From Bacteroidota bacterium (GTDB lineage Bacteria; Bacteroidota; Bacteroidia; Palsa-948), in contig JACQAL010000004.1 in the NCBI GenBank assembly GCA_016195025.1, positions 1-64,000 of the forward strand: 64,000 nt of DNA. The letters run 5' to 3'. The notes below the pieces were generated by a model that searched no databases, was not told the DNA's origin, and saw nothing but the letters and a program-made list of their open reading frames with translations. The translations under genes and the position numbers were made by a program. How positions within the stretch are numbered: position 1 is the first letter of the stretch; each line of letters opens with the position of its first letter. This document shows positions 1-64,000 of the stretch, piece after piece.

Positions 1-1
1 G

Positions 2-136
2 GCATTAATGAAAGCAAGCAATAAATATCCGGCAGAAAAAATACAGGAAATGGAAACTGCTCTTGCTTCGCTCAAGCAAAAACGCGATGAGCAAAATGCC
101 GAACTCGAAGAATTGAAAAAACAAACTGATGGGTGA
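2..136 (+). CDS. C-terminal end of an unknown coiled-coil protein (partial)
   Basis: The reading frame is open from the window edge to a TGA at 134-136 and gives 44 residues. They are rich in Lys, Glu, Gln and Ala with a heptad-like spacing of Leu and Met (SLKQKRDEQNAELEELKKQ), as expected for the end of an alpha-helical or coiled-coil protein. An internal ATG at 8 is possible, but the frame is open before it. The protein cannot be identified. It lies convergent to the island genes that follow and may be a chromosomal flank or part of the element. Confidence 0.45.
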   Translation, partial: ALMKASNKYPAEKIQEMETALASLKQKRDEQNAELEELKKQTDG

Positions 137-139
137 AAT

Positions 140-185
140 TCGGCTCTCTGCCCCTCTTATTGAAGGGAGGTGGATTCCATAAGGC
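140..185. repeat. REP-like palindromic repeat remnant
   Basis: The short pyrimidine run TGCCCCTCTTATTGAAGGGAGG can form a weak hairpin (CCCTCTT against AAGGGAGG). It resembles the other CCCTC/GAGGG palindromes seen in this window at 11445, 29043, 37996 and 51258. It sits between the partial gene and the primase gene, both of which end towards it. It may act as a bidirectional terminator or be a decayed repeat copy. Confidence 0.3.
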
Positions 186-246
186 GGGAGGCAGAAATAA
201 ATTATCGTTTTCATTTTATATTTTATTTAATGGTTAAATACATTCA

Positions 247-2397
247 TCAAAGGCAGAGAATCGCTATTTTTTTTGAAAGTCCTTCAGTTTGTTTATCAAA
301 CAAAGTGGCTTCCTTTTTTTTTACTAGGTCCTCATACTTTTCATATATGTGTTTTATCTCTGATTGATTTTTCGCTTCCAATAATTTTTCGGCAAGTATT
401 AGAGAAATTTTAGTGCATAAATCTTTTTGAGCTGTTGCTTTGAACATATCAATTGTGTTAGCCCATTGATCAAAGATGTCTATTGGTGAATTTTTAAAAT
501 CATAAATTATCATCATTGCGTTTTGTGTCTCTTCCAAAATAGATTTTTCTTTTTCCGCTGAGAAAATGTATTGCATTGCTTTCTGTAACCCCTTCTGAAT
601 ATTAGACGGGAGATTAGAAAATATTTCGGGCAATCTTGCGTCACCGCCTTCAAACAAAAAGTGCTTTATGACATCTTCTACATCATCGATGCCATTAGAG
701 GTAAATTTTCCTTCTTTTGTAAAAGTATTTTTGTGCTGTGCTGAATTGAGATAACCTTTAATTATTTCAGCCACAACACTGGCGTTCCCCCGTATAGTTT
801 CTTTAGTGGTTTGATAGTCATCGGCAAAGAAAAGGATTGAAGTAAGTTTGGACTTATCAGATAAGCTTATTTTCCTACTTGTTGCAATGGGATCAATTCG
901 TTGTTTTCCTCCTGTTTCAAGATCTTTGAAAACGTATTGGCCAAGTTTAATTGCTGTATTGTCATCAACTTTTAATAATCTTACTAGTACAGGACTTCTC
1001 ATATTTTCTATTTGCTCTTTAATGAATCCGTATTTTTCGACATCATTTAGTAAATCGAATTTGTATTTTACTTTACCGATTCTGTAATGATTTTTTATTC
1101 CATTGCCGCGACTGGTGCCCTGTATTGTTTCTGTCCTGATATTTACTACAGGAGCACCACTGTAAGGATGGGGGCATTCTGATAATTCAGAAAAATTCGG
1201 ATTATTCGCGATACAATTTTGTGCCCATAGGCTTGCTAAATCTGATCTTTCCTTAGGCTGCGCTGCTGAAATATAGTGCTTGGGATTTCTTTCCCCACTA
1301 GGAAGATGAGATGGCTGCAAATCATCGGCTTCAATTAGTGCATAAGTAAACGGCACAGTAATCCGGATTGAAAATTTCAGTACACCCGTTTTCCCTTCTG
1401 CAAGATTTTGAAAACATTCATTTCTTGGCGCTGTATTTTTTAAAAATAATATTTTCTCATAGGAGAATTCTTGTGTAGGAACAGATGCTGCCTGTGTATA
1501 TCCAGTGTTATGATCAAAATCAAAAGTTCCGAATTCATGGATATAATTTTTATATGGCGACCAAATGCAGTTTGATTTTATTTCTGAAAGAGCTAACAGA
1601 TTGGTATTGATAAATTGCTCTGCCTCTGTTTGTGGAACTCCCATTTTATTTAGCCAGCAGCATAAATTGAAAATGTAATTGTGTTTGGCGCCATCGGAAA
1701 AAATATTTCCTTTTTTTGCCAGAATATGGTTAGCAATTTCAAAAGAATTATTTCTACTTATTTTACCTGAAGTAGACTTTGTGAATGCTTTTTTATTTTT
1801 TATTTTTCGCAGTGTTAGGGGAATTGTATGATAGTTAATTGCATGGTCGGGATCCGGAGCAACATATCGCAAGCGATTTATATTTTTTGTATTTTCATCA
1901 AACGCTGTTTCACATTTATTCTTTGCTGCCCACTGCCGAAAGAATTCAAAATATTCTAGATGTCTGTATGGATCCGACACATGGATTATTGCGAAAAAAC
2001 CTTTGCCTCTGCAGCTATCTCCTACATAAGCAGCGTAAGGTTCTTTTTTTACTTTCTGTTTAAATAATTTTAAATCGACAGTAGGATCTATGGCATCAAA
2101 TTCTATCACAATTAAGTTTGTCCGGTAAATTTCATCACTTGCTCCTCTGCTTCCTCTTCCGTTTTTCTCAAAATAGGCTGAAACCGTAAAACATGGTATT
2201 TCCGTATTTTTGAATTCTTTTTGTTCTTCTGCATTAGTAAAAGCGCGAAGAGTCTTATTGAGTTGAAGGTGTCTGGGATCTGTCTGCATTTTTATCAACA
2301 CATCTGATAAAAGAATTTTGCTTCCGTAATAGTCGGGCGTACCCATGTTGGCAACAGCCCTAGGAAAGTAATTTACATATTGATTGAGTATGCTCAT
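247..2397 (-). CDS. BT4734/VirE-N-type primase-polymerase protein
   Basis: The N-terminal ~200 residues match the BT4734-like (VirE N) branch of archaeo-eukaryotic primases. An acidic catalytic motif IEFDAID lies near residues 98-104, a SCRGKG loop near 128-133, and DENTKNINRLRYVAPD near 167-182. A PriCT-like helical segment follows (about residues 210-290). The remaining ~420 residues are not recognised. The 716-residue length suits a primase fused to an accessory domain. It is the last gene of the minus-strand module, 71 bp after the RepA-like ATPase, so primer synthesis for element replication is the likely role. The role is inferred from family and context. Confidence 0.7.
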   Translation of the reverse strand: MSILNQYVNYFPRAVANMGTPDYYGSKILLSDVLIKMQTDPRHLQLNKTLRAFTNAEEQKEFKNTEIPCFTVSAYFEKNGRGSRGASDEIYRTNLIVIEFDAIDPTVDLKLFKQKVKKEPYAAYVGDSCRGKGFFAIIHVSDPYRHLEYFEFFRQWAAKNKCETAFDENTKNINRLRYVAPDPDHAINYHTIPLTLRKIKNKKAFTKSTSGKISRNNSFEIANHILAKKGNIFSDGAKHNYIFNLCCWLNKMGVPQTEAEQFINTNLLALSEIKSNCIWSPYKNYIHEFGTFDFDHNTGYTQAASVPTQEFSYEKILFLKNTAPRNECFQNLAEGKTGVLKFSIRITVPFTYALIEADDLQPSHLPSGERNPKHYISAAQPKERSDLASLWAQNCIANNPNFSELSECPHPYSGAPVVNIRTETIQGTSRGNGIKNHYRIGKVKYKFDLLNDVEKYGFIKEQIENMRSPVLVRLLKVDDNTAIKLGQYVFKDLETGGKQRIDPIATSRKISLSDKSKLTSILFFADDYQTTKETIRGNASVVAEIIKGYLNSAQHKNTFTKEGKFTSNGIDDVEDVIKHFLFEGGDARLPEIFSNLPSNIQKGLQKAMQYIFSAEKEKSILEETQNAMMIIYDFKNSPIDIFDQWANTIDMFKATAQKDLCTKISLILAEKLLEAKNQSEIKHIYEKYEDLVKKKEATLFDKQTEGLSKKIAILCL

Positions 2398-2468
2398 TTT
2401 ATACTGGAAAAATCATTTTTCCATTGTTGTTTCCATTTTCCATCGTAATAGTGGAAATGGAAAAGTCC

Positions 2469-3623
2469 TTACATGCTGTTTCCGTTTCCGTTGTTAGATA
2501 TAGGTAAGAGTTCCCAGATTGCCTCCTTACCCACTTTCTTTTTGTTTAGGATGCAAATCTCTTTTCCGTTGGTTAATTCCCGCTTTTCTTCCTCAATAAG
2601 ATTCAGTCGTTCCCTGATGGTGCGTTCGCTAGCGTTAAAATCTTTGCAAAGTTTTTCAGCAAGTTGGGAGTGACTCATCGGCTTTTCTGCTATGTGCTTT
2701 TCTAGGTAATCACAAATAATATCCGGATCAGCCTTGCGAGTTTTCTCCTTTACTAATTCTGAAATTTCTTCTGTGGATGCAAGAACAAGTTCATGCGTAT
2801 CCTCTGCGTACTTAATGAAATATGTATCGGGCATTTTTATCACCCTTGTTTTCATACATTTTACATGAATAAAATCAGTTTGATTTTGTTTTGCGTCTTT
2901 TACATAAGCTACGCTAAGAACAAGAGATGCCTTGTTTATTAATTCAGTGCCTAAATGTCCGCGAGCCTTCTCGCCGCCCGGATTCTCATGGATGATGCAC
3001 AAAAATGTAACATCATATTCATTGATGGTTACATTCATCATGTCTATCAATTGCATGGACACGCCCACTTGGTTGAAATCGGAAACGCAGTCGGAAGCGA
3101 CATCAAGCACAACGAATAAATGTTTGTCGGTCGTTGTCTCGCGCAGGTGCTTCAAATAATCATCCAGTACTTGATATCGCTCATGACGAGCAATATTTAA
3201 CAGAGAGATATAATCAAAGTTATCCGGATGGTCACTGATAGAAAACCCTGCTTTTGTTTGAATTTGCTGTAGCGCATATGGAAATTGTTCTTTCAGATTT
3301 CGCTCTGTATCTACATATAACAAATAAAATGGCTGAAACTCATTCCTGCTGAATTGTAGGAGAGTATTGGTGCAATCTGGAGTACTTAGTAGTCTTGCAC
3401 AAACGGTCTCAGCAAGGCGGCTCTTATGTTGACCTGCTTTCCCTTGAATAACATTTATTGTATTGGGATGAATTAGAGGTTTACCGAATTGATAAATTAT
3501 AGAAGAAGAAAAAACTATCTCTTTTTCTTTTCTAATACGCAAATCTTTTTGCGTCTGTTTAACGGAAGTAAGTTGTGGGTTAAGCACTTCTTCCATCGAA
3601 ATATATTCCGTAGTTTTGTTCAT
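2469..3623 (-). CDS. RepA-like AAA ATPase / helicase loader
   Basis: A P-loop GKAGQHKS lies at residues 61-68 and a Walker B strand LFVVLD near 169-174, followed by a Cys/Asp-rich stretch. The fold corresponds to the RecA/DnaB-like AAA_25 group of plasmid and island replication ATPases (RepA-type). The C-terminal ~90 residues look like a winged helix (QLAEKLCKDFNASERTIRERL) that could bind DNA or partners. The P-loop lacks the usual second Gly (GQHKS instead of GxGKS), yet keeps Lys and Ser. It precedes the primase gene on the same strand, and the two plausibly work together in unwinding and priming. Confidence 0.7.
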   Translation of the reverse strand: MNKTTEYISMEEVLNPQLTSVKQTQKDLRIRKEKEIVFSSSIIYQFGKPLIHPNTINVIQGKAGQHKSRLAETVCARLLSTPDCTNTLLQFSRNEFQPFYLLYVDTERNLKEQFPYALQQIQTKAGFSISDHPDNFDYISLLNIARHERYQVLDDYLKHLRETTTDKHLFVVLDVASDCVSDFNQVGVSMQLIDMMNVTINEYDVTFLCIIHENPGGEKARGHLGTELINKASLVLSVAYVKDAKQNQTDFIHVKCMKTRVIKMPDTYFIKYAEDTHELVLASTEEISELVKEKTRKADPDIICDYLEKHIAEKPMSHSQLAEKLCKDFNASERTIRERLNLIEEEKRELTNGKEICILNKKKVGKEAIWELLPISNNGNGNSM

Positions 3624-3631
3624 ATTATTGT

Positions 3632-3690
3632 TTTATTAAAATGCCTTCGCTCATCCTCGAAAAATTAGCGGGGCATTTTTTGTTTATGTG
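3632..3690 (-). terminator. Imperfect hairpin between methyltransferase and ATPase genes
   Basis: The arms AATGCC...GGCATT, extended by a second pairing block TCGCT/AGCGG, flank a loop of about 15 bases. On either strand the hairpin ends in A/T-rich tails. It lies in the 93-bp gap between two minus-strand genes and could terminate or attenuate read-through from the methyltransferase gene. The stem has a bulge, so support is moderate. Confidence 0.4.
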
Positions 3691-3716
3691 TTTTTATTAT
3701 TTCAGCATTTTTTTAT

Positions 3717-4349
3717 TTAGAATAATTCTGGGTGACGTAATTCATTTTCAATTCTCTTATTAGCGATGTTGACATACTCTTGTTCTAATTCAAATCCGAT
3801 GTATTGCCTTTTAGATTTAATAGCAGCAATTGCTGTTGTGCCAGATCCGATGAATGGATCAAGTACGATATCTGTTTCTTTTACTGAAACTCGCTCCAAA
3901 ACTTTTCTCCAAAGATTTATTGGCTTCGGACATGGGTGTCCGTTTTGGGGAGATCTTTCTGTATGCTTGATTGTATCCGGTTGACATCCCTTTCCATTTT
4001 CTAGATAAGGACACTTTCCATATACTAATATAGGGGACCATGTTGTGAATCCCCATGGATTGTGGTTTACTCCTGCAGGAATATACCAATTCAAAATCCA
4101 GGTGGGCTCTGGGAAGAGCCACATTTGAGTTTGCCCGCAAGTAAAGGCAACCCGCTTGCAAGTCCGGAATAGTTCAGGCATTATGCCGTTTATTAATGGA
4201 ATAACATTTTTTCTGGTATCAAGGAAGCTTTTATAAGGACATTCTACACCATAAGGAAAATCGGTCAGACATACATCAAAGAACTTATCTGGAATTTTTT
4301 TTATTAATTCAAGACAATCCCCTTGGAATATTTTATTTAATTCTAACAT
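3717..4349 (-). CDS. DNA amino-methyltransferase, beta class, with unusual DFPY motif
   Basis: The order of motifs is that of beta-class N6-adenine/N4-cytosine methyltransferases. The catalytic motif IV comes first (VCLTDFPYG, residues ~28-36), and the SAM-binding motif I comes near the C-terminus (VLDPFIGSGTTAIAA, ~162-176), followed by IGFELEQEYVNIA. The target-recognition part between them is short; at 210 residues this is a small orphan-type enzyme with no restriction gene beside it. Motif IV is normally DPPY or SPPY. Here the first Pro is replaced by Phe, which may alter activity. It could protect the island DNA or mark it. Specificity cannot be read from sequence. Confidence 0.7.
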   Translation of the reverse strand: MLELNKIFQGDCLELIKKIPDKFFDVCLTDFPYGVECPYKSFLDTRKNVIPLINGIMPELFRTCKRVAFTCGQTQMWLFPEPTWILNWYIPAGVNHNPWGFTTWSPILVYGKCPYLENGKGCQPDTIKHTERSPQNGHPCPKPINLWRKVLERVSVKETDIVLDPFIGSGTTAIAAIKSKRQYIGFELEQEYVNIANKRIENELRHPELF

Positions 4350-4384
4350 TAATCAGTGTCAATTTCTGCTGCTGCTTTTATAAA

Positions 4385-4678
4385 TTATTTTTTTGAGTTC
4401 ATAAATTCTGTGAGAGTTTTTCTGCTGAAAAAAAGTTGTTTAATTGAAGGTTTTTTCCAAAACTCTATCTGCTTAAGGCAGCATTTTTTATAGAGGGTGT
4501 TTTTACTGTACCCAGTAATAGCCATCGCCTCAAAAATTCCAATCGTATCATTTTCTTCTTTCTCATTCACATGTGACTGTAGGGGTAACTTCTTCTCATG
4601 TAAAAATTCCAGGATAATATTTTTCAAGTCCTCTCTATTGACGACAAGCACTGGACTTATTTCGTTAGTAGGTTTCAT
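4385..4678 (-). CDS. Excisionase-like helix-turn-helix protein
   Basis: This 97-residue protein has a C-terminal MerR/excisionase-type HTH (PF12728-like): IFEAMAITGYSKNTLYKK, followed by a wing segment ending in FSRKTLTEFMNSKK. The N-terminal 45 residues are charged and not recognised. Such proteins are standard in Bacteroidota integrative elements, where they act as recombination directionality factors or local regulators. It is the first gene of the island's minus-strand module. The repeat cluster at 4785-4826, about 110 bp upstream, is a possible binding site. Confidence 0.65.
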   Translation of the reverse strand: MKPTNEISPVLVVNREDLKNIILEFLHEKKLPLQSHVNEKEENDTIGIFEAMAITGYSKNTLYKKCCLKQIEFWKKPSIKQLFFSRKTLTEFMNSKK

Positions 4679-4784
4679 GAATTTGTTTGGATAAGTTGTA
4701 ATTATTTCCAGTAAAATCTTCTAAGTGAGATATTGACTGGCTCTTTCTCATTTGAAGTCAAAACTAATGCATCGAAATGGGAGA

Positions 4785-4826
4785 AATGTCTTAAGTGTCT
4801 CATGAAAGACACTTATAAGACACTTT
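4785..4826. promoter_or_regulatory. Repeat cluster, candidate operator or iteron site
   Basis: The heptamer AGTGTCT/AGACACT occurs three times, plus a partial copy (ATGTCTTA), within ~42 bp. The central part is a perfect 9-bp inverted repeat (TAAGTGTCT, 6-base loop, AGACACTTA). It lies between the unknown gene ending at 4874 and the HTH gene starting at 4678, so it is upstream of the whole replication module. Operator for the HTH protein or replication iterons are both possible. Confidence 0.45.
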
Positions 4827-4873
4827 GATTTTAAAAAGAGGTGAGGGAAAGCGTAATTCTATTGACTGCAGAA

Positions 4874-5914
4874 CTAGATTCGGAATAGCCGGTCAACAGG
4901 AATTTTATTTGGATCTAATTCTTTCGGTCTGCGATCAGAGCCGGGTCTTAAATATTTTAGCAATGTAGAATAAGATATTTCGCCACCTTCCTTTGCAGTA
5001 AAATTTTGAATAATAAAATATGCTATTTCGTCTGTGGTGTTTGCTAATGCAGTAGTTTTTTTATTTACAATTTTCTGAGATAATTGATAAAAAATATCCG
5101 CAAAAATATTTACATTACAATTTAATTTGAACTTGAATTGTTTTTCATTTTTTTTATCATCCAGAATTTCAGGGATATTGTTGAAAATGTGAAATCTGTG
5201 CAAAATAAATTCATTTATGTCTTCCTCAGAAGCTAAAATAACTGGCAGACGATCATTGTAGGGCTCGGTTACTAGGTATTTGAAAATTCTTTTTAAAATT
5301 TCGACTTTTGAGTTCCATGTTAAAATTATAATCGGTGATGGTTGATAATCGCTAACTGGCTGAGCGGATGAAATATCCTTAGCTTTATTCTGTTCATTTA
5401 TTGGATCCGTTTTCTTACCTTTCTTTTCTTTCCTGCTTTCACTTACCTCATCTTCATTTGCCGGTTTGCACATCACATTTATTTCCTTAATAAAAACATC
5501 AATAAGTTCAAACTCGGTATTATATCTTTCTATATCTTCTTTTTTAGAAGAATCGGTAGTATCAGAATTTTTTTTACAAAATGCTTTTCTTTTCTTAATG
5601 TGCTCGCCAAGTTCTTTTGTGACATCACTTATATATTCCTTGAATTTTGATTCTGGAATTGATAAATTAATAGATCCAATTTCAACTTTAAATTGGCTAA
5701 GGCAGCATGATAAGTAATGACGGTAATCTTCTATTTCATTTTCATGTTTTTCGAATGAAAATACTTCCGGGTTTTGCGAAAACGAACCGTCAACGTATAC
5801 TTGCACATCCCCTTCCCAAAAATTATATTTATGAATATCATTTCCAATTCTTACATTGCAAACGCCATGATTGAGCATATTATGCAGGTTTTCTCTTTCA
5901 GGTTGTTGAAGCAT
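4874..5914 (-). CDS. Unknown island protein with RteC-like C-terminal region
   Basis: A 346-residue protein with no signal peptide or membrane segment. The middle (about 165-180) is a Lys/Glu-rich, low-complexity linker. The C-terminal third (FADIFYQLSQKIV, then ISYSTLLKYLRPGSDRRP) resembles the end of RteC-like or related proteins carried by Bacteroidota mobile elements, in which a short helix-rich domain precedes a YL-rich, Arg-rich tail. The resemblance is by eye only. It is the first gene of the island block on the minus strand, and its downstream gap holds the repeat cluster. Function is unknown; a regulatory role is one possibility. Confidence 0.5.
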   Translation of the reverse strand: MLQQPERENLHNMLNHGVCNVRIGNDIHKYNFWEGDVQVYVDGSFSQNPEVFSFEKHENEIEDYRHYLSCCLSQFKVEIGSINLSIPESKFKEYISDVTKELGEHIKKRKAFCKKNSDTTDSSKKEDIERYNTEFELIDVFIKEINVMCKPANEDEVSESRKEKKGKKTDPINEQNKAKDISSAQPVSDYQPSPIIILTWNSKVEILKRIFKYLVTEPYNDRLPVILASEEDINEFILHRFHIFNNIPEILDDKKNEKQFKFKLNCNVNIFADIFYQLSQKIVNKKTTALANTTDEIAYFIIQNFTAKEGGEISYSTLLKYLRPGSDRRPKELDPNKIPVDRLFRI

Positions 5915-6031
5915 TTATTTAGATCTTTAGGAAATGTTTTAGTTGTAAAAAAATTTACAAAAAATTGAATTTAGCAAAGGTAAAATCATTTTTTTAAAAT
6001 AATGTCTCCCCGTTAGCGTCATCTCAGACTG

Positions 6032-6304
6032 ATGAAATGTGTAGATGGCACAACCACTTCACATGAGGGAGTTGCATTGTTTTATGCTATGGAAAGAGTG
6101 TTGAAGACAAAAAAAGTTGTACAACTTTCTTTGTGAGGGGCTACGCCATTATCTTCTTCTTTTCTAAATTCTTCTTTCAGAGAACTTCACGATAAATACG
6201 GTCATAAATTTTTGAGTAAGCATATTATACTGGTAAATTTCCTGCCATCACAAGCTGTGAGTATTCGTGGTTACCTTAAAGAATTAGACAAGTTGGTTCA
6301 ATAA
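6032..6304 (+). pseudogene. Small broken reading frame with internal TGA
   Basis: An ATG at 6032 opens 34 codons (MKCVDGTTTSHEGVALFYAM...) ending in TGA at 6134. The same frame then stays open for 55 more codons (ELHDKYGHKFLSKHIILVNF...) to TAA at 6302. The second part has protein-like composition and is followed by a hairpin with a T-run at 6322-6354, so it may be the remains of one ~90-residue gene split by a nonsense mutation, or two tiny genes. The product is not recognised. It stands at the right edge of the island. Confidence 0.3.
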
Positions 6305-6321
6305 AAAATATTTGTTCCGTT

Positions 6322-6354
6322 TTAGAAAACCGTTTCTGAAAGAATGGTTTTTTT
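6322..6354 (+). terminator. Hairpin with T-tract after the small broken ORF
   Basis: GAAAACCGTTTC and GAAAGAATGGTTTTTTT can pair imperfectly, giving a stem followed by seven T residues on the plus strand. It lies 18 bp after the stop at 6304, which fits a Rho-independent terminator for rightward transcription. Confidence 0.45.
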
Positions 6355-6538
6355 GTTTACCTAATTACTAAACTTACCTATGATAAAAATGAACAACAAT
6401 ATTGAGATTACTTTACCATTATTTTAGTGAAAGTTTATCATTCATGTTCCTAAATGGTTCCTTTCTAGTAAGGAAACGATTGTAACTAGTTGAAAAACAA
6501 TTTCTATCTTTGGTAAGGAATCTCCCAGGCGGGCCAAC

Positions 6539-6582
6539 CAAATCGGTATATCGGAGGTTCAACTCAGGTATGCCGATTTTTT
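6539..6582 (+). terminator. Hairpin with T8 tail overlapping the flippase gene end
   Basis: AATCGGTATA pairs with TATGCCGATT (one G-T wobble) around a 19-base loop and is followed by eight T residues on the plus strand. The right arm overlaps the last codons of the minus-strand flippase gene. Its polarity suits transcription leaving the island rightwards. The loop contains a GGTTCAACT string like a tRNA T-loop, but its flanks do not pair as a T-stem. Confidence 0.4.
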
Positions 6583-8036
6583 TTCGTCCAATCCTTTCTT
6601 TGAAAAAAGAAAACAGTGCTGATAAAAACAAGAAGAAGAAAATTTTTGGCAACTAAATTCAAAACACTGGAAGAAATTTCAAACTGCTCTGATAAAAGAT
6701 ATAGTATTAAAGACAAACCTACATATCCTAAAAACCTTTTCATATCATAATTCACCGGATAATATTTGTTGCCGATGAAAAATGAAACAACCATCATTCC
6801 TGCATAACAAACAAGCGTTGCCCAGGCGCTTGCCATGTAACCGAACTTCGGAATGAAAACAAAATTTCCGATGAGCGTGATGACTGCTCCGAAAATTGTG
6901 AGATACGCTCCCCATTTTGTTTTGTCAGTGAGTTTATACCAGATGGAAAGATTGAAAAAGACTCCGAGAGAAAAATTTGCGAGCAGCAAAATCGGAACCA
7001 CATCCAATCCGGAACGAAAATCTTCTCCGATGAAATATTGGAGCCATGATATGTTGAGCATTGTGCCGAGGAAAATGAGCATGCAGATGATGACGAAATA
7101 ATCCATCACGCGCGCATAAACTTTTTTTGCATCGGCTTCTTGTGATTGGGAAAAGAAAAACGGTTCGGCAGCGAAGCGGAAAGTTTGAATGAACATGGTC
7201 ATGATGATGGAAATTTTATAACACGCTCCGTAAATTCCCACTTGCTCCAGCGCAATATCTGAAGGGAGAAGATATTTGAGAAGTATTCTGTCTATGGTTT
7301 CGTTGGTCATTCCTGCAAGCCCTGCCACTAAAAGTGGAAGTGCATAGGGAAGAATTGTTTTCAGCAGAGAAATATCTAAAGAAAATTTTGCCCGAACAAT
7401 AGAAGGAAGTTGAACGAGAAGCGTAACTGCGCTTGCAATCACATTTGAAATAAAAATATAACCGATTCCGATTTCAGGAGAATAGATTGAACTCACCCAA
7501 CTGTTGGAGTTGGAATCGTAAACTTTTTTGCAGTATACAATAAAAAACAAATTGAAGAAAATGTTTACCGCAATGTTGAGTGTTTTGATTGCAGCGAACG
7601 TTTTTGCTTTGTTCTGTTCGCGGAGTTTGGCAAAGGCAATGGAAGAGATTGCATCCATTCCGAGAATGAGCGCAAACCAAATTATATATTCAGGATGGTT
7701 GGGATAACGGATTGCATTTGCAATGGGCTGGGAAAAGAGCCAGAGGAAAACAATAAACAAAACAGATGTGATTCCAACCGAAGAAAGAATGGCGCTGTAA
7801 ACTTTTTCTTTGTTTTCATTCTTCACCGAAAAATTAAAGAGCGCGGTTTCCATTCCATACGTGAGGACTATAATAAGGAAGGAAACATAGGCGTACATTT
7901 CATTCACGGTTCCGTATTCGGCTGGAGAAAAATTGTATGTGTAAAGAGGAACAAGCAAATAATTCAGCAGGCGACCGATGATGGTCGGAAGTCCGTAGAT
8001 AGCGGTCTGCGAAGCGAGTTTTTTAAATGGATTCAA
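6564..8036 (-). CDS. Polysaccharide flippase (Wzx/MATE-like, MOP superfamily)
   Basis: At 490 residues with about 12-14 hydrophobic helices, this is a typical oligosaccharide flippase of the RfbX/Wzx group. The start has the characteristic ASQTAIYGLPTIIGRLLNYL pattern, followed by YTYNFSPAEYGTVNEMYAYV, which is conserved in lipid-linked sugar exporters. It would flip undecaprenyl-linked repeat units across the inner membrane. It stands alone between the island and ssb, away from the sugar gene block at 33-39 kb. The last residues (KKNRHT) are encoded inside a terminator-like hairpin. No separate promoter was recognised. Confidence 0.8.
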   Translation of the reverse strand: MNPFKKLASQTAIYGLPTIIGRLLNYLLVPLYTYNFSPAEYGTVNEMYAYVSFLIIVLTYGMETALFNFSVKNENKEKVYSAILSSVGITSVLFIVFLWLFSQPIANAIRYPNHPEYIIWFALILGMDAISSIAFAKLREQNKAKTFAAIKTLNIAVNIFFNLFFIVYCKKVYDSNSNSWVSSIYSPEIGIGYIFISNVIASAVTLLVQLPSIVRAKFSLDISLLKTILPYALPLLVAGLAGMTNETIDRILLKYLLPSDIALEQVGIYGACYKISIIMTMFIQTFRFAAEPFFFSQSQEADAKKVYARVMDYFVIICMLIFLGTMLNISWLQYFIGEDFRSGLDVVPILLLANFSLGVFFNLSIWYKLTDKTKWGAYLTIFGAVITLIGNFVFIPKFGYMASAWATLVCYAGMMVVSFFIGNKYYPVNYDMKRFLGYVGLSLILYLLSEQFEISSSVLNLVAKNFLLLVFISTVFFFQRKDWTKKNRHT

Positions 8037-8102
8037 CGCGCAGGAAACGTTTGGTTGTATTCTTTATTTCAAAGTTCAATCTTTTAACCTGTAGAAAAAA
8101 CA

Positions 8103-8135
8103 AAAGCCCTGTTTTTTATTAACAGGGCTTTCGTG
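8103..8135 (-). terminator. Rho-independent terminator downstream of ssb
   Basis: AAAGCCCTGTT and AACAGGGCTTT form a perfect 11-bp stem with a short A/T loop. On the minus strand the stem is followed by TTGTTTTTTC. It lies 18-50 bp after the ssb stop and before the flippase gene, so the two minus-strand genes are probably separate transcription units. Confidence 0.75.
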
Positions 8136-8152
8136 AAGAAGAAAAGTTTTTC

Positions 8153-8491
8153 TTAGTTCTTTCCTCCGAGCATGAGCAGTTCGCTCACTTGTATCTCGGT
8201 GACATAGCGCTTCACGCCTTCTTTGTCGGTGTAATTGCGGTTGAGGAGTTTTCCTTCAACGGCAACTTCGCTTCCTTTCTTGAGATACTTCTCAATGATT
8301 TCTGCGGTTTTGCCCCACGCAACGAGGTTGTGCCATTGCGTGTCGGTTACTTTTTCGCCCGCTTTGTTGCGGTAGGTTTCGTTGGTGGCGAGCGAGAACT
8401 TCGCTACTTTTTTTCCCCCATTGAGTTCTTTCACTTCGGGGTTTTGCCCTAAGTTTCCGATGAGCTGAACTTTGTTTCTTAATGTGTTCAT
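8153..8491 (-). CDS. ssb: Single-stranded DNA-binding protein
   Basis: The product from the ATG at 8491 is 112 residues (MNTLRNKVQLIGNLGQNPEV), an OB-fold SSB of the short Bacteroidota type. KVQLIGNLGQNPEVK, FSLATNETYRNKAGEK, WHNLVAWGKTAEIIEKYLKKG and VEGKLLNRNYTDKEG follow the family pattern. It lacks the long acidic C-terminal tail of E. coli SSB and ends in LLMLGGKN. The frame is open 31 codons further upstream, but that part has no SSB similarity, so I use the internal start. It would coat single-stranded DNA in replication and repair. A GGTGCGG/CCGCACC hairpin at 8508-8557 lies in its leader. Confidence 0.85.
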   Translation of the reverse strand: MNTLRNKVQLIGNLGQNPEVKELNGGKKVAKFSLATNETYRNKAGEKVTDTQWHNLVAWGKTAEIIEKYLKKGSEVAVEGKLLNRNYTDKEGVKRYVTEIQVSELLMLGGKN

Positions 8492-8507
8492 TGTGTTTTG
8501 GTTTTGC

Positions 8508-8557
8508 GGTGCGGATAACGAATCACTACGCATCTGCGAATGTATGTTTGCCGCACC
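8508..8557 (-). promoter_or_regulatory. Stem-loop in the ssb leader
   Basis: GGTGCGG (8508-8514) and CCGCACC (8551-8557) pair perfectly across a 36-base loop in the leader of ssb, 17 bp upstream of the chosen start. A -7-like box (CACCTTTG on the minus strand) lies further upstream near 8584-8591. The stem might modulate ssb translation; nothing proves it. Confidence 0.3.
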
Positions 8558-8624
8558 AGTTGTTGTTTTTAATTTATGATACAAAGGTGCGATGCTTCTG
8601 CCAGATGATTCGGTTATTAAGTAT

Positions 8625-8680
8625 TTACATTCGGAACTAAGTGTTTGTAAACGTTTGCAAACGGATAATGTTTACATTCG
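8625..8680. promoter_or_regulatory. LacI/cre-like palindrome with flanking direct repeats
   Basis: The palindrome CGTTTGCAAACG (8652-8663) is perfect, and TGTAAACGTTTGCA (8646-8659) is close to a LacI/GalR-family operator. Two copies of TTTACATTCG flank it (near 8625 and 8671). The site lies in the divergent gap between ssb and the zinc-ribbon gene and could control either. Confidence 0.35.
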
Positions 8681-8695
8681 TGGAAATTTCTTGCT

Positions 8696-9064
8696 ATGGA
8701 AAAGAAATGTATTGAATGCGGTGAGTCGTTCAAAGGGAGGATAGATAAAAAATTCTGTTCGGACCTTTGCCGGAATGCGTTCAACAATAAACAAAACAGC
8801 GATACCACCAACTACATGCGCTCGGTGAATACTATTCTGCGGAAGAACCGGAGAATACTTTTGGAGTATGTGGAACGCGGAAAGGGGAAAGCGAATGTGC
8901 ACCGGCAAAAACTGAATGAGAAAGGATTTAACTTCAGCCATCTTACGCACACGCTGAAAACCCAGAAAGGAATTTATTTTTTCTGTTACGAGTACGGTTA
9001 TCTTCCGCTGGAAAAGGATTTTTTCCTATTAGTGAAACGGAATTCAGACAGGAAGGAGGGTTGA
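8696..9064 (+). CDS. Small zinc-ribbon protein
   Basis: A 122-residue protein starting MEKKCIECGESFKGRIDKKF. Two pairs of cysteines, CIEC and CSDLC, spaced by about 16 residues, form a probable zinc ribbon. It resembles the short ribbon domain in many uncharacterised Bacteroidota proteins. The rest is basic, with RKNRRILLEYVERGKGKANVH and an aromatic segment GIYFFCYEYGYLPL. No catalytic motif is visible. It is transcribed divergently from ssb across a gap with operator-like repeats. Nucleic-acid binding is likely from charge and ribbon, but the function is unknown. Confidence 0.65.
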   Translation: MEKKCIECGESFKGRIDKKFCSDLCRNAFNNKQNSDTTNYMRSVNTILRKNRRILLEYVERGKGKANVHRQKLNEKGFNFSHLTHTLKTQKGIYFFCYEYGYLPLEKDFFLLVKRNSDRKEG

Positions 9065-9067
9065 GGA

Positions 9068-9340
9068 TGATTAATGATGGTTGATGGTTGTGGGATGATG
9101 GTTTGAGGTGACGGGGTGGCAGGTTGGGAATGGTTAATGGTTAATGGATGATGGTTAATGGCAGGTTGAGGTTGAGGGATGACAGGTTGATGTGAAGGAA
9201 TGGCAGGTTAAGGTTGAGGGAGTAAGGTTTTATGTTGTGAAAGGATGATTTGAAGTTGATGGTTGATGGTTGATGGTTGTGGGATGATGGTTTGAGATAA
9301 AGAAATTAAAAATTAAAAATTAAAAATTAAAAATTCATAT
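9068..9340. repeat. Simple-word repeat tract (GATGGTTGATGG, AATTAAAAATT)
   Basis: This gene-free stretch consists of degenerate direct repeats of words such as GATGGTTGATGG, GGTTAATGG, GGATGACAGGTTGA and GGTTGAGG, followed by four copies of AAAAATT. No coding potential is seen. It separates convergent genes (the zinc-ribbon gene and a carboxypeptidase-regulatory fragment). The same words recur in coding frame at 50725-50757 and 51783-51840. Confidence 0.7.
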
Positions 9341-9345
9341 TGGGT

Positions 9346-9663
9346 TTAGGATTTTTCCATTTGGATGTCGGCATCTGTTATTGTGGTGGTTTTGACTGTG
9401 ACTTGTGTGGTGTTGGTTTTGTAGCCGGCTTTTGTTGTTTCGAGTTGGTAAGTGCCTTCGGGAATTCGTTTGAAGGAGTAATGCCCTGAGCGATTTGTGC
9501 GGGTGGTGCGTGTATCGTCTGCGGGAGTGGTGGTTTGTTGGCGGAAGCCGCTTGCGAGGACGCTTTTGAGTGAGACGAGCGCGCCTCCGATGGCTGCGGT
9601 GGTGGCTTTATCGGTTAGTACGCTTTTGAAAGGAATGTTGAAAAAAAATTTATTGCTCTGCTG
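9346..9663 (-). pseudogene. Fragment of a carboxypeptidase-regulatory-like domain protein
   Basis: The frame is open for 105 codons between stops, with no plausible start. It reads FKSVLTDKATTAAIGGALVS, then TRTNRSGHYSFKRIPEGTYQ, LETTKAGYKTNTTQVTV and ends DIQMEKS. This is the beta-sandwich CarboxypepD_reg-like pattern (G.V.D..T..PI.GA.V....G....T..G.Y.F..IP.G.Y.L). Such domains start many TonB-dependent receptors or occur alone in secreted proteins. Signal peptide and further domains are missing, so I treat it as a decayed remnant. A 10-bp stem hairpin (ACCACTCTCT/AGAGAGTGGT) interrupts the DNA at its 5' end (9665-9691). Confidence 0.55.
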
Positions 9664-9664
9664 C

Positions 9665-9691
9665 TACCACTCTCTGCTCAGTAGAGAGTGG
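9665..9691. repeat. Short perfect hairpin
   Basis: ACCACTCTCT and AGAGAGTGGT pair perfectly around GCTCAGT. It lies between the end of the T9SS beta-helix gene and the truncated carboxypeptidase-regulatory fragment, both on the minus strand. It may terminate transcription of the beta-helix gene or mark the rearrangement that truncated the fragment. Confidence 0.5.
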
Positions 9692-9732
9692 TGATGGTCC
9701 GACTTTGCTCAGTACGGGCTGCGTTGTGTGTA

Positions 9733-11505
9733 TTATTTGCTGATTACAATTTTTTTATTTGCTGTGCCTTGTGCCGTTTTTAGTTGGATGAAATAAATTC
9801 CTTGGGGTTGGTTTGATAAAGTAATTTCTGTTTTTGTGGAATTGATTTGAGAAGAATAAATTTTTTCTCCCTGCATATTATAAATTGTTACTTCTCCTTT
9901 TGTTAATTCAGTACTTAAAATAAATTTTCCTGATGAGGGGTTGGGATAAATGCTGATTCCGGTTTCGGTTTCAATTTCATTAACAGGCATAAAAAACATA
10001 GTTTCATGTGCACCAATATCAACATGATTATTCAGAACTCTTACACCTCCAAAATAATCTGTTTCATTGACCCCGGCAACAAATAAAAAATCTCCATTGT
10101 CAATACATGGGCTTGTGTTGATATCAAGATGAAAATCGGGAGATGCAATATTTGAATTTATCAGCGAAGGGTCTGCGTAAATTGAATTTGCATCCATTCC
10201 TGTTTGCGAAACATAATTTGAAAACGCGGAATAGGAATTTGTTCCCCAGTTCACTGTTATATTGTTGCTATTATTATTGGGAGTGTACCAGCAATTATAG
10301 TTGATGGAATTTCCGCTGAAAGGGGTGATGTTGTCTTTCGAGATGAGAATATTCTGCGCGTTGGTATAGAAAATATTATTCTGAATTTTGCAGTTCGACA
10401 TTTTGGTCATGTAAATTTCTCCTGTGCCGCTATTTGAATAATCGTCTTTCAGAAAAGTATTGTTCAGCACAGAACTGTTCAGCACCTGCCCGGTAGTGGA
10501 AGAAGTGTAGCCGCCAATGGCGAGCCCTGCTTCTTTATTATTGTAGAAAACATTATCGCGCACAGTAATATTTGATGTGCTTCCGTTTTGCTCGCAGCCG
10601 ATTTCAATTCCCCAGCCGTTTCCATAGGAAGTGTTTCGTTCGATGATAGTATTTTTTCCTCCGTCCACATAAATTCCCCCGCTGGTTGCATAGTTGGAAA
10701 CATTGTTGTAGCAGATATTCTGAAAACAATTTCCGTTTCTCGCCTGGTCGAGGGCAGCGTTTGAACTTGTTCCGTAATTTCCTTCCATGTCAATGCCGAT
10801 ATTTTTATTATCGTGCACACTATTATTTGAAACTGTGAACGTGTCCACGTTTCCATCGAGCGCCACTGCTTCGCTGAAGCCGGTGATGTTGTTATATACT
10901 TCGCAACTGTCAATCACCACATTTGTAATTGCATTCGCCTGATTTGTTCCCTGTCCATAGACAATCATTGGATTTGAGTTGTCATTTGAAGTTGGAGTTG
11001 CGCTTGGATTGGAAGTCCAGTTGATGCTGGTGATTTTTAAATTCCTCAGCGTGATATTTGAAACTCCTCCGCTTGCGGTTGCAGAAATGGTAACGCCCGT
11101 TGCATAGTTCACCACTTTATTTTGCACGGTAATATTTTCAACGATGAGATTGCTTTTGTCTTCAATGTACAGCATATCATTTTGCGAAGTTCCGGTTCCG
11201 TCAAGAACAACCACTTCTGTTTGATAATTTCTGAACGTGATTGGATTTGCAGGAGTGCCGCTTACGTTGGCGATAACATTTTCATAATAGGTTCCTCCGC
11301 GAATATAAACGGTGCTGCCGGGAGTTGCGCTGGTAAATGCTTTCTGAATTGTTTTCCATGCCTGCGCGGTGGATGTGCCGGAATTAGTATTGCTTCCGGT
11401 TGCGCCATCAACGTAAAAACTTTGGGAGAATGCCTCACCCCCTGCCCCTCTCCAAAAGAGAGGGGAGAAAAGCACGCATAGATATAAGAAAATTATTTTT
11501 CTCAT
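9733..11505 (-). CDS. Secreted right-handed beta-helix protein with T9SS sorting domain
   Basis: From the ATG at 11505 the product has ~590 residues. It carries a signal peptide ([14 protein letters not shown]), a [16 protein letters not shown] start typical of pectate-lyase-like/DUF1565 helices, then ~400 residues of Asn-rich coils ([31 protein letters not shown]). The end is a type A T9SS sorting domain ([16 protein letters not shown] ... [21 protein letters not shown]). It is likely exported to the cell surface and may bind or cleave polysaccharide; no catalytic triad was identified. The start overlaps the fumC stop as ATGA, so translation is probably coupled. A palindromic repeat encodes [12 protein letters not shown] inside the signal region. 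A longer upstream start at 11541 lies within fumC and is less likely. Confidence 0.75.
11438..11470. repeat. REP-like palindrome inserted in a signal-peptide region
   Basis: CCCCTCTC and GAGAGGGG pair around CAAAA. On the minus strand the insert is read as [12 protein letters not shown] within the signal peptide end of the T9SS beta-helix protein. The motif matches a palindrome family I know to recur in Bacteroidota genomes (read as CPSPKERG on the other strand). Related copies occur here near 140, 29043, 37996 and 51258. Confidence 0.65.
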
Positions 11506-12899
11506 TTCAAACTCCCCGTCATATCTTCGGGACGAACCCATTGGTCAAATTGTTCTGCGGTAACCAAACCAAGTTCAATCGCTGCCTGTTTCAAGGTTTT
11601 ATTTTCCTTGTGTGCTTTCTTGGCAATCCTGGCTGCGTTTTCATAGCCGATGTGCGTGTTGAGTGAAGTAACGAGCATGAGAGAATTGTCCAAATGTTTT
11701 TTAATTATTTCTTTGTTCGGTTCAATTCCCGCTGCGCATTTATCATTGAACGAAACACAGGCATCACCGAGCAAGCGCGCGCTTTGCAAAACATTTGCTG
11801 CGATTAAAGGTTTGAAAACATTCAACTCGAAATGCCCCGAAATTCCTCCTATGGAAACCGCAGTATCATTTCCAATCACCTGCGCGCAAACCATTGTCAT
11901 GGCTTCGGGCTGAGTGGGATTTACTTTTCCGGGCATGATGGAGGAGCCCGGCTCGTTATCGGGAATACTAATTTCTCCGATTCCGCTGCGCGGACCGGAT
12001 GAAAGAATGCGGATGTCATTCGCAATTTTGAAAAGAGAAACTGCAGAACGTTTCAGCGCTCCGCTGAGTTCCACCATTGCATCGTGCGCTGCGAGCGCTT
12101 CAAATTTGTTGGGTGCAGTGATAAAAGGAAGCCCTGTGAGTTCGGCAATTTTTTTTGCAACAAGAACATCATAACCTTTCGGAGTATTCAATCCGGTTCC
12201 CACTGCAGTTCCGCCAAGCGCAAGTTCGCGAATCATTTCGAGGGCATTTTTTACAGCGCGGATTCCGTTATCGAGTTGCTGAACATATCCTGAAAATTCC
12301 TGCCCAAGTGTGAGAGGCGTTGCATCCATGAAATGAGTTCTGCCGGTCTTCACAATAGTTTTGAACTCTTCGGATTTTTTGTGAAGAGTTTCGCGGAGTT
12401 TTCTCATTCCGGGAAGCGTGACGGAATGAATGAGCAATCCAGCCGCAATGTGCATGGCGGTTGGAAAAGTATCGTTGGAGGATTGCGATTTGTTCACATC
12501 ATCGTTCGGATGCAAAACTTTTTTCTCATCGGTAAGTTTTCCTCCTGATACAACATGCGCTCGGTAAGCAATCACTTCGTTTGCATTCATGTTGCTTTGC
12601 GTTCCGCTTCCGGTTTGCCAAATCACGAGCGGAAACTGGTCGTCTAATTTTCCGGTGAGGATTTCATCGCATACTTTTGAAATCAAATCGCATTTTTCTT
12701 TTGAAAGAACTTTCAGTTCGAGATTTGCCCGGGCGGCAGCTTTTTTCAGATACGCAAAGGCATGAATGATTTCCTTCGGCATGCTGGCTTCGGGACCAAT
12801 CCTGAAATTATTTCTGGAGCGTTCGGTTTGCGCACCCCAGTATTTATCTGCGGGCACTTTTACTTCGCCCATGGTGTCGTGTTCAATTCTGAAATCCAT
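11502..12899 (-). CDS. fumC: Fumarate hydratase class II
   Basis: The 465-residue protein is full length and carries the fumarase/aspartase signature [15 protein letters not shown], with upstream conserved blocks [29 protein letters not shown] and [20 protein letters not shown]. These are the classic substrate-binding motifs of class II fumarase (no iron-sulphur cluster). It converts fumarate to malate in the TCA cycle as a tetramer. The start is [22 protein letters not shown], as in other fumarases. Its TGA overlaps the start of the T9SS beta-helix gene, an odd metabolic/secreted pairing. Confidence 0.95.
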
Positions 12900-12932
12900 A
12901 GGAATTAAATTAATGGAAGGTAAAATTAGAAT

Positions 12933-13184
12933 TTATTGCTTTACTATTTTTCTATAAAAATTTTCTCCGGCAGAATTAATTTTAAGAATATAAATTCCTG
13001 CATTTAAACCGCTGCAATCAATAGTGATTGAGTTGTTGATTGGCTGTATTGATTTTATTTTTTCTCCGACACTATTAAAAAGTTCTACGTTTTTAATTTC
13101 TTCCCCGCTTTTAAGTTCAACCTTTTCTGAAACAGGATTTGGAAAAACGCAGAGAGATTTTTTTTCATTCTTATTTTTTGTCAA
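12933..13184 (-). CDS. Orphan T9SS type A sorting domain (possible gene remnant)
   Basis: The 83 residues contain almost nothing but a sorting domain: SLCVFPNPVSEKVELKSGEE, VELFNSVGEKIKS, IDCSGLNAGIYILKINSAGENFYRKIVKQ. There is no signal peptide or cargo domain. The only in-frame start is a TTG lying inside a TATCTTTG promoter-like box (13182-13189). An ATG 15 bp later is in a different frame and would read MKKNLSAFF, which looks like the start of a signal peptide. A small indel may therefore have separated a start from this tail, or the rest of the gene has been deleted. Not expected to be exported as it stands. Confidence 0.5.
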   Translation of the reverse strand: MTKNKNEKKSLCVFPNPVSEKVELKSGEEIKNVELFNSVGEKIKSIQPINNSITIDCSGLNAGIYILKINSAGENFYRKIVKQ

Positions 13185-13189
13185 AGATA
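13182..13189 (-). promoter_or_regulatory. Bacteroidota -7 promoter box (TATCTTTG)
   Basis: On the minus strand TATCTTTG fits the TAnnTTTG consensus. It lies directly at the proposed TTG start of the orphan sorting-domain ORF and 13 bp before an out-of-frame ATG. It supports transcription of this small region even though the reading frame looks damaged. Confidence 0.45.
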
Positions 13190-13220
13190 GATAAATAGAA
13201 AAGTATCATAGTTGCAATTA

Positions 13221-13559
13221 TCATAAAAACTTTTTCACTTTTTCAGGCGGTCGCGCAATTATTGCATGGTTTCCTTTCACCACAATGGGCCGTTCAATCA
13301 GAACAGGATTCGCTGCGAGGATTTTCAGCCATTGTTCTTCGGAAAAATTTTTGTTCTGAAATTTCCTGAAGAGCGGTTCTTTCCTTCGGATAATTTCTTC
13401 CGCTTTCATTCCGAGTTTTTTCAGAATGCTTTTTAATTCCTTTTCGGAAGGAGGAGTTTTCAGGTATTCAATAATTTTTATTTGTTCTTTTTTCTTCCCG
13501 AGAATTTCAAGCGCGCACCGGCTTTTGGAGCAGCGGGTGTTATGGTAAATGGTAATCAT
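13221..13559 (-). CDS. ArsC/Spx-family thioredoxin-fold protein (arsenate reductase-like)
   Basis: The protein of 112 residues starts MITIYHNTRCSKSRCALEIL. The active-site Cys of the ArsC family follows HNTR, with a second Cys at CSKSRC. The central LKTPPSEKELKSILKKLG and the end NPVLIERPIVVKGNHAIIARPPEKV carry the family's conserved RPI(V) and RPP motifs. ArsC proteins reduce arsenate with glutaredoxin or glutathione; Spx/YffB relatives have other roles. No ars operon genes are adjacent, so the substrate is open. It precedes prfB downstream, with 5 bp between stop and start regions. Confidence 0.75.
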   Translation of the reverse strand: MITIYHNTRCSKSRCALEILGKKKEQIKIIEYLKTPPSEKELKSILKKLGMKAEEIIRRKEPLFRKFQNKNFSEEQWLKILAANPVLIERPIVVKGNHAIIARPPEKVKKFL

Positions 13560-13564
13560 TGCAA

Positions 13565-14657
13565 TTAATTTTTCCCTCCAAACTCCATCAGATATTTTTT
13601 TATGAATTCGTCCAAATTCCCATCGAGAACCCCCTGCGCGTTGGAAGTTTCATAATCCGTGCGCAAATCTTTCACCAGTTTATACGGATGCAACACATAG
13701 TTTCTGATTTGCGAACCCCATTCAATTTTTTTCTTTCCTGCTTCAACAGCAGCAGATTTTTCCCTGCGCTTTCGCATTTCCACTTCATACAATTGCGACT
13801 TCAACATCTTCAATGCCCGCTCGCGATTCGCCAACTGAGAACGTTCCACCTGGCACACGACCACGATTCCCGAAGGAATATGTTTCATCTGAACTTTTGT
13901 TTCCACTTTATTTACATTCTGCCCGCCCGCTCCGCCTGAGCGCGATGTCTGAATTTCCAAATCAGATTCTTTCACATCAATTTCAATCGTGTCATCCACG
14001 AGCGGATAAACATAAACCGATGCGAATGAAGTATGCCTTCGCGCATTTGAATCGAACGGAGAAATCCGCACAAGCCGGTGGACTCCGTTTTCTCCTTTCA
14101 AATAACCATAAGCAAAGTCACCATCGAACTGAAGCGTGACCGATTTCACTCCTGCAATATCGCCTGCCTGCCTGTCTTGTTCTGTAACTTTGAATCCGTT
14201 TTTTTCTCCCCACATCATGTACATGCGCATGAGCATTCCTGCCCAATCGCAACTTTCTGTTCCGCCTGCGCCTGAATTTATCTGAAGCACCGCACTAAGT
14301 GCGTCTTCTTTTTCGCCCAGCATGTTTTTGAATTCGAGTTCTTCAATTGATTTCAGCGCGGAAGTAAATTGCTTGTCTACATCTTGTTCGCTCGCTTCAT
14401 TTTGCTTGAAGAAATCAAAAATCACTTCCACATCATCTACGTGGCGTGAAAGTTCAGAAAAAGAATTTGTCCAGAATTTTTTTTGTTTCAATTCACGGAG
14501 AAGTTCTTCGGCTTTTTTAGGATTGTTCCAGAAATCGGGGGCGTGAGATTTTTGTTCGAGTTCGCCAATCTCGTTTTGCTTTCTGTCGAGGTCAAAGATG
14601 CCTCCTTAACGCTTCTCTGCGGTCTTTCAAATCTTTGATTTGCTCTGCGGTTATCAT
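13565..14657 (-). CDS. prfB: Peptide chain release factor 2 (programmed +1 frameshift)
   Basis: RF2 recognises UGA and UAA stops and releases the peptide. The main frame contains GGQ ([19 protein letters not shown]) and the RF2-type recognition tripeptide SPF ([13 protein letters not shown]). The N-terminus is in another frame: ATG at 14657 ([21 protein letters not shown]) runs 21 codons into CTT TGA C at 14591-14597, preceded by AGGAGG (14601-14606). This is the canonical prfB site, where slippage at CTT to GAC gives a 363-residue protein; RF2 shortage increases slippage, so the gene self-regulates. A TATCTTTG box (14680-14687) is a likely promoter. The next gene downstream is the ArsC-like gene. 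Confidence 0.93.
14591..14606 (-). promoter_or_regulatory. prfB programmed frameshift signal
   Basis: On the minus strand AGGAGG CAT CTT TGA C holds the internal Shine-Dalgarno-like stimulator, the slippery CTT codon and the in-frame TGA recognised by RF2. This internal AGGAGG is notable since most genes in this window start without one. Confidence 0.93.
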
Positions 14658-14679
14658 ATAAGAAGGTTAAAAAGGCGAG

Positions 14680-14687
14680 CAAAGATA
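14680..14687 (-). promoter_or_regulatory. Candidate prfB promoter -7 box
   Basis: TATCTTTG on the minus strand matches the Bacteroidota -7 consensus TAnnTTTG. It ends 22 bp before the prfB ATG, which gives a leader of about 15 bases. No clear -33 TTTG was found. Confidence 0.5.
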
Positions 14688-14695
14688 CTAGAAAT

Positions 14696-14737
14696 GTTTG
14701 TCGTTTGTAGTTAATTGTTCAACCACAAACGACAAAC
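14696..14737. terminator. Perfect 13-bp hairpin between PepSY-like gene and prfB
   Basis: GTTTGTCGTTTGT (14696-14708) and ACAAACGACAAAC (14725-14737) are exact reverse complements with a 16-base loop. The arms are made of the repeated word TTTGTCG. It follows the PepSY-like stop on the minus strand and precedes the prfB promoter box, so terminator or transcript-end stabiliser is plausible, though no long U-tract follows. Confidence 0.55.
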
Positions 14738-14746
14738 TATAAACTT

Positions 14747-15208
14747 TTATTTTCCTTTTTTCTCATCCTTATCGTTATCATTCTCCACTTCTTTCTTCAG
14801 AAAATTTCCGCTGGCATCAAAAATATAATCTGCCTCGTCCACTTCGGCTTCATACGTCACTGTGTTTTTTGCGTCTACAATTTTTGCGGCTTCTTTTATT
14901 TTTTTGCCTGCGAGATTTTTCGTCACATAATCGCTCACGCCCTTCGGCAAAGCGCTTGAAGCAATTTCGGTTTCAGTTTGCAAAAGATTTCCGCTGGCGT
15001 TGAGAAGAACAGAAGTTTCCACTTTGTTCACTTCGAGTTCGGCTTCAAAGTTGCCGTCTTCCTTTTCCCATTTCTCCACTTTTGAATTTGGATAAAGCGA
15101 AGTTACTTTTGATTTCACTGCGGAAGGAACTTCTTCTGATTTGATTTTTTGCGCGCTTGCGCTGAAACTTACAGCCGCTATAGCGAGCAGGACGATGGTT
15201 GTTTTCAT
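14747..15208 (-). CDS. Periplasmic PepSY-like (DUF2874-type) protein
   Basis: The ATG at 15208 gives MKTTIVLLAIAAVSFSASAQ, a clean signal peptide; a longer frame from 15250 adds no signal and is rejected. The mature part holds two PepSY-like repeats: VPSAVKSKVTSLYPNSKVEK with WEKEDGNFEAELEV, and LPKGVSDYVTKNLAGKKIKE with VTYEAEVDEADYIFDASGNF. The end is highly charged (NDNDKDEKKGK). Members of this Bacteroidota family are small periplasmic proteins often next to two-component genes, as here (kinase gene 76 bp upstream). It may be a target or modulator of that system; the biochemical function is unknown. Confidence 0.7.
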   Translation of the reverse strand: MKTTIVLLAIAAVSFSASAQKIKSEEVPSAVKSKVTSLYPNSKVEKWEKEDGNFEAELEVNKVETSVLLNASGNLLQTETEIASSALPKGVSDYVTKNLAGKKIKEAAKIVDAKNTVTYEAEVDEADYIFDASGNFLKKEVENDNDKDEKKGK

Positions 15209-15284
15209 TTTGATTTTATTTTTGGTTGATGTTTTGTTTTGACGATACAAAAGAACGATGCGATTCTGTAGAAAAGTTGTAGCG

Positions 15285-16535
15285 TTAAAAATAAATTGAA
15301 ACAGTATGAATCGAATTGCTGTAAGAATACTTTATTTTGAAATTATACGTTTCGCAAATCTGTTTTACAATTGACAAGCCAAGTCCAACGGAATCACTCG
15401 AAGGACTTGCTTTTTGAAATCGCTCAAATAATTGTTCAGTCGGAGTTTCAAGCGGATTGCCGATGTTTGAAACGACAAGAGAATTATTTTGCAGTTCAAT
15501 AATTATTTTTCCATCGGTTACATTATGTTTGATGGCATTGCCGAAAATATTTGAAAGCAGAATATCAGCGAGTTGAAAATTTATTTTCAGTTGAGGCGAA
15601 GCAATTAATTTTTTCTCTATGGAAATATTTTTAAATAAAATCATATCCTCCAACTGCTCCAGTTTTTTCTCTATGAGATTTTTAAAATCAACATTTTGTT
15701 CTTCGCCAAATTGCCGGTTTTCAATTTTCGCAAGGAGAAGGAGTGACTGATTGAGTTTTGAAAGCCGATTCACCGATTCATAAATTTCATGAATAGATTT
15801 TATTTGCTCCTCCGCTAAGTTTTCCGATTGAATCATCAGTTCAAGTTTTGAGCGGATGATGGCGAGTGGAGTTTGAATTTCGTGCGAAGCATTTTCGGTG
15901 AACTCTTTCAGGTTTTTGTAATCGCGTTGAATTTTTTCAGTCATTTTTAGAATTTCAAAATTCAGAATTCTGAACTCTGAAGTTTTTGCCGAGGGCAAAT
16001 TCATTTGTTCTCTTTCATTCAAGTCAAATTTTTTCAGTTCGTCCAGCGTTTTATAAAACGGCTTCCACATATTTTTTGAAAGATACCAGTTCAGCAGGAA
16101 CAAAACCACGAGCAGAATTACAGTAAGAATTCCCAGCGTGTAAGCAATGCTCTCAATCAAATCATCCGATTCAACGAGCGGACGGCTGATGCTGGCTGAA
16201 TAATTTTTTTCTCCTGCCATTACGGAAAAAGTTAGCACACGATAGGGTTCTAATTCCTGGTCTTCATCGGGAAGCATGGTATCGCGCAAATTTTCTTTCA
16301 CGGGAGAATTTACTTCGTTGAAAACAACTTTGTAAACATCAATAGGAGAAACAGGTGGAAGGGTTGAATTTTTTTCTGCATACTTAATTGCATCTTCCTT
16401 CACCGAATACATCCGCTCGGTGATGGATTCATTAATGATATTGCTGAGAGAAAAATAAAAGATAATTCCGCCAACGAGGAAGAGCATGAGCGTCAACGCT
16501 AAATAATAAATTCCTGTTTTAGTTAACAATTTCAT
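15285..16535 (-). CDS. Sensor histidine kinase (HisKA type)
   Basis: The 416-residue protein has two membrane helices (about 8-30 and 131-152) around a ~100-residue periplasmic sensor, then a HAMP-like region, a dimerisation helix with phospho-acceptor His218 (NASHEIQTPLAIIRSK), and an ATP-binding domain with NIFGNAIKHN and GLGLSIVKQICETY. The G1 DxGxG box is degenerate: SNIGNPL takes its place. Its ATG overlaps the regulator stop (16532-16535), so the pair is translationally coupled. The downstream PepSY-like periplasmic protein may belong to the same circuit. The stimulus is not predictable. Confidence 0.85.
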   Translation of the reverse strand: MKLLTKTGIYYLALTLMLFLVGGIIFYFSLSNIINESITERMYSVKEDAIKYAEKNSTLPPVSPIDVYKVVFNEVNSPVKENLRDTMLPDEDQELEPYRVLTFSVMAGEKNYSASISRPLVESDDLIESIAYTLGILTVILLVVLFLLNWYLSKNMWKPFYKTLDELKKFDLNEREQMNLPSAKTSEFRILNFEILKMTEKIQRDYKNLKEFTENASHEIQTPLAIIRSKLELMIQSENLAEEQIKSIHEIYESVNRLSKLNQSLLLLAKIENRQFGEEQNVDFKNLIEKKLEQLEDMILFKNISIEKKLIASPQLKINFQLADILLSNIFGNAIKHNVTDGKIIIELQNNSLVVSNIGNPLETPTEQLFERFQKASPSSDSVGLGLSIVKQICETYNFKIKYSYSNSIHTVSIYF

Positions 16536-17209
16536 TGAGCAGAAAATTTATATCCCATTCCGTATACCGATTTCAGATAATCATCTCCGCCTGCGTCTAT
16601 AATTTTTTTGCGGAGATTTTTTATGTGCGAATAAATAAAGTCAAATGAATCCGCCATGTCCATTTCATCTCCCCAGAGATGTTCGGCAATGGATTCTTTT
16701 GTGACCACGCGGTTTTTGTTAGAAATAAAAAATAAAAGCAAATCAAATTCTTTTTTAGTGAGTGAAATATTTTTCCCATTTACAGAAACTTCCTGCTTGT
16801 CGGGAATGATTTTTATTTTTTCAAAAACAATTTCCTTATTCCCCTCAAAATTTCTTCTGCGCAGAACGGAATTCAGGCGTGAATTTAATTCGGCAAAATG
16901 AAATGGTTTGGTGATGTAATCATCCGCGCCTAAATCCAATCCTGTTATTTTATCATCGAGCGAATTTTTTGCGGAGACAATGATGATTCCCGTTTTTGGA
17001 TTATTTTTCTTCAGTGCTTTTACAATATCCAGGCCGCTTCCACCCGGCAAGCCGATGTCAATGAGCGCGCAGTCGTATTGATAGAGCGAAACTTTTTCAT
17101 CGCCCGCATTAAAATTTTTCACCCACTCACAGAGATGCCCTTCCTTCTTCAGGAAAGTAATTATGGAATCTCCGAGGGAAACTTCATCTTCGACCAAAAG
17201 AATTTTCAC
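16532..17209 (-). CDS. OmpR/PhoB-family response regulator
   Basis: The receiver domain has the acidic pair ED (residues 7-8), phospho-acceptor Asp51 (CALIDIGLPGGSG), Thr/Ser in VSAKNS and Lys in DDYITKPF. A winged-helix DNA-binding domain follows (NISLTKKEFDLLLFFISNKN ... VVTKESIAEHLWG ... IYSHIKNLRKKI), ending in VYGMGYKF. At 225 residues it is full length. It is the first gene of a three-gene set with the histidine kinase and the PepSY-like protein, and starts 96 bp after atpA. Confidence 0.9.
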   Translation of the reverse strand: MKILLVEDEVSLGDSIITFLKKEGHLCEWVKNFNAGDEKVSLYQYDCALIDIGLPGGSGLDIVKALKKNNPKTGIIIVSAKNSLDDKITGLDLGADDYITKPFHFAELNSRLNSVLRRRNFEGNKEIVFEKIKIIPDKQEVSVNGKNISLTKKEFDLLLFFISNKNRVVTKESIAEHLWGDEMDMADSFDFIYSHIKNLRKKIIDAGGDDYLKSVYGMGYKFSAQ

Positions 17210-17305
17210 GTAGTAAATATAAAGAAATGATTCTGGAGGGAATTTGGAGAAATAAAAATCCTGAATAAAGTTCAGTTTTTATTTATCGCTTTGGAAAAAC
17301 AGAAA

Positions 17306-18907
17306 TCAAATTCGCTTTGCAGTTTCTTTTTTCGGAGCATACCTGAGCGAAACATCTTTTGCAGCGCTTTCAAGCGTGCCGGTGATTTCATCCGTAAGTT
17401 TTCCGGCACGGAGTTCATCCAGAATATTTTTATGTTTCGCTTCGAGGTAAGCAAGAAAATCTGCTTCAAATTCTTTTACTTTGTTCACCGGCACATCGCG
17501 CAGCAATCCTTTTGTTCCGCAATAAATAATTGCAATTTGTTTTTCAACCGTCATAGGAGAAAACTGCGGCTGCTTGAGAATTTCCACGTTGCGCGCGCCT
17601 TTGTCGAGAACGGCTTTGGTGGATGCGTCAAGGTCTGAACCGAATTTGGAGAATGCTTCGAGTTCGCGGTACTGCGCCTGGTCGAGTTTCAAAGTTCCGG
17701 CAACTTTTTTCATGGATTTAATTTGCGCATTTCCTCCTACGCGCGAAACCGAAATTCCCACGTTGATGGCTGGACGAATTCCCGCGTTAAATAAATTCGC
17801 TTCGAGAAAAATTTGCCCGTCAGTAATTGAAATCACATTTGTAGGAATGTAAGCCGATACGTCACCCGCCTGTGTTTCAATAATCGGAAGCGCAGTGAGC
17901 GAACCTCCACCTTTCACTTTCGATTTTAAAGATACAGGAAGGTCATTCATATTTTTTGCAATTTCATCGGAAGAAATAATTCTTGCCGCGCGCTCGAGCA
18001 AACGCGAGTGAAGATAAAATACATCTCCCGGATATGCTTCGCGTCCGGGAGGTCTGCGCAGCAGAAGAGAAACTTCGCGGTAAGCCACTGCCTGCTTCGA
18101 CAAATCATCATAGACAATCAGCGCAGGTCGTCCGGTATCGCGGAAATATTCTCCGATTGCCGCGCCCGCCATCGGTGCAAAAAATTGCATTGGTGCGGGG
18201 TCGGATGCGGTTGCAGAAACAATTACCGTGTAAGCCATCGCTCCGTTTTCTTCCAGCGTGCGCTGGATGTTTGCAACGGTGGAACCTTTCTGACTTATGG
18301 CAACGTAAATGCAAAATACGGGCTTGCCTTTTTCGTAAAATTCTTTTTGGTTGATAATCGTATCAATCGCAACAGCAGTTTTTCCTGTTTGCCGGTCACC
18401 GATAATTAATTCGCGCTGTCCGCGTCCGATTGGAATCATTGCGTCAATCGGTTTGATTCCGGTTTGAAGCGGCTCGTTCACCGGCTGGCGGAAAATTACT
18501 CCGGGTGCTTTTCTCTCAATTGGCATTTCATAAAACGGACCTTCAATCGGCCCTTTTCCGTCTATGGGATTTCCGAGTGTGTCCACAACTCTGCCGAGCA
18601 TTTTTTCACTCACGTTGATGCTTGCAATTTTGCGCGTGCGCTTTACCACATCGCCTTCTTTTACTTCCGCATTTCCGAGAAGCACGGCTCCTACGTTGTC
18701 TTCTTCCAGATTGAGCACGACAGCTTTTAATCCGTTTTCAAATTCCACAAGTTCTCCCGACTGAACTTTTGTTAAGCCGTAAATGCGCGCGATGCCGTCA
18801 CCTACTTGCAGCACGGTTCCCACTTCTTCGAGTTCTGCTTCGGATTTGAATCCGGCTAATTGCTGCCTTAGAATGTTTGATACTTCTGCTGGTTTAACCT
18901 CGGCCAT
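17306..18907 (-). CDS. atpA: F1F0 ATP synthase subunit alpha
   Basis: The 533-residue protein begins [20 protein letters not shown]. It has the P-loop GDRQTGKTA (non-catalytic nucleotide site), the arginine-finger region and the family signature [14 protein letters not shown]. It forms the alpha3beta3 hexamer of F1. It is the last gene of this ATP synthase block, following atpH with a 130-bp gap that contains a word-repeat hairpin. The gamma-subunit gene, usually next, is absent: the following gene is a response regulator. Beta and epsilon genes are also not in the window, as is common in Bacteroidota. Confidence 0.96.
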
Positions 18908-18958
18908 ATTATTTTAATTATTGATTACGTTTTTTATTGTATCGAAGTACGAAATTTA

Positions 18959-19007
18959 TACGAACGTACGAACTACGAATCGCATATTCGCACTTCGTAT
19001 GTTCGTG
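18959..19007. repeat. Word-type inverted repeat between atpH and atpA
   Basis: TACGAACGTACGAACTACGAAT (18959-18980) and ATTCGCACTTCGTATGTTCG (18986-19005) pair with few mismatches, and both arms repeat the word TACGAA. A T8 run follows on the plus strand, opposite to transcription of the atp genes. It may separate atpH from atpA at the RNA level by a stable hairpin. Confidence 0.6.
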
Positions 19008-19037
19008 AATTTTTTTTCGCAGTTCGCTACCATCGTT

Positions 19038-19595
19038 TTAATATTCTTTAATGTAAGGATTTTCTGTGAATGCCATAGCGAGTTTTCGAACTTGCTTTGC
19101 AATGCTTGCATCTACTCTTTTGTCACCCACCTGCAAGGCGAATCCTCCTATGATATTCTTGTCGGTTTTTTCCACGAGTTCAACTTCGGAATAGGCGCTG
19201 CTTTTCACCAGCTGCAAAACTTTTTTTCTTAAATCTTCATCAAGCCCGTCTGCGGTTGTAATGATTGCAGTGAGAATTTTTTTGCGCTCTTTATACTGGT
19301 CAACAAAAGATTCGGCAATGGATTCAAGAAATGATTCTCTTCTTTTTTCCGTGAGAAGATTAATGAATAGTTCCGTGAGTTTGGAAATTTTTCCGCTGAA
19401 AATTTGTTTCAGTATTTTTTCCTTCTTGTCGGTTTTAATAATCGGGTTTCTCAGGAAGAGAGAAAGTTCGTGGCTTGCTTTACAGATTTTGTCTATGAGA
19501 ATCATATCGGCATACACTTTATCCAGCACGCCTTGCTCGGTGGCAAGGTCAGCGAGGGATTTTGCATAGCGGGTGGATGCGCGTGTTCCTTTCAT
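19038..19595 (-). CDS. atpH: F1F0 ATP synthase subunit delta
   Basis: The 185-residue protein has the OSCP/delta pattern: start STRYAKSLADLATEQGVLDK, central LRNPIIKTDKKEKIL and LINLLTEKRRESFL, and a C-terminal IIGGFALQVGDKRVDASIAK. It forms part of the peripheral stalk, joining F1 to subunit b. The start follows the atpF stop by one base, a tight operon spacing. Sequence divergence is typical for delta subunits, but the C-terminal GG(F)xxQVGD(K)xxDAS motif is clear. Confidence 0.9.
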   Translation of the reverse strand: MKGTRASTRYAKSLADLATEQGVLDKVYADMILIDKICKASHELSLFLRNPIIKTDKKEKILKQIFSGKISKLTELFINLLTEKRRESFLESIAESFVDQYKERKKILTAIITTADGLDEDLRKKVLQLVKSSAYSEVELVEKTDKNIIGGFALQVGDKRVDASIAKQVRKLAMAFTENPYIKEY

Positions 19596-19596
19596 A

Positions 19597-20091
19597 TCAA
19601 TTCATCTTCACTTCCTGCAGTAAATTATTAATTACTGTTTTCTGTTTATCTTTTTCTGCGAGTTCCTGCTTCAGAATTTTTTCTGCAATCTCAATGGAAA
19701 GATGTGCGACTTGATTTTTCAATTCAGTAATCGCGGCCATTTTTTCATTCTGAATATTCTCGCGCGCAGTAGCAGTAATTTTTTCCGCTTCTTTGCCAGC
19801 GCGTTCTTTCGCTTCGGCAATTAATTTGTCTTTGATTTCGCGCGCTTCTTTCAGAATAGTGTCGCGTTCAATTTTTGCTTCTGCAATGATTCGCTCGTTG
19901 TCGGCTTTCAGAGACGCCATTTCTTCCCGGGCTTTCTTTGCTGTGTCGAGCGCATTCTGAATAGAATCTTCTCTGTCCTTCAGCGCTTTCAGAATCGGCT
20001 TCCACGCGAATCTTTTCAGAATGAAAAGCACGATGAAGAACGTGAGGCAGAGCCAGAAAATTAATCCGATGGCAGGTTTAATTAATTCCAT
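19597..20091 (-). CDS. atpF: F1F0 ATP synthase subunit b
   Basis: One N-terminal membrane helix (IGLIFWLCLTFFIVLFIL) is followed by the conserved WKPILKALKDREDSI and a long, charged, Ala/Glu/Lys-rich helix that forms the right-handed coiled coil of the peripheral stalk. The 164-residue length fits. It lies between atpE and atpH in the standard order, with one base before the atpH start. Confidence 0.93.
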   Translation of the reverse strand: MELIKPAIGLIFWLCLTFFIVLFILKRFAWKPILKALKDREDSIQNALDTAKKAREEMASLKADNERIIAEAKIERDTILKEAREIKDKLIAEAKERAGKEAEKITATARENIQNEKMAAITELKNQVAHLSIEIAEKILKQELAEKDKQKTVINNLLQEVKMN

Positions 20092-20134
20092 AGTTCTATA
20101 ATTTATTTTCTGAAGTTAAAAAACTTCAGAAGAT

Positions 20135-20401
20135 TTATTTTATGAAAAGCACGAGCAGTCCAATCACCATTCCGAAGAAGGCGGTTCCTTCCACGAATGC
20201 AATGGTGAGAATCATGTTCGAACGGATGTCGCCCATCAAATCGGGCTGGCGCGCGATGGACTGAAGCGCGTTTCCTCCGATGACTCCGATTCCGATTCCG
20301 CCTCCTGCGGCTGCGAGCCCGGCTCCGATGGCGGCTGCACCATAACCGATTCCGATGTTTGCGCCCGATGCTACTGTGTCTAACAAAACTGATAAAAACA
20401 T
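20135..20401 (-). CDS. atpE: F1F0 ATP synthase subunit c
   Basis: This 88-residue hairpin protein has helix 1 rich in Gly/Ala (IGAGLAAAGGGIGIGVIGGN), the polar loop ARQPDLMGDIR, and helix 2 with the ion-binding Glu in IAFVEGTAFFG. There is no Gln in the helix 1 ion site and the Glu is followed by Gly, so the Na+-binding pattern (Q, and ES/ET) is absent. The ring is probably proton-driven. The N-terminal ~10 residues (MFLSVLLDTV) extend before helix 1. Word repeats (AAGGTTTAAGGTTTAA) lie just upstream at 20410-20430. Confidence 0.95.
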   Translation of the reverse strand: MFLSVLLDTVASGANIGIGYGAAAIGAGLAAAGGGIGIGVIGGNALQSIARQPDLMGDIRSNMILTIAFVEGTAFFGMVIGLLVLFIK

Positions 20402-20405
20402 AAAT

Positions 20406-20437
20406 GAAAGTTTAAGGTTTAAGGTTTAAAATTGAAT
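20406..20437. repeat. Word repeat tract upstream of atpE
   Basis: The words GTTTAAGGTTTAAGGTTTAA are directly repeated between atpB and atpE. The tract fits the class of simple-word intergenic repeats seen elsewhere in the window. No hairpin partner is clear. Confidence 0.45.
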
Positions 20438-20474
20438 ATGAAATTTTTTTCGTTATCATTTTTTCTTTTTGAAA

Positions 20475-21536
20475 TTATGCATGCTCTTCGCTATGATGAT
20501 GGTCTTCTTCGAGCGCCATTCCGAAATAAATGGACGAGAGCAAAGTGAAAACATATGCTTGAATGAAAGCAACTAAAAGTTCAAGCATACTTACAAAAAC
20601 GCTGAACGCCATAGACAAAATTGAAACTCCCCATCCGAGCCATTGATTGAGTTCGCCAAAAATAAAAATCAAACTGATGAAAGATAAAATCACCATGTGG
20701 CCGGCAAGCATGTTGGCGAACAACCGCACCATGAGCACAAACGGCTTGAGAAAAATTCCGAGCACTTCAATGAAAGTGATGAGCGGCAAAACCCAGCCGG
20801 GAACTCCGGGCATTGCAAAAATGTGGCGCCAGTAATATTTTTTTGTGTTGAACATCTGAATGATGAAAACAATTACTGCGAGTGTCATGGTGCAGGCAAT
20901 GTTGCCGGTGAAGTTTGCGCCTCCGGGAAAAATCGGAATCTGCCCGAGCATATTATTTATCAAGATGAAAAAGAAAACCGTGAGCAGAAAGGGAACAAAC
21001 CTGCGGTAGTGTTTTTCGCCAATGCCCGGCTTGATGACATCGTCAATGATGAAAACAATAATGGGCTCGAGCCAGCTTTGCAAACCTTTTGGCGGAACAT
21101 TTGGATTGCGTGAATACCTGCGCGCGATGGAAATCATAATTAAAAGCAGAATGGCAACTCCCACAAACATGGAAAGAACATTTTTGGTGATGGATAAATC
21201 CCAGATTTTTTTTGTGGCTTCTTCGTTAATGCTTCCATCGTCATTCACGGCAGCAATTTCATGGCCGTTCATTTTATAGCCGTTGTAAATTCCGTTTCCT
21301 TCTTCAAAATGCTTGGATGAAAAAACCGAAATACCTTTTTTCTGGGAGTAAATTATTACCGGGAGAAAAATTTTTGTTTCACCCCACAAATGCCATTCGT
21401 GCGCATCGGCAATGTGGCCAACAATGAGTTTTCCCGCGTCAAATTTTTCAGAAGATTTTTCGTAAGATGCAAAAATAAAATTGGAGGATAGGATAATTCC
21501 TAAAAAAAGAAAAATTATTTTTATTTTACAAGGCAT
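20475..21536 (-). CDS. atpB: F1F0 ATP synthase subunit a
   Basis: The 353-residue protein has the Bacteroidota architecture: a cleavable signal peptide (IKIIFLFLGIILSSNFIFA), a ~110-residue periplasmic arm, then five to six membrane helices. The essential Arg of the proton path is in LMVRLFANMLAGH, with later helix residues in LLVAFIQAYVFTLLSSIYFG. The C-terminus is His-rich (EEDHHHSEEHA). It forms the half-channels against the c-ring. It follows the AtpI-like small membrane protein and precedes atpE in one minus-strand operon. Confidence 0.94.
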   Translation of the reverse strand: MPCKIKIIFLFLGIILSSNFIFASYEKSSEKFDAGKLIVGHIADAHEWHLWGETKIFLPVIIYSQKKGISVFSSKHFEEGNGIYNGYKMNGHEIAAVNDDGSINEEATKKIWDLSITKNVLSMFVGVAILLLIMISIARRYSRNPNVPPKGLQSWLEPIIVFIIDDVIKPGIGEKHYRRFVPFLLTVFFFILINNMLGQIPIFPGGANFTGNIACTMTLAVIVFIIQMFNTKKYYWRHIFAMPGVPGWVLPLITFIEVLGIFLKPFVLMVRLFANMLAGHMVILSFISLIFIFGELNQWLGWGVSILSMAFSVFVSMLELLVAFIQAYVFTLLSSIYFGMALEEDHHHSEEHA

Positions 21537-21630
21537 AAATTTCTAAAATCTTTTTAAAGCGCGTGCAAAACTATACATTTAGTTTAATTGACAAAATGAT
21601 TTTTGCAAGGGAGATAATAACAAAAATCCG

Positions 21631-22002
21631 CTATGACTTTTTTAATTCTTTCAATAAAACAGTAACTTCAAATAAAGTGAAAACAAAATAATGAATCATG
21701 AAACCAATGGTGAAAGAAAGCACTGCGGGTTTATCATAAAAACGATACGCAACAATTACCATTATATATAGGAAAATTCGCAGCGCAGTTGAACCCATGT
21801 AAAAGCGGACAAAACCTTGCGGCTTTCCTTGTGATGCGCGAACAGCAAGAAAATGAAAAAGCAAAGTCATTGTGAAAAAAAATAAAAGCAGGAACCAAAC
21901 ATGCGGAATATGATTTTCAACCGGCATAAACCGTATCCAGCAAAAATCAATAAGGGCTATTAAGAGTGAAAAGAAAAAAAGTTTGATAAGAAAAATTTTC
22001 AT
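21631..22002 (-). CDS. Small four-helix membrane protein at the AtpI position
   Basis: This 123-residue protein has four hydrophobic helices (KLFFFSLLIALIDF, WFLLLFFFTMTLLFHFLAV, ALRIFLYIMVIVAYRF, FMIHYFVFTLFEVTVLL) and short polar loops. It is the first gene of the ATP synthase operon and occupies the place of AtpI, which helps c-ring assembly in other bacteria, but I see no direct AtpI signature. A TATTTTCG box ends five bases before its ATG (22008-22015), so transcription may start almost at the start codon. A role in F0 assembly is inferred from position. Confidence 0.6.
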   Translation of the reverse strand: MKIFLIKLFFFSLLIALIDFCWIRFMPVENHIPHVWFLLLFFFTMTLLFHFLAVRASQGKPQGFVRFYMGSTALRIFLYIMVIVAYRFYDKPAVLSFTIGFMIHYFVFTLFEVTVLLKELKKS

Positions 22003-22007
22003 GCCCG

Positions 22008-22034
22008 CGAAAATACAAATAACGATTAACTTTG
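22008..22034. promoter_or_regulatory. Divergent -7 boxes for the atp operon and the large kinase gene
   Basis: On the minus strand TATTTTCG (22008-22015) ends five bases before the ATG at 22002. On the plus strand TAACTTTG (22027-22034) ends six bases before the ATG at 22041. Both resemble the TAnnTTTG box. The short spacing would give leaderless or nearly leaderless transcripts in both directions. Confidence 0.45.
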
Positions 22035-22040
22035 GTGAAG

Positions 22041-25000
22041 ATGCAACGTACCATAAATAATTTCATCCGGAGCAGATTTTTTTTGCTTGCCTGCGCTGTG
22101 ATTAGTTTTGCGCTGGCATTTTTTATTTCCGGGAAAGAAAAAGCAGATTATTCTTCAACGGCAGAACGATTTGAAAAAATTCTGGAACAAAAAGAAACGC
22201 ACGCAAAAAAAGAGTTGAACGAACTTGGAGAGAAAACAAAAACCTGGTCGTATGAAAAAATTTTCAGCGAAAAGCCGGGCTACTATGAAAATCTTTTTGA
22301 CAAAGAAGGATTGGAGTTTTTGATTTTTGAAAATGACACGCTGCGTTTCTGGACGGATAACATGGTGGCGGTGGATAATCATCTCTCGCATACTAATTTC
22401 AACGAGAAAATTGTAAAACTTCCAAACGGCTGGTTTCACGTAGAAAAAATTTCGTCCGGAAAAAAAGATTTGTTCGCGCTGATTTTGCTGAAGCATCAAT
22501 ACAATTACCAGAATAAATATTTGGTAAATGAATTCCAACAGGATTTTAATTTAAGTTCTGATGTAGAAGTACAAATTGATAAAGAAAAAATCACACAGAA
22601 TAATCCGAAAAACAGTTTAAGCGGGGATGTTTATGAAGGAGAAAATTATTTATTTACACTGGTTTTTCCTTCGTCAAGCACGGTCAATCCGTTTACTTTT
22701 TTTTTCGCTATTATTCTGAATCTTCTTGGATTAATTTTTTCTCTTTGGTTTTTGCAATCAGAAGAAAATTCCCTTGCTGAAAAAATCGGCAAGGGCTGGT
22801 CTTTTCTTCTGCTAACGGCTACGCTGATTGTACTTCGTTATCTCTCTATTGAAATTCATTTCCCACAAATTTTTTACGAGACAAAATTATTTTCTCCCGA
22901 ACTCTATGGCGATGCGGAATATTTCTGGCTCGGCTCGCTGGGAGATTTACTGCTCAACTCCATTTTGATTTTTTATCTTTCGTTTTATTTTTTCAGGGAT
23001 GTAGAGCTGAGTTTTTACAAATCAAAATTCCTTATTACTTTTTTTCTTTTGTTGATTGTTTTCTTCTTCTCAAGAATCATCAATTATATTTTCTCCAGCT
23101 TAATTATTAATTCAAGCATTTCTTTCACCCTTAGCGATTTTTTCAGCCAGAATATTTTTACTTATCTCTCCCTGCTTGTTCTGGGTTTTCTTTTTATTTC
23201 CTATTTTCTTCTCCTTGATAAAATTTCTGGCATCATTTCTTCGTTCACTTCTGAAAAAAATAAATTAAATGTTATTATTTTTTCATCTATTATTTTTTTT
23301 ATTGTAGTTTCTCATTTGCTCGGCACGGTTGATTTAATTCTTGTACTCTGGTCGCCTTTGCTCTTCCTTATTATACTATGGATGAAGCGTAGAAATTTTT
23401 CCTACCCTTTTTCTGTAATTGTCATTTTGCTTTTCATCATTTCATTTTTCTCCGCGCATATGGTTCTTAAATTTTCGGAAGAAAAAGAAAATGAGAACCG
23501 AAAAAATTTTTCGCAAAAACTTTCTGCTGAGCAGGATCCGCTTGCCGAACATCTTTTTGCCGAAGCAGAAATGAGAATCAGCAGCGATACTTCACTGATC
23601 AATATTCTTCGCCATCCCTATCTGAAAGGAAAATCGGAAGCGGTTCTTCCGTTGAGCAAAGCGGAAGAGTTCAAGCGAAAACTTGTTTCAAAATATTTCA
23701 GCGGCTACTGGGAAAAATACGAAATCCGCGTTTCGGTTTTTGATACCAGCTGCCTGCCGCTGGTTCAAACTTCGCTGCCAAGCAGGGATAATCTTAGTTT
23801 TTTTGAAGAAGAAATTGCTTCGCAGGGAATTTCTACCGAGAGCAAAAATTTATTTTACCTCTCAAATTCTTTCGCACATCTGAGTTACCTAGCGCACCTG
23901 CCGCTGGTGCAGAATAAAAATTCTTCTTCACGCATAGCGGATTTGTTCATTGAATTTGATTCGAGAAATGTTTCGGAAGAAACCGGTTTTCCCGAACTCA
24001 TGCTCGACCGCAAACTCGGCATCACTCCTGATTTGCTCGATTATTCCTATGCAAAATATAAAAACGGAAAACTGATTTCTTATCACGGAAAATTTCCGTA
24101 CAGTTTGTCTGCAGAAAATTCTTTGCCTGATTCTTCCGGAGAAAATTTTCCGCGTTATAATTTTTTCGAGAAAGATAATTATAGCCATCTTTTATATATG
24201 CCTGATGAAAATTCGCTCGTGGTCATCAGCAAAATTAACAGCGGGCGGGTAGCAGTAGCAACAACTTTTTCTTATCTCTTTGCTTTTTTCAGTTTGCTTC
24301 TGCTGATTTTATTTTTGCTGCGAATACTTTTCTTCGAAAGAAATTTTCACATCCACTCTTTTCGCAGCCGCATTCAGTATGTGCTTGTCTCAATGGTTTT
24401 GTTTTCACTTTTATTTTTCGGAGGGGGAACAACTTATTACATTAAGAAACAATACGAGCGGCAGATGCGGCAGAATGTCCGCGAGAAAATGGAATCATCA
24501 CTTGTGGAAGGAATGCAGGAACTCGGAGACGAAAAAGAACTCAGCCCGACCAAGTCGGATTTTTTCTCTTACATATTGAAGCGCATGTCAAATATTTTTC
24601 TCACGGACATTACGCTGTATAATAAGGAAGGAAATTTAATCGGCTCATCGCAAATGAAAATGTTTGATGAAGGATTAATGTCGCGCAAAATGTGCCCCGA
24701 ATCATATTACCGCCTTGCGCTGAAACAAAATATTGATTTCATTCACGATGAAAAAATCGGGAACCTGAATTATCTTTCTGCTTACTGCGCGTTCAGAAAT
24801 GCAAAAGGAGATTTGCTCGGCTACCTGAACATTCCGTATTTCGCCCGGCAGAGTGAACTCGAAAAAGAAATTGCATCGGTGCTCGGGGCGATTATCAATA
24901 TTTATGTTTTGCTTTTTGTGATTTCGGTGATGCTCGCACTTTTCATTTCGGAATATTTCACCAAGCCGCTCAAACTTATTCAGGAAAAACTTTCGAAAGT

Positions 25001-25805
25001 GAAACTCGGAAAAACCAGCGAGCCGATTGAATGGAAATCGCAGGATGAAATCGGAAGTTTGGTGAATGAATACAACCGAATGATTGAAGAACTTCAGAGG
25101 AGCGCTGAGCTGCTTGCAAAATCGGAAAGGGAATCTGCGTGGCGCGAAATGGCAAAACAAGTAGCGCACGAAATAAAAAATCCGCTCACTCCTATGAAAC
25201 TTTCCATTCAACATTTGCAGCGCACATGGAAAAACAATGACGATGACAAAGACAAAAAAATTGAGCGCATCACCGAAACGCTGATTGAACAGATTGAAAC
25301 GCTCTCAACTATTGCCAGCGAGTTTTCCAATTTTGCCAAGATGCCTGTGAGCGTGAGCGAAAAAATAAATCTGAAAAATATTTTAGAAAATTCAATTGCG
25401 CTGTTCAAAGATTCCACCGATACTGAATTTACTTTTGAATCTTCGGTAAGCGATGCCATCATTTATGCGGATAAGGAACAAATGCTCCGCGTGTTCAACA
25501 ATCTTTTGAAAAATGCGCTGCAGGCAATTCCCGAAAATCAGCAGGGGAAAATTGATGTGTTGCTTTCTAAAAAAGAAAATTCTGTCCTTATAAAAATAAA
25601 AGACAACGGCACCGGTATTGACGGAGACAAAGCAAATAAAATTTTCACTCCGAACTTCACAACAAAAACAGGAGGAATGGGTTTGGGTTTGGCAATGACA
25701 AAAAGCATCATAGAAACCTTCAGCGGAAAAATCTGGTTTGAAACTTCACGCGCAAAGGGAACAACTTTTTTTGTTTCACTGCCTGAGTATAAAGACATCT
25801 ACTAA
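22041..25805 (+). CDS. Very large NtrY-like membrane histidine kinase
   Basis: The ATG at 22041 is preferred over an upstream TTG and gives 1254 residues. One N-terminal helix and a ~190-residue extracytoplasmic domain are followed by about seven to eight membrane helices (220-480), a second large extracytoplasmic region (~490-740), a further helix pair around a ~170-residue sensor region, and HAMP (ISEYFTKPLKLIQEKLSKVK). The catalytic part has His in QVAHEIKNPLTPMKLSIQHL (the NtrY/NtrB type), NNLLKNALQAIPE, IKDNGTGI and GGMGLGLAMTKSIIE. It likely pairs with the sigma-54 activator at 29730. The signal is unknown. Its stop lies in an inverted repeat whose other arm touches the next start. Confidence 0.85.
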   Translation: MQRTINNFIRSRFFLLACAVISFALAFFISGKEKADYSSTAERFEKILEQKETHAKKELNELGEKTKTWSYEKIFSEKPGYYENLFDKEGLEFLIFENDTLRFWTDNMVAVDNHLSHTNFNEKIVKLPNGWFHVEKISSGKKDLFALILLKHQYNYQNKYLVNEFQQDFNLSSDVEVQIDKEKITQNNPKNSLSGDVYEGENYLFTLVFPSSSTVNPFTFFFAIILNLLGLIFSLWFLQSEENSLAEKIGKGWSFLLLTATLIVLRYLSIEIHFPQIFYETKLFSPELYGDAEYFWLGSLGDLLLNSILIFYLSFYFFRDVELSFYKSKFLITFFLLLIVFFFSRIINYIFSSLIINSSISFTLSDFFSQNIFTYLSLLVLGFLFISYFLLLDKISGIISSFTSEKNKLNVIIFSSIIFFIVVSHLLGTVDLILVLWSPLLFLIILWMKRRNFSYPFSVIVILLFIISFFSAHMVLKFSEEKENENRKNFSQKLSAEQDPLAEHLFAEAEMRISSDTSLINILRHPYLKGKSEAVLPLSKAEEFKRKLVSKYFSGYWEKYEIRVSVFDTSCLPLVQTSLPSRDNLSFFEEEIASQGISTESKNLFYLSNSFAHLSYLAHLPLVQNKNSSSRIADLFIEFDSRNVSEETGFPELMLDRKLGITPDLLDYSYAKYKNGKLISYHGKFPYSLSAENSLPDSSGENFPRYNFFEKDNYSHLLYMPDENSLVVISKINSGRVAVATTFSYLFAFFSLLLLILFLLRILFFERNFHIHSFRSRIQYVLVSMVLFSLLFFGGGTTYYIKKQYERQMRQNVREKMESSLVEGMQELGDEKELSPTKSDFFSYILKRMSNIFLTDITLYNKEGNLIGSSQMKMFDEGLMSRKMCPESYYRLALKQNIDFIHDEKIGNLNYLSAYCAFRNAKGDLLGYLNIPYFARQSELEKEIASVLGAIINIYVLLFVISVMLALFISEYFTKPLKLIQEKLSKVKLGKTSEPIEWKSQDEIGSLVNEYNRMIEELQRSAELLAKSERESAWREMAKQVAHEIKNPLTPMKLSIQHLQRTWKNNDDDKDKKIERITETLIEQIETLSTIASEFSNFAKMPVSVSEKINLKNILENSIALFKDSTDTEFTFESSVSDAIIYADKEQMLRVFNNLLKNALQAIPENQQGKIDVLLSKKENSVLIKIKDNGTGIDGDKANKIFTPNFTTKTGGMGLGLAMTKSIIETFSGKIWFETSRAKGTTFFVSLPEYKDIY

Positions 25806-25890
25806 TTTACCAATCGTTACTAATGTACTAATAACAGCCCGTTTTGTTTTGTATTCATTAGTATATTCGTACTCATTAGTAAATTAGTAG
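25799..25890. repeat. Word-type inverted repeat linking stop and start codons
   Basis: The arms 25799-25832 and 25857-25890 are imperfect reverse complements built from the word TACTAAT / ATTAGTA. The left arm contains the kinase stop codon TAA, and the right arm ends exactly before the ATG of the next gene. The intervening loop is ACAGCCCGTTTTGTTTTGT-like. A strong RNA hairpin could form between the two genes. Confidence 0.7.
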
Positions 25891-26295
25891 ATGAGACCGA
25901 TACGTGTTCTTGTTGCAAAAGTTGGATTAGACGGCCACGACCGCGGTGCGAAAGTGATTGCATCTTTTCTGCGCGATGCGGGAATGGAAGTGATTTACAC
26001 CGGCCTTCGCCAAACTGCTGAAATGGTAGTGAACTCCGCCTTGCAGGAAGATGTGGATGTAATCGGCATCAGCATTCTCTCAGGCGCACACATGACAGTT
26101 TTTCCAAAAGTTTTTTCCCTGATGAAAGAAAAAAAGTTGAACGATGTGCTTCTCACAGGCGGAGGAATTATTCCCGACAAAGACATGAAAAAATTAAATG
26201 AACTTGGAATAGGAAAACTTTTTCCTCCGGGAACAGACACGAAAGAGATTGTGAGTTACATTACGGATTGGGTGAAAGTGAACAGAAAATTTTAA
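25891..26295 (+). CDS. Cobalamin-binding subunit of methylmalonyl-CoA mutase type
   Basis: The 134-residue protein is a stand-alone B12-binding domain: [20 protein letters not shown] contains the DxHxxG motif that supplies the lower axial His to cobalamin, followed by [12 protein letters not shown] and [12 protein letters not shown] (SxL and GG motifs). It matches the C-terminal domain of methylmalonyl-CoA or isobutyryl-CoA mutases. In split mutases this small subunit pairs with a separate catalytic chain, which is not in the window. Propionate or succinyl-CoA metabolism is likely. Confidence 0.88.
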
Positions 26296-26309
26296 TTTTC
26301 ATTTGATAA

Positions 26310-27251
26310 ATGTTTGGTACCGTTATTAAATCTACGGGCAACTGGTATTCTGTTCTTGCTGATAATGGACAAAAAATAAATTGCCGCATCAAAGGGCGTT
26401 TGCGCATTAACGGTTTCAAAAGCACGAATCCCATTGCGGTGGGCGATAAAGTTATTTTTGAAATTGAACCGGATGGAAATGGAAGCATCAGCAAGGTTGA
26501 AGAAAGAAAAAACTGCATCATCCGCAAATCAAAAAACCTCAGCAAGCAATCACATATCCTCGCAGCGAATGTTGACCAGGCAATGCTCGTTGTAACACTT
26601 GCCATTCCGAAAACTTCTTTCGGTTTCATAGATAGATTTCTTGCCACAGCGGAAGCGTACCGCATTCCTTCCATTTTAATTTTTAACAAAGCAGATGTTT
26701 TTGAAAGTGATGAAGTGATGAAAAAAGATTTGGAAGACACAATGAATATCTATGAAAAAATCGGCTATCAGTGTTTCAGCGTTTCCTCATTGGAAATGAA
26801 AAAAGAGGCGAAAAAAAAAATTATTTCTCTGCTGCAAGATAAAACCACTTTGCTGAGCGGGCATTCAGGAGTTGGCAAATCCACTTTCATCAATGCGATT
26901 GAACCAACGCTGGATTTAAAAACGCAGGAACTTTCGGATGCGCACTTGAAGGGAATGCACACGACCACTTTCACAGAAATGTTTCCGCTTTCGTTTGGCG
27001 GATTTATTATTGACACGCCCGGCATAAAAGAATTCAGCGTAATCAATTTTGACAAACATGAAGTGTATCATTTCTTCCCCGAGATTTTCAAAAAAGCGAG
27101 TGAGTGCAAATTCAATACTTGTCTTCACATGAGCGAACCCAAATGCGCGGTGATCGAAGCGGTAGAACGCGGAGAAATTGCTCTTTCACGTTATCATTCT
27201 TATTTAAGTATTATGAACGGAGAAGAAGTGATTAAAGAATACAATGACTAA
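26310..27251 (+). CDS. rsgA: Ribosome small-subunit biogenesis GTPase RsgA
   Basis: The 313-residue protein has an N-terminal OB fold (GTVIKSTGNWYSVL), then a circularly permuted GTPase: G4 IFNKADV precedes G1 GHSGVGKSTFINAI and G3 DTPGIKEF. A C-terminal zinc-binding module follows (CKFNTCLHMSEPKCAV: Cys, Cys, His, Cys). RsgA matures the 30S decoding centre. It starts 14 bp after the B12-binding subunit gene, in the same direction, and is probably cotranscribed with it and possibly with dtd. Confidence 0.94.
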   Translation: MFGTVIKSTGNWYSVLADNGQKINCRIKGRLRINGFKSTNPIAVGDKVIFEIEPDGNGSISKVEERKNCIIRKSKNLSKQSHILAANVDQAMLVVTLAIPKTSFGFIDRFLATAEAYRIPSILIFNKADVFESDEVMKKDLEDTMNIYEKIGYQCFSVSSLEMKKEAKKKIISLLQDKTTLLSGHSGVGKSTFINAIEPTLDLKTQELSDAHLKGMHTTTFTEMFPLSFGGFIIDTPGIKEFSVINFDKHEVYHFFPEIFKKASECKFNTCLHMSEPKCAVIEAVERGEIALSRYHSYLSIMNGEEVIKEYND

Positions 27252-27264
27252 GCGTCTAAGAGCG

Positions 27265-27306
27265 AAAAGTCATAAGTCAAAAGAACAACTTTTGAATTTT
27301 GACTTT
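27265..27306. repeat. Word-type inverted repeat between rsgA and dtd
   Basis: AAAAGTCATAAGTCAAAAG (27265-27283) pairs with CTTTTGAATTTTGACTTT (27289-27306) with few mismatches. Further copies of ACTTTTAA follow. It lies in the 72-bp gap between two plus-strand genes and ends close to the dtd start at 27324. Confidence 0.55.
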
Positions 27307-27323
27307 AAAACTTTTAACCTAAC

Positions 27324-27776
27324 ATGAGAGCAGTTATTCAAAGAGTTTCCAAAGCATCAGTTTCTATAGAAGAAAAAATAAAATCTTCAATTGAAAATGG
27401 TTTGTTGATTCTTTTAGGAATTGAAGATGCAGATACAAATGAAGATATTGAATGGCTCTCTGCAAAAATTTCCAACCTGAGAATTTTTAATGATGCAAAC
27501 GTAGTGATGAATTTTTCTGTGAAAGAAATTAACGGAGAAGTTTTGGTTGTTTCGCAATTCACGCTTTATGCTTCCACAAAAAAAGGAAACCGACCTTCTT
27601 ACATCCGAGCTTCAAAACCTGAAAGAGCAATTCCTCTCTATGAAAAATTTATTCTACAAATGGAAAAAGAAATTGGAAAGAAAATTTTTACAGGAGAATT
27701 TGGCTCGAATATGAAAGTTGAATTGCTGAATGACGGTCCGGTAACAATAATCATTGATACAAAAAATCGCGAGTAA
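27324..27776 (+). CDS. dtd: D-aminoacyl-tRNA deacylase
   Basis: The 150-residue protein is full length: MRAVIQRVSKASVSIEEKIK, GLLILLGIEDADTNEDIEWL, catalytic region VSQFTLYASTKKGNRPSYIRA (SQFTL and NRPS motifs) and GEFGSNMKVELLNDGPVTI (conserved GxFGAxM and NDGPVT(I)). It frees tRNAs from D-amino acids and glycine mischarged on tRNA-Ala. It is convergent with the hydrolase gene, whose stop abuts its own stop. Confidence 0.94.
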   Translation: MRAVIQRVSKASVSIEEKIKSSIENGLLILLGIEDADTNEDIEWLSAKISNLRIFNDANVVMNFSVKEINGEVLVVSQFTLYASTKKGNRPSYIRASKPERAIPLYEKFILQMEKEIGKKIFTGEFGSNMKVELLNDGPVTIIIDTKNRE

Positions 27777-28511
27777 TCAATTCAATTGTTTTACAAAAAG
27801 CATTATCGCAAACCAATATTCATGGTAGCCGGGATTATCTTTCCACAAACAAGACGAGCCGTGTTTTCCTTTTGAAGTGGGCACAAACTGGTTTTTGATT
27901 TTTGATTTCACATCGCTGATTAGAGTGGTAACATCCTGCGCTTCCTCTTTCGCGGATGTAACAAAAACAGGAACGGAAAGATTTGCAATGGCGTCTTTCA
28001 GTTTCAGTTTCGTTCCGAAATATTCTCCGGGGGAAAATGCCATCACCGCTTTTACTTTTTTATTTGTTGCGGCAATTTTCAGCGCCAGCGATGCGGAATA
28101 AGAACTTCCAACGAGAAAAACTTTCTTCCCGCTTTTGTTATATGCATAATCAATCGCTGCAAGAATATCTTTTTCTGCATCCAGATAAGTTGCCGGTTTT
28201 TTTTTCTGAACAGCTAGTGCGGCAGTTTCATTTTTCACTCCGTTCACTTCATTGCCCGAGCGCGCATCAACAGCAAGGCAATTATATCCGAGATGACAAA
28301 ACTTACTGGCGGTCTCTGCATATTCTGCCCGGCTATAACCTGCCTGATGACAAAGAATCATATAAGGAAGGGAATCACTCACCAAATATAAATCAGCGGT
28401 AACTACCAAACCGTCCGAAGCGGGGAAAGAAATTTTCTGTGCAGGTTGCGGACTTAATTGAACGAAAGAAAAAAATAGAAATGAAATTATCGCGGGTAAA
28501 ATTCGAAACAT
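27777..28511 (-). CDS. Secreted alpha/beta hydrolase (dienelactone hydrolase-like)
   Basis: The 244-residue protein starts with a signal-like segment (MFRILPAIISFLFFSFVQLS). The fold motifs are LILCHQAG-like MILCHQAGYSRAEYAETA (oxyanion region), the nucleophile elbow VGSSYSASLAL (GxSxS), and a C-terminal GKHGSSCLW with the likely catalytic His. A Cys variant of the nucleophile is not seen, so it is a serine hydrolase. Substrate is not predictable. It is convergent with dtd and lies 22 bp downstream of the GT9 gene region on the same strand. Confidence 0.75.
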   Translation of the reverse strand: MFRILPAIISFLFFSFVQLSPQPAQKISFPASDGLVVTADLYLVSDSLPYMILCHQAGYSRAEYAETASKFCHLGYNCLAVDARSGNEVNGVKNETAALAVQKKKPATYLDAEKDILAAIDYAYNKSGKKVFLVGSSYSASLALKIAATNKKVKAVMAFSPGEYFGTKLKLKDAIANLSVPVFVTSAKEEAQDVTTLISDVKSKIKNQFVPTSKGKHGSSCLWKDNPGYHEYWFAIMLFVKQLN

Positions 28512-28533
28512 GAATCGAAATTACAAAATGTTT

Positions 28534-29733
28534 TCAGAGATGGGATTTTACAGCAGAATATACTTCCTCCACCGTAATTGTTTTCATACAAACATTATTA
28601 TTGCAGGGCGAAAAACGGTGATTGAACACATTCACGCAAGGACTGCACACCAGTTCTTTCCAAATCACATACGTGTTCGGAGAAATTGGTCCAAAGAGTT
28701 TTGGCGTTTCCGGTCCGAATAAAATTATGGTGCGAATAGTTGTGAGCGAAGAAAAATGTCCGGGACCGCTGTCATTCGTGACAAGAATGTCAGAAAGCGA
28801 ATAAAGTGTAAGCAATTCTCTCAGTGTGGTTTTTCCGGCAAATGAAATTGCTTTTTCCGAACCGATTTGTCTGCAGATTTCCTCTGCATCTTTTTGTTCG
28901 GATGGCGCTCCTGTAATAATAATTCTCGCGTTGGAATTTTCCGCAAGTATTTTTTTTCCGAGTACAATAAATTTTTCCGATTCCCATTTTCTTAGCGGGA
29001 GCAAATCGCTGGCATTTGGATTAAGCAGAATAAGTTTTGCCCCGTCCCTAAAGGGAGAAAATGAATTTTGGATTTTCTCCAGCATTTCTTTTCTCTCTTG
29101 TTCCTTGGGAGTGAATATGGGCAGAGAAGTAGAGAAATTGCGTTGAGGAATTTTCATCATTGGAACTTCAGAAGGGTTTTGCAAACTTGCTTCTACAAGC
29201 GAGCAATAAAATATAGAGGTGTGCAGGTAAGGATTATACTGAATCCGATGCGTCATCAAATTTCCTCTATAAGGAAGTTCGCTCTTAAATCTGTGAAGTC
29301 CTACTCTTGTTCTTGCTCTGGTGAGAAAAGAAAAAATTGCAGAAGCGCGCGAAAAAAATTCCATGTCAATCACCGAATCAATTTTTTCCCTGCGGATTTT
29401 TCTGATAGCGAAGAAGGAATCAAAAATAAAACTCAAAAGAGATTTATCACTGAGCGTGATAATGTTTTCCTGCGGAATTATTTCCAGTATGTCGAGTATC
29501 GGACGGTTGTTTGCAAACACACAGAAATAAACATTTTCTCTTCCGACAATTTCTGTGGCGCGTTTGATTGCTCCGTATGCAAGCACGGTTGCGCCCTGTT
29601 CAATGAATTTCAGGAAAACAATTTTCTTTGGCTTGCTTGCGGTTGAAGGAAAAGAAGTACGGAATAATGTCAGGAAAAAACAAATCGGTTGGCCGAGCCA
29701 GAAATCTATTTTGCGAATGGTTTGAGGATTCAT
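28534..29733 (-). CDS. Glycosyltransferase family 9 (heptosyltransferase-like)
   Basis: The 399-residue protein has the GT9 GT-B pattern: KKIVFLKFIEQGATVLAYGA at the N-terminus, LILLNPNASDLLPLRKW for the donor side, and DILVTNDSGPGHFSS for the nucleotide-sugar site. It probably adds a heptose or similar sugar to lipopolysaccharide core. The peptide FSPFRDG before LILLNP is encoded by a short palindrome (CCCTAAAGGG at 29043-29060) that looks inserted. The start overlaps the stop of the upstream NtrC-type gene (29730-29733). The C-terminal Cys-rich end (CSPCVNVFNHRFSPCNNNVC) is typical for the family in Bacteroidota. Confidence 0.82.
   Translation of the reverse strand: MNPQTIRKIDFWLGQPICFFLTLFRTSFPSTASKPKKIVFLKFIEQGATVLAYGAIKRATEIVGRENVYFCVFANNRPILDILEIIPQENIITLSDKSLLSFIFDSFFAIRKIRREKIDSVIDMEFFSRASAIFSFLTRARTRVGLHRFKSELPYRGNLMTHRIQYNPYLHTSIFYCSLVEASLQNPSEVPMMKIPQRNFSTSLPIFTPKEQERKEMLEKIQNSFSPFRDGAKLILLNPNASDLLPLRKWESEKFIVLGKKILAENSNARIIITGAPSEQKDAEEICRQIGSEKAISFAGKTTLRELLTLYSLSDILVTNDSGPGHFSSLTTIRTIILFGPETPKLFGPISPNTYVIWKELVCSPCVNVFNHRFSPCNNNVCMKTITVEEVYSAVKSHL
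29036..29058. repeat. Short palindrome inserted in the GT9 gene
   Basis: CGTCCCTAAAGGGAG is a short inverted repeat (TCCCT/AGGGA) in coding frame. The same core CCCTAAAGGG occurs before the aminotransferase start at 37996. It belongs to the REP-like class discussed in the findings. Confidence 0.45.
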
Positions 29734-30896
29734 TTTTCCTTATGTGAAGCAAACGTCTGAACATCTTTTCCTGAAATGGTTTTATCTCCAAGAATGATGA
29801 GGCGCTCCACCACATTGCGGAGTTCACGGATATTGCCTGTCCAGTTTACTTTCTGAAGTTCTTTCAGCGCGTCTTTGGAAAATTGTTTTTGTGGAATTCC
29901 TTGTTCATCACAAACCATTTTTGAAAAATGTTCAACAAGGATGGGAATGTCATCTTTTCGCTCATTCAGCGAAGGAACTTTTATAATAATTACACTCAGG
30001 CGATGGTATAAATCCTCGCGGAAATTTCCTTTTGAAATTTCTTTCTGCAAATCTTTGTTGGTTGCTGCCAGCACGCGCACATTTACTTTCAGCTCTTTCT
30101 CGCTTCCCACACGTGTGATTTTATTTTCCTGCAACGCCCGCAACACTTTTGCCTGCGCAGATAAACTCATGTCGCCAATTTCATCGAGAAAAATTGTTCC
30201 GCCTTCAGCCAATTCAAATTTTCCTTTGCGCTGCGCCACTGCGGATGTGAATGCTCCTTTTTCATGACCGAACAATTCGCTTTCGATAAGTTCACTGGGA
30301 ATTGCCGCGCAGTTCACTTCGATGAAAGGATTATTTGCGCGATTACTTTTTTCATGCACCCATCTTGCAACTAATTCTTTTCCTGTTCCGTTTTCTCCTG
30401 TAATCAAAACACGGGCATCGGTGGGTGAAACTTTCTCTATCATTTCTTTTATATGCTCAATGGCGGATGATTCGCCAATCATATCGTAGGTTTTCGAAAT
30501 TTTTTTCTTGAGGACTTTTACATCCGAAACCAAAGTTGTTTTGTCCATCGCATTGCGGATGGTAACGAGCAGACGATTTAAGTCGAGCGGCTTCGCTATG
30601 AAATCAAACGCACCTTTCTTCACGGCTTCCACAGCGGTTTCAATGGTGCCGTGTCCGGAAATCATCACGATGGGCATATCGGGTTTTACTTTTTGAATGC
30701 GGTCGAGCGCTTCCATGCCGTCCACTTTCGGCATTTTAATATCGCAGAGAACGATGTCGTAATTTTCTTTTTCCGCCATGGATGCACCTTCGGCTCCATC
30801 ACCTGCTTCGTCCACTTTGAAATTTTCATATTCCAAAATTTCGCGGAGTGTTTTGCGAATGCTTTTCTCGTCATCAATGACTAAGATTTTCGGCAT
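29730..30896 (-). CDS. Sigma-54 type response regulator without a DNA-binding domain
   Basis: A receiver domain with phospho-Asp52 (IVLCDIKMPKVDG) is followed by an AAA+ domain: Walker A GENGTGKE, Walker B GTIFLDEIGDM, sensor and Arg-finger regions FREDLYHRLSV. The sigma-54-contact loop reads GAFTSA instead of GAFTGA. The protein ends at residue 388, right after NWTGNIRELRNVVERLI and a short tail, so the Fis-type HTH of NtrC is missing. It may act from solution on sigma-54 RNA polymerase, or through a partner. The NtrY-like kinase at 22041 is the likely sensor. It follows the Ppx/GppA gene closely and overlaps the GT9 gene. Confidence 0.85.
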   Translation of the reverse strand: MPKILVIDDEKSIRKTLREILEYENFKVDEAGDGAEGASMAEKENYDIVLCDIKMPKVDGMEALDRIQKVKPDMPIVMISGHGTIETAVEAVKKGAFDFIAKPLDLNRLLVTIRNAMDKTTLVSDVKVLKKKISKTYDMIGESSAIEHIKEMIEKVSPTDARVLITGENGTGKELVARWVHEKSNRANNPFIEVNCAAIPSELIESELFGHEKGAFTSAVAQRKGKFELAEGGTIFLDEIGDMSLSAQAKVLRALQENKITRVGSEKELKVNVRVLAATNKDLQKEISKGNFREDLYHRLSVIIIKVPSLNERKDDIPILVEHFSKMVCDEQGIPQKQFSKDALKELQKVNWTGNIRELRNVVERLIILGDKTISGKDVQTFASHKEK

Positions 30897-30900
30897 AGCT

Positions 30901-30937
30901 TTACGAATTACGAATAGCTGACGAATTTACGAATTGT
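30901..30937. repeat. ACGAATT word repeat at the end of the Ppx/GppA gene
   Basis: The words TACGAATTACGAATAGCTGA and CGAATTTACGAATT are directly repeated over ~35 bp and overlap the stop of the Ppx/GppA gene. The last residues of that protein (NSSAIRNS) come from this repeat. The same word recurs in frame at 51986-52020. Confidence 0.5.
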
Positions 30938-31863
30938 GCGTTATTAAGAACTTCCCATAAAACTCCTTCCTTCAGCGAATATCTTGAGAGGCGCATTTTT
31001 TTCAAAGCAAGTTTTTCAAAAACATAATCCACAAAAATTGCGGAGACCACAATCATATCCACGCGCATTTTCACCAGCCCTTTCATGTGTAATCGTTCTT
31101 CAATAGTTGATTTAAGAATGATGTCATAAAGTTTTTTGCAATCATCAAGATTGAAATCGTATTCTGTATTTCCTTTTAACAATCCAATATCATAGTAACG
31201 ATAGGCAATCATTTCCGCCAGCGAGTCGAATGAACCGGAGGAGCCGATTAATTCCGTTACTGGAAATTTCTTTACGGCTTCAAAAAGCGGCTGAAGATTT
31301 TCTTCAAGGTGTTTTTCTATTTTCTTTTTTTCCGGTTCGGTTAACGGGTCAGAAGGATGAAATTTTTCACGAAGGCGGGCTGCTCCAAGCAAAAAACTTT
31401 GCTTCCATAAAATTTTGTTTTTATCGGCAATAATAAATTCAGTGCTTCCTCCGCCAATGTCCATGATGAGCGAAGGAGTGTTATCCATTTTCACTGCGGA
31501 ACGAACTCCGTAATAAATCAGTTCCGCTTCTTTGTCGCCTGAAATTATTTTTATATCTATTCCGGTTTTTTCTTTGGCTGCTTTTATGAAATCATTTCCG
31601 TTATTCGCGCTGCGGATAGCGGAAGTTCCGAAAGCAAAAATATTTTCCGCGCCAAATTCTTCAGCTGTCTTTTTATGTTTCTTCAACGCTTTAATTCCGC
31701 GCCTGAAAGGTTTCGGTTCAATGTGATTTTTATTTATTCCTCCTTCTCCCAGCTTGACAGGTATTTTGCTTTTATAAAGTTTGCTATATGTTTTATCGGA
31801 AAAAATTTCAGCAACAAAAATGTTGAACGTGTTTGTTCCTAAATCAAGAATAGCAATTCGCAT
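30901..31863 (-). CDS. Ppx/GppA-family exopolyphosphatase-type protein
   Basis: The 320-residue protein has the sugar-kinase/Hsp70-like fold of Ppx/GppA: AILDLGTNTFNIFVAEIF for phosphate 1, LIMDIGGGSTEFII for phosphate 2, and GTSAIRSANNGNDF between them. It is the short form, without the C-terminal HD-like domain of E. coli Ppx. It hydrolyses polyphosphate or pppGpp in relatives. It is followed by the sigma-54 type regulator after a short gap that carries AATTACGAAT word repeats. Confidence 0.88.
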   Translation of the reverse strand: MRIAILDLGTNTFNIFVAEIFSDKTYSKLYKSKIPVKLGEGGINKNHIEPKPFRRGIKALKKHKKTAEEFGAENIFAFGTSAIRSANNGNDFIKAAKEKTGIDIKIISGDKEAELIYYGVRSAVKMDNTPSLIMDIGGGSTEFIIADKNKILWKQSFLLGAARLREKFHPSDPLTEPEKKKIEKHLEENLQPLFEAVKKFPVTELIGSSGSFDSLAEMIAYRYYDIGLLKGNTEYDFNLDDCKKLYDIILKSTIEERLHMKGLVKMRVDMIVVSAIFVDYVFEKLALKKMRLSRYSLKEGVLWEVLNNAQFVNSSAIRNS

Positions 31864-31873
31864 GAAAAATAAA

Positions 31874-33241
31874 TTAACCTGAATATCTCAACCATTTCCA
31901 AAGTTCTTTGTAAGTAATTTTTTTTCCGTACATCAGAATTCCGGTGCGGTAAATTTTTCCGGCAAGCCAAGTCATGAAAACAAAAGTTGCAAGAAGAATT
32001 ATCATGGAAAGAAGTAATTCCCATAAGGGAACTCCGAAGGGCAAGCGAGCCATCATTACCACCGGAGAAGTGAACGGAATAATAGAAAACCAAAATGCAA
32101 CATTGCCATTCGGATTCTGCATGATGAAAATGGAAATAATATATGCAAGCACAAGCGGAAGTGTGACAGGCATCATGAACTGCTGCGTTTCGGTTTCATT
32201 ATCTACTGCAGCGCCAAATGCCGCGAACATGGCACTGTACAATAAATATCCACCGAGAAAATAAAATAAAAAGCATGAAAGTAAAGTGAGAATAAATTTT
32301 TTATCGGTGAGCGCTCCGAGAATCTGCGCCACATCTTCATTCATTTCTTTATTTTCACTTTTTTGAAACTGCGCCATGCCATGCATTCCTTTATAGTCCG
32401 GAATTTTTTTCTGCATGACAGGAATTAATTCTTCGGAATATTTTTTCAGGAACGTTGCCTGTCCAACGGAAATAAAAATAAATGAAAGCACAATCCACAT
32501 GAGGAATTGCGTTAAGCCCACCATTGCCACCCCGATAATTTTTCCCATCATAAGTTGAAATGGTTTGACGGAAGAAATAATCACTTCCACAATGCGGTTC
32601 GATTTTTCTTCAATCACTCCGCGCATCACCTGGATTCCATAAAGTAAAACAAAAATATAAATCAGAAGCCCGGATGAAAAACCGATTGCATACATCACCC
32701 CCGTATCACTGTTTTCTTCCGCACCGTGCTCGTCAATTTTTATCATGGCAAGGCCAAGATTAAACTTCCGTGCTTGCTCCACTTTTGTTTCGTCAATTCC
32801 AAATTGCTTGAGTTGATAGTCATATAAAATATTTTCCATTTGCTTTTTCACAATTTCCTGAAGCAAAATTCCCGGCTGCTTCTTGAAAAAAATCTGCGCG
32901 CGCCCGCCTTTGAGAATATCATACTCGCCTTCTTTATAGGGAATGTAAAGAATAACATCGTAAGGCGAATCATAAAATTCTTTTTTTGCTTTCTCGATTG
33001 AAATTTCCGGAAAAGTAAAATGGATATCAGAAGTTGATTTCAGTTCTCCGGAAAAAACAGTGGACTCATCAATCACTTCCACAAAATGTTTTTCCGTACC
33101 GTTCAGCATTAGTACAATCGCGCCTAAAATAAATCCCGCAAAAAGTACGGGCACAAGAAGCGTCATCACGATGAAGGATTTTTTTCTTACCCGTGAAAGG
33201 TATTCGCGCCTGATGATGAGAGAAATTTTGCTCATTGTCAA
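31874..33241 (-). CDS. ABC-2 type transporter permease (NatB-like)
   Basis: At 455 residues it shows the ABC-2 permease form: basic N-terminus (KISLIIRREYLSRVRKKSFIV), one membrane helix, a ~150-residue extracytoplasmic domain, then five to six helices (YAIGFSSGLLIYIFVLLYG, GVAMVGLTQFLMWIVLSFIF, LLSCFLFYFLGGYLLYSAMF). The EEKSNRIVEVIISSVKPFQLM segment is characteristic of NatB-like permeases. Its ATPase partner is not adjacent. It ends 10 bp before the Ppx/GppA gene on the same strand. The exported substrate is unknown. Confidence 0.8.
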   Translation of the reverse strand: MTMSKISLIIRREYLSRVRKKSFIVMTLLVPVLFAGFILGAIVLMLNGTEKHFVEVIDESTVFSGELKSTSDIHFTFPEISIEKAKKEFYDSPYDVILYIPYKEGEYDILKGGRAQIFFKKQPGILLQEIVKKQMENILYDYQLKQFGIDETKVEQARKFNLGLAMIKIDEHGAEENSDTGVMYAIGFSSGLLIYIFVLLYGIQVMRGVIEEKSNRIVEVIISSVKPFQLMMGKIIGVAMVGLTQFLMWIVLSFIFISVGQATFLKKYSEELIPVMQKKIPDYKGMHGMAQFQKSENKEMNEDVAQILGALTDKKFILTLLSCFLFYFLGGYLLYSAMFAAFGAAVDNETETQQFMMPVTLPLVLAYIISIFIMQNPNGNVAFWFSIIPFTSPVVMMARLPFGVPLWELLLSMIILLATFVFMTWLAGKIYRTGILMYGKKITYKELWKWLRYSG

Positions 33242-33243
33242 AA

Positions 33244-35271
33244 TTATATTTTTACAACCGCAGTATTTAACCGTTCGTAATGAATTTGCAAAAGCATGGC
33301 GCCATCTACGTTTTCATCTCCGATTTTATGTTCCACACTCAAAATAGGATATTTCAATTCTATGAAGTGTAAAAAATTGCTGACCGTTCCCATGCTCGTA
33401 ACTTCTTTTCCATAGTTGTTTTTGTATTTAATGTTTGTAATGATGGCATAATCTACATTTTCATGTTTCAAAATTTTCAGAAGCATATCGGGGTCATACA
33501 CGTAAAGGTTATCGTATTTTTTCCGCAAGCCGTCAATAATATTTTTAATTCCTTTTTCATAGGGAACTTTGTTGGCAACAAGATAATTTATTAATTGCTC
33601 GGCATGAATTTTCGGAAATGCATATAAAATATTTGTAACATTTCCCTGTTGTTTGGAATTGGGGCCATATTCTCCGCTGAGAAAAGTTTTTACATAAAAA
33701 CGATACGATTCATAAAGCCGTTCCAAGCCGGGCTTTCTGAAGATATCTGTTTCAATAACCGTAACGTAAACCGAAGAAGTATCTTTCTGAATTAAATTCA
33801 GAACGCTGTCGGCAGAAAGTTTAGGAACAGTATAGATGGGATAAAATTCCCTGCCGGTATATACAAACGACATGTCGGCTTTGCGGCTTGCAACTTTTTT
33901 TCCTTCGGGAACATGTTCGGCAGCATACTGACTCATGCGAATAAAATTCGCCCAGCCGGGATGCATGCCGTAAAGCATATCGCCCTGAATATTTTTTTTC
34001 AGAATATCTTTTGTAACTCCCACCGCGGTAAATGTTCCTTTAAGAGTTGTAAAAGCAATAACCAGAAGCAGCCCGATGAAAATAAATTGCAACCGTTTCT
34101 TCACCTCAAAAATATAATAAAGCCCGCCTAAAATAAAAAGCAGAATATACGGATAGTAAATTGCAATCAACCGCCATTGGTCCCAGATTTTTTGAAGAAC
34201 AACAAATGTTACCCCGAGCATTGCTCCTATGTAAATTCCGGTGAAAAGCAAATATTTATTTTTTCTTAACGTAAAATAAAATGCAACACAGAAAAGCACA
34301 TAGGTCAGAATGGTAAGCCATGGTTCAATTCCGTAATTATTTTTTAACCCGGTGAAAATGTACAGATGCCTGGAGAGATATAAGTTTGAGTTGTCAATGA
34401 ACCTCTGAACAAATCCCGAAAAATCCTCGTTGCCTTCTGAGGGATTGTAAAAATCTTTGCGCATCAGTCCTTCGCTGTCGCCTTTGATTTGAATATCCGA
34501 AATATTCCAGATAGTTTTTTCAAGAAAGTTAAATGAAAAATAAAAAACTGCAAAACAGATTCCGGTAAATAAAAAACTTTTCCATTTGCGCTCAATAAGA
34601 AAATAAACCGATATGGCTATGACACTCGCCATACCAATATTTTTTGAAAGAAACACAACAGCGAGCCAGAATCCGAGCAGAAGAAATTTTTTATAGTCCT
34701 TTTTTATAGAAATGTTTTCCTTTTCTTCTCCTATAAAATTATTGTTGAAGACAATAAAAAATAAAACGGACTGAATCAAAAAGAAAAATGCTTCCGAATA
34801 AGTTTGGCTGGCAAAATAAAGCACAAAATAATTTACAGAAGTGATGAACAAAGAATAATAAAACACGAGCGGAGGAATTTTATCTTTCATTCCTTTATTG
34901 AAAAGATAAATGAAGCCAAGCAAAAAAAGCAGCGAAAAAGATTTAAGCACCACCAGTTTCATCCCGAAAATCCCAATGATTAAACTTAATACCATCGGAT
35001 ACAGCGGACCCTGATAGCCGGGAAACTGAAAATTATGCAAAAGTTTATATGCTCTTACGATATACGAAGAATCATCTCCGCCATCGCTCACCTTTACATC
35101 GAAAAAGAGAATGGAAAAAATTATCATCAGGAAAAAACAAATCCAGAAAAAAATATTTTCTCTCTTTTCAAAAAATTTATTTAGGCGCTCAAACAAGGAA
35201 AAGGATTCACCGACTTTTCTCTTCTGAGGATTTTTACCCGGAAGAAGTTTTTTATTTCCTTTATTTCCCAT
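33244..35271 (-). CDS. Multi-pass GT39/PMT-like glycosyltransferase
   Basis: The 675-residue protein has a basic N-terminus and about 11-12 membrane helices, with the early DGGDDSSYIVRAYKLLHN segment carrying the acidic pair used by PMT/ArnT-type enzymes in the first extracytoplasmic loop. A ~190-residue C-terminal soluble domain follows. Such enzymes transfer sugars from polyprenyl-phosphate donors to proteins or glycans. Its ATG follows directly on the stop of the epimerase gene upstream, so it belongs to the surface sugar operon. Confidence 0.7.
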   Translation of the reverse strand: MGNKGNKKLLPGKNPQKRKVGESFSLFERLNKFFEKRENIFFWICFFLMIIFSILFFDVKVSDGGDDSSYIVRAYKLLHNFQFPGYQGPLYPMVLSLIIGIFGMKLVVLKSFSLLFLLGFIYLFNKGMKDKIPPLVFYYSLFITSVNYFVLYFASQTYSEAFFFLIQSVLFFIVFNNNFIGEEKENISIKKDYKKFLLLGFWLAVVFLSKNIGMASVIAISVYFLIERKWKSFLFTGICFAVFYFSFNFLEKTIWNISDIQIKGDSEGLMRKDFYNPSEGNEDFSGFVQRFIDNSNLYLSRHLYIFTGLKNNYGIEPWLTILTYVLFCVAFYFTLRKNKYLLFTGIYIGAMLGVTFVVLQKIWDQWRLIAIYYPYILLFILGGLYYIFEVKKRLQFIFIGLLLVIAFTTLKGTFTAVGVTKDILKKNIQGDMLYGMHPGWANFIRMSQYAAEHVPEGKKVASRKADMSFVYTGREFYPIYTVPKLSADSVLNLIQKDTSSVYVTVIETDIFRKPGLERLYESYRFYVKTFLSGEYGPNSKQQGNVTNILYAFPKIHAEQLINYLVANKVPYEKGIKNIIDGLRKKYDNLYVYDPDMLLKILKHENVDYAIITNIKYKNNYGKEVTSMGTVSNFLHFIELKYPILSVEHKIGDENVDGAMLLQIHYERLNTAVVKI

Positions 35272-36192
35272 TTAAATAATTTGATACGGCAAATACGGGC
35301 GGAAGAACGAATAAAGTTTTTTCAGTTCGCTGATTCCTTCTTCCAGGGAAACTTTGGGCTTGAAACCGAGCGAATTTATTTTATCGTAGTTGATAATGAA
35401 ATTCCGTTTGTCAAAATCATTTAAATCCGAATCAATAATTTTGAAATCTATCTGTTCCTGAATTTTTTTCGCAAGGTCAAGTTTTGAAAAGTTCAACTCG
35501 TTGGAGCCCACGTTGAAAATTTGTGCGGAGAATTTTTCGGGCTTTTCTGTAATCATTAAATAAGCATCTACTGCATCTCTCACATGCAAATACGTTCTGA
35601 TACTTTTTGAATCAAACAAAACCAAACTGCGTTCGGTCACCGCTTTGTAAACAAAATCATTCACCAAAAGGTCTGCGCGCATTTTGCGGCTCACGCCAAA
35701 CAAAGTTGCAAAGCGAAACGAAACCGAATTCGGATGTTGCATGCAGATTCTTTCCGCTTCAAGTTTTGTAATTCCATACAAACTCACAGGCGCAACCGGA
35801 CTGTTTTCGTGCATCACTTCGCCCGATGAACCGTAAAATGAAGTGGTGGATGCATTCACGAGCACTTGGTTTTTTGACAAATAGGAAACCAGTTTTTTCG
35901 TGCTGTCCACATTGATGATTTGCGCGGAGTGCGGATTGGCTTCGCAGGCGGGATAGCCGCTGATGCCGGCAAGATGATAAATCATATCGTACTTGCTCAC
36001 ATCTGTTTTTTCCAAGTTGCGGATGTCCTTGCGGATAAGCGTGCAGTTTTTTTCGCCCACAAATCCGAGCACAGAATCGTGGCCGTACATAAAATTATCC
36101 AGCACGGTTACTTTATGTCCGCGCTTGAGCAATTCTTCCAGCAGAATCACTCCTTTGTATCCCGCTCCACCGGTGATTAAAATATTCAGCAT
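35272..36192 (-). CDS. NAD-dependent nucleotide-sugar epimerase/dehydratase
   Basis: The 306-residue extended SDR has the NAD motif ITGGAGYKGVILLEELLKRG (TGxxGxxG), Asp after the second strand (VTVLDNFMYG), and the catalytic YGITKLEAE (YxxxK) after a TSFYGSSGEV Ser/Thr segment. The C-terminal part fits UDP- or dTDP-sugar binding. It lies in the sugar gene set between a GT2 transferase and a GT39-like enzyme. The exact sugar cannot be told. Confidence 0.85.
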   Translation of the reverse strand: MLNILITGGAGYKGVILLEELLKRGHKVTVLDNFMYGHDSVLGFVGEKNCTLIRKDIRNLEKTDVSKYDMIYHLAGISGYPACEANPHSAQIINVDSTKKLVSYLSKNQVLVNASTTSFYGSSGEVMHENSPVAPVSLYGITKLEAERICMQHPNSVSFRFATLFGVSRKMRADLLVNDFVYKAVTERSLVLFDSKSIRTYLHVRDAVDAYLMITEKPEKFSAQIFNVGSNELNFSKLDLAKKIQEQIDFKIIDSDLNDFDKRNFIINYDKINSLGFKPKVSLEEGISELKKLYSFFRPYLPYQII

Positions 36193-36198
36193 ACTATT

Positions 36199-36897
36199 TT
36201 ATTTTTCTTTTTGCGGAATGAAGAAATCTTTTTTGCTTTCAAAGCATAACTTAATGTTAGCAAAAAGAATTTTGATTCCGTCAATAAAAGCATTTACTCT
36301 TGAAACATCTGCAATTCTTTTTCTTTCATAGCAGGCAACTTCGGCAATTTTGAAACCGGCTTTGTGCGCCTTCACCGGAATTTCTATGCAAAGCGAAAAA
36401 TCATTGCAGCGAAAAACCAAACTGTTGAGCATCGTTTTTTTCATGGCGCAGAAAAGATACAACGAATCGCTCATTTTTGTTCCGTGCAAAAGATTGGTAA
36501 GCCAGGTGAACCCTTTATTTCCTATGTAGCGGATGAACGTATCGTCTTCTGAACCCGCGCCCAGAAGATAACGCGAGCCCAAAACCAAATCATATCCTTC
36601 TTTCATTTTCTCCAGCAGTTTCGGAATTTCTTCCGGGTTGGGAGAACCATCGGCATCCATGGAAATAATTACATCGCCCGAAGCATTTTTGAAACCGTGA
36701 ATCATTGCATCGCCATAACCTTTCCCCGGCTGCGTGATTACACGGCAGCCAAGCGATTTCGCAACCTCAATTGTTTTGTCTGTAGAATGTCCGTCCACCA
36801 CCAGAATTTCCTGCACGAAATTTTTCGGAATCATTGCAATCACCGAAGGAAGCGAGCCCTCTTCGTTGCGCGCTGGTATTTGAACGGTCACTTTCAT
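36199..36897 (-). CDS. Glycosyltransferase family 2 (polyprenyl-phosphate sugar type)
   Basis: The 232-residue protein has the GT-A pattern VQIPARNEEGSLPSVIAMIP, ILVVDGHSTDKTIEVAKSLG and VIISMDADGSPNPEEIPKLL (the DxD acids), like dolichyl-phosphate mannosyltransferases. It would make a lipid-linked sugar donor, fitting the neighbouring GT39-like membrane enzyme, which uses such donors. Its start overlaps the aminotransferase stop (36894-36897). Confidence 0.85.
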   Translation of the reverse strand: MKVTVQIPARNEEGSLPSVIAMIPKNFVQEILVVDGHSTDKTIEVAKSLGCRVITQPGKGYGDAMIHGFKNASGDVIISMDADGSPNPEEIPKLLEKMKEGYDLVLGSRYLLGAGSEDDTFIRYIGNKGFTWLTNLLHGTKMSDSLYLFCAMKKTMLNSLVFRCNDFSLCIEIPVKAHKAGFKIAEVACYERKRIADVSRVNAFIDGIKILFANIKLCFESKKDFFIPQKEK

Positions 36898-38003
36898 TTT
36901 GGAATCTGAAAAAATTCTTTGATGCTTTTGCAGACGATTTCAATATTTTCTTCCGTGAGCGAAAAGGACGAAGGTAACCACAAAACTCTGCGCGAGATTT
37001 TTTCTGAAGCAGGAAACTTTCCCCTGATTTTTACCAGCGGAGATTTTTTATAAGCCGGTTGCGTGTGCAGTGCCGGATAAACCGGGCGGGAAATAATGGC
37101 GTTGCTGTGAAGATGTTTCATCAGTTTGTCCCGCTGCGGAACCATGATATCAATAAACCAGGGAGAAACGGAAGATAAATCCGTTTCAAAAAATTCCACC
37201 TGCGGAATATCTGCCAGAAGATTTTTGTACTGCGCATAAATTCTTTTCTTGAACGCCATCCGCTCCGGAAGTTTTTTGAATTGTTCAATCCCAAACACCG
37301 CCTGCAAATCGGTGAACTTAAAATTCCATCCAATCACTTTGTAAAAATCTTCTCCGCCTTTTCTCCTTCCAAAATCTTTCAGCAGTTTTATTTTTTTATA
37401 GAGCGAAGGATTATCGGTAATCAGAAATCCTCCCTGCCCGGTAGTAATTATTTTCGGCATGCTCAGCGAAAAACTCCCGATTGTTCCGATAGTTCCCAGA
37501 TGTTTTCCATTGTAAAACGAACCGAGCGACTGTGCCGCGTCTTCAAACAAATAAATTTTTTTCACGCGGCAAAGTTTTTTCAGTTCCTCCAGTTTTCCTG
37601 CTCTCCCGTTAAATGAAACATGAATGACTGCTTTGGTTTTTTTTGTAATTGCTTTCTCTACCTGCTCCACATCGAGGCATAAATTTTTTTCGTCAATGTC
37701 GGCAAAAACAGGAGTTGCGCCTGCGAGAACAACTGCATTGGGAGTTGCAGCCATTGTTAAATCGGGAACAATCACTTCATCTCCATGACCAATGCCAACT
37801 GCTTTGAGCATCACAAAAAGCGAAACAGTTCCGTTGGCAATGGCAGCGCAGTATTTTGCTCCGGTAAAAGCGCACATCATTTCTTCCAGTTCGCGCGTCT
37901 TGCGGAATTCTGTGAGCCACGCACCAGAATTCAAATACGAATTCACTGCGTCAATTTCTTCGCGGCTGTACGATGGTTCGTATTGATTGATTTGTTGCCC
38001 CAT
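36894..38003 (-). CDS. DegT/DnrJ/EryC1/StrS sugar aminotransferase
   Basis: The 369-residue PLP enzyme has IHVSFNGRAGKLEELKKLCR, the FEDAAQSLGSFYNGKHLG block and the PLP-Lys in MPKIITTGQGGFLITDN. It transfers an amino group from glutamate to a keto sugar such as UDP- or dTDP-4-keto-hexose. The upstream cupin (38583) could supply a 3-keto isomer. The start codon ATG GGG comes from a CCCTTTAGGGATGGGG palindrome, so residues MGQQINQ may be repeat-derived. The motif YEPSYSREEIDAVNSYLNSG then begins the conserved fold. Confidence 0.88.
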   Translation of the reverse strand: MGQQINQYEPSYSREEIDAVNSYLNSGAWLTEFRKTRELEEMMCAFTGAKYCAAIANGTVSLFVMLKAVGIGHGDEVIVPDLTMAATPNAVVLAGATPVFADIDEKNLCLDVEQVEKAITKKTKAVIHVSFNGRAGKLEELKKLCRVKKIYLFEDAAQSLGSFYNGKHLGTIGTIGSFSLSMPKIITTGQGGFLITDNPSLYKKIKLLKDFGRRKGGEDFYKVIGWNFKFTDLQAVFGIEQFKKLPERMAFKKRIYAQYKNLLADIPQVEFFETDLSSVSPWFIDIMVPQRDKLMKHLHSNAIISRPVYPALHTQPAYKKSPLVKIRGKFPASEKISRRVLWLPSSFSLTEENIEIVCKSIKEFFQIPK

Positions 38004-38014
38004 CCCTAAAGGGA
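37988..38014. repeat. REP-like palindrome supplying a start codon
   Basis: TCCCTAAAGGGAG forms a short hairpin in the 15-bp gap between the methyltransferase and aminotransferase genes. On the minus strand its right side is AGGGATGGGG, which includes the aminotransferase ATG and a purine-rich run before it. Confidence 0.45.
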
Positions 38015-38018
38015 GAAT

Positions 38019-38582
38019 TTATTTTTTATTTGCTTCAACATTTAAACTGATGAGTATTCCGTTTTCTTTATCCATATGCGGAATGTATGCCTGTGAGTGG
38101 TCATCGAATTTAGTATGTGGTTCGGTGGTTTTCCAGTCATATCTTCTCACATTTGTGAAACCGTTTTTCTCCAATAAATTTTTCAACGAATCAAAATCAT
38201 AAACGGTTTTGTGATACACATATTTATTTTTCCCTTTCACTTTCCATTTTCCGTAGAGCGGACCTTTGACTAAATTGAGGTCTTTATACTTTTCGTAAAC
38301 ATTTGCCAGCGCTTCAAAATCGGGAACGGCAAGACGGAGCGTTCCGCCTTTTTTCAAAACGCGCTTCCATTCTTTCAAAACTTTTGGCGCTTCCTCGCGG
38401 TCAAAATATTCAAACACATGGCTGGCATAAATTAAATCTGCAGAATTATTTTTGAAAGGTGAAAGGTCATCTGCTTTTCTTTTGTAATGAATATGCTTGA
38501 AATCTGCAAGGTCAACATTCACAAATCCCGGAATATTTCTTTTTCCGCAGCCGAGATGTAACCACAGTTGGGAGTTTGTCAT
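38019..38582 (-). CDS. Class I SAM-dependent methyltransferase
   Basis: The 187-residue protein starts MTNSQLWLHLGCGKRNIPGF with SAM motif I (HLGCGKRN), then FVNVDLADF (acid at the end of strand 2) and ADLIYASHVFEYFDREEAPKV (motif IV region), and LKKGGTLRLAVPDFEAL. This is the Methyltransf_11-like form often found in surface glycan clusters. The acceptor may be a sugar or a protein. It follows directly on the cupin gene on the same strand (stop and start one base apart). Confidence 0.8.
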   Translation of the reverse strand: MTNSQLWLHLGCGKRNIPGFVNVDLADFKHIHYKRKADDLSPFKNNSADLIYASHVFEYFDREEAPKVLKEWKRVLKKGGTLRLAVPDFEALANVYEKYKDLNLVKGPLYGKWKVKGKNKYVYHKTVYDFDSLKNLLEKNGFTNVRRYDWKTTEPHTKFDDHSQAYIPHMDKENGILISLNVEANKK

Positions 38583-38981
38583 TCAGAATTTGTCTTTATC
38601 TTTTTCTACACTTACGAAAGGACCATTCTTCACTTCCAGAACTTTTGTATTGTCTTCCAGAATTTCATAGCCGTGGCCGCCTTCGGCAAACACAGCATAA
38701 TCGCCAGCGCTCAAAATAATTTCTTTCACAAATTTTCTGTCGTTATCGTAAATGAACGCTTTCAGTTTTCCCTGCTTCACATAAACTGTTTCATATGTTT
38801 TCAAAGCCGTGCGCGGATGTTCTTTGTGAATATGCGCGGCAAGAATTTTTCCTTTGTTGTATCCCCACGTTCCCGCCTGCACAAAAAAAGAATCAGGGGT
38901 GATGAAGTTCAGCCCATCGGTCCATTCATTATCCCTGCACACAAGCACCAGCAAATGACCCCCGCTTTCAATTTTTTCCAT
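38583..38981 (-). CDS. Cupin-fold sugar isomerase-like protein
   Basis: The 132-residue protein has a jelly-roll pattern: ILAAHIHKEHPRTALKTYET, YVKQGKLKAFIYDNDRKFVK, LSAGDYAVFAEGGHGYEILE, resembling the WxcM/FdtA group of sugar 3,4-ketoisomerases or related small cupins. Conserved His residues in HIHKEH and GGHGYE could form the site. It is the first gene of the minus-strand sugar set, divergent from the DUF4153 gene. The activity is inferred from fold and context. Confidence 0.6.
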   Translation of the reverse strand: MEKIESGGHLLVLVCRDNEWTDGLNFITPDSFFVQAGTWGYNKGKILAAHIHKEHPRTALKTYETVYVKQGKLKAFIYDNDRKFVKEIILSAGDYAVFAEGGHGYEILEDNTKVLEVKNGPFVSVEKDKDKF

Positions 38982-39066
38982 AGGAATTTTTAAGGCGACA
39001 AAAATAGAAAATAAGCAGACATGTCTTCTCCTGCAAGTTTGAATTTCTTTATGGTTTATAATGTTT

Positions 39067-39074
39067 TACATTTG
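39067..39074 (+). promoter_or_regulatory. Candidate -7 box upstream of the DUF4153 gene
   Basis: TACATTTG matches TAnnTTTG and lies 48 bp before the ATG at 39123. An upstream TTTG near 39037 is about 25 bp away, longer than usual. It is a plausible but weak promoter in the divergent gap. Confidence 0.35.
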
Positions 39075-39122
39075 CTTGAAATATTATGAAATAATTTTCG
39101 TTACACCTCTCAAAAAATAAAA

Positions 39123-41009
39123 ATGGCTTTCAAACTTCCTTCCGTCTCCGCGCTGATAAAAGGCGCGCTCGACACAGCAAAAAGATTTCCTCTTCCGCCT
39201 CTTTCGGCAATTGTGGCAAGCGGAATTTCAATTTACATAATTGACTTAGGTTGGGAAAGAGAAAAAAAATATGAATACCTCTGGAAAATCGTGATGTGCT
39301 GCTGGCTCGGGCTCACGATGTTTTTTTCCATGTGCATGATTTCCGAAAGAAGAAATCACAGCACCGCGCAAAAATATTTAGCACAGTTTTTCGGAATTAT
39401 TATTTTGGTTGGATATTATTTTCTCCTTCCCGAATTCAGAAGAATGACAATTACAGACGGAACACGCTATGCGCTTTTTTCCACCGGCTTACATTTGCTG
39501 GTTGCATTTTCTCCGTTCATCGCGAGAGGCGAGGTAAATGGTTTCTGGCAGTTCAACAAAACTTTGTTTCTTCGTTTCCTGCTTTCTATTTTATATTCGG
39601 GAGTTCTTTATCTCGGTCTTTCGCTTGCGCTTGCTGCTATTGACCATTTGTTTGGCGCAGATATAAAATGGGAACGCTACATGCAGTTGTGGTATTTCCT
39701 CGCTGGAATTTTCAACACGTGGTTTTTTCTCGCGGGCGTTCCGAAAAATTTAGACGAACTCGAAACCGTAACCGATTATCCGAAGGGATTAAAAATTTTC
39801 ACGCAGTTTGTTTTACTTCCGCTTGTCACCATTTACCTTATTATACTTTACGCTTACGGAATAAAAATTATTATTCAATGGGAACTTCCCAAAGGCTGGG
39901 TTTCGTGGTTAGTGAATGCGTTTTCCGTTTTTGGAATTTTATCTCTGCTGCTCATCTGGCCGATAAGAAATGATGAAGAAAACAAATGGATAAAAAACTT
40001 TTCACGCTGGTTTTACCGCGCGCTCTTTCCGCTGATTATTTTGTTAGGCGTGGCAATCGGAAAAAGAGTTTTGCAATATGGAATTACCGAGAACCGTTAT
40101 TTTGTTTTGATTGTTGCGCTCTGGCTCACCGGCATTGCCATTTATTTTCTTTTCAGCGAACGGAAAAACATAAAAGTAATTCCGGTTACGCTTTTTATTA
40201 TTGCGTTTCTTTCTTCGTTCGGGCCGTGGAGCGCGTTCAGCATTTCGGAAAAATCACAGGTGAGAAGATTGGAAAAACTTTTGACGCAAGAAAAAATTCT
40301 GGTGGACGGAAAAATTAAAAAAGCAACTGATACTATTCCTGAAAAAAGCGGAAGGCAGATTGCTTCCATCATTCATTATCTTGACGAACATCATCATTTC
40401 GAATCCATCAAACCCTGGTTCAAAGAAAATATGGATACCGTTCTTGCTTCGAAAGATTCAAACGAATATGTGTATGAATCGGGAAAAATTCTCGCGCTGA
40501 TGGGCGTGGACGACAATTATTATTACGGCTACCGCGAAGACCGCGATGATGAAGACACGGTTACGATGAAAAACTTTTATTACTACGCACAGAATAATTA
40601 CCAGGAGGCAATTCCGGTTGCGGGATTCGATTACTCGTGCAACTTCAACCAGTATTTTTACGACAACGATTCTTATTACAACACTTACTATTATAATATT
40701 CATTTCGGAAAGGACTCGGGCGCAATAAAATTTTCTTCTGAGCGGAAAGATTTTTATTTCACGAAGAACGGAAAGGAAATTCTTCGCTTCGATTTAAAAG
40801 ATTTCGTGAAGAAGATTTCTGACTATAACAAGGAACATAAAAAATACCAGTATGACCAGTACATTCCGCGCGATAGGATGCTGTTTGAAGCGCAAAATGA
40901 TTCGGTGAGAATGAGAATGTATATCACAAGCATTAACGGTACAAAATCAAAAAACGAAATGAAGATTTCAGATATCAGCGGAATGATGTTATTGAAAGTT
41001 GGAAAATAA
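39123..41009 (+). CDS. DUF4153 multi-pass membrane protein
   Basis: The first ~380 residues form about ten membrane helices (IVMCCWLGLTMFFSMCMIS, FFGIIILVGYYFLLPEF, FLRFLLSILYSGVLYLGLSL, and others), with the FLAGVPKNLDELETVTDYPK segment characteristic of the DUF4153 family. The C-terminal ~240 residues are soluble and Tyr/Asp/Asn-rich (DDNYYYGYREDRDDEDTV, YYNTYYYNIHFG). The function of DUF4153 proteins is not known. The stop is followed after one base by the exonuclease ATG. Confidence 0.8.
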   Translation: MAFKLPSVSALIKGALDTAKRFPLPPLSAIVASGISIYIIDLGWEREKKYEYLWKIVMCCWLGLTMFFSMCMISERRNHSTAQKYLAQFFGIIILVGYYFLLPEFRRMTITDGTRYALFSTGLHLLVAFSPFIARGEVNGFWQFNKTLFLRFLLSILYSGVLYLGLSLALAAIDHLFGADIKWERYMQLWYFLAGIFNTWFFLAGVPKNLDELETVTDYPKGLKIFTQFVLLPLVTIYLIILYAYGIKIIIQWELPKGWVSWLVNAFSVFGILSLLLIWPIRNDEENKWIKNFSRWFYRALFPLIILLGVAIGKRVLQYGITENRYFVLIVALWLTGIAIYFLFSERKNIKVIPVTLFIIAFLSSFGPWSAFSISEKSQVRRLEKLLTQEKILVDGKIKKATDTIPEKSGRQIASIIHYLDEHHHFESIKPWFKENMDTVLASKDSNEYVYESGKILALMGVDDNYYYGYREDRDDEDTVTMKNFYYYAQNNYQEAIPVAGFDYSCNFNQYFYDNDSYYNTYYYNIHFGKDSGAIKFSSERKDFYFTKNGKEILRFDLKDFVKKISDYNKEHKKYQYDQYIPRDRMLFEAQNDSVRMRMYITSINGTKSKNEMKISDISGMMLLKVGK

Positions 41010-41010
41010 A

Positions 41011-41721
41011 ATGGAAGCATTGAACAAAATAGATAAAGAGAAGATTTTATTTCTCGATATTGAAACCGCCCCGCAGCATCCGGACTATGAATCGGCACCC
41101 GACTCACATAAGAAACTCTGGGACGGCAAAGCGAAATATTTCCTCGAAGAAAATCAAACTTCCACCGATGTTTACAAACGCGCAGGCATTTACGCGGAAT
41201 TCGGAAAAGTGGTTTGCATTACAGTGGGAATGTTCAGCGGGAAAAATTTCCGGCTGAAATCTTTTCACGGAGATGATGAAAAAACAATGCTCGAAGAATT
41301 TTCTGCGCTGCTGAACACGCATTACAATACAGAAAAACACTTCCTCTGCGCGCATAACGGAAAAGAATTTGATTTCCCTTTTCTCGCCCGCAGGATTTTA
41401 GTGAATGGAATGCGCATTCCTAAAATCCTCGACAACGCGGGGAAAAAACCATGGGAAGTAAGGTATCTCGACACGCTCGAACTCTGGAAGTTTGGCGATT
41501 ATAAAAGTTTCACTTCGCTGAACCTGCTGGCAGAAATCTTCGGCATTCCCTCTCCCAAAGGCGATATGGACGGAAGCATGATGTATAAAGTTTACTGGGA
41601 AGACAAGGACTGGGAGCGCATTGTAAAATACAACCAGCGCGATGTGCTCACCGTGGCGCAGGTGTATTTGAAATTTAAAGGTGAGAAGTTGATCGAAGAG
41701 AAAGATGTTGTGATTGTGTAA
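41011..41721 (+). CDS. DEDDy 3'-5' exonuclease (PolB exo2-like)
   Basis: The ATG at 41011 is taken rather than an upstream TTG within the previous gene. The ~236 residues show the RNase H-like exonuclease triad: KILFLDIETAP (Exo I, D-x-E), FLCAHNGKEFDFPFLARR (Exo II Asp) and YNQRDVLTVAQVYLKF (Exo III, YxxxD, so DEDDy). The form corresponds to the predicted 3'-5' exonuclease related to the DNA polymerase B proofreading domain. It lacks a polymerase domain. It follows the DUF4153 gene by one base, and its stop abuts the next ATG. Confidence 0.82.
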   Translation: MEALNKIDKEKILFLDIETAPQHPDYESAPDSHKKLWDGKAKYFLEENQTSTDVYKRAGIYAEFGKVVCITVGMFSGKNFRLKSFHGDDEKTMLEEFSALLNTHYNTEKHFLCAHNGKEFDFPFLARRILVNGMRIPKILDNAGKKPWEVRYLDTLELWKFGDYKSFTSLNLLAEIFGIPSPKGDMDGSMMYKVYWEDKDWERIVKYNQRDVLTVAQVYLKFKGEKLIEEKDVVIV

Positions 41722-42453
41722 ATGAAAATTAATCAGCTAATATTATTTTTCTTCTTGTTATTATTTGCATGTAATACTATATTTGCTCAGCAGCAAGATT
41801 CTACTTTATTCAATAGTCGATTTAGAATTGTTATTAATCCTTTGCTAATGGTATCGCAATTAGAGTTAGGCGCATTAGTTGAATATCGTTTTGGGTCAAA
41901 AAAATCAGTGGAGGTAGGAGGCGGAGTGCATCCTGAAGGATATACAATTAGAACAGGATTGAAATTTTATTTAAAACATGGTTACTATTTTGAGTCGGTA
42001 TTTTTTTACAGACATATGATTCTACATCACGAGAAAGATTTATGGGATTATACTAATAAAGATACTGCGCAAGGACATCTTGATCCTGGCATCATTCTTA
42101 CTATTTCTGATGGGGATGGCGATGGTTTTCTTTCAGTAACGGCACATGATAACAAACAAGTTCTTGCAACTGAATTCCTCGTTGGACGGGAACTACATAA
42201 TAAAAAAAACTTGATTAATATATATGTTGGGATTGGTTATAGATATAAATATAGGGTATTAGAAGAAATAAAAGAAAGAACTAATTCTTCTTTATTTAAT
42301 TCTTTTTTTTCTTATGGTAATAATCCAACTCCTTATACTCCTTTTCATACTCCGCCTAATACTAAATATATACTATATGATTATCTACCAAGTTTGCAAG
42401 CAGGAATACAAATAAGTATTTCTTGTAAACACAAAAAGACAATACCAAAATAA
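41722..42453 (+). CDS. Unknown outer-membrane beta-barrel-like protein
   Basis: The 243-residue protein has a signal peptide (LILFFFLLLFACNTIFAQ) and alternating aromatic/hydrophobic strands (FRIVINPLLMVSQLELGALV, SVEVGGGVHPEGYTIRTGLK, INIYVGIGYRYKYRVLEEIK), consistent with a small barrel or porin-like protein. It is not assigned to a family. The gene is more AT-rich than its neighbours and prefers A/T-ending codons, so it may be of recent foreign origin. It abuts the exonuclease gene and precedes cutA by two bases. Confidence 0.55.
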   Translation: MKINQLILFFFLLLFACNTIFAQQQDSTLFNSRFRIVINPLLMVSQLELGALVEYRFGSKKSVEVGGGVHPEGYTIRTGLKFYLKHGYYFESVFFYRHMILHHEKDLWDYTNKDTAQGHLDPGIILTISDGDGDGFLSVTAHDNKQVLATEFLVGRELHNKKNLINIYVGIGYRYKYRVLEEIKERTNSSLFNSFFSYGNNPTPYTPFHTPPNTKYILYDYLPSLQAGIQISISCKHKKTIPK

Positions 42454-42455
42454 TA

Positions 42456-42809
42456 ATGTCAATCATTTTCGCCTACATCACGTGTAAAAACAAATCCGAA
42501 GCAAAAAAAATCGGAAGCGCGTTAGTAAAAGAGCGTTTATGCGCCTGCGTGAATATTTTTCAGGAGATGAATTCCATCTATTGGTGGAAGGGAAAAATAG
42601 AAGAAGCAAACGAAGCGGTGCTCATTGCCAAGACAACAAAAACTTTATTCAAAAAACTTTCAACAAGAGTGAAAGAACTTCATAGTTACGAATGCCCGTG
42701 CATTCTGGAGATTGAAATTACCGATGGGAATAAAGAATATGTGAAGTGGCTGTTTTCAAATACCAAATCACAAAAAACAAATTCCAACAGGACTTACGCA
42801 GAAGTTTAG
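42456..42809 (+). CDS. cutA: Divalent cation tolerance protein CutA
   Basis: The core fits CutA1, a small trimeric ferredoxin-like protein: AYITCKNKSEAKKIGSALVK, RLCACVNIFQEMNSIYWWKG, EANEAVLIAKTTKTLFKKL, and HSYECPCILEIEITDGNKEY with the conserved VKWL end. CutA binds copper and is implicated in metal tolerance. The last 13 residues (SQKTNSNRTYAEV) extend beyond the family end and are encoded by a word repeat and by the arm of a 10-bp inverted repeat, so they are probably insertion-derived. Confidence 0.88.
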   Translation: MSIIFAYITCKNKSEAKKIGSALVKERLCACVNIFQEMNSIYWWKGKIEEANEAVLIAKTTKTLFKKLSTRVKELHSYECPCILEIEITDGNKEYVKWLFSNTKSQKTNSNRTYAEV

Positions 42810-42995
42810 TGAGTATTGTCATTTCGACCAGAGGGAGAAATCTCCTATGTTTGGCACAAAGGAGATTCCTCGCTTCGCTCGGAATGACACCGTTTTGCGT
42901 AAGTCAAATTTCAAATCTGAAAATCCAAATTCAAAACGTTTGGAATTTCGAATTTGAAGTTTGGAGATTATTTGTTATTTGGAATTTGTATTTTG
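42756..42995. repeat. Nested repeat region between convergent cutA and flippase-like gene
   Basis: Three layers are visible. Outer words (CAAATACCAAATC, ATTTGGAATTTGTATTTTGG) pair left to right across the gap. A perfect 10-bp inverted repeat GACTTACGCA/TGCGTAAGTC (42791-42800, 42896-42905) lies inside. Within it is a 71-bp element GTCATTTCGA...TCGGAATGAC (42818-42888) with a second stem GGAGAAATCTCC/GGAGATTCCTC. The element resembles a dispersed repeat I know from many Bacteroidota genomes. The C-termini of both neighbouring proteins are encoded in the outer words. Confidence 0.75.
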
Positions 42996-43999
42996 GAATT
43001 TTCCCTATTGTTTATCGCCAGCAACCCGAACGACAGAAGCCCGAACAACAGCACCACCACCGTTTGCGCCAGCCACACCACCCATCCGAAGGCAACTCCC
43101 ATAGCAGTAGAGTATCCCCAGAAAAGCATTATCTGCAAAACAATCCACTGGTAAGCGCCAATTCCTCCGGGCGTGGCAATCACGCCTAAACTTCCGAAGG
43201 TCATAATCAAAAGCGAATCGCCCAGCGTAAGCGATTTGGTTTCGCTGAAAGCAAACACGCACACATATACCGTGAGCAGGTACATAAACCAGATGAATGC
43301 CGAATGGAAAATAAACAGCAGCGGGTTTTTTACCAGCGCCACCGAGCGGATTCCATCGAGAAAACCCAGCAGCAGCCCGCGTATTTTTTGCGCGAGGGGG
43401 TTTTGAAGAATCTTTTTCCGGAAAAGAAAAAGTAAGAAGAGAAGAAGAAGAACCCCGCCCGTTAAAACGAGCAGTAGAATTTTATTTTCAAGAAGCGAAT
43501 GCAGTTTCAGTTTCAGCGGAGAAAAAATATTCTGAGAAATGTAATCGTGCATGCGCTCATAGCCCACCCAGATGCTGATGCCGAAAAGAATGACCAGCGA
43601 AATCAAATCAACCACCCGTTCTGAAATTACGGTGCCGAACGATTGCGTGAGCGGAATTTTTTCGTAGCGTTTCAAAATTCCGCAGCGCAGCACTTCTCCG
43701 AGCCGCGGCAGCGCCAGGTTGCCCATGTAGCCAATCATCACCGCATAAAAAGTGGTGCTGAGTTTCGGAGAGAGATTCAAAGGCGCCAGCAGCATTTTCC
43801 ACCGCATGGCGCGGCTGATGTGCGATACAATTCCAATCAGCATGGCAAGCGCAATCCAGAAATAATTGGCTTCTGCAAGCGATTTTTTGATTTGCGTTTT
43901 GTCTTCTTCCGTAAGGTCTTTCACCGCCAGCCAAATCAGAAGAATGCCGAGCGAAAGGAAAACGAGAAACTTAATGGCGGTGAGGAGGTATTTTTTCAA
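42968..43999 (-). CDS. UPF0104 / LPG-synthase-TM-type membrane protein
   Basis: The 343-residue protein has eight or so membrane helices and the lysylphosphatidylglycerol synthetase TM-region signature: ISRAMRWKMLLAPLN, IGYMGNLALPRLGEVLRCGI and TVISERVVDLISLVILFG, plus ATPGGIGAYQWIV near the end. Family members move lipids or lipid-linked compounds, or are linked to glycan modification; the soluble LPG synthase domain is absent. The C-terminus ENSKIQIPNNK is repeat-encoded. It is convergent with cutA. Confidence 0.82.
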   Translation of the reverse strand: MKKYLLTAIKFLVFLSLGILLIWLAVKDLTEEDKTQIKKSLAEANYFWIALAMLIGIVSHISRAMRWKMLLAPLNLSPKLSTTFYAVMIGYMGNLALPRLGEVLRCGILKRYEKIPLTQSFGTVISERVVDLISLVILFGISIWVGYERMHDYISQNIFSPLKLKLHSLLENKILLLVLTGGVLLLLFLLFLFRKKILQNPLAQKIRGLLLGFLDGIRSVALVKNPLLFIFHSAFIWFMYLLTVYVCVFAFSETKSLTLGDSLLIMTFGSLGVIATPGGIGAYQWIVLQIMLFWGYSTAMGVAFGWVVWLAQTVVVLLFGLLSFGLLAINNRENSKIQIPNNK

Positions 44000-44024
44000 A
44001 AGAAATATCAGTTTATTGTTTTTA

Positions 44025-44108
44025 GTTAAAGGTTTTAGTTCTGTGGTTGATGGTTAGGGTCAAAACTATAACTAAAACCAAAAACCATTTAACCATAACT
44101 AAAAACTA
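44025..44108. repeat. Word-type inverted repeat upstream of the flippase-like gene
   Basis: GTTAAAGGTTTTAGTT and GGTTGATGGTTA on the left face AACTAAAACC, ACCATTTAACCAT and AACTAAAAACT on the right, giving an imperfect hairpin of about 80 bp between panD and the flippase-like gene (both minus strand). It follows the panD stop within 15 bp. Confidence 0.6.
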
Positions 44109-44123
44109 ATGAACTATAAACTG

Positions 44124-44471
44124 TTATTTTATTTTGTTGGATTGATTCGGATAAACCAAACTCGGTTTGAATTTTTTTGCTTCTTCAAAATCCATGGCGG
44201 CATAGCCGAGCACAATCACTTCATCACCTATGGCAAACTTCAAAGCAGCCGGACCATTCATGCAAATGATTCCCGAACCTCTTGCGCCTTTGATTACATA
44301 GGTAATGATTCGCTCCCCGTTGCGGTAATTCAGCACGTGTACCTGCTCGTTGACAGTCAGGTTGGCGGCATCCATCAAATCTTCGTCAATGGTAATGCTT
44401 CCCACGTAATTCAAATCGGCTTCGGTAACGCGCGCGCGGTGAATTTTTGATTTCAGAATTTGTATTTCCAT
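44124..44471 (-). CDS. panD: Aspartate 1-decarboxylase (precursor)
   Basis: The 115-residue pyruvoyl enzyme has the self-cleavage site Gly-Ser in LNYVGSITIDEDLM, with upstream KSKIHRARVTEADL and downstream NGERIITYVIKGARGSGIIC, NGPAALKFAIGDEVIVLGYA. Cleavage at Gly-Ser gives beta and alpha chains and the pyruvoyl group, making beta-alanine for pantothenate. panC lies 750 bp upstream on the same strand, and the gap between them holds the tandem array and palindromes described separately. Confidence 0.95.
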   Translation of the reverse strand: MEIQILKSKIHRARVTEADLNYVGSITIDEDLMDAANLTVNEQVHVLNYRNGERIITYVIKGARGSGIICMNGPAALKFAIGDEVIVLGYAAMDFEEAKKFKPSLVYPNQSNKIK

Positions 44472-44550
44472 AAAAATTAGTGGCGCGAAGGTAAATAAAT
44501 AAACCCTGTGCGATACTGGTTCCCATTAATATGCAGAAACACCCGAAAAA

Positions 44551-44861
44551 TGATGATAGGTAAGCGAGTGAAGTATGGAGTAATCTGACTTTACTCCATA
44601 CCAAAGCGAGTGATGTATGACGATAAGCCCCTGAAGTATGACGGTAAATGGGTGAAGTATGGAGGTAAGCGAGTGATGTACATCGGTAAGCGGCTGAAGT
44701 ATGGAGGTAAGCGAGTGATGTACATCGGTAAGCGGCTGAAGTATGGAGATAAGCCCCTGATGTATGACGATAAGCCGGTGAAGTACATCGGTAAGCCGGT
44801 GAAGTATATCGGTAACCCGGTGAACGATGACGGTAACTCAGCGAACGGTTACGAAAAAGCC
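44551..44861. repeat. 21-bp tandem repeat array (heptapeptide minisatellite)
   Basis: Twelve in-phase 21-bp units run from 44610 to 44861 with two to three degenerate ones before them. Each unit follows [GTG/CTG][AAG/ATG][TATGAC/TATGGA/TACATC][GAT/GGT]AAG[CCC/CCG/CGA/CGG]. Read on the plus strand this is [V/L][K/M]Y[D/G/I][D/G]K[P/R/W]. A 42-bp higher-order period (units 5-6 and 7-8) is nearly exact. Units 1-2 are altered by a 10-bp perfect hairpin (TATGGAGTAA/TTACTCCATA) with a stop but keep the 42-bp length. Units share identity with no unique spacers, so this is not a CRISPR array. Confidence 0.9.
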
Positions 44862-44909
44862 CTGCCCGCCCTGCCTGTCCGGCAGGCAGGCATCGTTTTT
44901 TTTGTTTAG
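44610..44909 (+). CDS. Possible heptad-repeat polypeptide encoded by the array
   Basis: A GTG at 44610 opens 99 codons on the plus strand, about 12 heptads such as VKYGGKR, VMYIGKR, LKYGDKP, then a non-repeat tail (ALPALPVRQAGIVFFV) derived from the adjacent palindrome. The peptide would be very basic with a Tyr in every heptad. There is no ribosome-binding site or promoter, and the minus strand is also open (44591-44788, reading SRLPMYITRLPPYF), so coding is unproven. The array may be only DNA or RNA structure. Confidence 0.2.
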   Translation: MMYDDKPLKYDGKWVKYGGKRVMYIGKRLKYGGKRVMYIGKRLKYGDKPLMYDDKPVKYIGKPVKYIGNPVNDDGNSANGYEKALPALPVRQAGIVFFV

Positions 44910-44945
44910 CCTGTCCGGCAGGCAGGCATCGTTTGTTTTGTTTCG
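44862..44945. repeat. Two REP-like GC palindromes (CCGGCAGGCAGG)
   Basis: CTGCCTGTCCGGCAGGCAGG (44871-44890) and a second copy at 44909-44931 share the palindrome core with the sequence CATCGTTT following each. A related copy lies in frame at 51798-51817. They follow the 21-bp array directly and form strong hairpins. Confidence 0.75.
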
Positions 44946-44974
44946 TGATGACAGGCAGGGCTGCTCCATGACGG

Positions 44975-45169
44975 TCAAACAGCAGGCGGCAGCGGATGCG
45001 GATTGGGCGATGGCGATGGAGGGTTTACGCCCGTTCTTGAAATGAAAGACACCACCGTGCTCCAGTTGCTCTGCCCGCGGGCGTTCATTACCGAAATACG
45101 AATGAACACTTCCTGCCCGCTGGAATCTTTCAGCAAAAACTTTTCTTCCGCTTCTAAAAACTTCAACAT
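44975..45169 (-). CDS. Possible small protein fragment downstream of panC
   Basis: A 64-residue frame starts MLKFLEAEEKFLLKDSSGQE and contains VFIRISVMNARGQSNWSTVV, which resembles the last strands of a fibronectin type III fold, then a Pro-rich end (NPPSPSPNPHPLPP). The frame is open back to the panC stop codon and is in the same phase as panC, so stop read-through would append it. No start signal is seen. It may be a remnant of a gene deleted around the array. Not recognised with confidence. Confidence 0.25.
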   Translation of the reverse strand: MLKFLEAEEKFLLKDSSGQEVFIRISVMNARGQSNWSTVVSFISRTGVNPPSPSPNPHPLPPAV

Positions 45170-45220
45170 TTCGCAAAGCCGATTTGTTTCAGTATAAAGA
45201 GAGGGAAAGAGGGAGAGTTT

Positions 45221-46096
45221 TCAGAAAGGAATATTATCAATCAACCGCACACTTCCCATTTTAACCGCAATGCATGCCTGCAATCCTTCCGGAGCCGACA
45301 GGCGCGCATGGTGAAATTCTTCGTTTGATAAAGGGTGAAGCGTTCCGGCATTTACAACTTCAAAGTATTCTAATTTCATAAAGCGGCTGGAGTTGATTTG
45401 GTCTTCCACCCATGTTCGTATTTGCACAAGCGTGCCCCCGGTGGCTTTTGTTCCCAGCAATGTTTTATAAATGAGCGGAGCATTTTTTCTTTCTTCAGGC
45501 GTCAACACCCTGTTGCGCGAACTAATGGCAAGCCCGTCTTCTTCGCGAACGGTGGGGCAGCCGGTTATTTCAACAGGAATCTTCAGCATTTTCACCATGT
45601 GTTTTATAATTGCTAACTGCTGAAAATCTTTTTCTCCGAAATACGCCTTGCGCGGCTGAATAATACCGAAGAGTTTTTTCACTGCCGTGCAAACCCCCTG
45701 AAAATGCCCCGGGCGGTGAGCGCCTTCCATGAATAAATCAAGCCCGCCCAAATCAAAAAAAGATTCCGGATGTTCCGAAGGCAGCATTGGATTTTTGCCA
45801 TACATCTCTTCCACCGAAGGAGCAAAAAGCATGTTGCATCCGGCCGCTTTCAACTTCTCACTATCCGTTTCAAGGGTGCGCGGATAGTTTTCAAGATCTT
45901 TTTTATCGTTGAACTGAAGCGGGTTTACAAAAATGCTTGCCACAGCAATATCATTTTCTTTTTTGCATCTTTCCAGAAGTGAAATATGTCCCTGGTGCAA
46001 AGCCCCCATGGTGGGCACAAAGCCAATAGTTTTTTCCTCTTTTCTGCGGAAATTCAAATAATTTTTAGTATCTTGTATGGTTGTACAAACATTCAT
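45221..46096 (-). CDS. panC: Pantothenate synthetase
   Basis: The 291-residue enzyme shows the class I nucleotidyltransferase motifs: GFVPTMGALHQGHISLLERC (HxGH), FVNPLQFNDKKDLENYPR, FGEKDFQQLAIIKHMV and VREEDGLAISSRNRVLTPEE (KMSKS-like site replaced by SSRN). It joins pantoate and beta-alanine with ATP. It is transcribed divergently from the GT5-like gene, a gene order I know from other Bacteroidota, and lies upstream of panD on the same strand with an unusual 750-bp repeat-filled gap. Confidence 0.95.
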   Translation of the reverse strand: MNVCTTIQDTKNYLNFRRKEEKTIGFVPTMGALHQGHISLLERCKKENDIAVASIFVNPLQFNDKKDLENYPRTLETDSEKLKAAGCNMLFAPSVEEMYGKNPMLPSEHPESFFDLGGLDLFMEGAHRPGHFQGVCTAVKKLFGIIQPRKAYFGEKDFQQLAIIKHMVKMLKIPVEITGCPTVREEDGLAISSRNRVLTPEERKNAPLIYKTLLGTKATGGTLVQIRTWVEDQINSSRFMKLEYFEVVNAGTLHPLSNEEFHHARLSAPEGLQACIAVKMGSVRLIDNIPF

Positions 46097-46134
46097 AAGA
46101 AATTTTCAATGCGCGCCAAAACTACTTTAAATAT

Positions 46135-46166
46135 TTGTTCAGTTGTAAAAATTTTATTAGTATCTT
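46135..46166 (+). promoter_or_regulatory. Promoter of the GT5-like gene
   Basis: TATCTTTG (46160-46167) fits the TAnnTTTG box. Upstream TTTG near 46133-46136 is ~23 bp away, within the accepted range for Bacteroidota promoters. The expected transcript start lies near 46172, just before the small leader ORF at 46180. Confidence 0.55.
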
Positions 46167-46179
46167 TGGGCTCGTTTTA

Positions 46180-46230
46180 ATGAAAACCTATCCTCTTAAA
46201 AAAATCTTATCAACTAAATATATCCTATGA
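46180..46230 (+). CDS. Possible leader peptide coupled to the GT5-like gene
   Basis: A 16-codon ORF (MKTYPLKKILSTKYIL) starts ~10 bases after the predicted transcript start. Its TGA overlaps the next gene's ATG as ATGA (46227-46230). Such an arrangement suggests translational coupling: ribosomes ending on the leader restart at the main start. There is no amino-acid bias typical of attenuators. Length is too short for protein-level proof. Confidence 0.35.
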   Translation: MKTYPLKKILSTKYIL

Positions 46231-47048
46231 AAAAAGCCAGAATGTTATTCGTGTCGCAGGAGATTACTCCTTACGTAGAAGAAAGTCAGGCAAGCATTAT
46301 CAGCCGCCAACTCCCGCAGGGAATCCTGGAAGCAGGAAAAGAAATACGCACCTTCATGCCGCGCTACGGAATTATCAATGAGCGCAGGCATCAGTTGCAC
46401 GAAGTAATCCGCCTCTCGGGCATGAATCTTATCATAAATGATTTTGACCATCCGCTCATTATCAAGGTGGCTTCCATTCCTGCTGCGCGCATGCAGGTTT
46501 ATTTTATTGACAACGAAGATTATTTCAGCCGCAAGGCAATGGTAACCGATAAGAACGGAAGCATTTTCCCCGATACCGATGAACGTATTATTTTTTTCTG
46601 CCGCGGAGTGATTGAGACCTCGCGCAAACTCGGATGGGCTCCGCACATTGTGCACTGCTCCGGCTGGATGACTTCGCTGGTGCCCATGTATCTGAAAAAA
46701 TCATTTGCCGATGACCCGCTCTTTGCAGAAACAAGAATTGTATATTCTATCTTTGATGATGAATTCAAAGGAACATTGAATAAGGAATTAGCCGGCAAAG
46801 CATTCTTCGAAGGAATCGGCAAAGAAGATGTGAAGCATTTGAAAGTCCCCAATTATTCCGCCTTGATTAAAACTGCCATTGATTTTTCCGATGCTATAAT
46901 TAAAGTGGTGGACAAAGCCAATCCGGAAATTGAAAAATACCTGAAGAAGTGCGGTAAGCCCGTGCTCGAACATCCGGGAGAGGACTATATTGATATGTAT
47001 AACGATTTTTACGATGCAGTTCTGGAAGAGGAACCTGCTATGGCTTGA
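46227..47048 (+). CDS. Glycogen/starch synthase-like GT5 N-domain protein
   Basis: The 273-residue protein matches the N-terminal half of glycogen synthases: MLFVSQEITPYVEESQASII, ISRQLPQGILEAGKEIRTFM, PRYGIINERRHQLHEV, and HIVHCSGWMTSLVPMYLKKS (HxHDW-like, here HCSGW). The second Rossmann domain with the EXXXXXXXE site is missing, so catalysis is doubtful. This short form is conserved in Bacteroidota next to panC and DUF4270 genes, as here. An unknown role in glycan or envelope metabolism is likely. Confidence 0.8.
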   Translation: MKKARMLFVSQEITPYVEESQASIISRQLPQGILEAGKEIRTFMPRYGIINERRHQLHEVIRLSGMNLIINDFDHPLIIKVASIPAARMQVYFIDNEDYFSRKAMVTDKNGSIFPDTDERIIFFCRGVIETSRKLGWAPHIVHCSGWMTSLVPMYLKKSFADDPLFAETRIVYSIFDDEFKGTLNKELAGKAFFEGIGKEDVKHLKVPNYSALIKTAIDFSDAIIKVVDKANPEIEKYLKKCGKPVLEHPGEDYIDMYNDFYDAVLEEEPAMA

Positions 47049-47088
47049 AAGAGCCATTCATCAAATAAATAAATATTCGTAACGTTGT

Positions 47089-47119
47089 CCCCCGATAAAT
47101 TTTATCGGGGGATATTTTT
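47089..47119 (+). terminator. Strong hairpin with T7 tail just before the DUF4270 start
   Basis: CCCCCGATAA and TTATCGGGGG pair perfectly around ATT and are followed by ATATTTTTTT. As a Rho-independent terminator it would end the GT5-like transcript. It finishes two bases before the DUF4270 ATG at 47122, leaving no room for a separate promoter downstream, so it may instead regulate that gene. Confidence 0.7.
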
Positions 47120-47121
47120 TT

Positions 47122-48459
47122 ATGGGAACATTCAGTAAATGCATTTTCTTTTTTCTTCTGCTCGGATTTATTTCCTGCAAAAAGAAAACTCCCGAAGATA
47201 TCGGGCTTCCGCTTCTTCCCAGCGGAGATTTGCTGAACGCGCAGTTTACCGATACCGCAACTCTTATTGCGCATACCGTGAAAGACGATTCGCTCAATAC
47301 AACAAATCTTTCGACTGTTCTTTTGGGAAACATGAATGACCCTGTATTCAGTATAACAAAAGCATCACTGCTTTCACAGTTTTCTCTCTCCGCCACCAGT
47401 CCTGATTTCGGAACAAACCCGCAACTGGATTCAGCGGTTCTATCATTGGTTTATGTTGTGTCTGGAACAGCCATTCAGCATTACGGAAACCTGACTGCAC
47501 AGAAATTTGATGTGTATGAATTATCGCAAACACTCAGCAGCAACACGGATTATTATTCCAATGTTTCGGTGCAGAATTATTTTTATTCCACCCAGATAAT
47601 CGGCAGCGCTGTCATTGCTCCGGCAGTGAACGCAGATTCTGTTTCCGTTGACACGCTGAAGTTTCCCGCTCACCTGAGAATAAAACTCAGCAAGGGAATG
47701 TTTCAGCATTTCCTGGATGACCCATCGTATACTTCTGCTTACAACAGCAACACAAATTTTCAAACTGCGTTCAAAGGAATTTACCTGCTCTCCTCTACCC
47801 TGCCCGCTTCAAACCAGGGAGCTATTTTATATCTGAGCCCTTCCGATAATTTTTCACGCCTCACGCTTTACTATCATAATGATTCTGCCGATTCGCTCTA
47901 CTATTATTTCGGAATGAAATCAGAGTGCGCGCGCTTTTCGCATTTCGAACATGATTATTCAGGCACAACAGATATTCAGCAGCAGTTAAATTCTTCCGCT
48001 TCCGTTCAGGAAGACAAAGTTTTTGTTCAGCCGATGGCGGGAGTGCGCGCAAAAATTTCCATGCCTTACATTATGGATTTCTTCAGGAATAAAAAAGTTG
48101 CCGTCAATAAAGCTGAGTTGATTTTGCCGGTTGAACCTTCATTGATTGATACCGTTTATCCTACGGTTTCAAAGTTAGTGGCAACAATTGCCGACAGCGC
48201 AAAAGGTCCCATTATCATGCCCGATTATTTTGAAGGCGCCACTTATTTCGGAGGCGATTACGATGCAACAAATAAAGTTTACAAGTTTAATATTGCGCGC
48301 TACATTCAGCAGGTGCTGAACGGCACCCGAAAAAATCAGGGGCTTTATCTTCTTGCCAATGCCCGCCCCACCACTGCCAACCGGATTGTGCTTTTGGGAG
48401 GAAACAAAGCGCTGGCGAATAAAATGCGCCTGAAAATTACGTATACGCCTTTGCAATAA
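47122..48459 (+). CDS. DUF4270 family lipoprotein
   Basis: The 445-residue protein has a lipoprotein signal (FFFLLLGFISC, then KKKTPEDIGLPLLP). The mature part alternates beta strands and contains DUF4270 features such as LDSAVLSLVYVVSGTAIQHY, FRNKKVAVNKAELILPVEPS and FKGIYLLSS. The C-terminus (RIVLLGGNKALANKMRLKIT YTPL) is typical. DUF4270 lipoproteins are Bacteroidota-specific and of unknown function, presumably at the outer membrane. The gene follows the GT5-like gene across a terminator hairpin. Confidence 0.85.
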   Translation: MGTFSKCIFFFLLLGFISCKKKTPEDIGLPLLPSGDLLNAQFTDTATLIAHTVKDDSLNTTNLSTVLLGNMNDPVFSITKASLLSQFSLSATSPDFGTNPQLDSAVLSLVYVVSGTAIQHYGNLTAQKFDVYELSQTLSSNTDYYSNVSVQNYFYSTQIIGSAVIAPAVNADSVSVDTLKFPAHLRIKLSKGMFQHFLDDPSYTSAYNSNTNFQTAFKGIYLLSSTLPASNQGAILYLSPSDNFSRLTLYYHNDSADSLYYYFGMKSECARFSHFEHDYSGTTDIQQQLNSSASVQEDKVFVQPMAGVRAKISMPYIMDFFRNKKVAVNKAELILPVEPSLIDTVYPTVSKLVATIADSAKGPIIMPDYFEGATYFGGDYDATNKVYKFNIARYIQQVLNGTRKNQGLYLLANARPTTANRIVLLGGNKALANKMRLKITYTPLQ

Positions 48460-48465
48460 GTGATG

Positions 48466-48499
48466 GTATAATTTCTGATGTATCAGAAGTAACCATAAT
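48466..48499. repeat. Word-type hairpin between DUF4270 and next gene
   Basis: ATGGTATAATTTCTGAT and TATCAGAAGTAACCAT pair imperfectly (TTCTGAT/ATCAGAA core perfect). It lies in the 49-bp gap between two plus-strand genes, starting four bases after the DUF4270 stop. Confidence 0.5.
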
Positions 48500-48508
48500 T
48501 TTCTTTTC

Positions 48509-49108
48509 ATGAAAAAATCAGTTGCTCTTTCCATAATTTTTTCCTGCATCTTTATCAGCGCTTTTGCCGATAATGTTCTTTCCCTCACCAATCCGAAAAC
48601 AAATCAATCGGATATTTTCCGCAAGGGTTCGTATGTTGTGTTCGGAATAAAAGCGGATAAATCGGTTCACGAAGGTTTCATACGGGAAATTACAGATTCA
48701 TCTTTGGTGTTTGACAACTCGCAGGTTTCGCTTTCGCAAATTGACATACTTGCCGGAAATACGCGCGAGCGGATACGCGCAGAAAAAACAGCCGAGACAG
48801 TAGCCGCTGTGCTGATTGTGGGAGGAATTACTGCGCTGTGCGTGGCATCGGCATTTACGTTTCAGCCGAACTATCATTTTCATCATCACGCAGACTTTTA
48901 TCCGCATGTGTGGATAAATTTAGGATACGCAATTAACTGGAATACGCTGCCCGTTGACCGCTCCGTGCATCTGAGAAATTACGGCAACTGGTCTGCTGCC
49001 ATTGTAAAAGAAGAACTGCCTGAAACAAAAAGTGAAAAAGATTCTCCTAAACCTGAAAAGCAAAAGAAAAAGAAAAACAAAACAGGAGACGAAGTATACG
49101 GAAATTAA
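48509..49108 (+). CDS. Unknown envelope protein with signal peptide
   Basis: The 199-residue protein has a signal peptide (SVALSIIFSCIFISAFA), a beta-rich segment (NIL-type GSYVVFGIKADKSVHEGFIR, ITDSSLVFDNSQVSLSQIDI) resembling a small SH3-like or Bacteroidota DUF fold, one hydrophobic segment (ETVAAVLIVGGITALCVASAF), then a His/Tyr patch (NYHFHHHADFYPHVW). The end is Lys/Glu-rich (EKDSPKPEKQKKKKNKTGDE). No family was recognised. It is convergent with the next gene, whose stop abuts it. Confidence 0.55.
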   Translation: MKKSVALSIIFSCIFISAFADNVLSLTNPKTNQSDIFRKGSYVVFGIKADKSVHEGFIREITDSSLVFDNSQVSLSQIDILAGNTRERIRAEKTAETVAAVLIVGGITALCVASAFTFQPNYHFHHHADFYPHVWINLGYAINWNTLPVDRSVHLRNYGNWSAAIVKEELPETKSEKDSPKPEKQKKKKNKTGDEVYGN

Positions 49109-49810
49109 TTATTCCACAGCGTTTTCTTTTGCTGTAATCGCGTCAACAATTTTTTTCTGAGCATCCAGTTCGCCTTTCTTTTTTTCCTGGTCCGTTTTAT
49201 TTTTCGCCAAATCATCCTGCGCTTCTTTAATGCGCTTGTTGTAGTCCTCAATCTTCGCTTTATAATCCTCAACATTTGAATTCAGTTTTTTCTGCTGCTT
49301 TTCCAAGTCATGCTGGTCGTCTTCGAGCGAGTTAAAAATCTTTTCTGCTGCTTTACGTTTGCCGGCAATTGCATCTTTGGTGGTTTTGACAGCAAAATCA
49401 TTTACAATTTTTTTTGCTTCGTTGAATTTATCTTTGCTGGCGGAAGAACTCAGAAATGCTCCGCCCAAATCAAACGCAACGGTAAGTTTTGTTTCATCGT
49501 CTTTCACTTTTTCCGCTTTCGCATACACATCAATTGTGTTGTTGCCGTTGATTTCAGAAATCACCGCGTTATCGGCAAACACCTCGTCTTTCATAGATAC
49601 TTTTGCGCGATAATCCTTCATCAGCGATTTCCATTTGCTTTCCACGTCATCGGGCGCAGCATCGTACACACTCACCACAAAAGCCGGATTTTTTCCTCCG
49701 CCAATTCGTTCGGTTGATTCCGTGACTTTAATATTTATTTTCTGTGCGGAAGCGGCAGTAATTGCACCGATTAAAAAAGTGATTGCACCGGCTAAAAAAA
49801 TATTTTTCAT
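49109..49810 (-). CDS. Secreted coiled-coil protein of unknown function
   Basis: The ATG at 49810 gives MKNIFLAGAITFLIGAITAA, a signal peptide; longer frames upstream do not improve it. The mature N-terminal part (INIKVTESTERIGGGKNPAF ... VSVYDAAPDDVESKWKSLMK) looks like a compact domain of ~130 residues. The C-terminal ~80 residues are a Lys/Glu/Asp coiled coil (LEKQQKKLNSNVEDYKAKIE). Such proteins are seen in Bacteroidota without assigned function. It is convergent with the gene at 48509 and divergent from tatD. Confidence 0.55.
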   Translation of the reverse strand: MKNIFLAGAITFLIGAITAASAQKINIKVTESTERIGGGKNPAFVVSVYDAAPDDVESKWKSLMKDYRAKVSMKDEVFADNAVISEINGNNTIDVYAKAEKVKDDETKLTVAFDLGGAFLSSSASKDKFNEAKKIVNDFAVKTTKDAIAGKRKAAEKIFNSLEDDQHDLEKQQKKLNSNVEDYKAKIEDYNKRIKEAQDDLAKNKTDQEKKKGELDAQKKIVDAITAKENAVE

Positions 49811-49897
49811 GATGATTGAATTTAATTGCCAAAGATAAAATTTCATTTGAGATTTCAAAGAACAAATTCAATGCCTGAATAAAGTTTATTTTTGAGC

Positions 49898-50668
49898 ATG
49901 GTTTTTATTGATACGCATACCCATCTCTTCGCTGAAGAATTTAATGCTGACCGAACGGAAATGATTCAGCGCGCAATTTCTGCGGGCGTACAAAAAATGT
50001 TTCTGCCTAATATTGATGCGTCTTCCCTTGCTTCCCTGCTGAAACTGAAAGAGCAGTTTCCAGAAAATTGTTTTGCCATGATGGGTTTGCATCCGGGTTC
50101 GGTGAAGGAAAATTATCCGGAGGAATTAAAAATTGTAGAAGATTGGCTGAGCAAAAGAAAATTTATTGCGGTCGGAGAAATCGGGATGGATTATTACTGG
50201 GATAAAACTTTTATTCCCCAGCAGAAAGATGCTTTCTCACAACAAATTGACCGGGCTAAAAAACTGAATCTCCCGATTGTAATTCACCAGCGTGAATGTT
50301 TTGACGATGCGTTTGAAATTGTTCAATCGAAAAATGACAAAACTCTGCGCGGAATTTTTCATTGCTTCACCGGCACGTTGGAAGAAGCAAATAAAATTAT
50401 TTCGCTTGGAAATTTTAAAATGGGAATAGGCGGAGTTATCACCTATAAAAAATCAACTTTGCCGGAGGTGCTGAGGCAAATTGATTTGAAACATATCGTT
50501 CTCGAAACCGATTCGCCCTATCTTGCTCCTGCGCCTTATCGCGGAAAAAGAAATGAAAGTTCCTATTTACCTATTATTGCCAATAAAATTGCGGAGATAA
50601 AAGAAATTTCTTTGGAAGAAGTTGCAGCAGTTACAACAAAAAATGCAGAAGAAATATTCAGCCGCTAA
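49898..50668 (+). CDS. tatD: TatD-family metal-dependent deoxyribonuclease
   Basis: The ATG at 49898 (MVFIDTHTHLFAEEF) is chosen over a TTG six bases earlier. The metal site is complete: HxH in DTHTHL, Glu in VGEIGMDYYWD, His in VIHQRE, His in IFHCFTG and Asp in ETDSPYLAP. The ~256-residue length fits TatD enzymes (DNA repair, DNA turnover). A TATTTTTG box ends three bases before the start, suggesting a leaderless transcript. Confidence 0.9.
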   Translation: MVFIDTHTHLFAEEFNADRTEMIQRAISAGVQKMFLPNIDASSLASLLKLKEQFPENCFAMMGLHPGSVKENYPEELKIVEDWLSKRKFIAVGEIGMDYYWDKTFIPQQKDAFSQQIDRAKKLNLPIVIHQRECFDDAFEIVQSKNDKTLRGIFHCFTGTLEEANKIISLGNFKMGIGGVITYKKSTLPEVLRQIDLKHIVLETDSPYLAPAPYRGKRNESSYLPIIANKIAEIKEISLEEVAAVTTKNAEEIFSR

Positions 50669-50695
50669 TTTCACGAATTGATACAAATAACCCGA

Positions 50696-52741
50696 ATGAG
50701 AAAAAAAAATAAAAATAAAAAAGTCCATCAACCATCAACCATCAACCATCAACCATCGTATCGGTGGGCTTACATTTTTCTTTTCCTTCTCGCCTGCGGG
50801 CTTTACATCAACACGCTCAATCATGAATTTGCTTTTGACGACTCGGTTGTCATCACCGGAAATAAATATACCAAGGAAGGTTTCGCAGGAATAAAAACGC
50901 TCGCCACCAAAGATTTGTTCTATGGAATTTACGGCAACGCGCTTGACCTGGAAGGCGGGCGGTGGAGGCCTTTAACTTTAATCATGTTCGCCATCGAATA
51001 TCATTTCTTTGGCGACAATGCACATCCGTATCACTTCATAAATATTCTTCTCTATGGAATTACTGCAATGGTTTTATTTATGACGCTCGGAGAAATTTTC
51101 CCGAAGAATAAATTACTTGCTTTTCTTGCCACACTTTTATTTATCGCTCATCCCATCCACACGGAAGTTGTGGCAAACATCAAGAGCCGGGATGAAATTG
51201 TTTCGTTTCTTTTTCTTTGCCTGACACTTTTTTTTCTTTTTCGTTACGCACGCATCTCTCCCCCTAACGGGGGGAGCAGGAGGGGGGCTCTTATTTTCTA
51301 CGGAGCGCTTTGCTATTTCACCGCACTTCTTTCAAAAGAAAACGGAATCACTTTCATCGCCATTATTCCGCTGGCGCTGTTTTGCTTTGCAGGAAAAAAT
51401 AGTAAGCAAAGTTTACTGCTCTCCATTCCATTTTTTATTACAGCAGGAATTTATCTTGCTCTGCGAACTCATTTTGTCGGCATGATTGGCGACCGCGTGA
51501 GCAATGATTTAACCGATAACCCTTTCATGAAAGTAAATTTTCCTGCTCTGCCCATGCAAATTCCTTTCCCGGAAAAGTTCGCCACCGTTTGCTGGATTCT
51601 TCTGAAGTATCTCCTGCTCCTGATTTTTCCTCATCCGCTCACTTCCGATTATGCGTTCAATGAAATTCCCGCTATCAGTTTATCAAACCCGAAAGCAATC
51701 ATTTCCATTTTAATTTATGCCGGATTATTTTTTTACGCAGTGAAAATTTTAATTGCAAAGTTTAAAGCCCCAAGTTTAGAAGCATCAACCATCAGCCCTG
51801 CCTTGCCGGCAGGCAGGCATCAACCATTAACCATTAACCATATTTTCTCCTTTGCCATTCTCTTTCACATTATAACCATTTCCATCGTTTCAAATTTATT
51901 TTTCCTGATTGGCACAAATATGGGCGAACGGTTTGCTTATATAACTTCTTTGGGATTTTGCCTTGCGCTTGCTGCCGTTCTGCTGCGAATTACGAACATA
52001 ACGAATTACGAATTACGAAAAGATATTTTCAGAAATACAAAACTGATGATTCCTCTTGCACTAATTATTATTCCATATTCGATAAAAACAATTTCACGCA
52101 ATCCTGTCTGGAAAAATAATGAAGCGCTTTTCACTGCCGATGTAAAAACCAGCACCAACAGCGCCAACGCGCATTACTATTTTGCAAACACTGTTTTCAC
52201 TTCTCACATGGAAGATGCGCCTTCGCCCAAGCGCGATTCCATTTTTGCGCTGGCGAAAAAAGAATTTACAAGAGCCATGCAAATAAATCCGTACTTCCAT
52301 TATTGCTATTACAATATCGGGCTCATCTGGGAAAAAAGCGGAGCGCCCGATTCTGCCATTGCTTACCAGCAAAAAGTTATTTCGCTCAAGCCGGAAAACA
52401 CCATGGCGCAGTACATGGCAAAGGGCGCGCTGGGTTTGGTATATGGAAAATTAAAAGGCGATGTGGACAAAGCAATTCCCCTGCTGAAAGAAGCGCTTGC
52501 CAACAAACCCGATGACGAAGGGTATCACGAAAATTTAGGAATATGCTACGCAATGAAAAAGGACTATGACAATTCAATCAATGAATTTGAGAAAGCGCTG
52601 AAACTAAAATCAGAATTCAAAAAAGAAGATGCGCGCATATTCATGAACCTTGCCCTGAGTTGGCAGAACAAAGGCAATAAAGAAAAAGCCGGTGAGAATT
52701 TTCAGAAAGCATTTCAACTGGACCCTTCGCTGAAGAAATAA
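50696..52741 (+). CDS. TMTC-like membrane protein with TPR repeats
   Basis: The ATG at 50696 is preferred over an upstream TTG. About ten membrane helices (IFLFLLACGLYINTL, AFLATLLFIAHPIHTEVVAN, ...) precede a DUF1736-type GRWRPLTLIMFAIEYHFFGD, and the HPIHTEVV motif is typical of TMTC O-mannosyltransferase relatives. The C-terminal ~170 residues form three to four TPR units (AHYYFANTVFTSH, YCYYNIGLIWEKSGAPDSAI, PDDEGYHENLGICYAMKKDY). Four different repeats are inserted in frame: VHQPSTINHQPS, ISPPNGGSRRGALI, STISPALPAGRHQPLTINH and ITNITNYELRKD. A role in protein glycosylation is inferred from the family. Confidence 0.75.
   Translation: MRKKNKNKKVHQPSTINHQPSYRWAYIFLFLLACGLYINTLNHEFAFDDSVVITGNKYTKEGFAGIKTLATKDLFYGIYGNALDLEGGRWRPLTLIMFAIEYHFFGDNAHPYHFINILLYGITAMVLFMTLGEIFPKNKLLAFLATLLFIAHPIHTEVVANIKSRDEIVSFLFLCLTLFFLFRYARISPPNGGSRRGALIFYGALCYFTALLSKENGITFIAIIPLALFCFAGKNSKQSLLLSIPFFITAGIYLALRTHFVGMIGDRVSNDLTDNPFMKVNFPALPMQIPFPEKFATVCWILLKYLLLLIFPHPLTSDYAFNEIPAISLSNPKAIISILIYAGLFFYAVKILIAKFKAPSLEASTISPALPAGRHQPLTINHIFSFAILFHIITISIVSNLFFLIGTNMGERFAYITSLGFCLALAAVLLRITNITNYELRKDIFRNTKLMIPLALIIIPYSIKTISRNPVWKNNEALFTADVKTSTNSANAHYYFANTVFTSHMEDAPSPKRDSIFALAKKEFTRAMQINPYFHYCYYNIGLIWEKSGAPDSAIAYQQKVISLKPENTMAQYMAKGALGLVYGKLKGDVDKAIPLLKEALANKPDDEGYHENLGICYAMKKDYDNSINEFEKALKLKSEFKKEDARIFMNLALSWQNKGNKEKAGENFQKAFQLDPSLKK
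50725..50757. repeat. CAACCAT word repeat in coding frame
   Basis: CCATCAACCATCAACCATCA is repeated about four times and is read in frame as QPSTINHQPS in the cytosolic N-terminus of the TMTC-like protein. The same word in reverse complement dominates the intergenic tract at 9068-9300. Confidence 0.6.
51253..51290. repeat. In-frame palindrome read as PPNGGSRRGA
   Basis: CTCCCCCTAACGGGGGGAG is an almost perfect hairpin placed in a loop after a membrane helix of the TMTC-like protein. It belongs to the same class as the palindrome in the T9SS beta-helix gene. Confidence 0.6.
51783..51840. repeat. In-frame GC palindrome plus CCATTAA words
   Basis: CTGCCTTGCCGGCAGGCAGG (about 51798-51817) is a copy of the panC-panD palindrome. 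It is nested inside CATCAACCATCA and CCATTAACCATTAACCAT words. The whole insert is read as STISPALPAGRHQPLTINH. Confidence 0.6.
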
Positions 52742-52742
52742 G

Positions 52743-54275
52743 TTATTTGCTGATTATAATTTTTCTTACTGCTGTTCCCTCTTTGGTTTTGAGTTGAAGG
52801 AAATAGATTCCGCTTGGGGCATTCAAATCAATATTAAAAGTTTCGTGTTCAAAGTTTAAGGTTTTAATTTTTTTCCCAAATACATTGAAAACCTCTGCCT
52901 TTCCAACATTGAACTTTAAACATTGAACTGTAAATATTCCATCAGGCGAGGGATTCGGATACACATTAATAACACCTTCTTGCGTAAGTTCATTAATACC
53001 GTTTGAAAAACAAAGCGTGGTTTCAACTCCACCGCTGCTGGTTTGCGTGGCGGGATTTCCCATCACTCCTCCCGATGAAACCTGCGTGGCAGGAGTTGTT
53101 ACAATAGTATTGGGTGTGGTTACTATGGGGAAAGAGGTTGTTTGATTACAAGCAGTATTACCATTTAAATCTGTTCTTACACAATACATATCTACAAATC
53201 CTGGTCCAAAAGTCCACGAAGAACCAACGATAATGTATCCATCACTTAGTTGTTCAAATGACCGACCAATATCCCCATTCGTACCACCAAAAGTTTTTGA
53301 CCATTGTAAAACTCCATCTGAAGAAGTCTTCATTAAACCAATGTCAAATGCACCAGAACCAAAACTAGTATTGCCTGCAATAATAAATCCTCCATCGGTA
53401 GTTTGCTTTATTGCATATCCTTCACCATTCTGATAACTTTTTGACCACTGTAAATTTCCATTAGAATATGTTTTGATTAAATAAATATTATTGCCCGCAC
53501 TAAAACTATTTGTTTCACCAATAATAATATATCCTCCGTCATTTGTTTCCTGCACTGACGATCCAACATCATCACCTGTGCCGCCAAAAGTTTTCGACCA
53601 TTGTAAAGTACCATCTGAAGCTGCTTTTACAAGATAAATATCACTTTTCCCAGCTCCAAAACTATACGTCCTTCCGCTAAGAATAAATCCCCCATCATTA
53701 GTTTGCGACATGTAAAAAACATCTTCACTCCATGTTCCTCCGTAAGTTTTTGTCCACTGCAGATTGCCATCCGAATAAGTTTTTATTAAATAAAAATGAT
53801 TGTTGATTCCAGAACCTGCTACTATGTATCCTCCATCATTTGTTTGATGAACAGAATATCCTAAATCATTACCCGTTCCTCCATAAGTTTTTGACCATTG
53901 CAAATTACCAATTGAATCAATTTTTATTAAATAAGCATCGCTTTTTCCAGCACCAAAACTTTCTGTTGAGCCACTCACAATAAATCCGCCATCAGCAGTT
54001 TTTTTGATATCATAACCTCTATCTTCATTTCCTCCACCAAACGTTTTAGTCCATTTTAAAACACCATTTGAATCAGTTTTGAGAATTCCAATATCATGTG
54101 TGCCACCTGCGCCAAAACTTGTTGTTCCACAAATAATAAAACCACTATCACTAGTTTGTAGAACAGTGCTCGCCCAATCACTTGCTAAACTACCATAAGT
54201 TTTTTGAAATTTAACTTGCGCTTCTGTTTCATCCGCAACAATGAAAAGAAAAAGGAAAGGAAAAAGAATTTTCAT
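52743..54275 (-). CDS. T9SS-secreted beta-propeller protein with repeated TYGG motif
   Basis: The 510-residue protein has a signal peptide (ILFPFLFLFIVADETEA) and about seven repeats of ~50 residues with TYGGTGNDLGYSVHQTNDGG, YIVAGSG and LQWSKTFGGTGDDVG motifs, i.e. an SBBP/delta-60-like beta-propeller. A linker of TTP/SSGG repeats leads to a type A T9SS sorting domain (INVYPNPSPDGIFTVQ ... GIYFLQLKTKEGTAVRKIII). It is exported to the cell surface or medium; function beyond binding is unknown. Several coding words (TTCAATGTTTAAAGTTCAAT) suggest repeats inserted in the sorting domain. The gene is AT-rich. Confidence 0.78.
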   Translation of the reverse strand: MKILFPFLFLFIVADETEAQVKFQKTYGSLASDWASTVLQTSDSGFIICGTTSFGAGGTHDIGILKTDSNGVLKWTKTFGGGNEDRGYDIKKTADGGFIVSGSTESFGAGKSDAYLIKIDSIGNLQWSKTYGGTGNDLGYSVHQTNDGGYIVAGSGINNHFYLIKTYSDGNLQWTKTYGGTWSEDVFYMSQTNDGGFILSGRTYSFGAGKSDIYLVKAASDGTLQWSKTFGGTGDDVGSSVQETNDGGYIIIGETNSFSAGNNIYLIKTYSNGNLQWSKSYQNGEGYAIKQTTDGGFIIAGNTSFGSGAFDIGLMKTSSDGVLQWSKTFGGTNGDIGRSFEQLSDGYIIVGSSWTFGPGFVDMYCVRTDLNGNTACNQTTSFPIVTTPNTIVTTPATQVSSGGVMGNPATQTSSGGVETTLCFSNGINELTQEGVINVYPNPSPDGIFTVQCLKFNVGKAEVFNVFGKKIKTLNFEHETFNIDLNAPSGIYFLQLKTKEGTAVRKIIISK

Positions 54276-54320
54276 TCATAAATATATTTTACAAACGTCT
54301 TATTTAACCATCCCCATTCG

Positions 54321-54770
54321 CTACTTCTTCCCCGGCTTTGCTTTCAGGTTGCCGGTAAAAGAATACTCAATGGTCTTTCCTTTTTTGGTGGTGATTACGG
54401 CAGTGCCTTCAATGCTCTCACCGCTCACGGTGCCATCCCATTTCACTTCATCGCCATCGGGGTTTTTGCTGGAAGATTGAAACGTGGCATCCTTGCTGGA
54501 TGAAGAAGAATCAACCGAAACAGTATAAGCCGCAGCGGGAAGTTTATTCTCTGAAGTCATGAACTTCGAATTCAACTTCTCTCCTTTGAAACTGATTTCA
54601 TCGGCAATGGGTTTGGGTTTTTTGGCGCTGGTTTCGGTGAATTCAACGGTGAAAACTTTATTCACCAGCACTTTGTCTTTTTCTTTTTTGGGCGCGGCTT
54701 CTTTTTTCTGCGCAAAAGAAGCAATGCTTGCAAAGGCAAGCGCGGCAACGATTAAAATTTTTGTTTTCAT
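54321..54770 (-). CDS. Unknown secreted protein
   Basis: The 149-residue protein has a signal peptide (KTKILIVAALAFASIASFAQ), a charged stretch KKEAAPKKEKDK, then a beta-rich domain (VFTVEFTETSAKKPKPIADE, ISFKGEKLNSKFMTSENKLP, YTVSVDSSSSSKDATFQSSS, VKWDGTVSGESIEGTAVITT). The pattern resembles a lipocalin-like or YceI-like small barrel, but no family is assigned. It is divergent from the beta-helix gene at 54855. Confidence 0.5.
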   Translation of the reverse strand: MKTKILIVAALAFASIASFAQKKEAAPKKEKDKVLVNKVFTVEFTETSAKKPKPIADEISFKGEKLNSKFMTSENKLPAAAYTVSVDSSSSSKDATFQSSSKNPDGDEVKWDGTVSGESIEGTAVITTKKGKTIEYSFTGNLKAKPGKK

Positions 54771-54823
54771 ATTGAGTAGGATTTTTAGGTGGCGGAATTG
54801 TTTTACTCAAATGTAAAAAAAAT

Positions 54824-54831
54824 TATATTTG
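54824..54831 (+). promoter_or_regulatory. -7 box of the beta-helix gene
   Basis: TATATTTG matches TAnnTTTG; an upstream TTG near 54798 is ~23 bp away. The expected transcript start precedes the ATG at 54855 by about 15 bases. Confidence 0.5.
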
Positions 54832-54854
54832 TATTCTTCATTAATTATCATCCG

Positions 54855-55873
54855 ATGAAAAAATTCTACTTTCTTCTTATCTGTCTTTCTCCTTTTTTCG
54901 GAAAGGCAACTGTAATCACCGTGAGCAATGCCGCCAACAGTCCGGGGCAATTCACCAATCTTCAAACGGCAATTAACAGCGCGGCAGTGGGCGATACGCT
55001 TTACGTGCACGGGGGCGGAACTTCCTACGGAAACATCAACATCAAGAAACGCCTCACGCTCATTGGCACGGGGCATAATCCGCAAAAGGCAAATCCTGCG
55101 GTGGCGCAGTTCGGCATTGTGCAGCTCGATTCGCTTTCGAATGCTTCGGGCGCATCGGGAACAAAAATAATCGGCTTCAAACTGAACGAAGTGCTCGGCT
55201 ATTCGGGCGGAACAAAAAATGTTCTGGTGAGCCGGAATTATTTCACTTCTTCGAGCGCGGCAAAAATTAATGTTACCGGCAGCGGCTGGACGATTGAAAA
55301 TAATATTATCAATCCCACTTCGGTAACGGTGAACAACAAAGCGAACATTGTGATTCGAAATAATATTTTCAACGCGAGCACCATCACCATTTCCACCTCC
55401 TCCACTGTTGTAATCACAAACAATATTTTTTTCCAGACCTCCACCGCGAGCGCATTCACCAACGTGAGCAACGCGCTTATCACGAATAATATTTTCAGCG
55501 GCTCCACTCCGCACGGAACCAATGTGAATGCGAATGTGTTTGACAACAACATCACCTACCAAACCGCGAATGACAGCATTCCGTTCGGCACAAATACCGG
55601 CACCGGAAATTTTATTTCGCAGAATCCGCAGTATGTGAATGCGCCTTCGAATACATTTAATTACTCCTATGATTATTCGCTGGCGGCAACTTCTCCGGGA
55701 AAAAATGCGGGCACAGACGGAACCGACATCGGAGTGTTTGGCGGGCCCAGCCCTTCCCCGATTTAACCGGTTCTCCTGCCATTCCGCAGATTAAATCAAT
55801 GACTATTCTGAACCCCATGATTCCGGTGGGAGATAGTTTGCACGTGATTCTGAAAGCGAAAAAACAGAATTAA
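54855..55873 (+). pseudogene. Right-handed beta-helix protein with a C-terminal frameshift
   Basis: The ATG at 54855 starts a signal peptide (KKFYFLLICLSPFFGKA) and a pectate-lyase-like helix with rows of NNIF (IENNIINPTS, IRNNIFNAST, ITNNIFFQTS, ITNNIFSGST). The frame stops at 55764-55766 after GVFGGPSPSPI. One frame away, the sequence continues as PFPDLTGSPAIPQIKSMTIL, then NPMIPVGDSLHVILKAKKQN to a TAA at 55871. This is the usual end of the family, so one base seems to be missing in the C-run at about 55750. It may be a true mutation or an assembly error. If read correctly the protein has ~339 residues. Confidence 0.65.
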
Positions 55874-55904
55874 GTTTTCATTACTCATTATTCAAAAAAG
55901 AAGA

Positions 55905-57421
55905 ATGAAAAAAACTTTCTCTATATTATTTATTGCGTTTGCATTCTGGATTATTTCTTCTGCTGGTTTGTTTTCGCAGTCAATTGATTCTGCCGAATAT
56001 TTTTTTGATGCCGACCCGGGAGTAACGAAAGGATTTCCGCTCAGCATTACGCCCGGAGATTCTTTGCTCGACAGTGTGTATATAAATGTAAACGGATTGA
56101 ATGCGGTTTCCATTCAGTTTTTTTCCGCTTCCGCGATACGAATGGCGTATGGAGTTTATACGAAGGCGACCGGTTTTATATTTACGATACGCTCGCTGCC
56201 GTTGCAAAGTTTGATTCATTGCAGGGAGAATATTTTTTCGATGCCGACCCGGGAGTGAAAAACGGATTTGCTTATTCCAATTCTCCTGCTGATTCTATTT
56301 ACGACACGCTTTTCATTTCCACTGCCGGCTTGAATTCCTGCTTCCATACTATTTTCTTCCGCGCGAAAGACAGCAATAACATCTGGAGTTTATACGAAGG
56401 CGGAAGTTTTTATTTATCCGACACAGTGCTGCAAACAAACACGTCTTCTTACTTCCTTGCCGCAGGAGAATATTTTTACGATGCCGACCCGGGAATCGGA
56501 AAAGGAATTCCGCTTCCGGCTTTTTCTCCGGCTGACAGCATTCTGCTCACCGATTCTTTGCCTACTGCTCCGCTCACTGCGGGCATGCATCATTTATTTC
56601 TCCGCGTACGCGACAGCATGAACGTTTGGAGTTTGTACGAAGGACAAGCGTTTGTCATCTGCAATTTTATTCCGGTTGCCGATTTTTCTGCCGACACGGT
56701 TTGCCAGAATTCTCCTATGAGTTTCACCGACCTTTCTTCGAATCTTGATACCACTGCAAATTATACTTACTCATGGGATTTTAACAGCGATGGAATCACA
56801 GATGACACAACGAAAGGAAACACCACGCATATTTTTTCTACTCCGGGAACGCACACCGTAACACTCATTGTAAATAATACAAGCGGCTGCATTGACACGG
56901 TGAAAAAAGTTGTGCTCGTAGATTCGCTTCCAATAGTTACACTGGTTCTGCCGGTTGACACGCTTTGCAAACTTGATACGCTGGTTCTTTCGGGCGGAAA
57001 TCCTGCCGGAGGAATTTATTCCGGTCCCGGAGTTTATAGCGGAATTTTTTATACCGACAGCACTTCCACGGGAAATAAAATTATCACCTACACGTATACC
57101 AACAGCGATTCATGCACCGCATCGGCAACGGCAATCATTCACGTGAATCCGTGCACGGGCATCAATGAGTTGAACGTTTCAGGTTTCGGGTTTCAGGTAT
57201 ATCCTAATCCATCGGGCGGAATATTCAGCATTCAATGCTCAATGTTTAAAGATGTGCAGATAAAAATTTCTGATGCGATTGGGAAAATTATTCTTGAAAA
57301 GAAATTAAATTCAGAAAAGGAAATAGTAAATATGAGCGAAGTGCCGGCCGGAATTTATTTCTTAAAACTTTTCTCCGAAGGGAAAGTTCTTGGTACAGGA
57401 AAATTAATCATCACCGATTAA
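55905..57421 (+). pseudogene. T9SS protein with DADPG repeats and PKD domain, split by a frameshift
   Basis: Two overlapping frames (55905-56258 and 56219-57421) form one gene. The first has a signal peptide (FSILFIAFAFWIISSAGLFS) and the repeat SAEYFFDADPGVTKGFPL; after IQFF it leaves frame. With one extra T in the run at 56118-56124 the sequence reads FRFRDTNGVWSLYEGDRFYI and joins the second part. That part has two more EYFFDADPG/EYFYDADPG repeats (~80 residues), a PKD domain (YTYSWDFNSDGITDD ... GTHTVTLIV) and a type A T9SS sorting domain (FQVYPNPSGGIFSIQC ... GIYFLKLFSEGKVLGTGKLI). About 505 residues if intact. A surface adhesin-like role is plausible. Confidence 0.7.
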
Positions 57422-58500
57422 ACGAACCGTTCACCCTTTTTCAGTTTCACATCATTTACAAAATCGCGGATACGCTGCTCGTCCTGCTTTTTGCAAATCA
57501 GAATTATATCGTCCGATTCCACAATGATATAATCCTGCAAGCCCTCAATCACCGCCAGTTTATCTTTCGAAATATGAACGATGCAGTTTTTGCTGTCATA
57601 CATCATTACATTTTTCCCCACAATTGCATTTTGTTTTTCATCCTTGTTACTATGATTGTAAAGCGAGCCGTACGTTCCCAAATCGCTCCAGCCGATTAAG
57701 GAAGAGCGCACGTAAACATTATCGGCTTTTTCAAGAACTCCATAGTCAATGGAAATATTTTTGCATGCGGCATACGCATTTTTAATTCCTTCTTCTTCTT
57801 TTGAAGAAGTATATTTCACGGCTGAAAAAGTTTCTGCTATTTCAGGAAGATATTTTTCAAATGCTTTCACAATGCTTTTTGCCGACCAGATAAAAATTCC
57901 CGCGTTCCACAAAAAATCTCCGCTCTGCAGAAAAAATTTTGCCATCTCGCTGTCGGGTTTCTCCGTAAATGTTTTTACTTTTTTAATCCGCATGTCTTTT
58001 TCTTTCACGGGAGATTCTATAAATTGAATGTAGCCGTAACCGGTATCGGGCCTCGTAGGGCGAATGCCCAGCGTAATCAAACAATCTTCTGCCTTCGCCT
58101 TGCGGAAACAGGATTTGATTGCCTTCACAAAAGTATTTTCCTTCGTGATAAGATGGTCGGAAGGGGCAGCAACCATGATTGCTTTTTTATTCTTCGAAAA
58201 AATTTTGTACGAAGCGTAGGCAATGCAGGGCGCAGTATTTTTTCGCGCGGGCTCGCAAAGAAGATTTTCAAATTTCAGCCCGGGAAGTTGCTCCAGTACA
58301 AGCGCGCGATAAGAATCATTTGTAACGACAAAAATATTTTCCTTCGGGCAAACGGGAAGAAAACGTTCAAAGGTTTGCTGCAATAAAGTTTTTCCTGTTC
58401 CGAGTATATCAATGAACTGTTTGGGATGCGCGGTGCGGCTCATGGGCCAGAACCGGCTGCCGATTCCGCCTGCCATGATTACGCAGTAATTATTGTTCAT
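57418..58500 (-). CDS. manC: Mannose-1-phosphate guanylyltransferase (GMP type)
   Basis: The 360-residue enzyme starts with the nucleotidyltransferase motif MAGGIGSRFWPMSRTAHPKQ and has VAAPSDHLI and the FTEKPDSEMAKFFLQSGDFLWNAGI block that ends with the sugar-binding FLWNAG. It makes GDP-mannose from mannose-1-phosphate and GTP, the donor for surface glycans. It lacks the phosphomannose isomerase domain, so it is monofunctional. The stop overlaps the end of the T9SS gene convergent with it. No other GDP-mannose genes are in the window. Confidence 0.9.
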   Translation of the reverse strand: MNNNYCVIMAGGIGSRFWPMSRTAHPKQFIDILGTGKTLLQQTFERFLPVCPKENIFVVTNDSYRALVLEQLPGLKFENLLCEPARKNTAPCIAYASYKIFSKNKKAIMVAAPSDHLITKENTFVKAIKSCFRKAKAEDCLITLGIRPTRPDTGYGYIQFIESPVKEKDMRIKKVKTFTEKPDSEMAKFFLQSGDFLWNAGIFIWSAKSIVKAFEKYLPEIAETFSAVKYTSSKEEEGIKNAYAACKNISIDYGVLEKADNVYVRSSLIGWSDLGTYGSLYNHSNKDEKQNAIVGKNVMMYDSKNCIVHISKDKLAVIEGLQDYIIVESDDIILICKKQDEQRIRDFVNDVKLKKGERFV

Positions 58501-58518
58501 TTCCGAAAACTATTCTTC

Positions 58519-59805
58519 TTAAGAAAGTTTCTTCAGCGCATTTCTAAGATTGGAAATAATTCCATCCACATCTTCCGGCTTGCACGTGCCAACCGATAAG
58601 CGATACCAGTTTGATTCTTCCGAAGCGCCAAATGCATAAAAAGGAACCAACGCTACTTTCGCTTCATCCAAAATATATTTTGTAACATCTTTTGTGGTTG
58701 CAAGAATTTTTCCATCGGAAGTTTTTTGTCCGTGCAACGCAAACTGTACCGCAAGATAAATTGCCGCCTGCGGAGCAATGGAATCTACTTTGAATCCTTC
58801 TTTTTTCAAACTCTGAAAGCCTTTATGAAAATTTACAAGGCGCTCATTAATATTTTTTCTGATTTCAAAAAGATATTTATCCACAGCCGAATCATTCATT
58901 AAATATCTCGCAGTTGCCATTTGTTCCGGCCGCGGAGCCCACGCGCCCACATGACCGAGCATGGATTTCATTTTATCAATAATTTTTTTCGGACCCATTC
59001 CCCATCCAACTCTTACTCCGGTGGAAGCAAACGCTTTTGAAATTCCATCAACGAAAATTGTGTAGTCCTTCATTTCAGGGCGAAGTGAAACCGGGTCGAA
59101 ATGTTTTGTATTTCCCAAAGTGAGCGTCCAGTAAATCTGGTCGTACATTAAATAGAGCGGCTTGGTTCCGATTTCCCTGCGGGAATTTTCTTCGAGAATC
59201 AAATCGCAGATTTCCGCGAGTGATTCTTTTGTGAGCGTTGTACCCGTTGGATTCAAAGGAGAACAAAGTGAAATCAACGTTGCGTTCTTAACATGTTTTT
59301 TCAAATCATTTGCCGAAGGCATGAAATTGTTTTCCGGTTTTGTTTCAATCAGAATTGGTTTTGCAGAAGACAAGTGAACGTAATGATTATTATTCCACGA
59401 AGGCACCGGGAAAATCACCGTATCACCCGGGTCAAGAATGGTTTTGTAAATCGCATAAATAATCGGGCGCGCACCGCAGGCAATAATTACATTTTCAGTT
59501 TTAAAATTGAAACCGTGCAGGCGGTTCAGGAAATGGCAAACTGCATTGCGCAACTCTGGAACTCCTTCTGCGGGCGGATAATTTGTTTCATCGCTTTGAT
59601 ACGCAGAAATAATTTCTTTCTTCAGTTCATCTGGAATCGGAAAAATTTTGGAATTGAAATCTCCAATGGTGAGGTTGTATATTTTTTCTCCTTTCTTAAT
59701 CTTATCATTTACTTCCCATGCAAGTTTGATAATTTCAGAGCCGATGAGATTTTCCGCAATGTCGGAAACAATAAGTTCTTTTTCGAGCGTAGAAGTTGCA
59801 TTCAT
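58519..59805 (-). CDS. PLP-dependent class I/II aminotransferase
   Basis: The 428-residue protein follows fold type I: NVIIACGARPIIYAIYKTIL (cofactor binding), VIFPVPSWNNNHYVHL, LCSPLNPTGTTLTKESLAEI, YDQIYWTLTLG, and the PLP-Lys in IFVDGISKAFASTGVRVGWG. The final Arg for the substrate carboxylate lies in WYRLSVG. It is probably an aspartate/aromatic-type aminotransferase. The N-terminal ATSTLEKELIVSDIAENLIG extends before the catalytic fold. It is followed by manC on the same strand. Confidence 0.85.
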   Translation of the reverse strand: MNATSTLEKELIVSDIAENLIGSEIIKLAWEVNDKIKKGEKIYNLTIGDFNSKIFPIPDELKKEIISAYQSDETNYPPAEGVPELRNAVCHFLNRLHGFNFKTENVIIACGARPIIYAIYKTILDPGDTVIFPVPSWNNNHYVHLSSAKPILIETKPENNFMPSANDLKKHVKNATLISLCSPLNPTGTTLTKESLAEICDLILEENSRREIGTKPLYLMYDQIYWTLTLGNTKHFDPVSLRPEMKDYTIFVDGISKAFASTGVRVGWGMGPKKIIDKMKSMLGHVGAWAPRPEQMATARYLMNDSAVDKYLFEIRKNINERLVNFHKGFQSLKKEGFKVDSIAPQAAIYLAVQFALHGQKTSDGKILATTKDVTKYILDEAKVALVPFYAFGASEESNWYRLSVGTCKPEDVDGIISNLRNALKKLS

Positions 59806-59878
59806 AAAACAGATTGGTTATGTATTGCTAAAATAGAAATTATTCCCTTGCACCTCCATAGATTTTCTCCTATGAAAA

Positions 59879-60535
59879 TTACGATATTAATATAACTTTA
59901 CAGAGCGCGTGAATCAGGTATGCGCGTTTTGTATGCGCATGGATGCAATTGAAACGGGTTCGCCTTTTTTCTCCTTTGATGTAAATTTCTTTTGAGAATT
60001 TATTTTTTGAATGCACAATTCGGAAAGAAGAGCCAATGGCAACTCGCTCGAGCGTTAAAAAATTTTTGCCATCATATTTATCAAGTACGCGTGTAAGTTT
60101 TATGTCGGAGCAACTTGCCGCAGCAGGGCTGAACATATGAGTTTTCAGCGCTGAATAAATATCATCTGGAAAAAGTTTTTCCTCTTCGGAAAGAGTTGAA
60201 TTCATAATCAAAAAATGATTCAGCAGTTTGCTGTATTCGGCTTTCCATTCTTTTCCATGCGCAAAAACTTTTCCTTTGTATTTATCCCACGTAATAAGAT
60301 GCGCGATTTCATGCACAAGTGTTACAAAAAAAGAATATTTATTCAAATCATGATTAACCGTGATGACATGATTTCTCCCGTTATGCGGAGGCATGTGGTC
60401 GCCCACTTTTGACGCGCGCGATTTTTTTATTTTGAGTTTGAAATTATATTTGTAAATCCACTCCGCAATAATGTCAACGGATTTTTCGGGAATATATTTT
60501 CGAAGAATGAATTTATTACGCTCCCGTTGATTCAT
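59879..60535 (-). CDS. SprT-like zinc metallopeptidase-domain protein
   Basis: The 218-residue protein has the zincin motif LVHEIAHLITW (HExxH) and a later H in KVFAHGKEWKAEYSKLL as third ligand. The order matches SprT/Spartan-type proteins: the N-terminal helix region (EWIYKYNFKLKIKKSRASKV), RNHVITVNHDLNKYSFFV, then HEIAH. The C-terminal ~100 residues with paired Cys (SCSD; NCIHA) and basic patches may bind nucleic acid. Spartan proteins degrade DNA-protein crosslinks; the bacterial function is less clear. It lies between feoB and the aminotransferase on the same strand. Confidence 0.75.
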   Translation of the reverse strand: MNQRERNKFILRKYIPEKSVDIIAEWIYKYNFKLKIKKSRASKVGDHMPPHNGRNHVITVNHDLNKYSFFVTLVHEIAHLITWDKYKGKVFAHGKEWKAEYSKLLNHFLIMNSTLSEEEKLFPDDIYSALKTHMFSPAAASCSDIKLTRVLDKYDGKNFLTLERVAIGSSFRIVHSKNKFSKEIYIKGEKRRTRFNCIHAHTKRAYLIHALCKVILIS

Positions 60536-60595
60536 AGGATTCTAATATACGAATTGTACCAATGAAACAAATACGGCTAATGCGAATAAAAAATA

Positions 60596-62551
60596 TTATT
60601 TAAAAAAATTATAAACAACGAAACTCGCTAGATAAGCCAGCGCTCCCATATAGAAAAACTGAATCACGGGCCATTTTAATTTTTTTGTTTCGCGGTAAAC
60701 AACTGCGAGCGTGCTCATGCACTGCATGGCAAAAGCATAAAACAGCATGAGCGACAACCCCACTGCGAATGAATATTTCGGCTTGAGTGTGTCAGGATTT
60801 TTTTCTGCTCTCATCTTCTCGCGGATGGAGTGCGAATTGTTTGCATCTCCCACCGAATAAATAGTTGCCATGGTTCCCACAAAAACTTCGCGCGCGGCAA
60901 AGGAAGTTACCAGTGCAATTCCAACTTTCCAGTCGAAGCCGAGCGGTTTAATGACGGGCTCGATAAATTTTCCGAGAATGCCTGCGTAGGATGTTTCGAG
61001 TTTTTCAGAGGCAATTTTATTATTTATTTCCGCATCGGAATAATCTCCGCGGTAACTGTAATCGGTATATTTTTTTTCAATCTTCTGAAAACTATCAGCC
61101 GGAGCATGCGAGGCAAGCGCCCAGAGAATAATTGAAATTGCAATAATCACTTTTCCTGCATCAAACAAAAAAACTTTCACGCGGTCAATAATTGCAAGCC
61201 CGATATTTTTCCAGCGCGGAGAACGGTAAGGCGGAAGTTCCATGATAAAAAAACTTCTCTCTTTCGATTTGATAAAATATTTCATAGCGAAAGCAGAACC
61301 GATGGCGGCAAAAAATCCAATCAGGTAAAGCAACATCAGCATTATTCCCTGCATATTGAAAAAGCCAAAAACTTTTTTTGCCGGAACAACCAGTGCAATT
61401 AATAAAGTATACACAGGTAATCGCGCGGAACAACTCATCAGCGGAGTTACCATAATTGTAATCAATCTTTCTTTCCAGTTGCTGATAGTTCGTGTTCCCA
61501 TGATGGCAGGAACCGCGCAGGCAACTCCGCTCAGCAGGGGAATTACCGAGCGCCCGTTCAAGCCAAACTTTCGCATGGCTCTGTCCATGATGAAACTCAC
61601 ACGCGCCATGTAGCCGGTATCTTCGAGTATGGAAATAAAAAAAAATAAAAGTGCAATCTGCGGAATGAAAACAACAATTCCGCTGAGGCCGGCAAGAACT
61701 CCATTCATTAACAAATCGGAAAATTCTCCTTTGGGCAAATGCGCTGCGCCCCACTGTGAAGAAAATGTAAACGAAGATTCAATCCACTGCATGGGGTAAG
61801 AAGCAATCACAAAAATGGATTCGAAAATTAAAAAGAGAATGAAAAGAAAAATTGCATAGCCCCAAATTTTATGCGTAAGAATTTTATCGGTGCGCGAAGA
61901 AAAAATATCTTCTTCGGGTTTTGATTTAAACTTCAGGCAATCTGAAATAATTTCTGTAATGAGCCGGTAGCGCTCAATGGTTTGCTGCGAATCATTTTTC
62001 CCGGCAAGCTGCTGTTCGGAAAAAATTTCTTTCGGAATTTTTGTATCGGAAAAAAGCGCTTGTTTCAATTCCTCTATTCCTCTTTCTTCGCGCGCGCTGA
62101 TGGGAATTATTTTCACGCCAAGTTTTTCAGAAAGCATTTCGAAATTTATTTCCATTCCACGCTTATCCACCACATCCATCATATTAAGCGCAATCAACAT
62201 TGGAATTTTTGAATCTATAATCTGCGTAGCGAGAAACAAACTTCTTTTTAGGTTGGAAGCATCTGCCACATAAATTGTCAAGTCAGGATAGTCGGAATTA
62301 TTTTTGTCCTGAAGAATTTCAACTGCGATTTTTTCATCGGGCGATTTTGCATTCAAACTATATGCGCCCGGCAAATCAATAAACTCAACCGATGTGGAAT
62401 TAATTTTTGCCGAGCCGGTTTTTTTATCCACCGTTGCGCCCGGAAAATTTGCAGTGCTTTGATTTAATCCGGTAAGAACATTAAACAGCGTGGACTTCCC
62501 GCAGTTGGGATTTCCGATAAGCGCGACCTTTAACCTTGTATCTTGTTCCAA
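60596..62551 (-). CDS. feoB: Ferrous iron transporter FeoB
   Basis: The 651-residue protein has an N-terminal G domain: G1 GNPNCGKSTLFNVL, G2 region TVDKKTG, G3 DLPGAYSL, G4 ALNMMDVVDKRG (NxxD), then a GDI-like helical part (~170-210) and a C-terminal transporter with two Gate motifs and conserved Cys in SGVACAVPAIMGTRTI. About 8-10 membrane helices follow. The only in-frame start near the G domain is a TTG at 62551 (no ATG before the upstream stop). It imports Fe(II) and is 27 bp after feoA on the same strand. Confidence 0.95.
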   Translation of the reverse strand: MEQDTRLKVALIGNPNCGKSTLFNVLTGLNQSTANFPGATVDKKTGSAKINSTSVEFIDLPGAYSLNAKSPDEKIAVEILQDKNNSDYPDLTIYVADASNLKRSLFLATQIIDSKIPMLIALNMMDVVDKRGMEINFEMLSEKLGVKIIPISAREERGIEELKQALFSDTKIPKEIFSEQQLAGKNDSQQTIERYRLITEIISDCLKFKSKPEEDIFSSRTDKILTHKIWGYAIFLFILFLIFESIFVIASYPMQWIESSFTFSSQWGAAHLPKGEFSDLLMNGVLAGLSGIVVFIPQIALLFFFISILEDTGYMARVSFIMDRAMRKFGLNGRSVIPLLSGVACAVPAIMGTRTISNWKERLITIMVTPLMSCSARLPVYTLLIALVVPAKKVFGFFNMQGIMLMLLYLIGFFAAIGSAFAMKYFIKSKERSFFIMELPPYRSPRWKNIGLAIIDRVKVFLFDAGKVIIAISIILWALASHAPADSFQKIEKKYTDYSYRGDYSDAEINNKIASEKLETSYAGILGKFIEPVIKPLGFDWKVGIALVTSFAAREVFVGTMATIYSVGDANNSHSIREKMRAEKNPDTLKPKYSFAVGLSLMLFYAFAMQCMSTLAVVYRETKKLKWPVIQFFYMGALAYLASFVVYNFFK

Positions 62552-62578
62552 AGTAAAAAAAAATTCTATAAAGAAAAT

Positions 62579-62827
62579 TTATCGGGTGCGCCTGATAATA
62601 ACAGCGGATGCTTCCGATTTGCGCAGGCCAAGCGTGTATCCTGCAACGGTAATCGCAATCGGGTCGCCAAGCGGTGCAATATTTTTTACCTGAATCATTT
62701 CTCCCGGCAGGCAACCCATTTCGAGAAGTTTTAAAGAAACTTCCACATCGGTAAAAGAATCTATAATTGCTTTTTCTCCTTTGCGCAAATGTGCGAGCGT
62801 ATTTTTAATTGCCTTTCCGTTTTTCAT
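62579..62827 (-). CDS. feoA: Ferrous iron transport protein A
   Basis: From the ATG at 62827 the protein has ~82 residues: LAHLRKGEKAIIDSFTDVEV, LLEMGCLPGEMIQVKNIAPL, GDPIAITVAGYTLGLRKSEA. It is the SH3-like FeoA fold with the GLxPGxxixv and GDPixvxvxG motifs. It probably binds the cytosolic part of FeoB and aids Fe(II) uptake. A longer start at 62869 adds MLCPVKQKKFNRVN, which lies inside the promoter region, so the shorter form is preferred. Confidence 0.9.
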   Translation of the reverse strand: MKNGKAIKNTLAHLRKGEKAIIDSFTDVEVSLKLLEMGCLPGEMIQVKNIAPLGDPIAITVAGYTLGLRKSEASAVIIRRTR

Positions 62828-62866
62828 ATTCACCCTGTTAAACTTTTTTTGTTTCACGGGGCACAA

Positions 62867-62874
62867 CAAATATA
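62867..62874 (-). promoter_or_regulatory. feoA promoter -7 box
   Basis: TATATTTG on the minus strand matches TAnnTTTG. The predicted transcript starts near 62860, giving a leader of ~33 bases to the ATG at 62827. Confidence 0.5.
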
Positions 62875-62897
62875 ACCATACATATATAATAAGGAAC

Positions 62898-62913
62898 TAC
62901 CTAAAAGAAGGTA
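62898..62913. promoter_or_regulatory. Inverted repeat upstream of feoA, candidate metal-regulator site
   Basis: TACCTAAAAGAAGGTA is a 5-bp inverted repeat (TACCT/AGGTA) with a further AGGTA at 62925. It lies ~40-55 bp upstream of the expected feoA start of transcription. An iron-dependent repressor of Fur or DtxR type is a plausible reader, but the sequence is not a known consensus in full. Confidence 0.3.
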
Positions 62914-62921
62914 TTTTCAAA

Positions 62922-63077
62922 TCAGGTATTATTTGAATGACGGATGAGAAATTGCTGAGCACGGCTGCTTTTTTTATTCCATTCAGGGCAATCACCGCAT
63001 TTATTTTTCGGGCGGAAAATAAAACAGCCGGAAAAGAGCAGGGAAAAAATAAAAAGATATATCAATCGTTTAATCAT
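62922..63077 (-). CDS. Tiny lipoprotein of 51 residues
   Basis: The ATG at 63077 reads MIKRLIYLFIFSLLFSGCFI: basic start, hydrophobic core and the lipobox LFSGC with Cys18. The mature part of ~34 residues includes RPKNKCGDCPEWNKKSSRAQ, with a CGDCPEW motif like that of small Bacteroidota lipoproteins that have a CxxCP(x)[WF] tail. It ends in a TGA at 62922. A TATCTTTG box (63083-63090) ends five bases before the ATG, so a leaderless transcript is suggested. It is shorter than many gene finders accept. It is divergent from mlaE and upstream of feoA. Confidence 0.6.
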   Translation of the reverse strand: MIKRLIYLFIFSLLFSGCFIFRPKNKCGDCPEWNKKSSRAQQFLIRHSNNT

Positions 63078-63082
63078 ACGGA

Positions 63083-63134
63083 CAAAGATACAAATTCAAC
63101 AACGATTCTCCTTTGTAGATATTCCCTATTTTCG
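63083..63134. promoter_or_regulatory. Divergent -7 boxes for the tiny lipoprotein and mlaE
   Basis: TATCTTTG on the minus strand (63083-63090) ends five bases before the lipoprotein ATG; TATTTTCG on the plus strand (63127-63134) ends five bases before the mlaE ATG at 63140. Both fit the Bacteroidota -7 box or its TTCG variant. Confidence 0.45.
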
Positions 63135-63139
63135 CAATA

Positions 63140-63895
63140 ATGCTTTTATTTATTTCAAATATTTTTTTTCATATCGGAAGATATTATTCCCTCATTATCC
63201 GTTCCTTCAGCAAACCGGAAAAAGGAAAAGTTTTCCGAAAAAGAATTTTTGAGGAGATTGATTTATTGGGAGTCGGCTCTTTGCCTATCGTGCTCATCAT
63301 GTCAGTTTTCATGGGAGCGGTTATCACCATTCAGGCGGCATTTGGATTTACAAGCCCGTTGGTTCCGCTGTATGCAGTGGGAGTTACTACGCGCGATTCC
63401 GTTATCCTCGAATTTGCTCCAACGCTGGTAAGTTTGATTCTCGCAGGAAAAGTCGGCTCAAGCATTGCTTCCGAAATCGGGCACATGCGCGAGACCGAAC
63501 AAATTGACGCGCTTGAAATCATGGGCGTGAATTCCGCAACCTATCTCATCTTTCCGAAAATAATTGCTGCGGTTTTCATAAACCCATTCCTTATTATCAT
63601 CAGCATGTTCACCGGAATTTTAGGCGGATTGATTTTCGGAGTTCTGACAAATGTTGTTACTCCTTACGAATATATTTATGGAATTCAATATGAATTCAGT
63701 TTCTTTAATGTAACGTATTCGCTGATAAAAACCGTTGTGTTTGCTTTCATCATTGCTTCTGTTCCTGCCTATCACGGCTACTATACAAAAGGCGGTGCGC
63801 TTGAAGTGGGATTATCCAGTACAAAAGCAGTTGTGTACAGCAGTTTGTTAATTCTCACTTTCAATTTTATTCTCACGCAACTTTTACTCGCATGA
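63140..63895 (+). CDS. mlaE: MlaE-type ABC transporter permease
   Basis: The 251-residue protein has the MlaE/YrbE pattern: RRIFEEIDLLGVGSLPIVLI region, SVFMGAVITIQAAFGFTSPL, EFAPTLVSLILAGKVGSSIA followed by SEIGHMRETEQIDALEIMGV, and five to six membrane helices. MlaE is the inner-membrane part of the lipid transport system that keeps phospholipid asymmetry of the outer membrane. Its TGA overlaps the ATG of the ATPase gene. MCE-domain gene mlaD would be expected beyond the window. Confidence 0.9.
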   Translation: MLLFISNIFFHIGRYYSLIIRSFSKPEKGKVFRKRIFEEIDLLGVGSLPIVLIMSVFMGAVITIQAAFGFTSPLVPLYAVGVTTRDSVILEFAPTLVSLILAGKVGSSIASEIGHMRETEQIDALEIMGVNSATYLIFPKIIAAVFINPFLIIISMFTGILGGLIFGVLTNVVTPYEYIYGIQYEFSFFNVTYSLIKTVVFAFIIASVPAYHGYYTKGGALEVGLSSTKAVVYSSLLILTFNFILTQLLLA

Positions 63896-64000
63896 TAGAA
63901 GTAAGAAACATATCCAAATCATTCGGGGAAAAAGAAGTGCTGAAAAATATTTCTATGTCGGCTGAACAGGGAAAAAACACGCTTGTGATTGGTGGTAGCG
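63892..64000 (+). CDS. mlaF: MlaF-type ABC transporter ATPase (partial, N-terminus)
   Basis: The frame starts at the ATGA overlap with mlaE and reads MIEVRNISKSFGEKEVLKNI, SMSAEQGKNTLVIGGS up to the window edge. This is the first strand of an ABC ATPase; the P-loop begins in GGS. It would drive the MlaE permease. Only 36 codons are in the window. Confidence 0.85.
   Translation, partial: MIEVRNISKSFGEKEVLKNISMSAEQGKNTLVIGGS

Follow-up and report, generated by a model that had tools for sequence, protein, structure and literature searches.

The 21-bp tandem array found between panC and panD in a Bacteroidota genome is half of a recurring two-part locus, in which the gene for a helical and fibronectin-III (FN3) protein of about 210 aa is accompanied by an array of approximately 21-bp units. 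The linkage of gene and array is real across at least four phyla and is well supported. A preliminary description of this DNA had proposed that the array could be a variable locus, which is supported in that the array changes quickly; it had also offered a repeat peptide, which is not supported, and it had overlooked the gene fragment in the window, the gene-array unit and a second copy in the same genome.

The array in the panC-panD gap and its source

The window, by which we mean the whole stretch of 64,000 nucleotides that was analysed, comes from a genome of 3.5 Mb in 79 contigs (G000). On its minus strand, the first gene downstream of the array (44124-44471) is a homologue of what we take to be panD, and the upstream gene (45221-46096) a homologue of what we take to be panC; both identities come from general sequence knowledge and agree with homologues in genus-mates, as well as with the flanks named in the preliminary description. 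Between them, TRF reported a period of 21 bp in 11.1 copies at 44604-44836, with higher-order periods of 42 and 63 bp and scores of 165-211, the top score among 40 block-shuffled copies of the window being 69. The array as a whole extends over 44604-44839; its units abut with no spacers between them, twelve can be counted from 44604, and neighbouring units average 72% identity. The at least twelve exact-phase units and the 42-bp higher-order repeat described earlier were thus found again, the latter with a 63-bp period besides, and the rule that TACATC is followed by GGT is true of all three TACATC-bearing units. The array is preceded by a two-unit-long segment (44562-44603, 42 bp), in which the arms of a perfect 10-bp inverted repeat are TATGGAGTAA (44574-44583) and TTACTCCATA (44591-44600); as had been noted, this segment holds an in-frame TGA and keeps the unit phase, and it looks like an inverted partial unit. 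Frames open on both strands had also been reported, and 44610-44909 on the plus strand (99 aa) and 44591-44788 on the minus strand (65 aa) do cover much of the array. Elsewhere in the window, at 9129-9335, 44062-44119 and 50725-50757, short tandem repeats with units of 7 and 21 bp differ in sequence from the array (AATGGTT, GTTGATG, AAATTAA, CCATCAA and AACTATA-like) and are of the heptamer type known from Bacteroidetes.

One further copy of the window array, 83% identical, was found in the same genome on contig C36, directly downstream of a full 235-aa gene (G000:C36:27080-27784). The window holds the truncated 3' end of this gene, the last 49 codons (residues 187-235, 94% identical), at 44978-45124 on the minus strand, and the whole duplicated segment, which includes the gene 3' end, the spacer, the array and a short tail, occupies 44527-45120 (minus strand) and is homologous to G000:C36:27642-28144. 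This homology ends sharply on both sides and, in the genus-mates G001, G003 and G006, the panC-panD gap is 55-65 bp long and the array is absent, from which it follows that a truncated duplicate was inserted between panC and panD; the location of the array in this gap is accidental. In a fourth genus-mate, G004, the gap is 275 bp long and its sequence is unrelated to the array; this spacer (L120 ~2345-2615) carries inverted CTTAGTG/CACTAAG heptamer repeats where the window has the array. In the window, the spacer between gene fragment and array contains two copies of a 36-bp repeat with GCCTGTCCGGCAGGCAGGC (44873-44943), which the C36 copy lacks. A complete protein gene is absent from the window copy, which is probably a relic without a protein of its own; it lies 133 bp from panD, reads on the panD strand, and possibly affects panD, which it now precedes.

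When the two copies are compared, the gene segment is about 95% identical and the array 78-83%, as would suit the variable locus that had been proposed, and the arrays differ by one whole 21-bp unit and one 13-bp block, gained or lost. The 13-bp gap breaks every reading frame in the paralogue and speaks against the Tyr-rich heptapeptide that had been suggested as a product of the array.

A protein family with its own arrays

Protein searches of relatives recovered G000 paralogues and, from other genomes, distant homologues. Nearly all had arrays at their side with a period of 21, 42 or 63 bp, the units of which are unrelated in sequence from one locus to another. An array of 21, 42 or 63 bp lay within 700 bp of 52 of 75 family genes versus 23 of 314 other ORFs (odds ratio 28.6, p = 1.6e-28), a background count that is conservative because neighbours of family arrays are included in it. 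Upstream sequence of 400 bp or more was available for 131 distinct family genes, and TRF or a lag-21 test linked 110 of them (84%) to an array; at TRF-negative loci, 21 outscored every other upstream lag in 14 of 33 cases, where about 1.4 are expected. The array starts upstream of the ATG in most of the family, usually 30-650 bp away, and 31-146 bp downstream of the stop codon in the subfamily of the window copy (L005, L011, L017, L022, L028); its length clusters at approximately 150-450 bp. The family was present in 44 of 295 genomes in a class-wide search, several with ten or more reported matches. A contig scan with a single protein gave no matches, but an alignment-based scan of named genomes did find more loci in Bacteroidota, in Verrucomicrobiota, in one Ignavibacteria MAG and in one Acidobacteriota MAG, with arrays there too (in 11 of 12 verrucomicrobial loci). 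Cultured carriers include Lacibacter cauensis, Ginsengibacter hankyongi and a Sphingobacterium. The arrays probably account for contig breaks beside family genes, and the family is therefore likely under-assembled.

No non-coding 21-bp array was found in random stretches totalling 400 kb from four family-bearing genomes (G262, G156, G103, G254). Five genomes with no family match in a whole-genome search yielded a single weak one in 454 kb, a control set in whose G020 stretches a broader HMM gave two weaker family matches. The source genome of the window is an exception, with 13 arrays in 533 kb: five adjoin a family member, its fragment, or the protein at L163, which is of similar size and undetected by the family HMM, and the others, with no detectable partner, may be relics like the window copy. 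At L032, L035, L161 and L165 in this genome, 21-/42-bp arrays stand without a detectable family gene and several adjoin large predicted secreted proteins. No conserved gene neighbour of the family recurred, and no plasmid, phage or IMG/VR match was obtained. A terminator-like hairpin with a T-run lies behind many family genes. Some 60-130 bp before the gene at L099, L100 and L103, AAAGGAGG is followed by minimal start-stop frames (ATG TAA; ATG ACA TAA; ATG CCC GGA TGA).

The family protein, of approximately 210-235 aa, has an N-terminal helical domain and a C-terminal FN3 domain. In the AlphaFold2 model (mean pLDDT 88.7) the helices occupy residues 16-102 and a beta domain comes after. FN3 domains were the only Foldseek matches, and the N-terminal domain searched alone gave no significant PDB match. 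Among 23 members, Pfam fn3 was detected in nine, and NCBIfam returned no family match for the protein; no recognised DNA-binding domain was found in either half. The pI exceeds 8.5 in more than half of the members. In two G001 paralogues (L016 and L025) the C-terminal half is nearly identical and the N-terminal half diverged, a pattern that suggests recombination between paralogues.

In one genome, G278, the paralogues have in common a promoter-like box, TGGAACAAAA-N8-TCGAGGnTTnTAT, on the 5' side of the array. A search that tolerated two mismatches matched the box eleven times in this genome and the reversed control pattern zero times. A family gene follows eight of the eleven boxes, seven of them with a detectable array in between, and behind two others (L286, L288) comes an array but no family gene could be detected, so that these may be stand-alone arrays. 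The last box has two mismatches and stands before an ECF sigma-factor gene (L289:991-1640) that starts about 30 bp further on; next comes the gene of a protein of about 330 aa without a Pfam match, perhaps its anti-sigma factor. Since ECF factors commonly drive their own promoter, the G278 box is probably the promoter of this factor and the arrays are probably transcribed. A different motif was found in G254, with six occurrences, all upstream of a family gene and, where an array was found, between array and gene. No common promoter box was found in G000, and the standard Bacteroidetes promoter (TTG-N17-21-TAnnTTTG) was rejected as the common element, being rare and without pattern upstream of family genes.

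Constant step and possible roles of the array

At gene identities of 86, 83 and 82%, the array consensus identity was 90, 67 and 57%, and at 78% or below it was mostly at background, with exceptions that include L005/L011 and L013/L054. These sequence comparisons show that an array descends together with its gene and evolves faster than it, while the 21-bp step is kept. Homology between paralogues often stops near the array edge. The period is 21, 42, 63 or 84 in 187 of approximately 220 TRF rows scoring at least 80, and the remaining rows are mostly near-multiples (20, 22, 44, 61-62). Phase is intact over 100-460 bp in 53 degenerate arrays, although the identity between neighbouring units is 46-65%. 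A rotation-allowed positional signature, weak but common to the arrays, scored 175.6 versus 145.1 ± 5.6 in flanks, and bases at a distance of 5 nt are identical in excess. Identity at lag 7 is below controls, and an origin of the arrays from heptamers was rejected on this depletion. About ten different array tests were chosen in sequence while exploring the data, so that lone results of 2-3 sigma are weak; the linkage and period results are far beyond this concern.

Taking into consideration the constant 21-bp step and the freely changing sequence, we infer that each unit offers one weak site on one face of the helix, and we tentatively prefer, at somewhat less than even confidence, a reading in which the locus pairs the gene with an array of phased weak sites that are bound cooperatively by protein and control the adjacent gene. 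A step of 21 bp would correspond to two turns of B-DNA (2 x 10.5) and leave the sequence free, and the putative weak sites of all units would then face the same side. Several protein copies would bind cooperatively, the encoded neighbour protein being the simplest candidate and a partner protein another, and the bound array might control the adjacent gene in the way that iterons do for plasmid initiator genes. Helical phasing is a working model, and the argument for it is drawn solely from the unit length, because base identity at lag 10 or 11 within units showed no increase. Several facts count against DNA sites: the protein has no recognised DNA-binding domain; 21 bp is also seven codons; unit-wise exchange by itself preserves the period of an array once founded, without any function; 21 of the 131 genes show no array and, at several sites in G000, an array stands where no family gene can be detected. 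In G278, moreover, the array is downstream of the box and hence would be transcribed, which fits an RNA as well.

Such an RNA, either a long leader or a separate transcript, would carry one structured element every 21 nt and would bind the encoded protein or regulate the mRNA, in the manner of the repeat RNA of type III toxin-antitoxin loci. The position of the G278 arrays between box and gene is in its favour, and so are the two loci where box and array stand with no family gene downstream and the terminator-like hairpins that family genes carry as their own. Hairpin potential also points this way, and is not obviously expected of DNA sites: compared with column-permuted controls, the folding energy gave a mean z of -0.91 over 38 arrays, with a wide spread and 15 arrays below -1.5, and the longest-stem test gave z 0.63 ± 0.19. 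A universal hairpin was nevertheless rejected, as structure is enriched on average yet missing from many arrays, which fold no better than controls. The window array is one of these, so that of the structured RNA proposed for it, the enrichment stands for arrays overall and not for this one. Compensatory change between units is weak, an Rfam scan of 20 loci returned one tRNA and no known RNA family, RNA elements would not need a unit of exactly 21, and the family has no ToxN-like protein. We consider an RNA array unlikely, though only somewhat less likely than phased sites.

The same standing, unlikely but only somewhat behind phased sites, is given to a neutral minisatellite, an old 21-bp array carried beside the gene, with its period kept by exchange or slippage of whole units. 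It would account for the unit-sized gaps between the two G000 copies, for arrays that diverge faster than genes, and for the persistence of orphan and truncated copies, the window copy among them. It does not readily explain why, across phyla, 84% of the genes keep an array next to them, why lengths cluster around 150-450 bp, why phase survives at 46-60% unit identity, or why unrelated arrays have a weak signature in common.

A coding array, that is, one for a heptapeptide-repeat protein, appears very improbable. The unit is seven codons long, stops are slightly fewer than expected, and, of the nine G278 copies whose array is detectable, six carry an ORF of 109-266 codons that spans the array wholly or for the most part and begins 36-176 bp past the box. 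However, the L284 and L285 arrays have no 100-codon ORF and in L099, which represents the L285 locus again, each of the three frames is interrupted by stops; periods of 20, 22 and 44 exist; and the 13-bp gap in the window's paralogue has been described above. Heptapeptide coding was rejected in every test applied, codon-position variability included. Open frames were only slightly in excess, numbering 26 of 33 on the gene strand versus 20 in column-permuted controls and 24 versus 22 on the other strand; dN/dS in gene-strand frames was 0.80 for open and 0.76 for closed ones; and degenerate arrays were open in 15 of 53 cases on the gene strand versus 22 of 53 on the opposite one.

Comparison with known systems

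Iterons, which precede plasmid rep genes as direct repeats of about 17-22 bp, are spaced by whole helical turns and lie beside a presumed regulator gene. The present arrays have a repeat length and spacing of this kind and, as in iterons, the sequence varies between systems while the geometry is kept. In contrast, the loci described here are chromosomal, often number ten or more per genome, encode an FN3 protein with no initiator or Rep domain, and gave no plasmid or phage match. Type III toxin-antitoxin systems (ToxIN, CptIN, TenpIN) likewise have locus-specific tandem repeats adjoining one small gene, usually upstream of it. However, the family protein is not a ToxN/AbiQ-like endoribonuclease by sequence or fold, the antitoxin repeats are typically longer than 21 bp, many of our arrays are without RNA structure, no type III antitoxin RNA family was matched in Rfam among 20 loci, and the window copy belongs to a subfamily with the array behind the gene. 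With REP/RAYT elements the loci have in common that repeats are dispersed together with a gene family, but no Y1 transposase domain is present in the family, and the arrays are long, tandem and locus-specific. A CRISPR array was rejected, as the units abut without unique spacers and no neighbour genes recur. Direct repeats of the heptamer TAACTGA are known from Beggiatoaceae, Cyanobacteria and some Bacteroidetes; they are intergenic and, in Elizabethkingia anophelis, lie next to similar ORFs (MacGregor 2015, PMC4679880). These too are intergenic direct repeats in Bacteroidetes, and 21 is a multiple of 7; they are, however, 7-bp units of one sequence, whereas in our arrays lag 7 is depleted, the units are locus-specific and one gene family is tracked.

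Judged against the open-access literature, the chance appears only a little short of even that these loci form an undescribed class, found in at least four phyla, in which a helical and FN3 protein has its own array, the spacing of two helical turns is conserved and the sequence is not, many distinct copies occur per genome and, in at least one lineage, a single ECF sigma factor activates the copies jointly. If gene and array are indeed partners, a widespread protein family, so far uncharacterised, is accompanied by a non-coding element that is conserved in spacing and free in sequence. The loci would then offer a natural system in which to study selection on spacing alone, the co-divergence of protein and site inside one genome, and the reach of one ECF sigma factor by way of ten dispersed copies.
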